A stretch of 35,100 nt of DNA from Pseudomonadota bacterium (lineage in GTDB: Bacteria; Pseudomonadota; Gammaproteobacteria; Burkholderiales; Sulfuriferulaceae). The notes beneath the pieces are model-generated. The model was not told the origin of the DNA and did not search any database. It worked only from the letters and a program-made list of their open reading frames with translations. The DNA lies in contig JAJYMO010000070.1 of the NCBI GenBank assembly GCA_021786845.1, forward strand, positions 1-35,100. The letters are read 5' to 3'. A program made the translations under genes and the position numbers. Positions within the stretch are counted from its first letter, which is position 1. Each line of letters starts with the position of its first letter. Positions 1 to 35,100 of the stretch are shown here, piece after piece.

Positions 1-198
1 CTGTTACCCACATGGTATACGCAGTTATTACCGGACGCCGCCAGTTTCATTGTGTTGCCGTTGATCATCAAAAAACAGTCATTTGGCCTGATTTATGCGG
101 ATCGAACCGTCATCGCTGCAGAAGGTGTGTCTTCGGAAGAAGCGACATTAATTAAAATGCTGAAAGCGCAAATCCTGGTTTCACTGTCCATGCATTGA
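1..198 (+). CDS. HDOD-type protein, C-terminal fragment
   Basis: This is an open reading frame that enters from the left edge (frame 1) and stops with TGA at 196-198, about 65 residues. The fragment begins LLPTWYTQLLPDAASFIVLP and contains the motif FGLIYADR followed by an acidic helix and LKAQILVSLSMH. The pattern W..LLPDA.SF..LP...K....GLIYADR resembles the C-terminal GAF-like part of HDOD signalling proteins, which are often regulators in motility and c-di-GMP circuits. The HDOD domain itself lies outside the window, so this identity rests on the tail only. The stop codon is about 180 bases from the convergent minus-strand gene. Confidence 0.5.
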   Translation: MLPTWYTQLLPDAASFIVLPLIIKKQSFGLIYADRTVIAAEGVSSEEATLIKMLKAQILVSLSMH

Positions 199-379
199 TC
201 TGATATTGCGGGGACCGGAATCGCTTTCATTGTTTTGGAAATAGCGATCGACCGTTTATTTGTTAAGCGAACCTCGTGCAACCAAAGCGTATTTTCACCG
301 TTTCACTTTTCACCCAATGAGTAAGCCTGTGATGAATTGGATTGCGTACCCTTCGTGGCGCATGGCGGCGTTTCCAGGA
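199..379. other. short convergent intergenic gap, no gene seen
   Basis: This stretch separates the HDOD-type fragment from the stop codon of the minus-strand PLP enzyme gene. I see no convincing coding frame, strong hairpin with a T-tract, or recognisable site. The small open frames that cross it are extensions of shadows of the neighbouring gene. Confidence 0.4.
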
Positions 380-1933
380 TTATGCGGCCCGAATCAGCCA
401 TGCGATCTTGTCCAGAGCCGCCATCGCCTGCGCAATCACGCCGGCGACACCCAACCCTGCTGGTGGTCCCATTGCAGAAACGACTGATCGTGCGCTGACA
501 CACAAACGCAAAGCGCTCACGGGCACGCCATCACGGCTGCCACATAAAACCGGCTGACCCAGTTGAAAACGCTGTGCGCGCAACGCTGCAGGCGCACGCC
601 CATCAAAATGGTCCTGTTCATGGCTCAGATCTTGTTGTAAACGATAATAAACAGCCGCAGTTTCTTCGCGATTCAATGGTACCCGACGAGGTCCCGATCC
701 GGCATGGTAAAGCAGGAATGGAAAAATAGTCGGCAAGCTGTCCCAACTGGATGCTACCGCCAGGGAGCCACGATCCACTTGAGTTCCAGGCAGCAACTGG
801 AACAAGGGGTCGCATTGCAAACGATGCAGTATCGCCTCGGCGAATTTTTGCAGAAACTCACCCACCTGTACAGCAGGCATGGCATAAAATGCCCGCATTT
901 CCGTCAACGCAGCTTCCCAGCGCAATAGCAAGCCGTCATTGGCGACCACATTCAATCCACAGTCCTGCCAACGCAGCGGCCAATCAGCCGCTGCGGAATA
1001 ATCCAGCAAGGATGCAGGCAATTGACGCACACGTTGAGTCACAACAGGCGGCAATAACAATGCCCCCGAAAAACTGGGGCCTGTCATAAATTTGGAACCG
1101 GTAATCGCCACCATGTATCCGCAGTGCAAATAGGCCCGCAATGTCGCGGGTGAAATTCGGAACTGGCAAGCATCAACCAACACCGTCAGTTGCTCTGGAT
1201 AAGCTTGATAGAGTGCAGCGACACAGGTTGGACTGGGGGCGATCAGCCCCGTTTTGGAGACATCGACCAGCGTCAACAGCACATGCTGTCCTTGTGCCAA
1301 AGCAGCAGACGCGATCATGACTATCTCGGCGTCAACTTCCGCGCTTGGGCGCGGACAACCATTGGCCAACCGAATGGATACTACCTCGACCACAATCGTT
1401 CGCTCAGTCAGGGGCATCGCTTCCGACACCAACGCGCCCAGTGCTGTTCGACGACTGAAATGTCGGCCGGACAACGCAGCCGCTACGCCGCTTCCTGTCT
1501 CGGCTGCCTCCACCATAATGGCACACAAAGGCGCCTCCACGGCATGATCAACGATTTGCGCAGCAATTAAATGGGCATCCGTACCGGACGCCGCAAACAC
1601 CACATCCACACCCGACAGATCCGGGATACCGCAAAACCGCTTCAGTTCATCACGGATTCTATCGAGCTCGCGAGCATAAGCGCTTGCAGCCGGTTCACAG
1701 GCGGCCCAACTGAGCAGCCTGTCGCGCAAACGGTCAGCGGCAGCAAAGCCCTGTCCGGAAATCACCGAAGCCGTCGAGGATCCCAACGCAACCAGGCTGG
1801 CATCAGGATAAGGAGGACAACCGTATTGATTCAAACCGCTTTGTCCGTCGAGCCGTATCCTGACATCGCCGCCGTCCGTCAACAACTGCGCTGTGGCTGG
1901 CAAGCCGGTATTTACCTCAAGACTCAATGGCAT
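380..1933 (-). CDS. class V-like PLP-dependent (fold type I) enzyme of unknown substrate
   Basis: This 517-residue protein has the marks of a fold type I pyridoxal-phosphate enzyme. SGTDAH (116-121) resembles the phosphate-binding turn. VDACQ (D254, Q257) resembles the class V aminotransferase/cysteine desulfurase site, where Asp contacts the pyridine nitrogen. TGSKFMTGPSFSGALLLP follows with K281 as the probable Schiff-base lysine. It therefore probably acts on an amino acid or amine, but the reaction cannot be named. The ATG at 1933 lies inside the upstream ATP-grasp gene (stop at 1917-1919), a 17-base overlap in a different frame. The two genes are thus co-transcribed and probably translationally coupled. 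The C-terminal third (from about residue 430) has no motif I recognise. It could be an aminotransferase, a lyase or a decarboxylase. The fold call is good and the function is open. Confidence 0.7.
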   Translation of the reverse strand: MPLSLEVNTGLPATAQLLTDGGDVRIRLDGQSGLNQYGCPPYPDASLVALGSSTASVISGQGFAAADRLRDRLLSWAACEPAASAYARELDRIRDELKRFCGIPDLSGVDVVFAASGTDAHLIAAQIVDHAVEAPLCAIMVEAAETGSGVAAALSGRHFSRRTALGALVSEAMPLTERTIVVEVVSIRLANGCPRPSAEVDAEIVMIASAALAQGQHVLLTLVDVSKTGLIAPSPTCVAALYQAYPEQLTVLVDACQFRISPATLRAYLHCGYMVAITGSKFMTGPSFSGALLLPPVVTQRVRQLPASLLDYSAAADWPLRWQDCGLNVVANDGLLLRWEAALTEMRAFYAMPAVQVGEFLQKFAEAILHRLQCDPLFQLLPGTQVDRGSLAVASSWDSLPTIFPFLLYHAGSGPRRVPLNREETAAVYYRLQQDLSHEQDHFDGRAPAALRAQRFQLGQPVLCGSRDGVPVSALRLCVSARSVVSAMGPPAGLGVAGVIAQAMAALDKIAWLIRAA

Positions 1934-3155
1934 TCACCAGCATCTCACGAAACGCACCAAATACTTTTTGCATTTGCGGTTGCTTATAGGGGAATATCTC
2001 GACCGGATCTAACGCATGCACGATCATATTGCTGTCAATTTCAAAAATCAGCAGCTTGCCATCCGTTGTCTCACCGCAGTCTATCCCTAAATAATCCAGA
2101 CCAGTCCGCTCGGCAATTTCGCGAAAAGCTGCCTGGTGTTTCAACGCAAAAGCCTCGTCAAAATTCGCCATAAACGCTTCTTCCTCGGCGCGATTTTCGG
2201 GTTTATCCAGCATTTCTGCATTCAGGTAATGCACCATCCAGTGCCGGGATAAAGCCAGATGACACACATAAGGTCGCCCTTTGATCAGAACAATCCGGTA
2301 TTTTCTGAACAAACCATCCGGCTGACTGTAATCGATAAAGCGCGCCACATAAAATTTTGGCTCAGGGTGTGCCAAAAGGTAAGCGGTCATGTCTGCCGGG
2401 GTATCCAGCTTCATCAAACCCTGACCGGCATGGGAATCAATCGGCCTGATAATCACCGGAAAATCGTCATCATCAATGATCGCGGTAACCGGTAACTGGC
2501 CCCCGGCAACCTGGGTCAAACTCGCCCGGTCTGCACGTACCGTATTCGGCATAACGATACCGGACACCGATTTGAGTAGGGCATAGGCATCATCTCTGGC
2601 TAACTGGCTGATGTGCCTGGGCCGATTGAGTATGGGAACCGGCGGCCAAGTACATATCAACTGATCCACATAGTCAAGCAGGGGCCGGTTTTCATCGGAT
2701 TCGCCAATGGCGACAAAGATCAAGTCGTGTTCAGGAAGCGCTAACGGGAAAGGGATACCGGGTGACACATAAAGCATCGCCAATGATACATCGCTGTCTT
2801 CCACCAAAAATTCCAGCGGCGTATTGGCCATCAGATCGCCCGGCCCCATGATTGCCAACACACGAACGACTGCCGGTTCATGTTTGGCTGGCTGATGATA
2901 AACCTGCTGCATCTTCAAGGCTTCAGACTGCATGGTCAGGGCAAACGCCCTGTTTTGCTTAAGCTGGAAAATCGTGGCAATATCCATAAATGCCTCGGCC
3001 GCATCGGGATGCATCTTGACATACTCGATCAGGCGCATTCCCAGCGGCGTCAGATCTATCCCTTTCATGGCCATACGCAACAACGATGGCAACCCGATAA
3101 ACGGCACTTTCACTGGTTTACTGATGTCGCTGCGCAATGTTGACTCAGAATTCAT
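1917..3155 (-). CDS. RimK-like ATP-grasp ligase with helical N-terminal domain (copy A)
   Basis: A 412-residue protein. Residues about 25-95 form a helical, TPR-like segment (MHPDAAEAFMDIATIFQLKQ). The rest resembles ATP-grasp carboxylate-amine ligases of the RimK/glutathione synthetase type: FPVIIRPIDSHAGQGLMKL (ATP-binding lysine replaced by Arg or supplied elsewhere), FYVARFIDY, a basic strand FRKYRIVLIKGRPYVCHLA, and a metal-site end DCGETTDGKLLIFEIDSN followed by VHALDPVEIFPYKQP. Such enzymes form an acyl-phosphate and join it to an amine. The protein aligns end to end with the product of the divergent gene at 3653. The ATG at 3155 is supported by that alignment. It has only a weak ribosome-binding site, because a foldback element abuts it four bases upstream. 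It is the first gene of a two-gene unit with the PLP enzyme. The substrate is unknown. Confidence 0.75.
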   Translation of the reverse strand: MNSESTLRSDISKPVKVPFIGLPSLLRMAMKGIDLTPLGMRLIEYVKMHPDAAEAFMDIATIFQLKQNRAFALTMQSEALKMQQVYHQPAKHEPAVVRVLAIMGPGDLMANTPLEFLVEDSDVSLAMLYVSPGIPFPLALPEHDLIFVAIGESDENRPLLDYVDQLICTWPPVPILNRPRHISQLARDDAYALLKSVSGIVMPNTVRADRASLTQVAGGQLPVTAIIDDDDFPVIIRPIDSHAGQGLMKLDTPADMTAYLLAHPEPKFYVARFIDYSQPDGLFRKYRIVLIKGRPYVCHLALSRHWMVHYLNAEMLDKPENRAEEEAFMANFDEAFALKHQAAFREIAERTGLDYLGIDCGETTDGKLLIFEIDSNMIVHALDPVEIFPYKQPQMQKVFGAFREMLVNAIES

Positions 3156-3159
3156 GTTT

Positions 3160-3428
3160 AGGGCTCGTTAATGAATAACTTGGGCTCACGTTGTCGTGTA
3201 TTCGGGATGGATGCAAGGCGCAAAGTGCAGCGAATGGTTGTTCCATTCGCAAGCTTTGCAACGCCGCAGACGCCGGAATACACGGCAACCCTTCGGGCTG
3301 GGGTCGCTTTGGGCGCATCCCGGTGTTACGATCCGTTTTTTGTGAACGACACAACTGCACGTCTCGCGCCTTGGGCTGCATCCCAAAGCGACCCCAGCGT
3401 AAATCCAAGTTATTCATTAACGAGCCCT
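3160..3428. mobile_element. 269-bp foldback (MITE-like) element with 24-bp terminal inverted repeats
   Basis: A perfect 24-base inverted repeat bounds the element: left arm 3160-3183 (starting AGGGCTCGTTAATGAATAAC) and right arm 3405-3428. Inside are two further palindromes. One pairs 3190-3203 with 3276-3289 (13 of 14 bases) and encloses a nested hairpin GCGAATGG / CCATTCGC at 3230-3237 / 3243-3250, with flanking GCAAAG / CTTTGC. The other is a perfect 17-base pair, 3297-3313 with 3382-3398. There is no transposase gene. The element could be a non-autonomous transposon, a foldback repeat or a structured RNA. I see no clear target-site duplication. It lies between the divergent ATP-grasp genes, four bases from the start codon of copy A. 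Confidence 0.7.
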
Positions 3429-3452
3429 TATTCCCGGTTTTTATCCAAAAGG

Positions 3453-3481
3453 TTGCCAAATTGCATTACAGTACCCATAAA
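3453..3481 (+). promoter_or_regulatory. possible sigma70-like promoter for ATP-grasp copy B
   Basis: TTGCCA at 3453-3458, a 17-base spacer, then CATAAA at 3476-3481. The spacing is ideal but the -10 box is weak. It would give a leader of about 165 bases before the ATG at 3653. It is just outside the foldback element, so the insertion would leave this promoter intact. Confidence 0.25.
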
Positions 3482-3652
3482 TCATGGTTACAAAAAATAT
3501 CAAGGCACAGGTTAGTTTATGCAAAACTTGGCCCAACAATCCTACCAGAAAAGCAAGCAGGATGACCGGATTTGTTCGCGCAAATTTATGCCGGGTCCAA
3601 GCCGGAAATGCGTTACAGTGACAAAAATACGGGATAAAGAGAGATAACCAGT

Positions 3653-4894
3653 ATGCACCCAGATAAAAACAATGCTTTCGTCGCTTCGAACTCCTGCGAC
3701 GAAGCTGGCAAGCACTACGAACCTGTCATCGGCGTAGCCCGCCTGATGCGACTGGTAGAAAGCGGCGCTGATTTGTCAAATTTAGTCAATATGGCCGCTT
3801 ACAATCCTGATGATGCCAATCTGCTCATGAATTTGTCCATGGTTTTTCAGCTCACGGGAAACCGCGAGGTGGCTTTTGAAATACAAGCAAAAGCCTTAGC
3901 TATGCGGCGGCTTTATCACCTTCCGGCACAAACTGCGCCTGTCACGATTACCCTGCTTGCCCTGATGCGTCCGGGCGACATGATGGACAACACACCACTG
4001 GATTTTCTGCTGGAAGAATCCGGTGTGGCATTGAATTTACTTTACGTTTCAACCGAGCACACATTGCCTTCTGATATTCCAGAGCATGATGTCCTGTTCG
4101 TCGCAATCGGTGAATCCATCGAAAACGCTCACTTACTGGAAAAAATCGGTACGCAACTTGCAACATGGCCGCGCCCCGTCATTAACTTCCCTGACAAAAT
4201 TATGCAGCTGTCGCGTGACCGGTTGCACACTTTACTAGGCACCGCCGAGGGTGTTGCCTTACCGGTCACAGTACGCATTCAGCGGCAGACGCTCATCCAA
4301 ATCGCTCATGGCGAATGCGCCATCTCCGATTTTCTGGGCAATGACAGCTTCCCCATCATCATCCGTCCTCTCGACGCTCACGCAGGACGCGACCTGAAAA
4401 AACTGGCTCAGGCATCCGATCTTCATGACTACCTGACTGGCGTGAAAGAAGACGAATTTTATATTTCCCGATTCTTCGATTATCGCAGTGCCGATGGACT
4501 GTTCCGCAAGTTCCGTATTGCCATGATAGCGGGACATCCGTTTGCCTGCCACATGGCAATTTCCGAGCAGTGGATGGTGCACTACAAGCATGCCGGCATG
4601 TCGGACAGCGCTGAAAAGCGTGCGGAAGAAGACCTCTTTATGACGAACTTTGACATCGCTTTCGCCGTCCGGCACGCTATGGCACTGCATGCGATTCATG
4701 AACGAATTGGGCTCGATTATTTCATCATCGACTGTGGCGAAACTGCGGAGGGCCGTTTGCTCATTTTTGAGCTGGACAACCGCGGCTTCGTCCACGCCAT
4801 GGACCCTGTCGACCTATTCCCTTACAAGCAACCCGTGATGAAAAAACTGTTCAAAGCGTTCAGAACAATGTTAGTCCACACTGCGCAGCCCTAA
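3653..4894 (+). CDS. RimK-like ATP-grasp ligase with helical N-terminal domain (copy B)
   Basis: This 413-residue paralogue of the minus-strand gene ending at 1917 aligns over its whole length. It has the helical N-terminal segment (about 30-95; NPDDANLLMNLSMVFQLTGN), FPIIIRPLDAHAGRDLKKL, FYISRFFDYRSADGLFRKFR, CHMAISEQWMVHY, and DCGETAEGRLLIFELDNRGF followed by VHAMDPVDLFPYKQP. Differences in the nucleotide and metal site are visible. The glycine-rich loop is HAGRDLKK instead of HAGQGLMK, and the metal-site end is FELDNRG instead of FEIDSNM. The two copies may therefore differ in substrate or activity. The start has an AGAGAG-type ribosome-binding site at about 3637-3642. It is transcribed away from the PLP/ATP-grasp unit. 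Its substrate is unknown. Confidence 0.75.
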   Translation: MHPDKNNAFVASNSCDEAGKHYEPVIGVARLMRLVESGADLSNLVNMAAYNPDDANLLMNLSMVFQLTGNREVAFEIQAKALAMRRLYHLPAQTAPVTITLLALMRPGDMMDNTPLDFLLEESGVALNLLYVSTEHTLPSDIPEHDVLFVAIGESIENAHLLEKIGTQLATWPRPVINFPDKIMQLSRDRLHTLLGTAEGVALPVTVRIQRQTLIQIAHGECAISDFLGNDSFPIIIRPLDAHAGRDLKKLAQASDLHDYLTGVKEDEFYISRFFDYRSADGLFRKFRIAMIAGHPFACHMAISEQWMVHYKHAGMSDSAEKRAEEDLFMTNFDIAFAVRHAMALHAIHERIGLDYFIIDCGETAEGRLLIFELDNRGFVHAMDPVDLFPYKQPVMKKLFKAFRTMLVHTAQP

Positions 4895-5105
4895 GCCTGC
4901 AAGACGCTTATTACACGACGCAGAGGATGATCAAAACATACCCCATATCATGCGTGCTGACATGAACAAATTGGCGGCCGGCTGTTGTTTTCAGGATAAT
5001 TTACTGCCCTCCGAAAACGCACCTTTAATTCTGATACAATCATCCGATGATCACATGATTGACCGTCATTTTTTGAGTTAACTGAATATTTACAAGACGA
5101 TATTG

Positions 5106-7889
5106 ATGAAAAAAACAATGGGGTTAACCCCGGCTAAAATGTTGATAGTCGCGAGCGTGACCGTTCTGTTGAGTGAACTGGTGATCATGCTGATGATCGG
5201 TGCTCTCCAGCCCATCTTTAAAAACAGGGGCCCAATTTTCTGGGCGATCCTCGACCCCATCGTCCTTTCAGCGCTCATTTTCCCCGCGCTCTATGCCCTG
5301 ATTTTCAGACCAATGCGTACCCGACAGACCGAACTCGAAGATCAGATTGAGATTTTGCATTGTAACGAACAATTAACGGCGTTGATTGATGCCATGCCTG
5401 ATGCGGTTTTCCTGAAAGATGGTGAAGGGCGCTATCTGGTAGCCAATGAATCGGCTCAGCAGATGTTTCAATTGCACAACATTTCCTGGCAGGGTAAAAC
5501 CGAAATGGAATTGGCGGCGCTGCAACCAGCATTCTGTGCTGCTCACGAACACCCCGTAACAGGCGATGAAGCCGTCTGGCTGGCTGGGCATCTGTTGATC
5601 AGCGAAGAACGCTTTGTCGGGAAGGAAGGTCAATATGTGACCACCGAGACGCGCAAGATACCTCTATTTGACGAAATGGGTCAACGCAAAAAAATGGTGG
5701 TTACTCAACGCGACATTACTGAACGCAAACAGTCCAAAGAAAAACTCCGGCTTGCTGCCACTGTGTTCACCCATGCTCGCGAGGGTATCATGATCACTGC
5801 ACCTGACGGTACGATCATCGATGTCAATGATGCCTTCACCCTCACCACGGGCTACACCCGCGATGAAGCCCTGGGACAAAATCCCCGTATCCTCAATTCC
5901 GGACTGCAGGGAGCGGCGTTTTATGCCGGCATGTGGCGTGATCTGAACGAAAACGGTTACTGGCATGGAGAAATCTGGAACCGGCGCAAGAACAGTGAAG
6001 TGTATGCAGAGCGGCTTACCATCAGTGCCCTGCGTGATGCCCAAGGCAATATTCAACAGTACGTGGCGCTGTTTTCCGACATCAGCGCGCTGAAGAGGCA
6101 TGCGCAGCAACTCGAACATATCACCCACTATGATACGCTGACCGGCCTGCCTAATCGGGTACAACTGTCCGATCAACTGCACCGGGATATGGTTGAAGCC
6201 AAACGATGCGGGCAGCGACTGGCAGTTACGTACCTTGATCTGGACGGCTTCAAACCCGTCAATGATCATTACGGGCATGATGTCGGTGACCAGTTGCTGA
6301 TGACTGTGGCCATGCGCATGAAACAGGCTTTGCGTGAAAACGACACCCTTGCCCGTATGGGCGGCGATGAGTTCGTCGCTGTGCTCGGCAACCTGGAAGA
6401 CATCGAAGCCAGCGCATCAACACTGACTCGCCTGCTCGCCGCTGCTGCCCAGCCGATATATATCAACAACACTTTGCTCCAGGTCTCGGCCAGCCTTGGT
6501 GTCACTTTTTACCCGCAAGAAGAAGACATTGAAGCGGATCAACTGCTGCGCCAGGCCGATCAGGCCATGTATCAAGCCAAACTGACCGGGAAAAACCGTT
6601 ACCATGTCTTCGATGCCAAACGGGATCGCGAGATTCACGGTCAGCACGAAAGCCTGGTACGCCTCCGCCGCGCGCTGACCGAACATGAATTTGTCCTGCA
6701 TTACCAGCCCAAAGTGAATATGCGCACGGGGACAGTCGTCGGTGCTGAAGCACTGATTCGTTGGCAACATCCGGAAAGAGGCCTGTTACCGCCAGCGGCA
6801 TTCCTGCCGCTTATCGAAAATCACCCACTATTCATCGAAGTAGGAGAATGGGTGATCGACACCGCCTTAACCCAGATGGAAATCTGGCATGCAGCCGGAC
6901 TGGACATCCCTGTGAGTGTCAATGTCGGCGCTCGCCAGCTACAGCAGGTGGACTTCGTCGAACGCCTGCATACCCTGCTGACTGCGCATCCGAATGTCAA
7001 ACCGGGTAAGCTCGAACTGGAAGTGCTGGAAACCAGCGCACTGGAAGACCTGATTCGCGTCTCCCAAATCATCGAAGACTGCAGACAGATCGGGGTATTA
7101 TTTTCTCTGGATGACTTTGGCACCGGCTATTCTTCGTTGAGCTACCTGAAACACCTGCGGGTCGCCCTGCTGAAGATCGACCAGAGCTTCGTGCGCGACA
7201 TGCTCGGCGACCCCGATGACCTGGCAATTCTGGATGGCGTGATTGGCCTGGCCACCGCGTTCCAGCGCAAGGTAATCGCCGAAGGCGTAGAAACTGTTGA
7301 ACACGGCGAACTGCTACTGCAACTCGGTTGCGAACTGGCTCAGGGCTACGGCATCGCACGCCCCATGCCCGCACATGAGTTTCCCGGCTGGTCGGCAACC
7401 TGGCGGCCCGATCCAATTTGGTCCGACCGGCCTGTGGTCAGCCGCGACAACCTGCCGCTACTCTTTGCTGGCGTCGAACACCGCGCCTGGATTGCAGACA
7501 TAGAAAACTTCCTGAGAGGTGAGCGTGAGACCCCACCCCCGCTGGATCACCACCAGTGCCGCTTCGGCATGTGGCTGGACAACTCCCGCCACACCATGCA
7601 ACCCGCTTTCCAGGCCATCGAAACCTTGCACCAACAGGTGCATGCGTTAGCACTGGACTTGCTGGAACTCCATGCTCAGGGTCGAACCACGGAGGCACTG
7701 GCGGGGCTGCGCGAACTCCATGGGCTTCGGGACACCATGCTTGAACAATTAAAGGGTTGTGTTGCCCAGAGCCTGATGGTTACGCTTATTTTGGCCTCCA
7801 ACGACCAGACCCCCGATGAAGAACAAACCATCATGACTGCGGACAACTGCCCACATCACCAGGTAAATGGCGCAGAAATCCTTGCGTGA
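5106..7889 (+). CDS. membrane PAS-PAS-GGDEF-EAL-CZB c-di-GMP synthase/phosphodiesterase
   Basis: A 927-residue protein counted from the ATG at 5106; the TTG three bases upstream is less likely. Two membrane helices (about 10-33 and 44-66) are followed by two PAS domains (about 88-210 and 215-335). The GGDEF domain has an intact GGDEF at 419-423 and an RxxD inhibitory site five residues earlier (REND). The EAL domain (about 515-760) keeps EALIRW, NVGARQL, EVLETSALED, DDFGTGY and AEGVE. The C-terminus (about 785-890) is a CZB zinc-binding domain: EHRAWIADIENFLRG, then DHHQCRFGMWLD and later histidines. CZB domains bind zinc and respond to zinc or oxidants. The protein can plausibly both make and degrade c-di-GMP at the inner membrane. 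It converges on the chemotaxis operon, with stop codons 20 bases apart. Confidence 0.9.
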   Translation: MKKTMGLTPAKMLIVASVTVLLSELVIMLMIGALQPIFKNRGPIFWAILDPIVLSALIFPALYALIFRPMRTRQTELEDQIEILHCNEQLTALIDAMPDAVFLKDGEGRYLVANESAQQMFQLHNISWQGKTEMELAALQPAFCAAHEHPVTGDEAVWLAGHLLISEERFVGKEGQYVTTETRKIPLFDEMGQRKKMVVTQRDITERKQSKEKLRLAATVFTHAREGIMITAPDGTIIDVNDAFTLTTGYTRDEALGQNPRILNSGLQGAAFYAGMWRDLNENGYWHGEIWNRRKNSEVYAERLTISALRDAQGNIQQYVALFSDISALKRHAQQLEHITHYDTLTGLPNRVQLSDQLHRDMVEAKRCGQRLAVTYLDLDGFKPVNDHYGHDVGDQLLMTVAMRMKQALRENDTLARMGGDEFVAVLGNLEDIEASASTLTRLLAAAAQPIYINNTLLQVSASLGVTFYPQEEDIEADQLLRQADQAMYQAKLTGKNRYHVFDAKRDREIHGQHESLVRLRRALTEHEFVLHYQPKVNMRTGTVVGAEALIRWQHPERGLLPPAAFLPLIENHPLFIEVGEWVIDTALTQMEIWHAAGLDIPVSVNVGARQLQQVDFVERLHTLLTAHPNVKPGKLELEVLETSALEDLIRVSQIIEDCRQIGVLFSLDDFGTGYSSLSYLKHLRVALLKIDQSFVRDMLGDPDDLAILDGVIGLATAFQRKVIAEGVETVEHGELLLQLGCELAQGYGIARPMPAHEFPGWSATWRPDPIWSDRPVVSRDNLPLLFAGVEHRAWIADIENFLRGERETPPPLDHHQCRFGMWLDNSRHTMQPAFQAIETLHQQVHALALDLLELHAQGRTTEALAGLRELHGLRDTMLEQLKGCVAQSLMVTLILASNDQTPDEEQTIMTADNCPHHQVNGAEILA

Positions 7890-7908
7890 TGATCACATGA
7901 GTTATTCA

Positions 7909-9582
7909 TTAACGACGAGCCGGCCTGACGGTCCTGAGTTTGGATTGATGTGGCAATGCCTGCATCGCACCACGAGCGGCATTGACAGACGGCGAGCGAT
8001 TCAGTTGCATGGCCTGCCCACCTGCGACCAAACGAAACTCGCCCACCAGCTGACTCAGCTTGGCGGCCTGGTCTTGCATCGTTTCCGCCGCCGCTGCAGC
8101 CTGTTCGACCAGTGACGCATTCTGCTGGGTCACCTCATCCATCTGCGTGACGGCCTGATTGACTTCCTCTATCCCTGCGCTTTGCTCCTTGCTGGCGGAG
8201 GTAATTTCGCTCATATAACCTGCGACGTTCTTCACTGAAATCACGATCTCATCCATGGTTTTACCTGCGGCATCAACCAGCTTGCTGCCCAGATCAACTT
8301 TTTCTACCGAATCGTCAATTAATGCCTTGATTTCTTTGGCAGCATCTGCTGAGCGTTGCGCCAAACTGCGCACTTCAGTTGCCACAACTGCAAAGCCACG
8401 TCCCTGTTCGCCTGCACGTGCAGCCTCTACCGCCGCATTCAGCGCCAGAATATTGGTCTGGAATGCGATGCTGTTAATGACGCTAATAATGTCGGCAATC
8501 TTGCGCGAACTTTCCTGAATAGAATTCATGGTGTTGACGACATTACCCACAGCGGTACCACCTTTGACAGCGATGTCGGAGGTGGTCGCAACGAGTTTGT
8601 TCGCCTCATGCGCGTTGTCCGCATTTTGTTTCACGGTACTGGTCAGCTGTTCCATTGCAGAAGCTGTTTGTTCCAGCGAGCTGGCTTGCGATTCGGTACG
8701 TCCCGACAAATCGCTATTGCCAGCGGCAATTTCCCTTGCCCCAGTGTTGACAATATCAGCAGCTTCTTTAATCTGACCCACCAGCAATTTCACATTGATT
8801 TGTAAAATACGCAGTGCCTGCATGACATTACCCAGCTCGTTATCGCTGTCTGATACAATTTTGCCAGAAAGATCACCTGCGCTCATCCGGTCTATATCGT
8901 GCCTGACCCGCTCAAGTGGCGTCACGATGCCACGATAAAACGTCACACCGAACAACACGGACAGCAGTAAACCCATCACGGAAATCGTGACCGACCAGGC
9001 ATCATATTGTGCGCTGCTTATTGCGGTAACCATCAGATTGGCTGCAAATAAAATAGCCAGCAAGCCGGATGACATGATCATCTTTGCCTTGATTGATGCA
9101 CCTTTTAGAAAATTGAACCGGGCAAACAGGGAACGTCTGACCGCTTCCCCTTCAACCACCTCAAGGCGCGTGTTACCGGCCCTGATTTCCCGGTAAGCAC
9201 TTTCTGCTGCTTGAACTTGTTCTCTGCCGGGTTTGATCCGTATGGAGGTATAACCGACAATTTGGCCATTTTCCAGCATGGGCGCCGCATTGGCTTCCAC
9301 CCAGTAGTAATCACCATTTTTGCAACGGTTCTTGACCAGCCCAGTCCATGCCTTGCCGCTTTTTAAGGTGTGCCAGAAATCGGCGAAAGCTTCTTTTGGC
9401 ATGTCCGGGTGGCGCACGATGTTCTGTGGCGCGCCCAGCAATTCATCCTCGGAAAACCCGCTGATATTGATGAAGTCCTGGTTAATGTAAGTGATATTTC
9501 CTTGCAGATCTGTTTTTGAAACGATGGTTTCCGAACTGCTTAATACATATTCAACACCGGTTACCGGCATATTATTGCGCAT
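7909..9582 (-). CDS. aer: Aer-type PAS methyl-accepting chemotaxis protein
   Basis: A 557-residue energy-taxis receptor. Residues 1-125 form a PAS domain very like that of Aer (TDLQGNITYINQDFINISGF, then NIVRHPDMPKEAFADFWHTL and GLVKNRCKNGDYYWVEAN), which in Aer binds FAD and senses redox state. Two closely spaced membrane helices follow (about 165-215) with almost no periplasmic loop. Next come a HAMP domain (TPLERVRHDIDRMSAGDLSG) and a signalling domain with the invariant hairpin tip [20 protein letters not shown]. The ATG at 9582 has AAGGA eight bases upstream. It is the last gene of the chemotaxis operon, 53 bases after the first cheV. The C-terminus is basic (RTVRPARR) and lacks a CheR-binding pentapeptide. 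Domain assignment is firm; the Aer function is inferred. Confidence 0.9.
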   Translation of the reverse strand: MRNNMPVTGVEYVLSSSETIVSKTDLQGNITYINQDFINISGFSEDELLGAPQNIVRHPDMPKEAFADFWHTLKSGKAWTGLVKNRCKNGDYYWVEANAAPMLENGQIVGYTSIRIKPGREQVQAAESAYREIRAGNTRLEVVEGEAVRRSLFARFNFLKGASIKAKMIMSSGLLAILFAANLMVTAISSAQYDAWSVTISVMGLLLSVLFGVTFYRGIVTPLERVRHDIDRMSAGDLSGKIVSDSDNELGNVMQALRILQINVKLLVGQIKEAADIVNTGAREIAAGNSDLSGRTESQASSLEQTASAMEQLTSTVKQNADNAHEANKLVATTSDIAVKGGTAVGNVVNTMNSIQESSRKIADIISVINSIAFQTNILALNAAVEAARAGEQGRGFAVVATEVRSLAQRSADAAKEIKALIDDSVEKVDLGSKLVDAAGKTMDEIVISVKNVAGYMSEITSASKEQSAGIEEVNQAVTQMDEVTQQNASLVEQAAAAAETMQDQAAKLSQLVGEFRLVAGGQAMQLNRSPSVNAARGAMQALPHQSKLRTVRPARR

Positions 9583-9635
9583 GATAATGATCCTTAATTA
9601 AGGGAAGCAAAGTGGTGGATTCGAGTTCTATCTGA

Positions 9636-10592
9636 TTATTTTTCCAGCACACCACGAATCGTGGCGGCCAGTTCCTCTGCCACAAATTTTGCTACATAAG
9701 CATCTGCCCCAATGTTTTTAACGTGAACTTCATTGGCGGTACCGGTGAGCGATGAATGAATGATCACCGGAATGGATCTGAAACGTGGGTCCTGCTTGAT
9801 GTTGCGGGTCAAGGTAAAACCGTCCATCTCCGGCATTTCCAGATCGGTGAGCACCAGTGCTATTTTGTCATGGATGGTTTTGCCTTCGGTTTCCGCAGCA
9901 GTGGCAATAGACTGAAGCTGATCCCATGCTTCCTTTCCGGTTTTGGTCATGATATATGGGATACCCATCGCGTCTAACCCTTGTTCAATCATTGCGCGAG
10001 CGACCACGGAATCATCGGCTGCCAGCACGACCGTACCCGGTTTTAAACTGATTTTCGGGCCAATCATATCGGGATTGATTGCCGAATCGGTTGTCGGCAT
10101 CAAATTGCGCAGTATGGTTTCAACATCCAGCACCTGTACCAAACGTGTATGGTCCGAATTACCGTCAAGTCGCGCGATACTGGTGACCATGCCACCAGCG
10201 GCATTCGCTTCCGCCGAAAGAACCTGGCCCCAGTCCAGACGGACGATGTCTTCAACCGATTCGACTGCAAAAGCTTGTGTGGTCCGCGCGAACTCTGTCA
10301 CCAGCATAATATTCAAACCGGTTTTGGGTTGACGCCCCACAATGGCAGGCAAGTCGATGACGGAAATGATTTGTCCGCGCAGATTGACCACGCCCAGCAT
10401 GTGCGGTGCTGCGCCGGCCACGGTGGTAATTTCAGGCATCGCAACGATTTCACGAATCTTGAATACATTGATGCCAAACAGTTCAGACTGATCGCTGTGA
10501 GCGCTGACCCCCAAAGTAAACAGCAACAACTCGAATTTATTGGAGCTGGTCAGATTGGTACGTTCATCGATTTCTTGTTGCGCTGATTTCAT
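9636..10592 (-). CDS. cheV: chemotaxis coupling/response-regulator hybrid CheV (copy 1)
   Basis: This 318-residue protein has a CheW-like domain (about 20-175) joined to a receiver domain (about 190-318). CheW-like signatures include GINVFKIREIVAMPEIT and MLGVVNLRGQIISVIDLP. The receiver has VLAADDSVVARAMIEQGL, the phospho-acceptor region LTDLEMPEMDGF and the conserved lysine in YVAKFVAEEL. CheV couples receptors to CheA and can act as a phosphate sink or adaptation factor. The ATG at 10592 is preceded by AGGGGA at good spacing. The protein is clearly paralogous to the CheV ending at 11917. Two CheV genes flank cheY-cheZ, which suggests each serves a different receptor group. Confidence 0.93.
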   Translation of the reverse strand: MKSAQQEIDERTNLTSSNKFELLLFTLGVSAHSDQSELFGINVFKIREIVAMPEITTVAGAAPHMLGVVNLRGQIISVIDLPAIVGRQPKTGLNIMLVTEFARTTQAFAVESVEDIVRLDWGQVLSAEANAAGGMVTSIARLDGNSDHTRLVQVLDVETILRNLMPTTDSAINPDMIGPKISLKPGTVVLAADDSVVARAMIEQGLDAMGIPYIMTKTGKEAWDQLQSIATAAETEGKTIHDKIALVLTDLEMPEMDGFTLTRNIKQDPRFRSIPVIIHSSLTGTANEVHVKNIGADAYVAKFVAEELAATIRGVLEK

Positions 10593-10794
10593 CGTGATCC
10601 CCTATGTAATAATGTGCGTAATGCAGGTAAAGATTATGCATCCGCCTGATTTGTTGGGTAATAGCCATTTCATTGGTCAAACCGGACAGTGTGTATGCAG
10701 GCATGCGCTGGATACCGGGTATTCATTGTCCAATCCCAAGCAAGTAACATGCCCGTGATTGCACCGAAACACCTTATGTGTCATTTTCAGACGC

Positions 10795-11436
10795 TCAAAA
10801 ACCCAAACTATCCAGCAAATCATCTACCTGACTTTGATCCGCAACCGTGTCGCCCGTGGCGTTATGATGAATAACAGGGCCATTCAACAAACCGGTGTTG
10901 GCTTCAGACTTGATTTCGGCTGGCGCGTATTCCACCAGCAATTGCACCAATTGCGTTTCCAGATTGTGTGCGATCTCAGTGACTTTGCGAATCACTTGCC
11001 CGGTCAAATCCTGGAAATCCTGCGCCATCATGATGTCCATCAGTTGCCGCTTGGTGGCGCTGGCGTCACCCGCCATCATTTGCAGTGATTGTGCGGTAAC
11101 ACCGACCATTTCCCGACAAATGGCTTCATTAAATGGCTGGCTTAACAAGCCACGCCAATCTTTTGCCATATCGGTCGCACTGCCTGCGATGCTCTCCTGC
11201 AAGGGCAATGCCGTATCGGTTGCATTGAGGACACGCTGTGCGGCTTGTTCAGTGAGCTTTGCGACATAATTTAAGCGTTCACGCACATCAGGGATTTCCT
11301 GTGAGGCATCCTGTATGACTTTATCGAGACCCAGCGACCTCAAGTTGTCATGCAAGGAACGGGTAATTTGCCCGACTTTGACCAGCAAATCATCATGGCT
11401 GGATTGCGCAGCAATGGTGTCAGGGGGTGTCGTCAT
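10795..11436 (-). CDS. cheZ: CheY-P phosphatase CheZ
   Basis: CheZ removes phosphate from CheY. The protein has 213 residues from the ATG at 11436, close to the 214 of E. coli CheZ. It shows IMMAQDFQDLTGQVI, which contains the catalytic Asp and Gln of the DLTGQ motif. It ends with LLNGPVI and the conserved CheY-binding tail QVDDLLDSLGF. The ATG at 11445 is in frame but has its GAAGGG only one base away, so I prefer 11436. The gene begins about 20 bases after the stop codon of cheY. A longer frame reaching 11496 overlaps cheY and is unlikely. A CheZ marks this as an enteric-like pathway found in beta- and gammaproteobacteria. Confidence 0.93.
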   Translation of the reverse strand: MTTPPDTIAAQSSHDDLLVKVGQITRSLHDNLRSLGLDKVIQDASQEIPDVRERLNYVAKLTEQAAQRVLNATDTALPLQESIAGSATDMAKDWRGLLSQPFNEAICREMVGVTAQSLQMMAGDASATKRQLMDIMMAQDFQDLTGQVIRKVTEIAHNLETQLVQLLVEYAPAEIKSEANTGLLNGPVIHHNATGDTVADQSQVDDLLDSLGF

Positions 11437-11455
11437 GTTTTCCATACCCTTCACG

Positions 11456-11845
11456 CTACAAGCCCAATTTCTCAAAAATCTTGGTGAGCTTCTCATCCAG
11501 TGTTGCTGAAGTAAACGGTTTCACCACATAGCCATTCGCCCCAGCTTGCGCTGCAGCAATAATATTTTCTTTTTTGGCTTCGGCAGTCACCATCAACACA
11601 GGCAGTTTTGCCAGGGTGGGGTCTGCGCGTATAGCTTGTAACATCTGCAAGCCATCCATATTTGGCATATTCCAGTCAGATACCACGAAATCGAACTGGC
11701 CATTCTTGAGCTTCTGCAGGCCTTGCGCCCCATCTTCTGCTTCATCAACATTATTATAACCAAGTTCTTTCAACAGGTTGCGCACGATACGCCGCATCGT
11801 GGAAAAATCGTCCACAACCAAAAACTTTAGATTCTTGTCCGCCAT
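11456..11845 (-). CDS. cheY: chemotaxis response regulator CheY
   Basis: A single receiver domain of 129 residues, the usual CheY length. The acidic pair is D12/D13 (VVDD), the phospho-acceptor is D57 ([12 protein letters not shown]), and the switch residues are T87 (MVTAEAK) and K109 (VVKPF), exactly as in E. coli CheY. Phosphorylated CheY binds the flagellar switch to change rotation. It lies between cheV copy 2 and cheZ in the minus-strand operon. Confidence 0.96.
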
Positions 11846-11916
11846 TATTTACCTTTTACTTTCCCTGTTTCAAACCCTGACCCTGAGGCCAGTGACCCTG
11901 TTACTGCGTATCCACA

Positions 11917-12876
11917 TCAGTGGCTGGCCAATACGCTACGTAACGTCGCTGCCAATTCTTCTGCCACAAATTTGGCGACATAAGCATCTGCCCCCACACT
12001 TTTCACATGATCTTCATTCGCAGTGCCTGTTAATGAAGAGTGAATGACCACCGGAATACTCTGAAAGCGCTTATCCTGTTTAATGTTCCTGGTAAGGGTA
12101 AATCCATCCATTTCCGGCATTTCCAGATCGGTCAGAACCAGTGCAATCCTGTCTTGTACAGTATGGCCTTCCGCTTCAGCCTGGCTGGCAATCGCATTGA
12201 GTTGATCCCAGGCTTCCTTACCCGTTTTGGTCATGACAAAAGAGATTCCCATGGCCGTTAATCCTTGCTCTATCATGGAACGCGCCACCACTGAATCGTC
12301 AGCCGCCAAAACGATCTGACCGGGTTTGAGGTGGATTTGAGGACCAATCGTCGCTGGATTGATATCGGGCTCATGGGTGGGCGTCAGGTTGCGCAATATC
12401 GTTTCCACATCCAGTACCTGCACCAACCGCGAATTGTCCACATCGCCATCCAGACGGGCGATGCTGGTCACCACGCCATCGGCGTTATGTGCTTCAGCGG
12501 ACAATACTTGCCCCCAGTCCAAACGCGCGATGTCCTCTACGGATTCCACTGCAAATGCCTGCGTCGTTCTTGCAAACTCGGTGATGAGCATGATATTCAA
12601 ACCCGTATCAGGTACCCGATTCACGATTGCAGGCAAATCATAAACCGTAATCACCTGCCCACGCAGGTTGATAATACCCAGCATATACGGGTGTGTGCCT
12701 GCTACCGCTGTGATATCCGGCATGGCGACAATTTCACGGATCTTGAACACATTGATGCCAAACAATTCCGAACGACCACTGACGGCATCTTTGCCCAATT
12801 GAAAAAGCAATAATTCAAACTGATTATTCCCCGTTAAATTGGTGCGTTCATTCATTTCCTGTTGCACTGATTTCAT
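11917..12876 (-). CDS. cheV: chemotaxis coupling/response-regulator hybrid CheV (copy 2)
   Basis: A 319-residue CheW-receiver hybrid paralogous to the CheV ending at 9636. The CheW-like half has GINVFKIREIVAMPDIT and MLGIINLRGQVITVYDLP. The receiver half has VLAADDSVVARSMIEQGL and LTDLEMPEMDGF. I chose the ATG at 12876 because it matches the start of the paralogue (MKS.QQE). The in-frame GTG at 12885 would add three residues. It is 47 bases downstream of the 4HB-type receptor and 71 bases upstream of cheY, so it is probably in the same transcript. Confidence 0.93.
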   Translation of the reverse strand: MKSVQQEMNERTNLTGNNQFELLLFQLGKDAVSGRSELFGINVFKIREIVAMPDITAVAGTHPYMLGIINLRGQVITVYDLPAIVNRVPDTGLNIMLITEFARTTQAFAVESVEDIARLDWGQVLSAEAHNADGVVTSIARLDGDVDNSRLVQVLDVETILRNLTPTHEPDINPATIGPQIHLKPGQIVLAADDSVVARSMIEQGLTAMGISFVMTKTGKEAWDQLNAIASQAEAEGHTVQDRIALVLTDLEMPEMDGFTLTRNIKQDKRFQSIPVVIHSSLTGTANEDHVKSVGADAYVAKFVAEELAATLRSVLASH

Positions 12877-12923
12877 GGCGTTCACTTTCTGCTAAGGGGG
12901 CATTAAAACAGACCTTGCCTGAA

Positions 12924-14654
12924 TTAAAATTCTTCCCACTCTGTTTCATTCGTGGATTTAGTCGTGATTCCCTTGCTCGCACTCATCACTGGCTTATGAG
13001 CAACCTGGGCTGGACGCTTTTGTATGCGACTACCCTGCACAGTCTTCATCGCAGCATGTGCTGGCGGCGTTGTGCGCCGCACACCATCCAATTGAAACTG
13101 ATTCACCAACTCTTCCAAATGTCCTGCCTGATCCTGCAAGGATTTGGCTGCCGCAGCGGCCTGCTCTACCAGCGCGGCATTTTGTTGGGTGGTTTCGTCC
13201 ATTTGGGTGATGGCCAGATTAACCTCTTCGATACCTTGACTTTGTTCCCGGCTGGCGGCACTGATTTCACTCATGATGTCAGTGACGCGCTGGACGCTAC
13301 TGACCACTTCGCGCATGGTCGTGCCTGCCTGGGAGGCTTGCTTGTTACCTTGCTCTACCTTGTTGACAGAATCATCGATGAGTAGTTTGATTTCTTTGGC
13401 TGCCGCCGCGCTGCGTTGGGCGAGACTGCGCACTTCAGTGGCCACCACGGCAAAACCGCGGCCCTGTTCACCCGCGCGCGCAGCTTCAACAGCCGCATTC
13501 AGTGCCAGGATATTGGTCTGGAAAGCGATGCCGTCAATCACACCGATGATGTCGGCAATTTTACGTGCGGAATCATTGATTTCGCTCATGGTGTTCACCA
13601 CATCGGACACCACGGCCCCCCCTTTGCTGGCCACTTGCGAGGCGGTTTCTGCCAATTGATTCGCCTGGCGGGCATTGTCGGCATTTTGTTTGACTGTGCT
13701 GGTAAGCTCCTCCATCGCTGCCGCCGTTTTTTCCAGTGAACTGGCCTGAGACTCGGTGCGGTTGGACAGGTCGAGATTACCTGCTGCAATTTCGCCGGAA
13801 GCCGAAGCAATGGATTCGGTACCGGCACGGACTTCGCCCACAATGTGCGCCAAATTACCGTTCATGTCTTTGAGTGCATTCAATAAAGCACCGACTTCAT
13901 CATGTTGGGTGACCGCCACATCGGCACGCAAATCGCCATTCGCGACACGACGCGCGACCTCTATCGCGTGGTTGAGGGGAATGGTGATGCTGCGTATGAT
14001 CATAATGCCTGTCAGCACTGCCATGATGACCGCAAACAAAATAATGCCCACCATCAGGTAACTCATGTTGGCTACACTGTCAGCAATCATGTTTGTGTTG
14101 TTTGTGGCACGCTGTGTTAAATAATCACCCAGTGCTTTCGAATCTTCCTGCCCTTTGTTATACATGGGGTTAATTTCTTCGATCAAACCAGTTTCTGCCG
14201 CATCCCATTGATTTGCCTGTATCTCTGCCACGATTTTGTTAATCGCGTCAATCCCAAAGTTATGCGTATCGCTCATCCACGTACTGGCCAAACGTTTCTC
14301 GGTTTCGTCGGCGATGGAAGATTGATAGGCCGCACTAAACGCCAGCAAACGCTTTTGTGCTGCATGAATACTGTCGAAATGCCTGGTAACGGGGTGATCA
14401 TGCAGCTTACTCGTCGCCACTAAATCAGGGTTATGCTGCAAAGCCAATAACAACTGGCTGCGTTGCACTTCCATGTTGTATTTGATCCGCGCCACATTGG
14501 CTTCACCTTCTTTGCCCTTGAGACTCATATTTTGCAATAAGCTGACATTGTGATTCGCGTTATACATACCCAACACACCGACAATGATGAGCAAGATTGC
14601 GAATAAAGCAAATGCGACGATTAATCGCAATTTGATGGTGATTTGATTAAACAT
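12924..14654 (-). CDS. methyl-accepting chemotaxis protein with 4HB periplasmic domain
   Basis: This 576-residue receptor has one membrane helix at about 10-30 and another at about 190-212. They bracket a helical periplasmic ligand domain of the four-helix-bundle type (4[25 protein letters not shown]). A HAMP domain follows ([20 protein letters not shown]), then the signalling domain with tip [20 protein letters not shown]. The C-terminus ends EWEEF, matching the xWxxF tether that binds CheR and CheB in high-abundance receptors. The ligand cannot be told from sequence. It lies 48 bases after cheW. No cheR or cheB lies nearby in this window. Confidence 0.93.
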
Positions 14655-14702
14655 GATGATTCCCCATAAGTTTTTAACACGGAATATTTCAACAACTCGT
14701 GT

Positions 14703-15185
14703 TTATTCGACCAGACCCATTTCAGGGCCGGTCATCAGTTTTTCGATATCGATGAGGATTAGCATGCGTTCATCCAGTGCGCCCAAACCAATTAAACAAC
14801 TCCCGTCCAGTGAGCCTGCCTTGGGTGGTGAGGGACGAATTTGCTCCGGCGTGAGCGTGGTCACATCAGAAACACTGTCAACCACCATACCCACAATGCG
14901 GCCACGGAAGTTAAGAATTACCACAACGGTGTTGTCGCCATAGCTGGGCACACCCAAACCAAATTTAATCCGCATATCGACAATGGGAATAATCAATCCA
15001 CGCAGGTTGATCACACCCTTAATAAAATCAGGCACATTGGCGATGCGAGTCGGCGCTTCATAGCTGCGCAACTCCTGCACTTTAAGAATGTCGATGCCAT
15101 ATTCCTCAGCACCCAGTGTAAACGCCAAAAACTCTTGTGTTTGACTGTTTGCTTCCCCTGTATTATTCATCCCGCCTGCTTGCAT
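14703..15185 (-). CDS. cheW: chemotaxis adaptor CheW
   Basis: This 160-residue CheW-domain protein bridges receptors and CheA. Typical motifs are [35 protein letters not shown], and [12 protein letters not shown]. The ATG at 15185 has a near-perfect AAGGAGGG four bases upstream. A second ATG five codons later is less well placed. It lies 21 bases after cheA, so the two are surely co-transcribed. Confidence 0.95.
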
Positions 15186-15206
15186 GCAACCCTCCTTAAT
15201 GGCTTG

Positions 15207-17219
15207 TTAACCCAATGTGCGTATTAATGCAGCCACGTCCAAAATCAGCGATACGCCGCCATCCCCCAATATCGTCGCACCCGATATGCCCGATACTTTA
15301 CGGAAGTTGGATTCCAGATTTTTCACCACGACCTGTTGTTGCCCGACTAAACTGTCCACCAATAACGCTGCCTTTTTATCATCCACGGAGAGAATAACAA
15401 CGATGCCTTCCTCAGGTTTGCCGCAATGATCGGGAATGGAGAATTGTTCATGCAAGTAAATGAGCGGCAGGTATTCTCCTCGCACTTCAATCAGGCGCCC
15501 TTGCCCTGCAACCTCTTTTAATTTGGTCGTTTCGGGTTGAAGTGATTCAATGACATACGCCAACGGTACAATATAAACCTCTGCGCCAACTTTCACAGAC
15601 ATCCCATCCAGGATAGCCAGTGTCAGGGGCAGGGAAATGCGCATGGTGGAACCGTTGCCACGACTGGAACGGATATCGACGGCACCGCCCATCGCAGAAA
15701 TGTTGCGCTTCACCACATCCATACCAACGCCGCGCCCGGACACATCCGTGACCATCTCTGCAGTAGAAAAACCCGGCGCAAAAATCAGTTGCCACACGTC
15801 TTCGTCAGGCATGGTTTCCGAAACCGGGATGCCTTGCTGACGCGCTTTTTGCAAGATGCGTTCACGGTTTAGCCCTGCACCATCATCGCGCACTTCAATG
15901 ACGATGTTGCCGCCTTGATGCGCTGCGGACAAGGTCAGCTTGCCTGTTTCCGGTTTACCCGCTGCACGGCGTATTTCTGGCGTTTCTATGCCATGATCAA
16001 CACTGTTGCGCACAAGGTGGTTTAGCGGATCAACGATATGTTCGATAAGCCCTTTGTCCAGTTCAGTCGCGGCCCCTTCAGTAATAAAGTCGATTTTTTT
16101 ACCGAGTTTGCCTGCCAGGTCCCGCACCATGCGCGGGAAACGCGAGAACACATAGTCCATCGGCATCATGCGGATGGACATCACCGACTCTTGCAAATCG
16201 CGGGTATTGCGCGCCAATTGACTGACGCTGTTAAGCAGATTTTCATAAAGCATCGGGTCGAGCACTGCAATGCGCTGGTCAATCATCGCCTGGGTAATGA
16301 CCAATTCACCGACGAAATTAATCAGTTGATCAACTTTATCGATACTCACGCGAATAGAACTGGCTTCTGCATTATTGGCGCCAGCCTTGTCTGTTTCGCG
16401 ACGTTGCGGCGAAGCAGACAGGGGCGCTGCGACAGCAGGTTCGGCAATGCTTGCCGGGGGGAGTGGTTCCGGTTTGGTTTCAGGAACCGGCGGCGCTTCA
16501 GCCACAGTGACCGCAGCAGGTTCGGCATGAACTTCTTCTATTTTTAACGCATCAATATCCACCACAAATGAACAAATGGCAAAAATATCGTCCGCGCTGT
16601 TTTCGGTGATTAAAACAAACTGTGTGCCGCCATTGGCCAATGCCGATGATTTGACATCACCCATCAGCCCTAATTCAGTCACCAAAGCCTCAACGTCGCG
16701 TTGCGGCGTAACGGGCAATGTCACGGTGTATTGGTGCATACCCGCAGCCAGTGGGGTTGATGGTGCAACATGAACAACAGGTGGCGGAGTTGCTTCAACG
16801 GCCGCGACCGTGTCTTGCACAGGTTGGGACTCCTGTGCCGAAAGCAGGTTCAGGCGTTTGCTGACTTCTGCCACCAGGTCATGCTCCACTGCGCTGCCGT
16901 GCCGATGTCCATCAATCAGCATGGTGAGCACATCTTTTGCAGCAAGAAAAGCATCAACATGATCGGCGGTGAGCGTGATTTCGCCCTTGCGTATCCGGTC
17001 TAACAACGACTCCAGCACATGCGTCATCTCAGTAATGTCTACAAAACCAAAGGTCGCCGCGCCGCCTTTAATCGAATGCGCGGTACGAAATATCGCATTC
17101 AATTCTTCTGTATCAGGGGCAGACACGTTGATGTTGAGTAATAAACGTTCCTTTTCGGCCAGCAACTCCATCGCTTCATCAAAAAAAGTCTCGTAAAACT
17201 GGCTCATATCTACTGTCAT
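15207..17219 (-). CDS. cheA: chemotaxis histidine kinase CheA
   Basis: CheA is the kinase that phosphorylates CheY (and CheV). The 670 residues contain an N-terminal Hpt domain with phospho-accepting H48 (TAHSIKGGAATFGF), and a linker with a P2-like region (about 165-235). A Pro/Ala-rich stretch follows, then the dimerisation helices (ASSIRVSIDKVDQLINFVGE). The ATPase domain has LVRNSVDHGIE, RDDGAGLN, and GRGVGMDVVKRNI. The C-terminal CheW-like domain ends in DVAALIRTLG. The ATG at 17219 has GGGGGA five bases upstream. It is the first gene of the minus-strand operon cheA-cheW-mcp-cheV-cheY-cheZ-cheV-aer. Confidence 0.96.
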   Translation of the reverse strand: MTVDMSQFYETFFDEAMELLAEKERLLLNINVSAPDTEELNAIFRTAHSIKGGAATFGFVDITEMTHVLESLLDRIRKGEITLTADHVDAFLAAKDVLTMLIDGHRHGSAVEHDLVAEVSKRLNLLSAQESQPVQDTVAAVEATPPPVVHVAPSTPLAAGMHQYTVTLPVTPQRDVEALVTELGLMGDVKSSALANGGTQFVLITENSADDIFAICSFVVDIDALKIEEVHAEPAAVTVAEAPPVPETKPEPLPPASIAEPAVAAPLSASPQRRETDKAGANNAEASSIRVSIDKVDQLINFVGELVITQAMIDQRIAVLDPMLYENLLNSVSQLARNTRDLQESVMSIRMMPMDYVFSRFPRMVRDLAGKLGKKIDFITEGAATELDKGLIEHIVDPLNHLVRNSVDHGIETPEIRRAAGKPETGKLTLSAAHQGGNIVIEVRDDGAGLNRERILQKARQQGIPVSETMPDEDVWQLIFAPGFSTAEMVTDVSGRGVGMDVVKRNISAMGGAVDIRSSRGNGSTMRISLPLTLAILDGMSVKVGAEVYIVPLAYVIESLQPETTKLKEVAGQGRLIEVRGEYLPLIYLHEQFSIPDHCGKPEEGIVVILSVDDKKAALLVDSLVGQQQVVVKNLESNFRKVSGISGATILGDGGVSLILDVAALIRTLG

Positions 17220-17593
17220 TATTTCCCCCTATTTTACCGGTCCAATATTGAATTTCATTTTTTACATCTCTTTAAAACCCCTTTGAAATCTCGCCCTTCA
17301 GAGGATAACAGGTTCCTGCCGGCCAAAATCCGGAATTTTAATCCATCCAGGTGCCTGTCTGACCTGAAGCATCGTGCATCAAACAGGCAAATCGCACAGG
17401 GGTTACTTGCAAAATTGCGCTGGTAAAACACAGATTCTAACGATTTTGCAAATAAATAGTCGAACTATTTGCCAAAAAAGCGATGAAACATACACCAATC
17501 AAGTCAATTTGTAGCCAATTCCCTTTCAGCCCGGCAGACTCCCAGGCAAAAGGCAACTGTTTTGGCAAAAATCCTGGCCGCCACTGAACATCG
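17220..17593. promoter_or_regulatory. intergenic region upstream of the chemotaxis operon
   Basis: 374 bases without a gene lie between cheA and the haem-sensor GGDEF-EAL gene (both minus strand). The promoter of the che operon is expected here. I see no clear FliA-type (TAAA-N15-GCCGATAA) or sigma54 match. The only structured item is a small palindrome, AAATAGT-CGA-ACTATTT at 17454-17470, which might be an operator. The rest is AT-rich and unremarkable. Confidence 0.35.
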
Positions 17594-20191
17594 CTAAGTG
17601 GAAGAAATCATTGCTCCAACAACATGGATCGCTGGCGAAGGACGACTGATGTGATAACCCTGCGCATAATCGATACCCAACGCACTGACGGCAGCCAGTA
17701 TTTCAGCATCCTCAACGAACTCAGCGATGGTCTTTATTTTCAATTCTTTGGCCAAAGTCACGATACTTTTGACAAAAGCCAAATAAACCTCATCCTGCAA
17801 TATGTTACGGATAAACTCCCCTTCAATCTTGATATAATCGACCGGGAAACGCTTAATATACTGAAACGATGAATAGCCGGAACCGAAATCGTCAATCGCA
17901 AAACTGAATCCCTGCAGTTTGACATCAAGCACAAACTTTTCCAGCAAGCTCAGATTGCTGACTGTTTCACGTTCAGTGATCTCAAACACAATACGGCCTG
18001 GCGCGATACCGAATTTTTGTGCCAGATGACTCACCCGTGCCACGAATTCTCCAACGATCAGCGCCTTGGGCGAAAGGTTGACGAACAACATGCCTTCATA
18101 ACCTTGCTCCCTCATCTGCATGAACGCTTTCTCGATCAGTTGATAATCCATCTTGTGCGCGAGCCCCATGCTCTCGGCCTGCTCTATGAAATCATTCGCC
18201 GCCACGATCTGGTCGTCAAGCTGGATACGCATCAACAGTTCATGAATCACGATCTCGCCGCTGACCGCACTGCAGATGGGTTGAAAGTAAGGGACAATCC
18301 CGCCCTGATCCAGCGCGTTCTGGATCATCACGCCTTTTTCACCGGCCTTTCTGAACACTTCCGCCATTTCGCCTTCGCTTGGAATCGCGATCGCGCTCTT
18401 GCCCAGCTTTTTGGCCTTGTACATCATGTTATCGGCAACCAGAAACAAATCTTTTGGGTTATCACCGTGATTCGGACTGATGGCGATACCGATTGAAGTG
18501 GTCGCCTTGAGTTTGCGACCATCCGGCGTATCCATGGAGAAATCTGCCAGCAGCTCCATGACCCGTTGCGCAATCATGTATGCTTGCGTATCGGCTGCCT
18601 CCGGCAGAATGATGCAGAACTCATCACCACCGTAACGGGCCAGCAAATCACCATCCCTGACTGCGCCATGCAGCAATTTGGCGAAGGCCTGCAAAAACGC
18701 ATCTCCCACATGATGCCCGTAACGGTCGTTAATGGTTTTAAAGTTATCCAGATCAAGCATCAATATGGCAAACTGTTGCTTATGCCGTTTCGAACGGCCG
18801 ACCTCATATCCGAGCAACTCCCAGAACATGCGCTGATTATACAGATCAGTTAATGGATCACGTGTTGCATAGTGCTCGAGGTCTTTGGTGTATTTGTAAA
18901 TGGCCTTGACCGACCCCACCAGATTAAGCAGGGTGGTCAAAATGCTGCCAATCACCATGTACCGAACATTGTCCCCGGTCATCATCGACTGCACGCCAAT
19001 CCCGACAATGCCGCCGATTTTAGGCGCTTCCAGCAGCAAAGTTTTGGTTTGCAATTCGATGTCGTGGGCGCTCAATTCGGGTAGCTTATCTGTTTCGTCT
19101 GCGATGTTGTGGACAAACTGCACCAACGTGAAATCGTGCGAAAATGGATGATCAAGCAATTGCCTGCGCAGAATTTCTTCGAATAAACGGGTAGTTTCCC
19201 CCGAAGGTGAGTTGCGCCAGAAAATTTCGCATTCGTAGGCTTCTTCATCAACCCGAAAAATTGTGACCAGTGCATAGGCATCAAGGACCTGATTAATGTC
19301 GAGCAGCAGCGTTTTAATAAACTGTCGCCAATCCCGCACCACATTTGAAGTGATGATAAATTTCTCAAGCAACCTGATCTCAAATTCAAGCACGCTCTTG
19401 TCGACAGCAACGTCCTTTATCTTCTCAACCAGCAAGGTGACATTCTCGAAACCCTGATTTAATTCATTGAAACCAAAATCAACCTTGCCGATATTAAGCT
19501 GGGAAAAATCCTTGATGTTATTGAACGAATCCACCTTGTTGTGAAAAAGCGCGATGGAACGATTCAGTCTTCCTGTCACAAACCCGGTCAACGCTGTGGC
19601 GATCAGCAATACCAGCACACCCAAAGCAAGGAACAATGCGACATAATAAACACGTACGGTGGTGGTGACTGCTTGTAACTTGTGCCGAATCGCGACGACC
19701 CCAAGCACATCTCCTGCTTTGGCAGTGGTGTGACATTGCAAACAGTTCTGCTTTGCCGTGACCGGGTAGAAATAGCGAAGATGATTAGCCGTCTGAAGCA
19801 TGGATTGTTTGCCGCTAAACATCACCTGCTGTACTTCGGTCGGTGCAGGTGCCTGATATCCGTGCCCATACTGCGCGGCTACGGCCTGACTGCGGTACAG
19901 GTCAACCTGATTCAGTTCGCCTGAAAAAGGTTTGGTGCCATCAGCCAGAATATCACTGACTTGTCGAGGTGATCCACCCATGCGCAAAACCTGATAAATC
20001 GTATTGAAATTTTGTTGTGCGACTTCTTTTGAAGCCTCCAGGTTGTTATCTTTCAAGAGCTGTTCATATAACAGGGAAGAGGCGAGCGTCACACCGAGAA
20101 AGACCAATGCTGCGATGCCGACAAGTGAAATAAATACAAATCCCCTCAGCGTATTAAGTAAACCAAAAGTACATTTATACAAACTGCGCAT
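17594..20191 (-). CDS. haem-binding (CXXCH) sensor diguanylate cyclase/phosphodiesterase
   Basis: An 865-residue inner-membrane protein. Helix 1 is at about 15-42, then a periplasmic domain, then helix 2 at about 182-207. The periplasmic part carries a c-type haem motif, CLQCH (C150, C153, H154), in a context like the Tll0287-like/DUF3365 family (YPVTAKQNCLQCHTTAKAGD). A GAF-like region (about 262-420) precedes a GGDEF domain with intact GGDEF at about 521-525 and an RxxD site (RDGD). The EAL domain has the variant HELLMR in place of EAL. It keeps the Glu and the later catalytic residues (NLSPKAL, EITERE, DDFGSGY, KIEGEF). The ATG at 20191 has AGAGG upstream; a TTG at 20215 is in frame but less likely. 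Covalent haem could sense redox state or a gas. Confidence 0.88.
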   Translation of the reverse strand: MRSLYKCTFGLLNTLRGFVFISLVGIAALVFLGVTLASSLLYEQLLKDNNLEASKEVAQQNFNTIYQVLRMGGSPRQVSDILADGTKPFSGELNQVDLYRSQAVAAQYGHGYQAPAPTEVQQVMFSGKQSMLQTANHLRYFYPVTAKQNCLQCHTTAKAGDVLGVVAIRHKLQAVTTTVRVYYVALFLALGVLVLLIATALTGFVTGRLNRSIALFHNKVDSFNNIKDFSQLNIGKVDFGFNELNQGFENVTLLVEKIKDVAVDKSVLEFEIRLLEKFIITSNVVRDWRQFIKTLLLDINQVLDAYALVTIFRVDEEAYECEIFWRNSPSGETTRLFEEILRRQLLDHPFSHDFTLVQFVHNIADETDKLPELSAHDIELQTKTLLLEAPKIGGIVGIGVQSMMTGDNVRYMVIGSILTTLLNLVGSVKAIYKYTKDLEHYATRDPLTDLYNQRMFWELLGYEVGRSKRHKQQFAILMLDLDNFKTINDRYGHHVGDAFLQAFAKLLHGAVRDGDLLARYGGDEFCIILPEAADTQAYMIAQRVMELLADFSMDTPDGRKLKATTSIGIAISPNHGDNPKDLFLVADNMMYKAKKLGKSAIAIPSEGEMAEVFRKAGEKGVMIQNALDQGGIVPYFQPICSAVSGEIVIHELLMRIQLDDQIVAANDFIEQAESMGLAHKMDYQLIEKAFMQMREQGYEGMLFVNLSPKALIVGEFVARVSHLAQKFGIAPGRIVFEITERETVSNLSLLEKFVLDVKLQGFSFAIDDFGSGYSSFQYIKRFPVDYIKIEGEFIRNILQDEVYLAFVKSIVTLAKELKIKTIAEFVEDAEILAAVSALGIDYAQGYHISRPSPAIHVVGAMISST

Positions 20192-20215
20192 GCCTAAAAA
20201 CCTCTGGCTAATCAA

Positions 20216-20434
20216 TTACTGAACAAAACCAACTGCGGATTCCAGGCACATTAACACTAAACCACCACCAGCTCAAGCTAATGGGTTAACGCAGCCAGGG
20301 TACTGACGAAGAAATACGCATCAATCAAAATACAGGTACTGTGCGGTTTGCAGTCAGTGTCGAACTATGTGACGGGCTCATTAAATCAGGACGATTTTAC
20401 TCCGTCGCAGAGACTTGGGGCAAGACGGCGGCCA
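20216..20434. other. non-coding stretch before the tandem repeat
   Basis: I see no gene here. It holds the upstream region of the haem-sensor gene. At 20380-20392 is ATTAAATCAGGAC, which matches (12 of 13) the reverse complement of 20627-20639. The array between them is therefore bounded by a short imperfect inverted repeat. Confidence 0.4.
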
Positions 20435-20618
20435 GGCCAACAGCCTCCCCTGCCTCGCCGGGGAGAGGGTTGGGGTGAAGGTCCAATAGCCTCCCTCGCC
20501 CCACTGGGGAGAAGGTTGGGGTGAGGGTCCAATAGCCTCCCTCGCCCCACTGGGGAGAGGGTTGGGGTGAGGGTCCAATAGCCTCCCTCGCCCCACTGGG
20601 GAGAGGGTTGGGGTGAGG
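20435..20618. repeat. four-copy 46-bp tandem palindromic repeat (PHPNPLP-type)
   Basis: Units start at 20435, 20481, 20527 and 20573, exactly 46 bases apart. The first is diverged and the other three are nearly identical. Each carries the palindromic core CCTCGCCCCACTGGGGAGAGGG followed by TTGGGGTGAGGGTCC. On the minus strand the open frame reads PHPNPLPSGARE, the signature of a widespread proteobacterial intergenic repeat. The frame through it is not a gene. There are no unique spacers, so it is not a CRISPR array. Single copies of the same core flank the DUF559 nuclease at 31652-31687 and 32067-32104. Confidence 0.9.
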
Positions 20619-20666
20619 GGTCAACTGTTCTGATTTAATACCGGTGAGTTTGTGAGGAAACCCCAA

Positions 20667-21911
20667 TCACCCCGCCAACCAACCGGATAATCCACCCCAC
20701 ACGCCCAACCCGGCGGTGAGCGCAATCGTCAGCGCCACGACCACAGCGTAAGCCCCGCGCAGCTGGTTCCCGCGAGGTAAGGCACGCCGTGCCAGCGCAT
20801 AGAGCAAGCCAAGCACCACTGGCAGCAACAGTGCATTCATGACCTCCACGCCGACGCTGAGCTTGACCAGATTAATCCCGGAACTCACCAGCAACCCGCT
20901 GACCACCAGCACGGCTACAAACACTAGGTAGAACCAGGGGGCCTCACGTGGATGATGTTCCAGTGAATGTTTATACCCAGTGACTTCACCCAGCCCCCAG
21001 GCTGCCGTGAGCGATACCACGATGGCCGCCACCAGTGAAGCGCCGAGCATCCCTAATGCAAACATAAGCCGACCATTTTTCACGCCGAGGTAAGGCGTCA
21101 GCGCATGGGAAATCTGCTGCACCGTATCGAGTTGTGAAACGCCGCCGCTACGCCCGAATGTGGCGGCCACAGCGATAAGAATGGCGGCCATGATTACCTG
21201 CGTAATGATAGCGCCGAGGGCCGTATCCCAACGTGCCGCCGACAGATGATGCGGCTTTAGCCCCTTGTCCACCACTGCTGATTGCTGATAAAATACCATC
21301 CAGGGCATAATCACTGCACCGATATTAGCCGCTACCAGATACAGGTAATTGTGGTCGGCCAGCGGCATGCTGGCAAGTCCGTGGAGCACGGCTGCCGGAT
21401 CCGGGTGAGACACGACAGCCACATAAACGAAGGCCAACTCGAACAAACCAATGGCTACCGCGATGCGTTCTACTGAGTGATACGAACCAGAAATGACCAC
21501 TGTCAGCAAAAATCCCAGCGTGGCCAGCACACTGGCCCAGATGGGGATACCGTAGAGCACACCCACACCGGCGATACCGCTCATTTCAGTAATCAGCGCT
21601 CCGAGGCAGGACAGCAACAGCGTAGACACTGACAACCATGCCCAGCCACGCCCGAAGTGTTGTTTGATCAGCTCGCCATGTCCACGCCCGGTAAGAAGCC
21701 CCAGTCGCAAGGTCAGTTCCTGAACGACATACAGGATCGGAATCAGGATCAGTTGCAATCCCAACAGCTTGTATCCCCATTGAGCGCCACTCTGGGCGGC
21801 AGTAATGACGCTGCCGGCATCCGTATCAGCCAGCATAACAACCAGTCCAGGCCCGGCCACGGCAAAAAAGGCGGCTAATCGGGCGCGGGACGGTGTGACA
21901 AACCTGTTCAT
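20667..21911 (-). CDS. Nramp-family-like divalent metal transporter with altered metal-site motif
   Basis: A 414-residue integral membrane protein with about 11 hydrophobic segments in the LeuT/Nramp fold. The first helix has DTDAGSVITAAQSGAQWGY where classical Nramp has DPGN. The sixth helix has GAVIMPWMVFYQQSAVVDKG where classical Nramp has MPHN. The metal-binding Met is kept, but the Asn and His are changed. Some Nramp relatives with altered motifs carry Mg2+ or other ions instead of Mn2+/Fe2+, so selectivity is uncertain. The ATG at 21911 has GAGAAAG six bases upstream and begins MNRFVTPSRARLAAFFAVAG. A longer frame to 21980 adds residues unlike the family. The gene sits right after the tandem repeat. 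Confidence 0.82.
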   Translation of the reverse strand: MNRFVTPSRARLAAFFAVAGPGLVVMLADTDAGSVITAAQSGAQWGYKLLGLQLILIPILYVVQELTLRLGLLTGRGHGELIKQHFGRGWAWLSVSTLLLSCLGALITEMSGIAGVGVLYGIPIWASVLATLGFLLTVVISGSYHSVERIAVAIGLFELAFVYVAVVSHPDPAAVLHGLASMPLADHNYLYLVAANIGAVIMPWMVFYQQSAVVDKGLKPHHLSAARWDTALGAIITQVIMAAILIAVAATFGRSGGVSQLDTVQQISHALTPYLGVKNGRLMFALGMLGASLVAAIVVSLTAAWGLGEVTGYKHSLEHHPREAPWFYLVFVAVLVVSGLLVSSGINLVKLSVGVEVMNALLLPVVLGLLYALARRALPRGNQLRGAYAVVVALTIALTAGLGVWGGLSGWLAG

Positions 21912-22133
21912 TAAGGGCTTTCTCTGGAAACGGAAAAAATAACAATATTCAACTGGATTTTGCATGTTTGGTGGATGCACTGTGCTTATCTACCCTACGA
22001 AACCAACAACCTTCATTGATTCAATACAGGATGAACAGGCGCAATGCATCGGCTACTGGCAAACAAAAACCGCTGCCAACATGGGCCATAAAACGGCTAA
22101 GCATAGCAAATTTCGACAACCGTTCAAACAATT

Positions 22134-22448
22134 TTATGAAACTGGTACGCCAAAAGCTTTTTGTCGACCAAAAGCGAATTTCTGAAATGACGTCTTCATT
22201 TGATCCCAATGTTCCAGCACAATCCGGGTTGGACGGATAACCATATCACTGCCATCGTGCAACCAGCCTGACCCTTCATCGCCCACCCAGACGAATTTTC
22301 TCATGTCATGGGCGTTTTGCGGATCAACAAGGTTACCGCAAAATGCAGGTTCGCGGCGGCGGATAGAGCGATCCTGGCAGGCAGTACAAAAACCGGCATG
22401 ACACGCCTTCTCATAGGCAATAAAATCATATATGAGAATCATTATCAT
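22134..22448 (-). CDS. small Cys-rich protein behind a Fur-box promoter (uncharacterised)
   Basis: An open frame of up to 104 residues. It has a cysteine cluster CHAGFCTAC, then RRREPAFCGNLVDPQNAHDM, then VWVGDEGSGWLHDGSDMVI. The mixed composition and motif density look like a real, metal-binding protein. I do not recognise the family. A good sigma70 promoter and a Fur box sit at its 5 prime end on the correct strand. The start codon is unclear: the only in-frame upstream ATGs (22448 and 22442) lie inside the -10 box and Fur box. The true start may be a rare codon a few codons later (ATT before AYEKACHAG), or a different promoter may be used. It is convergent with nothing; the next gene downstream is the Nramp-like transporter. 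Confidence 0.55.
   Translation of the reverse strand: MIMILIYDFIAYEKACHAGFCTACQDRSIRRREPAFCGNLVDPQNAHDMRKFVWVGDEGSGWLHDGSDMVIRPTRIVLEHWDQMKTSFQKFAFGRQKAFGVPVS
22433..22447 (-). promoter_or_regulatory. Fur box
   Basis: On the minus strand TGATAATGATTCTCA matches the 7-1-7 Fur consensus TGATAATNATTATCA at all but one position. It overlaps the -10 box of the promoter at 22441-22469, the typical place for iron-dependent repression. It would repress the small Cys-rich gene. The plus-strand ferredoxin gene begins 120 bases away and could also be affected, but no plus-strand promoter is positioned by the box. Confidence 0.75.
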
Positions 22449-22469
22449 TTACATAAACGGCTATGTCAA
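22441..22469 (-). promoter_or_regulatory. sigma70 promoter, TTGACA-N17-GATAAT
   Basis: The minus strand has a perfect -35 (TTGACA, 22464-22469), a 17-base spacer and GATAAT (22441-22446) as -10, five of six bases of the consensus. Transcription would start at about 22433, inside the Fur box or just after it, and run into the Cys-rich reading frame. Confidence 0.7.
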
Positions 22470-22568
22470 ACAATTTGTGATACGGGGTTGTCGCCACGTT
22501 ACGCACCCGGTGAGCAATAATTCTCAGCGTGTTACACTATACGGACTCATTCACCAGTGAATCCCTGT

Positions 22569-22868
22569 ATGCCTCATTACCGCTATCACGTCTTTTTCTG
22601 CACCCATGACCGGGAAGATGGCAGCCAGTCTTGTCGCGGGCAGGCAGTGCGCGATTACGCCAAACAGCGCATCAAATCCTTGAAATTAGAAAACGAATGC
22701 CGCATTAACAGTGCAGGATGCATGGGACGATGCGCAGAAGGTCCATTGCTGGTAATTTACCCGCAAGGCATTTGGTACACCTACGTGGATGAGCAGGATA
22801 TTGATGAGATTATTGACGAGCATGTGTGCAAACATCACACCGTCGAACGCTTACGCATTCCAGGATAA
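22569..22868 (+). CDS. thioredoxin-like [2Fe-2S] ferredoxin
   Basis: A 99-residue protein of the thioredoxin-like [2Fe-2S] ferredoxin family (Azotobacter FeSII/Shethna type). It begins HYRYHVFFCTHDREDGSQSC, with cysteines at 11, 22, 44, 51 and 55; the late pair is in AGCMGRCAEGP. The four ligands are probably C11, C22, C51 and C55. Typical length is about 100 residues. I prefer the ATG at 22569 over an in-frame GTG at 22557. The electron partner is unknown. Its stop is eight bases before the next start, so it heads a compact cluster with the hydrolase and the NodI/NodJ-like genes. Confidence 0.88.
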   Translation: MPHYRYHVFFCTHDREDGSQSCRGQAVRDYAKQRIKSLKLENECRINSAGCMGRCAEGPLLVIYPQGIWYTYVDEQDIDEIIDEHVCKHHTVERLRIPG

Positions 22869-22876
22869 ATGGACGG

Positions 22877-23482
22877 ATGAAACGCGCCAAACTTCGTATT
22901 GCCTCACAGATTGGGCACGTGGAAACACTGGTGAATGATCCCGGTGACGTGCGAAAAGGGATTGCTTTCATCGCACACCCCCACCCTTTGCATGGCGGCA
23001 GCATGGACAATAAAGTTGTGCAATGCATTGCCCAATTATGCCACGATGAAGGATATGTGGCGGTCAGGCCAAATTTTCGCGGAGTGGGCAACAGCGATGG
23101 CGTATACACCGGTGGAGAAGGCGAAAGTGAGGACATGCTGGCGGTGATTGCCTTCGTGCGCGGCCATTACGATGCCTTCTTGCCCATTGTGCTGGCCGGA
23201 TTTTCTTTCGGCGCGTATGTGCAACACCGTGTCGCGCAGCAACTGTCCCCCAGTAAACTTGTCTTGATCAGCCCGGCGGTCAATTTATTTCACTTTGACC
23301 AGGTACCAGACTGTACGACGATCATTCATGGGCAAGATGACGAGATTGTTCCCTTTGATGAAGCGCGTCAGTTTGCGTGCGTCAATCAGATCAATTTTCA
23401 TCCCATAGCGGGTGCAGGGCATTTTTATCATGGGAAACTGGTCGAATTGAAAACAGAAATGTTGCAAGCATGTCACTTATAA
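22877..23482 (+). CDS. alpha/beta hydrolase (serine hydrolase)
   Basis: A 201-residue alpha/beta-hydrolase with an early HPHPLHGGSMDNKVV strand-loop, RPNFRGVGNSDG, the nucleophile elbow GFSFG (S110), an acid region HGQDDEIVP and the histidine in AGAGHFYHG. These form a Ser-Asp-His triad. Similar short hydrolases are called serine aminopeptidase S33-like, but the substrate is unknown. The ATG at 22877 is eight bases past the ferredoxin stop and has AGGAT upstream. The frame continues back into the ferredoxin gene, but that part does not look like this family. Its 3 prime end overlaps the next start by 13 bases. Confidence 0.88.
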   Translation: MKRAKLRIASQIGHVETLVNDPGDVRKGIAFIAHPHPLHGGSMDNKVVQCIAQLCHDEGYVAVRPNFRGVGNSDGVYTGGEGESEDMLAVIAFVRGHYDAFLPIVLAGFSFGAYVQHRVAQQLSPSKLVLISPAVNLFHFDQVPDCTTIIHGQDDEIVPFDEARQFACVNQINFHPIAGAGHFYHGKLVELKTEMLQACHL

Positions 23483-24381
23483 GCGTTCACAAGCTCAGCA
23501 AACAGTATGAGGCAACCGAAGTGGTGCGAGGACTGGATTTGACTATTCGGTCCGGTGAGTGCTTTGGATTACTGGGACCGAATGGCGCAGGGAAAACCAC
23601 CACGTTGAAAATGTTGCTGGGTCTGGTATCGCCCAGTTCCGGCGAAATTCGTATCGGCACGCACCACATTCCGGAGCAAGCGCGCCTTGCCCGCCAGACA
23701 ATTGGCGTAATGCCGCAAATGGATAACCTTGATCCCGATTTTACCGTCACAGAAAATTTGCGTACCTATGGCCGGTATTTTGGATTAAACACAGATGTGA
23801 TCAATGCGCGTATTCCGGGCTTGCTCGAATTGACGGGGCTCACCAGCAAAGCAGACAGCCGGATTCCAACTTTGTCCGGGGGAATGAAACGCCGCCTGAC
23901 TTTGGCACGCGCACTCATCAACGACCCAGCGCTGATCGTACTCGACGAGCCCACAACCGGCCTTGATCCACAAGCGCGTCACGCCATCTGGTCGGGTTTG
24001 CGCCGGTTGATTCAACAAGGGAAAACCATATTGCTCACCACACACTTTATGGAGGAAGCGGAACGGCTGTGTGACCGCCTGGCCATCATTGATCACGGAC
24101 AACTCATCGCCACCGGTACCCCACGAAATTTGATCGCCAGCGAAGTCGAACCCCAAGTTACTGAAATTTATGGTGAAATGGTTGCTAAATGGGCTGAACA
24201 ACATGCCGGTTCCTGCTGCGACCGGCATGAATTATCCGATGAAACCCTGTATTGCTACACCCATGACAGCAGCGGTCTGCTGACCATTTTACAAAATCAG
24301 ACCGCCCTGCGTTACCTTCAACGCCCCTCTAATCTGGAAGATGTGTTCTTGAAACTGACCGGCCGGGAGCTGCGCGACTAG
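23470..24381 (+). CDS. NodI-like ABC transporter ATP-binding protein
   Basis: A 303-residue ABC ATPase. It has the Walker A motif GPNGAGKT (36-43), a Q-loop stretch MPQMDNLDPDFTVTENL typical of NodI/CcmA-like exporters, the signature LSGGMKRRL and Walker B VLDEPTTGLDP. Its C-terminal extension (after about 215) is characteristic of ABC-2 ATPases. With the downstream permease it would export a small molecule, or a lipid-linked or sugar compound. NodI names the Nod-factor exporter in rhizobia, but homologues in non-symbionts have unknown cargo. The ATG at 23470 overlaps the hydrolase stop by 13 bases, so translation is probably coupled. The frame to 23377 is an overlap artefact. Confidence 0.9.
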   Translation: MSLISVHKLSKQYEATEVVRGLDLTIRSGECFGLLGPNGAGKTTTLKMLLGLVSPSSGEIRIGTHHIPEQARLARQTIGVMPQMDNLDPDFTVTENLRTYGRYFGLNTDVINARIPGLLELTGLTSKADSRIPTLSGGMKRRLTLARALINDPALIVLDEPTTGLDPQARHAIWSGLRRLIQQGKTILLTTHFMEEAERLCDRLAIIDHGQLIATGTPRNLIASEVEPQVTEIYGEMVAKWAEQHAGSCCDRHELSDETLYCYTHDSSGLLTILQNQTALRYLQRPSNLEDVFLKLTGRELRD

Positions 24382-24403
24382 GTCGCCCGTTAATGAGAAT
24401 ATC

Positions 24404-25186
24404 TTGAAATACTTTACCCCACCCCAACTGTCCTTGCGCTTCCTCCCGATTTGGCAACGCCACTTTCTGGTGTGGAAGAAGCTGGCCATTCCAAATATGC
24501 TCGGCAATCTGGCCGACCCTATTTTTTACATGCTGGGCTTTGGTTACGGCATAGGCAGCCTGATGCCGCACATTGAAGGCGTCAGCTATCTCAGTTTTTT
24601 ATCGGCAGGTAGCCTGTGTTACTCCACCATGAACAGCGCCAGTTTTGAAACCCTGTATTCCGGTTTTTCGCGGATGCACGTGCAGAAAACCTGGGAAGCC
24701 ATCATGAACACACCCCTCACGCTGGATGACATTCTGCTGAGCGAATTGTTCTGGGGCGCTACCAAAAGTTTGCTGTCCGGCGCGGCGATTTTGGTCGTCA
24801 TTTGGGGCCTCGGGTTGGAGCAGGATTGGGCGCTCAGCCTGTGGGCAATCCCGGTTGCATTTTTAATCGGCCTGACTTTTTCCGCCATGGGTCTGGTGAT
24901 GAATGCCGTCTCGCCCGGTTACGAGTTTTTTATGTACTATTTCACACTGGTGATTACGCCCATGGTGTTGTTGGGGGGCGTGTTTTTTCCCACCGAACGC
25001 ATGCCTGAAACATTTCAATCTGTGGCGGCATGTTTACCGCTTACCCACGCCTTGCAATTAGTGCGCCCGTTGATCATGGGACATATCCCCCATGACATTG
25101 GCCGCCATATTTTGGTCATGGCGGCTTGGGGTGCCAGCAGTTTCTGGTTGGCGATGGGACTTACCCGTCGCAGACTATTGCGTTGA
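24404..25186 (+). CDS. NodJ-like ABC-2 transporter permease
   Basis: A 260-residue ABC-2 permease with about six membrane helices. Landmarks are WKKLAIPNMLGNLADPIFYM, GFGYGIGSLMPHIEG, ETLYSGFSRMHVQKTWEAIM and the family end TPMVLLGGVFFPTERMPE. It pairs with the NodI-like ATPase 22 bases upstream. The start appears to be TTG at 24404, with no ATG in frame before the conserved region and only a weak GAGAA ribosome-binding site. Together the pair forms a complete exporter. Confidence 0.88.
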   Translation: MKYFTPPQLSLRFLPIWQRHFLVWKKLAIPNMLGNLADPIFYMLGFGYGIGSLMPHIEGVSYLSFLSAGSLCYSTMNSASFETLYSGFSRMHVQKTWEAIMNTPLTLDDILLSELFWGATKSLLSGAAILVVIWGLGLEQDWALSLWAIPVAFLIGLTFSAMGLVMNAVSPGYEFFMYYFTLVITPMVLLGGVFFPTERMPETFQSVAACLPLTHALQLVRPLIMGHIPHDIGRHILVMAAWGASSFWLAMGLTRRRLLR

Positions 25187-25196
25187 GCGGATATTC

Positions 25197-26249
25197 ATGA
25201 ACGGCCCATCAGTTGGCGCGATGACCGGGTTTGCCCATCAGCTCATCCACTGGCAACAGCAACACGGTCGACATGATCTGCCGTGGCAAAACAATCGCGA
25301 CCCCTATCGCGTCTGGCTGTCTGAAATTATGCTGCAGCAAACACAGGTCAGCACCGTCATCCCGTATTACCGGCGATTCCTGCAACGCTTTCCTGATGTG
25401 GCACACCTTGCCGCTGCAACGCAGGACGATGTGCTGCAAAACTGGAGTGGATTGGGCTATTATTCGCGTGCACGAAATCTTCATGCAGCCGCGCAACGCA
25501 TCCTGAGCGATTTTAACGGCCGATTTCCCGAAGATCAAACCAGTTTAATGACTTTACCCGGGATAGGCCGATCCACTGCGGCAGCGATTCTCGCCTTTTG
25601 CTTTGCACAGCGCGCGGCCATTTTAGATGGCAATGTGAAGCGCGTGCTGACGCGACAATTTGGTATCAGCGGTTACACGGGCGAGCGCCAGGTTGAAACC
25701 ACCTTGTGGCGACTGGCCGAAAAATTATTACCTGAGAAGCAAGTGAGCGCCTACACACAAGCCTTGATGGATTTGGGTGCCATGGTATGTACCCGACACC
25801 GGCCGCAATGCAATGCATGCCCCATAGCACAGTCCTGCGTCGCCAAACAAACCCATCAAATCGCCAGATTACCTACACCCAAACCCAAGCGGGTCGTGCC
25901 ACAACAGTCTCGCTATTTGGTGTCCTATCTGTGCGAGGATAAAGTGTACCTGACACAACGCCCGGCAACAGGCATTTGGGCGAAGTTATGGTGTTTGCCG
26001 GATTATGCCGCCCCAGTGAATCTTGAGTTAGAATGTGTCAAATTATTTGGTGTGCCGCCGCAAGAGCATCGTGAAAACAGCCCTTTTCGCCACACCCTCA
26101 CCCACCGCCATCTGGACATTACCCCCGTGTGGGTAAAATTGTCTGCCCACCATCCATCTCCGGATGGACAATGGGTCACGCAAGAACAAGCCCTGACCAT
26201 GGGCATTCCTGTACCGGTGCGAAAAATCTTGCAGATGGCGCAAAGCTGA
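25197..26249 (+). CDS. mutY: A/G-specific adenine DNA glycosylase MutY
   Basis: MutY removes adenine mispaired with 8-oxoguanine. This protein has 350 residues, the usual length. Catalytic E43 lies in SEIMLQQTQVSTV. The helix-hairpin-helix is LPGIGRSTAAAILAF with catalytic D144 in AAILDGNVKRVL. The [4Fe-4S] ligands are C198, C205, C208 and C214 (C-x6-C-x2-C-x5-C). The C-terminal NUDIX-like oxoG-recognition domain has FRHTLTHRHLDI. The ATG at 25197 is 10 bases after the NodJ-like stop. Confidence 0.95.
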   Translation: MNGPSVGAMTGFAHQLIHWQQQHGRHDLPWQNNRDPYRVWLSEIMLQQTQVSTVIPYYRRFLQRFPDVAHLAAATQDDVLQNWSGLGYYSRARNLHAAAQRILSDFNGRFPEDQTSLMTLPGIGRSTAAAILAFCFAQRAAILDGNVKRVLTRQFGISGYTGERQVETTLWRLAEKLLPEKQVSAYTQALMDLGAMVCTRHRPQCNACPIAQSCVAKQTHQIARLPTPKPKRVVPQQSRYLVSYLCEDKVYLTQRPATGIWAKLWCLPDYAAPVNLELECVKLFGVPPQEHRENSPFRHTLTHRHLDITPVWVKLSAHHPSPDGQWVTQEQALTMGIPVPVRKILQMAQS

Positions 26250-26321
26250 TGATTGATACGCCTTGTCATAAAATACAGGCTGCCTGATGCAAATAACCCA
26301 TCGCAACATGGAGAACGTATA

Positions 26322-28283
26322 TTGAGTGCAAAGTATGATGAATCATCATTCAAGGTGTTACGCGGCCTTGAACCTGTGCGTCAGCGCCCCGGCATGTATA
26401 CCACGCTGGACAACCCGAACCATATTATCACCGAGGTAGTGGATAACGCCTGCGACGAAGCGCTGGCGGGATACTCAAAATACATCACCGTCACAGCACA
26501 TGCCGACGGCTCCGTTTCGGTCCAGGATGAAGGTCGCGGCATACCGGTGGGGATTCACCCTGAGGAAGGCGTATCTGTGGTGGAGGTGGCGTTTACCGTG
26601 CTGCATTCCGGCGGCAAATTCGACAAAGCCTCTGGTGGCGCATACCGGTTCGCGGGCGGCCTGCATGGTGTCGGGGTAGCTGTCACCAATGCGCTGTCAA
26701 CTGCTGTAGAAGTCACCGTTTATCGCGACGGCGGCGAACATCATCTGCGTTTCGAGCATGGCATTGCAGCAAGCCCTCTGGTTCAGATCGCCAGCTGCGC
26801 GAAACGCAAGACGGGGACCATTGTGCGTGCGTGGCCTGATGCCAAATATTTTGACAACCCCAGCGTCAATCTGCCGCAAATGGAACGTGCATTGCGGGCC
26901 AAGGCTGTATTGCTGCCCGGTGTGACGATCACGCTCAATATCGAGCAGACCAAAGAAAACAAATCATGGTGCTATCCTGACGGCTTACGCGGCTATCTTG
27001 CAGAAGCCTTGGGCGATCAGGAATTGGCAGCGCCTATTTTTACTGGCGAACGTTATATTGCGCGTGAAGGAGATGACAGCTTTGTCGAAGGTGAAGGTGC
27101 GGCATGGGCATTGACCTGGTCTGAGGAAGGCGTGATCACGCGCGAGTCTTACGTCAACCTGATTCCGACCTGGTCGGGCGGCACGCACGATGCGGGCTTG
27201 CGCGATGGCGTATTTCACGCAGTCAAAAGCTTCATTGACCTGCACAACATGTTGCCAAAAGGCATCAAGCTGACTTCTGACGACGTGTTTTCACGTGTGA
27301 GCTTTGTCTTGTCTACCAAGCTGCTTGACCCTTCATTTCAGGGACAGACCAAAGAAAAACTGGTGTCGCGCAACGCTTTGAAACTTGTCTCCAGCATGGT
27401 CAGTGATCCATTGCTGCTGTGGCTGAATGAGCACATCGAATATGGCAAGAAAATCGCTGAAATTTCCATCAAACAGGCACAAAGCCGGATGAAGTCAACG
27501 CAGAAGATTGAAAAGAAAAAAGGCTCTTCTGTGGCGGTGTTGCCGGGGAAATTGACTGATGCAGCAGAATTCAATCCGGCACGCAACGAACTGTTTCTGG
27601 TCGAAGGCGACTCGGCAGGCGGTTCAGCCAAGCAAGGGCGCAACAAAGAGTTCCAGGCCATCATGCCGTTGCGCGGCAAAGTGCTCAACACCTTTGAGGT
27701 GGATCGGGACAGGTTGTTTGCTAACGCCGAGGTGCATGACATTGCGGTAGCCATCGGCGTCGATCCGCATGGCATGAATGATCATCCTGATTTGTCAGGC
27801 TTGCGCTATCACAGCATTTTTATCATGGCCGATGCCGACGTCGACGGCTCGCACATCGCCACGTTACTGTTGACCCTGTTTTTCCAGCATTTCCCCAAAC
27901 TCATTGTAAATGGCAATATTTACCTGGCTCAACCCCCTTTGTTCCGCATCGACATTCCTGCTCAGGGCAAAAAACCTTTACGCAAACTTTATGCCTTGAA
28001 TACGGATGAACTGGCCGTCACTGAAGATCGGCTACGGAAAGAGAAAGTGCGCGAAGGTGCCTGGAATATTTCGCGCTTCAAGGGTCTGGGTGAGATGAAT
28101 CCCTTGCAGTTATGGGAAACCACCATGTGCCCCGACACAAGACGCGCGTTGCGTGTCGAGCTGGATGCCGGATCGTTTCTTGCGGCAGAACACACCATGA
28201 CCATGCTGATGGCGAAAAGGGAATCTGGCTCCCGGCGCGAGTGGCTGGAATTTCACGGGAACGAGGTAACGGGCGATGTCTGA
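26322..28283 (+). CDS. parE: DNA topoisomerase IV subunit B
   Basis: This is the ATPase subunit of topoisomerase IV, which decatenates daughter chromosomes. It has 653 residues. The GHKL ATPase has [31 protein letters not shown] and [15 protein letters not shown]. The TOPRIM region has [19 protein letters not shown] and [21 protein letters not shown] chose the TTG at 26322: GGAG lies about nine bases upstream and homologues begin just before this point. The frame extends back to 26253 without a plausible ribosome-binding site. The last 8 bases overlap parC, so the two subunits are translated from one message. Confidence 0.93.
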
Positions 28284-30681
28284 TATTCAAGGTAATTTGT
28301 TCGGAAAGACGGAATCAGAATCCGCAGAAATCGTACCAAAGCCGGCCGATGCCGAAGTTGCTTGTGGCGGTGCGCGCCAGTTCTTGCCGCTGCCCGCATT
28401 GCCCGAAGGCGACACCGTGCCGCTTGCCCAGTATGCAGAACGTGCCTATCTGGAATATGCCGTTTCAGTGGTAAAAGGCAGGGCGTTGCCCGATGTGTGC
28501 GATGGGCAGAAGCCTGTTCAGCGGCGCATCCTGTACGCCATGCGTGAAATGGGACTGACGCACCACAGCAACTTCGTCAAATCTGCGCGCGTGGTCGGTG
28601 AAGTATTGGGTAAATTTCATCCTCACGGCGATTCCTCGGCTTATGATGCGATGGTGAGACAGGCACAGAATTTTTCTCTGCGCTATCCGCTGGTCGATGG
28701 ACAGGGGAATTTCGGTTCGCGCGATGGCGACAACTCGGCTGCGATGCGCTATACGGAAGCACGATTGACCCCGATTTCGGCCGTACTGTTGTCCGAGCTG
28801 GACATGGGTACCGTGGACATGATTCCGAACTATGACGGTCATTTTCAGGAACCCGCCATGTTGCCGGCGCGCTTACCGATGGTGCTGCTCAATGGCGCAT
28901 CCGGCATCGCGGTTGGCATGGCCACAGAAATTCCCTCACACAATCTGCGTGAAGTCGGCAACGCTGCTGCACTCTGCGTCAAAAATCCGGACTGTATGGA
29001 TGACGAGCTGCTCGCACCCATTACCGGCCCTGACTTACCCAGCGGTGGGCAAATTATTTCGTCCCCCATGGAAATACGCGAATGCTACCGAACCGGACGG
29101 GGCTCGCTGAAAATGCGTGCCCGCTGGCAAGTTGAGGCTTTGACACGCGGTCAATGGCGTGTGGTGGTGTATGAGCTTCCTCATGGCACGTCTTCCAAAA
29201 AAATCATGGAAGAAATTGAGGAACTGACCAATCCAAAACTCAAGCTCAACAAAAAAGCGTTCACGCCCGAACAGTTACACAACAAACAACTGATTCTGTC
29301 CGTATTGGATAAAGCGGCCGACGAATCCGACAAGGATCAGGCGGTGCGACTGGTGTTTGAGCCCAAGTCAGGCCGCCAGTCAGTGGATGAGTTGATGACC
29401 ATTCTGTTGGCGCACACCAGTCTGGAGGCCTCGCTTTCCATCAATATGGTGATGATAGGAATAGACGGCAGACCCAAACAAAAAGCCATCACGGAAATCA
29501 TCCGCGAGTGGGGACAATTTCGGCTGGCTACCGTACGTCGCCGCAGCACGTACCGTCTGGATCAAATCAATGATCGCATCCATGTGCTGCAAGGCCGCAT
29601 GATTGTTTTTCTTAATCTGGACGAAGTGATCGCGCTGATACGCCAGTCCGACGATCCCAAAGCCGCGTTAATCGCACGGTTTGCATTGTCTGATCGCCAG
29701 GCCGAGGACATTCTGGAAATCCGGCTACGCCAGCTGGCAAAAATGGAAGGCATCAAAATTGAGCGCGAACTCAGCGCATTGCAAGGTGAAGCTGCGGATC
29801 TGAGCAAGCTGCTGGGTTCGGATAGTCTCATGCGCCGGCGTGTAGCCAGGGAAATCGACGATGACATCAAGGCTTACGGTGATGACAGACGCACCTTAAT
29901 TGAACAGTCCGAGCGTGCCGCGCTCACCACGCAAGTGGTGGATGAGCCTATTACTGTAATGATTTCAAACAAATATTGGGTCCGCACCCGCCTGGGGCAC
30001 GATCTCGATCTGTCAGGCATTTCATTCAAGGAAGGTGATGGCCTGCGTGCCATATTCGAATGCCGCAGCATCGATCATTGCATCGTGATTTGCAGCGATG
30101 GCCGGGTATGCAGCATTCCCGTGTCCGGGCTACCCGGTGGGCGCGGCGACGGCGTGCCTTTAACCACATTGATTGAGCTGACGGCCAGTGCAAAGATTGT
30201 TCAGGTGCTGTGTGGCGCCATTGAACAGAATGTCTTACTGGCCACATCGGCCAGTTATGGCTTTATCTGCCGCATTGCCGACATGATCGTGCGTAACAAG
30301 GCAGGCAAACAATTCATCACCATTGAAAATAACGCACAAATGCTTGCTCCCGTGCTGTTTACACCCACAGAACAATCATGGGTGATTGCAGCAAGCCGTT
30401 CCGGCTGGCTGCTAGCATTCCCGCTGACCGAATTAAAGCAACTGACAGGAGGTGGGAAAGGACTGATTATCATGGGGTTGGAAGAGAATGATGCGCTGGC
30501 CTCCGTCATGGTTACCACCAAGTCAAAAATAACCGTCATGACACAATCGGCAACCGGTCACGAACAGGCAATTCGTTTGTCAGAAGCTGATTTACAGGTG
30601 CATTTTGGCAAGCGCGCCAGAATGGGTAAAAAATTGCCCCTCAAAATGACATCAACGATATTAAGGCTGGAACCCAAATGA
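28276..30681 (+). CDS. parC: DNA topoisomerase IV subunit A
   Basis: An 801-residue topoisomerase IV DNA-cleavage subunit. It has [20 protein letters not shown] and the winged-helix region [17 protein letters not shown]. This is the quinolone-resistance-determining region and appears wild-type at the Ser site. The catalytic tyrosine lies in [13 protein letters not shown]. The C-terminal beta-pinwheel domain (about 490-760) is shorter than in gyrase and lacks a clear GyrA box. That supports ParC over GyrA. The ATG at 28276 has GAGGTAA upstream and overlaps the parE stop by 8 bases. Confidence 0.94.
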
Positions 30682-30799
30682 TACTGCGTGAATCTATACT
30701 AACCGCAAACAATGATTAATTTATCGCTGGATGCACAGTCAACACGCAGCGCTTAACCTGTCTTTGCCTTTGTAAAAAAGTCCGCAAACGGAGCAAACA

Positions 30800-32107
30800 A
30801 TGATTGACACGCATTGCCATCTAGATGCCTCCGAATTTGACGCTGACCGCGATGCGGTGGTGGCGCGCGCTTTACAGGCAGGTTTGACTGGCATCATCGT
30901 CCCGGCAGTGACTGCCAACAACTTCGGCGCCGTGCGTGAAGTGTGTGCTCACCACCCACAATGTTTCCCTGCTTTAGGTCTGCACCCCGTGTATGCCATG
31001 CAACACCAGGAAGGCGATCTGGTGACGCTGAAAGTCGCCATACAAGACGAGTCAGTGGTGGCAATCGGCGAAATTGGTCTGGATGCCTGGGACAAAAGCG
31101 TGGGCCTTGAACGCCAAAAACACTTCTTCGCCGCGCAACTCAAGTTGGCGCGCGACAGGGATCTACCCGTACTGCTGCATGCGCGCCACGCCGTAGACGA
31201 GGTGACAGGCATGCTACGGCGTTTCGGTGTGCGTCGAGGTATTGTCCATGCATTCAACGGCAGTCGGCAACAAGCCGACAAACTCATCAATATGGGATTT
31301 AAACTGGGATTTGGCGGCGCAATGACCTACCCGCGGGCACTCAACCTGCGTCGCCTGGCGGCACAATTACCCCTTGAATCGCTGGTATTGGAAACTGACG
31401 CGCCAGATATGAGCCCAGTTTGGGCACATGGTCAACGCAACCTGCCCGAATACCTGCCCGGAATTGCGAAAGAAATTGCTGCGTTGCGTGAGATCACGCC
31501 AAAGGCCCTGATTGCAGCATGTATCGCCAATACTGATGAGGTATTCGGCCCCACACACGGGGAAAAGTCAATTTTCACCCGGCCGCCCCAAAAACCTGGG
31601 ACTGCTTTTCCATCTCCCTCGATCCAGAAACTCGTGACTGCTTTTCCATCTCCCTCGCCCCTCCGGGGAGAGGGCCGGGGTGAGGGGAAAACCCACAAAA
31701 CCACTCGTACCAAATCAGAGCAATTAGCAATATTAGCCACCTTCGCCAAACAGATGCGCCTGGCCCCCACAGAAGCCGAAGCGAGGCTATGGTATTTTTT
31801 ACGCAACCGAAGGCTAAATAACCGGAAATTTCGTCGTCAACATTCAATCGACAAGTATATTATTGATTTTATTTGCATAGATGCACGATTAGTCATTGAG
31901 TTAGATGGTGGACAGCATACAGACATCATGACTCACCAAAATGACGTGGCACGAACGGTATTTTTGGAAAAATGTGGTTTGCGCGTACTCCGATTTTGGA
32001 ATGATGAGGTATTGCAACAAACAGGGGCTGTGCTGGAACGAATTTTGAGGGCGCTGGATACCGAAACTCCTCACCCCAACCCTCTCACCAAAGGGGAGAG
32101 GAGGTAA
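30800..32107 (+). CDS. TatD-family hydrolase fused in frame to a DUF559 (Vsr-like) endonuclease domain
   Basis: This 435-residue frame carries two unrelated parts. Residues 1-254 are a complete TatD-type metal-dependent hydrolase: THCHLD (H5, H7), GEIGLD, LLHARHA, VHAFNGS and ETDAPDMSP. TatD proteins normally end near here. A Ser/Pro-rich linker follows (about 255-300; PSPSPLRGEGRGEG) that is translated palindromic repeat. Residues about 310-420 are a DUF559 domain: LAPTEAEARLWYFLR, KYIIDFICIDARLVIELDGG, EKCGLRVLRFWNDEV. DUF559 resembles very-short-patch-repair nucleases. The frame ends in translated repeat (PHPNPLTKGERR). The ATG at 30800 has GGAG upstream. I see no stop between the two parts, so the fusion is real in this sequence. 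An internal ATG at 31754 could give a separate nuclease. Confidence 0.85.
   Translation: MIDTHCHLDASEFDADRDAVVARALQAGLTGIIVPAVTANNFGAVREVCAHHPQCFPALGLHPVYAMQHQEGDLVTLKVAIQDESVVAIGEIGLDAWDKSVGLERQKHFFAAQLKLARDRDLPVLLHARHAVDEVTGMLRRFGVRRGIVHAFNGSRQQADKLINMGFKLGFGGAMTYPRALNLRRLAAQLPLESLVLETDAPDMSPVWAHGQRNLPEYLPGIAKEIAALREITPKALIAACIANTDEVFGPTHGEKSIFTRPPQKPGTAFPSPSIQKLVTAFPSPSPLRGEGRGEGKTHKTTRTKSEQLAILATFAKQMRLAPTEAEARLWYFLRNRRLNNRKFRRQHSIDKYIIDFICIDARLVIELDGGQHTDIMTHQNDVARTVFLEKCGLRVLRFWNDEVLQQTGAVLERILRALDTETPHPNPLTKGERR
31601..31657 (+). repeat. two direct copies of a 21-22-base unit, 36-bp period
   Basis: ACTGCTTTTCCATCTCCCTC occurs from 31601 and again from 31637, 36 bases apart. The second copy runs straight into the palindromic core at 31652-31687. 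It is the linker of the TatD-DUF559 frame (TAFPSPS twice). Confidence 0.85.
31652..31687 (+). repeat. left copy of the PHPNPLP-type palindromic repeat beside DUF559
   Basis: The sequence starts CCCTCGCCCCTCCGGGGAGA and continues with GGGCCGGGGTGAGGGG. It matches the array unit at 20481-20618 apart from a few changes in the loop and TT to CC. It is the left boundary of the DUF559 segment. Confidence 0.85.
32067..32104 (-). repeat. right, inverted copy of the PHPNPLP-type palindromic repeat beside DUF559
   Basis: On the minus strand it reads CCTCTCCCCTTTGGTGAGAG, then GGTTGGGGTGAGG. It is the inverse orientation of the copy at 31652-31687. It supplies the last codons of the fused frame, and the TAA at 32105-32107 lies directly after it. 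Confidence 0.85.
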
Positions 32108-32151
32108 AAACTTACAACTTATCCCGACTCAACATCAATAACGGACACCCC

Positions 32152-32646
32152 ATGACAAAGAACCCCTTACCCCTACATTTACGCCCACGCACTTTATTTC
32201 CACCTCCTTTGGTGTATGCAGCGGGCCTGTTTCTAGGCTGGCGAATACAACGCCATTCACCTTGGGGATTCACGCTTCCTGCAACGGGCTATGCGCTGGC
32301 CTGGGGCATATTGGCAATCAGTCTGCTCTTGATGCTGTGGGCAGTATTGACAATTTGGTGGCACCGTACCACAGTGAATCCTTATCGTGGCGCTTCCAGT
32401 TTAGTGACTACCGGACCGTTTGCATTGAGCCGCAACCCGATTTATTTGGCTGATATGCTCGCCTATATGGCGATCAGCGCTTTAATGGGCAGTTGGTGGC
32501 CCTTGTGTTTTGTACCCGCCGTCTGGGCCATTATGCGCTATCGCGTCATTCAGCACGAAGAAGCTCATTTAAGCGCCAAATTTGGTGTGGCATATGTACA
32601 ATACTGTACTCGCGTGCACCGCTGGTTAGGAAATAACAGAGGTTAA
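32152..32646 (+). CDS. isoprenylcysteine carboxyl methyltransferase-like membrane protein
   Basis: A 164-residue membrane protein of the ICMT/PEMT-type methyltransferase family. It has about four hydrophobic segments and the family motif TTGPFALSRNPIYLADML, where the NPIY region contacts S-adenosylmethionine. The second motif (HEEAHLSAKFGVAYVQYCTR) contains the conserved EE and ends VHRWLG. The methyl acceptor is unknown in bacteria. The gene begins 45 bases after the DUF559 repeat and has a weak ribosome-binding site. Confidence 0.82.
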   Translation: MTKNPLPLHLRPRTLFPPPLVYAAGLFLGWRIQRHSPWGFTLPATGYALAWGILAISLLLMLWAVLTIWWHRTTVNPYRGASSLVTTGPFALSRNPIYLADMLAYMAISALMGSWWPLCFVPAVWAIMRYRVIQHEEAHLSAKFGVAYVQYCTRVHRWLGNNRG

Positions 32647-32689
32647 TTCAAATTTCACGAATAACTTTTCGTAAACAGGGCGGTAAATC

Positions 32690-33262
32690 ATGACGACACT
32701 TAATGACACCACCATCATCAACACGACACGGGATTGGCTGGATCGCGCAGTAATCGGGCTTAATTTGTGCCCATTTGCCAAAGCGGTACAGGTCAAAAAC
32801 CAGATTCGTTACGTGATCAGTCATGCCACACAAACAGAATCCCTGCTGGAAGATTTATTACGGGAATTACGCTTGTTGCAGGACACCGCACCCGAACAAC
32901 TGGACACCACTTTGCTGATTGTCCCTGATATGTTTGCAGATTTCTACGACTTCAATGATTTTTTTGATGTGGCTGATGCGGTCACTCTGGAGCCGGAATT
33001 TGATGAACAATTCCAGGTCGCCAGTTTTCACCCCCAGTTTCAATTTGAGGGCACAGCACCAGATGACATTGAGAACTACACCAACCGCTCACCCTATCCC
33101 ATTTTGCATCTGTTGCGCGAAGACAGCATCAGCCGCGCGGTTGAAGCCTACCCCGATGCCGAAATGATTTATGGCAAAAATATTGAAACTTTGCGCCAAC
33201 TTGGTTTAACTGGTTGGCGCAGCTTATTTAGCCCGGAACGGCCGCTACCGGCAACCGATTGA
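32690..33262 (+). CDS. DUF1415 family protein
   Basis: A 190-residue soluble protein of the DUF1415 family. Features are the N-terminal helix with NLCPFAKAV, a central LLIVPDMFADFYDFNDFF, FQVASFHPQFQFEG and the C-terminal SPYPILHLLREDSISRAVE. The family is widespread in proteobacteria and has no assigned function. It is 43 bases after the methyltransferase gene, so the two may be co-transcribed. Confidence 0.9.
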   Translation: MTTLNDTTIINTTRDWLDRAVIGLNLCPFAKAVQVKNQIRYVISHATQTESLLEDLLRELRLLQDTAPEQLDTTLLIVPDMFADFYDFNDFFDVADAVTLEPEFDEQFQVASFHPQFQFEGTAPDDIENYTNRSPYPILHLLREDSISRAVEAYPDAEMIYGKNIETLRQLGLTGWRSLFSPERPLPATD

Positions 33263-33313
33263 CGCGCTGTCGTATTGACCGATTTTCCGGGTTGAACCAA
33301 ACCAGAGGTATTC

Positions 33314-33856
33314 ATGCAAGCTGATTGTGTACTTGAGGCATGGCGTAATCATGAAACAGAGTTACGCGCTTATCTGATCCACCGACTTCGCGACGCCTAC
33401 GCTGCCGACGATCTTCTCCAAATCATTTTCCTGAGAGCCATGCAACAAGGTACCCATTTTTGTACGCTGGACAATACCCGTGCATGGCTCTTTCAAGTGG
33501 CCCGCAACGCACTGACTGATCAATTCCGTCTCACAAAGACTTTCACCGAACTGTCAGATGATCTGGCTGTCACGGAAAACAATGATCGCGGTCCGATTGA
33601 TGAACTGGACGCCTGTATCGCCCGTAATCTGGCTGGAATGTCTAAGGATGACCGTGAAATTATCGGGCAATGCGATCTGCTCGGGATCAAACAGCAAACC
33701 TATGCCTCGGTGCGCGGCTTGAGCCTTGTTGCCGTCAAGTCGCGTTTGCTGAGAGCACGCAAACGCCTGCGTTCAGCAATTTCCAACCATTGCGAGGTCA
33801 ATTTCGACGAGTCCGGAAAGGTCTGCTGCCACACGCCACGCAACCAGAACCCTTAA
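33314..33856 (+). CDS. ECF sigma factor with Cys-containing C-terminal tail
   Basis: A 180-residue ECF-type sigma factor. Region 2 has YLIHRLRDAYAADDLLQIIFLRA, and NTRAWLFQVARNALTDQFR follows. The sigma4 domain recognises DNA (QQTYASVRGLSLVAVKSRLLRARKRL). The tail (HCEVNFDESGKVCCHTPR) resembles SigZ-type sigma factors, which have a Cys-rich C-terminus. I see no anti-sigma gene beside it, and the next gene is a VIT-family protein. It may respond to a redox or metal signal through its cysteines. GAGG lies at good spacing before the ATG at 33314. Confidence 0.85.
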   Translation: MQADCVLEAWRNHETELRAYLIHRLRDAYAADDLLQIIFLRAMQQGTHFCTLDNTRAWLFQVARNALTDQFRLTKTFTELSDDLAVTENNDRGPIDELDACIARNLAGMSKDDREIIGQCDLLGIKQQTYASVRGLSLVAVKSRLLRARKRLRSAISNHCEVNFDESGKVCCHTPRNQNP

Positions 33857-33958
33857 ATCGAAATGGGTGGTTTTTGTATGAATCAATATTCTGGGGTACA
33901 CTGCCAGAAAATGTGCCTTGTCCCGCCTCTGGAACACAATGACCCGCTTGCCATATAA

Positions 33959-34660
33959 ATGATGTTAAACATGCCCGCTGAAAACCATAAAACACAACAC
34001 ATAGGCTGGTTAAGAGCTGCCGTAATGGGCGCGAATGACGGTGTTGTTTCTACGGCCAGTTTAATCATAGGGGTTGCTGCGTCACATGCTTCTCACAACA
34101 GCATACTGGTAGCGGGTGTGGCTGGCCTGGTGGCTGGCGCGATGTCCATGGCGGCCGGCGAATATGTTTCGGTCAGCACACAATCGGATACTGAACAGGC
34201 CGATCTTGCGCGGGAACGGCTTGAACTTGCAGCCAACCCGGAATTTGAAGTTGCCGAGCTGGCTGATATTTATATACAGCGCGGTTTGGATGCCCCGCTG
34301 GCCAAACAGGTTGCCATGCAGTTAATGGTCAAAGATGCGCTCGGCGCGCATGCCCGTGACGAGCTCGGTATTTCCGAAATGATCAGCACCAACCCACTGC
34401 AAGCCGCGATCACCTCAGCACTGTCGTTCACGGTAGGCGCCGGATTGCCGCTATTGAGCGCGTGGCTTTCTCCCGACCGTATTCTTGCCTGGACAGTTGG
34501 AGGGATATCCCTGATCTTCCTGATGATACTGGGAGGGCTCTCAGCCCACATGGGTGGAGCCAGCATCAGCAAAGGGATAACCCGCGTGACATTCTGGGGA
34601 GCACTGGCCATGCTGCTGACAGCGGGCATCGGCATGCTGTTTGGCACGACGGCAGCATAA
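33959..34660 (+). CDS. VIT1/CCC1-family iron/manganese transporter
   Basis: A 233-residue membrane protein of the VIT1/CCC1 family. It opens with the family motif AVMGANDGVVSTASLIIGVA, then GLVAGAMSMAAGEYVSVSTQ. A cytosolic helical segment (about 80-150) is rich in Glu (QADLARERLELAANPEFEVAEL) and resembles the metal-collecting domain. Three further helices follow. These proteins export Fe2+ or Mn2+ from the cytosol. The start is either ATG at 33959 or the ATG at 33971. It lies 102 bases after the ECF sigma factor gene and could be its target, which is an inference. Confidence 0.88.
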   Translation: MMLNMPAENHKTQHIGWLRAAVMGANDGVVSTASLIIGVAASHASHNSILVAGVAGLVAGAMSMAAGEYVSVSTQSDTEQADLARERLELAANPEFEVAELADIYIQRGLDAPLAKQVAMQLMVKDALGAHARDELGISEMISTNPLQAAITSALSFTVGAGLPLLSAWLSPDRILAWTVGGISLIFLMILGGLSAHMGGASISKGITRVTFWGALAMLLTAGIGMLFGTTAA

Positions 34661-34710
34661 CCGTTGCATGATACAACACCCCGAAACGGCCGGAAGCTTA
34701 GGATAGCAAG

Positions 34711-35088
34711 CTAAAAACTCACTAATTTATTCGCACTGCCGAGATAGGGCAGCGATTCCGCCACGCCCACCATGGGCACATCAAACCCCAAATCTTCTTT
34801 TTTCATGTCATTCAAATCCATGGATGCGGCACAAGCAATAAAACGTGCCCCATTGGTCAAAGCCTGATCCATAAACGATTTAACCGATTTACCACCTTCC
34901 TTGGGATAGAGCGTCTCTGCAACCCCTTTCTTCAATAACAACGTTCCCAAACCGGTAAAATACACCACCACATTCATTTCTTCCGCTGCTGCCGTTGCGG
35001 CAAGAAAAAATGGTGATGCCAACCGTTTTGGTGTGTCTGGCCCACTGGTCATGATAATAGCGAAGTCAATATTTGATTCAGACATCAT
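34711..35088 (-). CDS. DsrE-family protein
   Basis: A 125-residue DsrE-like protein: IIMTSGPDTPKRLASPFFLA, then VVVYFTGLGTLLLKKGVAET, and the C-terminal GARFIACAASMDLNDMKKED. DsrE-fold proteins take part in sulfur transfer and in sulfur oxidation clusters. The Cys in IACAAS is the usual sulfur-carrying position in this family. The ATG at 35088 has AAGGGA four bases upstream. It converges on the VIT gene. The window ends 12 bases beyond it, so its operon partners are not visible. Confidence 0.88.
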   Translation of the reverse strand: MMSESNIDFAIIMTSGPDTPKRLASPFFLAATAAAEEMNVVVYFTGLGTLLLKKGVAETLYPKEGGKSVKSFMDQALTNGARFIACAASMDLNDMKKEDLGFDVPMVGVAESLPYLGSANKLVSF

Positions 35089-35100
35089 GATTCCCTTTAT

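Follow-up and report, generated by a model that had tools for sequence, protein, structure and literature searches.

The roughly 0.5-0.6 kb between tatD and a methyltransferase-like gene in the window, by which we mean the whole 35,100-nt stretch analysed here, is probably a mobile element (we put this at about 0.6), in which a DUF559 gene stands alone between two REP-like units whose G-rich tails point inward. DUF559, a domain of unknown function, is common, and, to our knowledge, G-rich REP-like palindromes are found in many genomes without a known source. The first-pass annotation had proposed a mobile nuclease module at this place, an idea now largely supported by the recurrence of the layout in other genomes, by empty sites in relatives and by near-identical copies; as to mechanism, we infer that the DUF559 nuclease is the likely mobiliser of the repeats and of the cassette.

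The fused frame and its repeats in the window

The ORF at 30800-32107 is a single unbroken frame of 435 aa. Residues 2-250 match the complete TatD_DNase profile of Pfam (1-253 of 253), and residues 313-419 match nearly all of DUF559 (PF04480; profile 4-108 of 109) with 127.5 bits against a curated cut-off of 20.6 (E 2.5e-37), so that a whole TatD is indeed followed by DUF559 in one frame, as first annotated. Other Pfam matches over the nuclease are of nuclease type or unknown function only. The whole-genome scan found one DUF559 in the window's genome, and Pfam matched DUF559 alone, and no known transposase, between the window repeats. The features are as follows, G034 being a congeneric genome with the same fusion.

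20437..20619, + strand: tandem array of the same repeat, without the nuclease (4.0 copies of 46 bp)
30800..31555, + strand: tatD, the host gene part, residues 1-252 (Pfam TatD_DNase; dN/dS 0.13 against G034; gene ends in 11 relatives)
31556..31651, + strand: linker, a remnant of the TatD tail plus a 34-nt direct duplication (31588-31621 / 31624-31657)
31652..31687, + strand: upstream repeat unit, CCCTCGCCCC-TCC-GGGGAGAGGG-CC-GGGGTGAGGGG, G-rich tail toward the nuclease
31736..32056, + strand: DUF559 nuclease domain, residues 313-419, Vsr/EDxHD fold (Pfam, genome scan, AlphaFold2, Foldseek, dN/dS)
32068..32104, - strand: downstream repeat unit, tail toward the nuclease; codes for the C-terminus PHPNPLTKGERR and ends directly before the stop
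32105..32107, + strand: stop codon of the fused frame
32152..32646, + strand: phospholipid/isoprenylcysteine methyltransferase-like gene (Pfam PEMT, 9.5e-12)

DUF559 had been described as lying between inverted copies of one repeat, and it does: the arms at 31653-31685 and 32069-32101 are 33 nt long and 82% complementary, within palindromic units of about 36 nt. Each unit has a C-rich arm followed by a G-rich one and, two bases on, by a tail that is G-rich too. We regard it as a three-segment unit, because the C-rich 5' arm has two possible pairing partners, the adjoining G-rich arm and the tail. With up to three mismatches, the unit pattern GGGAGAGGGNNGGGGTGAGGG has six matches in the window, and 0 of 100 shuffles have any, while the unit core at the same tolerance has 10 matches in the whole genome (five of them exact) against 5 for the reversed control. 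Taken alone, the upstream unit shows no folding advantage over its shuffles (z -0.51); the advantage is moderate for the downstream unit (z -2.21) and for one array unit (z -1.87). Neither a GTAG nor a CGTC tag is present in the units at 31652-31687 and 32068-32104 or in the four array units. The reading of the TatD-DUF559 linker as a translated palindrome holds for 31652-31687 but not for the TatD-tail-like stretch and the 34-nt direct duplication. The nuclease-free array, previously placed at 20435-20618, was confirmed at 20437-20619; G034 has a single degenerate unit at the orthologous place, and the array therefore probably grew by tandem copying. The window's genome also has the remnant of a unit, in frame, within a gmd-like (GDP-mannose dehydratase-like) gene (L009 ~1490-1550; G000:C24:10845-10865); the congener G226 lacks it.

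Relatives supply the uninserted state. tatD is present in 18 of 18 genus genomes searched (nine of the 18, G579-G587, were searched for tatD only, without a DUF559 search), and among these congeners the TatD-DUF559 fusion is found in the window genome and G034 only, 435 aa long in both. At the 16 unfused loci the open frame measures 206-331 aa, with two frames truncated close to a contig end. Eleven of these loci could be read to the stop (no start motif was found in L275, L276, L279 and L287, and L286 runs off its contig), and in all 11 relatives tatD stops at residues 252-262, so the anticipated empty-site homologues stopping near residue 254 do exist. In L273, L274 and L278, the gene next to tatD is the same methyltransferase-like gene, with a start that overlaps the tatD stop or abuts it; since its start is at the tatD stop in relatives, this gene marks the right side of the insertion. 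The G034 fusion also carries the repeats, and the same fusion without repeats, which would speak against a mobile module, was not seen, G034 being the only other relative with the fusion. Between the window genome and G034, dN/dS is 0.13 for TatD, 0.75 for linker residues 253-304 and 0.22 for DUF559 residues 305-424. Purifying selection thus acts on TatD and DUF559, and the linker is nearly free, and on these substitution ratios the window nuclease looks like a functioning gene rather than debris.

AlphaFold2 models the window nuclease confidently (pLDDT 89.8) as one domain of 128 residues. The best folds in Foldseek are 3hrl (NGO0050) and then 3r3p (the homing endonuclease I-Bth0305I, E 2.2e-4), with Vsr (1cw0) as the fifth match (E 5.3e-3), and sequence profiles give 3hrl at 5.9e-40 and 3r3p at 2.4e-5. 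W32, F45, Q48, E68, D70, G71, H74, D83, R86 and G94 (alignment numbering) are invariant in 40 sequences including that of the window, and E68, D70 and H74 are the putative catalytic residues. Neither the model nor the Pfam matches contain an extra DNA-binding region tethered to the nuclease, and the Vsr profile PF03852 has no match in the window protein or anywhere in its own genome. The suggested likeness to Vsr therefore stands for the fold but not for the repeats, which the tested Vsr genes lack (0/27). A DUF559 gene has already been assigned to EDxHD in a paper whose available part mentions no palindrome or inverted repeat (PMC9403480), and the Caulobacter DUF559 protein VsrA is read as a Vsr-like repair enzyme in the accessible part of another (PMC12907096). 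A defence-gene reading was also considered and set aside, as PADLOC gave only one weak match, with DpdF (E 1.1e-5 across 50 residues).

Inverted flanks and dispersed repeats in other genomes

To compare flanks with no motif presupposed, the 250 bp upstream of each DUF559 gene was aligned with the reverse complement of the 250 bp downstream. DUF559 matches occur in 128 of 300 genomes of the order sample, from which 107 of the best listed matches plus the window gave 108 loci, 107 of them testable (the flank of L029 was too short); three listed matches above 80 bits were left out, two as partial and one for a stop. The phylum sample (108 of 299 genomes with a match) contributed 68 loci, hand-picked from the listed matches and mostly top-ranked, and the named-genome set comprised the best 80 of 566 matches, with flanks too short in L241 and L245. 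L204 was dropped from this last set for an N run that gave a false repeat, changing 57/78 to 56/77 and 51/78 to 50/77. An inverted score of at least 18 was reached at 65 of 107 loci in the order sample against 2 of 97 in the distal control (68/107 above all 100 shuffles) and at 48 of 68 in the phylum sample against 1 of 66 (50/68 above all shuffles); in the named genomes 56/77 reached at least 18 and 50/77 at least 22, against 21/586 and 1/586 in shifted controls. Because the loci are mostly best-scoring matches, these fractions apply to strong DUF559 members. As a further control, 30 Vsr loci were taken, three of which were skipped as short or offset, and 0/27 reached even a score of 18. Direct matches of at least 18 are also present at 45/107 order and 34/68 phylum loci, a frequency due in part to the palindromic nature of the units and to their occurrence in arrays.

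The pooled sets, which overlap in a few loci, gave 256 loci, reduced to 249 by removal of identical DUF559 DNA and to 248 without L204. By a structural definition, tail-bearing units lie on both sides of DUF559 at 110 of these 248 distinct loci against 1 of 474 in the control, and both tails point inward at 89 of the 110. Inverted repeats thus border DUF559 genes above chance in three samples and in the structural test; flanking elsewhere is far above controls, although 111/248 loci, short-flank loci included, have no clear pair scoring at least 22. The repeat types that border DUF559 genes differ widely from one genome to the next. Cassettes are common in the sampled Pseudomonadota, and there are also loci from genomes named Nitrospira, Desulfobacterales, Methylomirabilota and Binatia. 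By eye, some units at L165, L177 and L178 of the phylum sample seem to include an additional small hairpin, lying between the main one and the G-rich tail. Units in Rhizobium resemble RIME elements, and we claim no identity.

Repeats and nuclease also go together at the level of whole genomes. A generic repeat core, GARGGYNRGGRTGRGG, was counted in the 300 order genomes with the reversed pattern as control, which never exceeded 3. At least four core matches were found in 56 of the 84 genomes whose DUF559 match is strong (E <= 1e-20) against 23 of the 216 others (Fisher p 1.4e-21); the remaining 28/84 have fewer than four matches to the generic pattern, and some of them have other repeat types. 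Stratification gave an odds ratio of 14.8 for DUF559 given the Y1 transposase and 1.6 for Y1 given DUF559, the crude odds ratio of Y1 with repeats being 2.9, a weak association, and Y1 (PF01797) has 0 matches in the window's draft genome. Within the window's genus, as represented in the order sample, repeats are found in the two fusion genomes only (8 and 7 matches, against 0 in the other seven). Moreover, nuclease similarity correlates with repeat similarity over 137 clear-repeat loci (0.269; permutation sd 0.050, reached in 0/1000), 91 pairs with homologous flanks having been left out; family structure is only partly removed in this co-variation test and in the association of repeats with DUF559. 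The highest counts among the 300 order genomes are 569 core matches in G157 and 414 in G118. The one strong DUF559 of G157 is divergent and lacks such a unit nearby, despite the 569 pattern matches.

Copies at unrelated sites and inside host proteins

Signs of movement come from genome G217. Its three cassettes are 94.9-99.7% identical over 588-612 aligned nt in unrelated flanks with no match outside, and a fourth copy (L368 559-929; G217:C1:91000-92300) keeps both ends with the nuclease middle deleted, as a MITE-like derivative. Solo units of about 38 nt lie in flanks that, by eye, look unrelated. At bioA there is a filled/empty pair: a solo unit (L309 ~1474-1533) marks the place where the G217 gene has 63 extra nt, in frame, and the gene of the congener G277 is uninterrupted. 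Seven G217 sites were compared with G277: two are empty (L309 and L327), three show a pattern match inside the matching stretches or in the sequence separating them, and two are unmatched. The bioA pair has at most an ambiguous GCC as target-site duplication, and no clean target-site duplication was seen. Two stretches of G217 (L370 726-957 and 2754-2869) hold clusters of repeat units resembling mosaic arrays. In the same genome, two other inward pairs border not DUF559 but a transposase-like fragment and a dnaX-like stretch, both named by eye. Only 38 of 72,556 plasmid records match DUF559, which is therefore mainly chromosomal. Plasmids of Picosynechococcus PCC 7003 and 7002 carry it.

Fusion to a host protein is not peculiar to tatD. 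Among the 248 loci, 41 have at least 150 open codons upstream, 35 at least 60 downstream and 22 at least 60 on both sides. At 55 loci DUF559 has a long frame on one side or the other, and 34 of these were scanned with Pfam; a known host family stands beside DUF559 in 25 of these 34 frames and none in 9, bearing in mind that GC-rich DNA can contain long open frames that are not real genes. The hosts, named here after their Pfam domains, include YgiQ-like radical SAM, AsnB, PriA, MnmG, MetG and HsdS proteins with the host family on both sides of DUF559, and a LipB-like protein with it in two stretches beside DUF559. The host family is upstream only in, for example, HsdM, DnaG and another LipB-like protein, and downstream only in, for example, RimM, PrmC, MiaA, MurB, MeaB and CbiG. 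The linkers between host and DUF559 read as translated repeat units in the cases inspected. Insertions recur at or near one place in MetG, YgiQ-like, AsnB and MnmG proteins, and nucleases in the same host are usually each other's nearest neighbours, with the LipB pair and a third HsdM insertion (L138) as exceptions; in the HsdS pair, the nucleases are 68% identical and the host parts 39% and 32%. No intein splicing (Hint) domain was found in the 34 scanned frames or in the window protein, and no intron or intein was seen around DUF559.

A proposed mechanism, its rivals and known systems

The co-variation of nuclease and palindrome, the inward ends and the copies of both solo units and whole cassettes lead us to propose a REP/RAYT-like economy with a different enzyme. 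DUF559 would bind the unit belonging to it, probably in the form of a single-strand hairpin or of paired ends, and would nick or cut there with a Vsr/EDxHD-type active site; repair would then place further copies at new sites, either of the unit, which yields solo repeats and arrays, or of the entire cassette. Units poor in stop codons would let the cassette land in frame, so that host protein and nuclease are translated together; at the window insertion the tatD stop was lost, and TatD and DUF559 are one frame. Solo repeats may be the non-autonomous form, standing to DUF559 as REPs do to RAYTs, but with an unrelated enzyme. Whether DUF559 cassettes form a separate and widespread class of bacterial mobile element is a more tentative matter, to which we give slightly less than even odds: its sole gene would be a Vsr/EDxHD-type nuclease acting on hairpin repeats, and with no transposase, integrase or reverse transcriptase it would seed REP-like palindromes by the thousand across genomes and write itself in frame into essential proteins.

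The strongest rival reading is homing, which we consider unlikely, in which DUF559, free-standing or in frame, would cleave conserved genes at alleles that lack the insert and be spread through repair of the resulting double-strand break, with the repeats serving only as flexible linkers or recombination handles. The homology in sequence and fold to I-Bth0305I points in this direction, as do the recurrent insertion places in MetG, YgiQ-like, AsnB and MnmG proteins and an HsdS pair whose nucleases are far closer than their hosts. The grouping of most same-host insertions by nuclease fits homing and fits vertical descent too, but the LipB pair and L138 depart from it, and homing leaves unexplained the dispersed solo repeats, their co-variation with the nuclease and the three near-identical cassettes at unrelated places in G217. 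The nuclease might instead be cargo, moved in trans by another transposase through the inverted repeats as MITEs or RAYT/REP elements are; elements of that sort typically have inverted terminal repeats and REP-like units, and Y1 is weakly associated with the repeats. Nevertheless, this is improbable, since in a test that covered Y1 transposases the association is carried by DUF559, the window genome has no Y1 match, and the repeats around this cargo differ greatly in type from genome to genome. We reject RAYT as the main mover on the stratified odds ratios and that missing match.

The reading of Caulobacter VsrA as a repair enzyme, in the accessible part of PMC12907096, would suit a host nuclease that controls or repairs repeats, in Vsr-like repair or defence, and is sited among them by chance. 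We hold this to be very unlikely: inverted inward-facing units, near-identical copies in unrelated flanks and in-frame insertions are traits of mobile elements, and the tested Vsr genes have no inverted flanks. That GC-rich palindromes flank the gene by accident or artefact is hardly credible. The poor folding of the upstream unit and the modest genome excess of 10 over 5 at three mismatches would agree with chance, against which stand controls of 1/586 and 1/474 and a pattern found in 0/100 window shuffles. DUF559 as the mobile and mobilising component, acting on its own repeats, remains our preferred reading.

If so, the link of DUF559 to these repeats offers a candidate enzyme for a large repeat class, and the spread of untagged REPs becomes testable with one small protein. 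A package of gene and repeats, found between genes and in frame inside genes of many bacteria, suggests a little-noticed mobile DNA with a small nuclease as its only gene, one that repeatedly joins housekeeping proteins (MetG, PriA, AsnB, MnmG). For annotation, PHPNPLP-type peptide stretches can be translated repeats. The assignment of DUF559 to the EDxHD relatives (PMC9403480) and in-frame palindromes in Rickettsia (PMC10969869) are already in print, in the parts of these papers available to us; the literature searched, from which most subscription papers and bioRxiv were absent, yielded no report that connects DUF559 with in-frame insertion or with repeats at its borders. The CGTC-tagged REPs are said in the available part of PMC3733652 to have no dedicated transposase; the window units are not CGTC-tagged, and we do not claim that case as solved. 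DUF559 as the missing enzyme of those REPs was considered and dropped, Rhodopseudomonas palustris L237 and other loci viewed by eye having CCTCTCCCC-type hairpins with GGGTGAGG tails rather than CGTC.

Several known systems share part of this design. Terminal inverted repeats are common to MITEs, insertion sequences and DUF559 cassettes, that of the window having no known transposase, and inteins likewise place a nuclease inside a host protein, but no splicing domain was found in the scanned DUF559 frames. Rickettsia palindromic elements also lie in frame in protein genes; these are inserts of about 150 bp for which the accessible part of the source (PMC10969869) names no nuclease, whereas DUF559 palindromes border a nuclease gene. 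Vsr (1cw0) shares the fold, and its tested loci lack inverted repeats (0/27). The EDxHD homing endonuclease I-Bth0305I (3r3p), judging from the part of the review PMC3943268 at hand, resembles DUF559 in having a homologous catalytic domain and in lying in conserved genes; DUF559 differs in being about 110 aa long, with no added DNA-binding region, and in being bordered by palindromes that also disperse alone. A close parallel in arrangement is REP/RAYT, whose REPtrons (Di Nocera 2013, PMC3733652, as far as accessible) have dispersed short palindromes, single, paired or arrayed, with a gene between inverted units. The RAYT enzyme is an HUH Y1 transposase and its REPs carry a GTAG tag, whereas the DUF559 enzyme is a PD-(D/E)XK-type nuclease and its units carry a G-rich tail; both have an enzyme gene flanked by its own repeats, with copies of these repeats dispersed in the genome.
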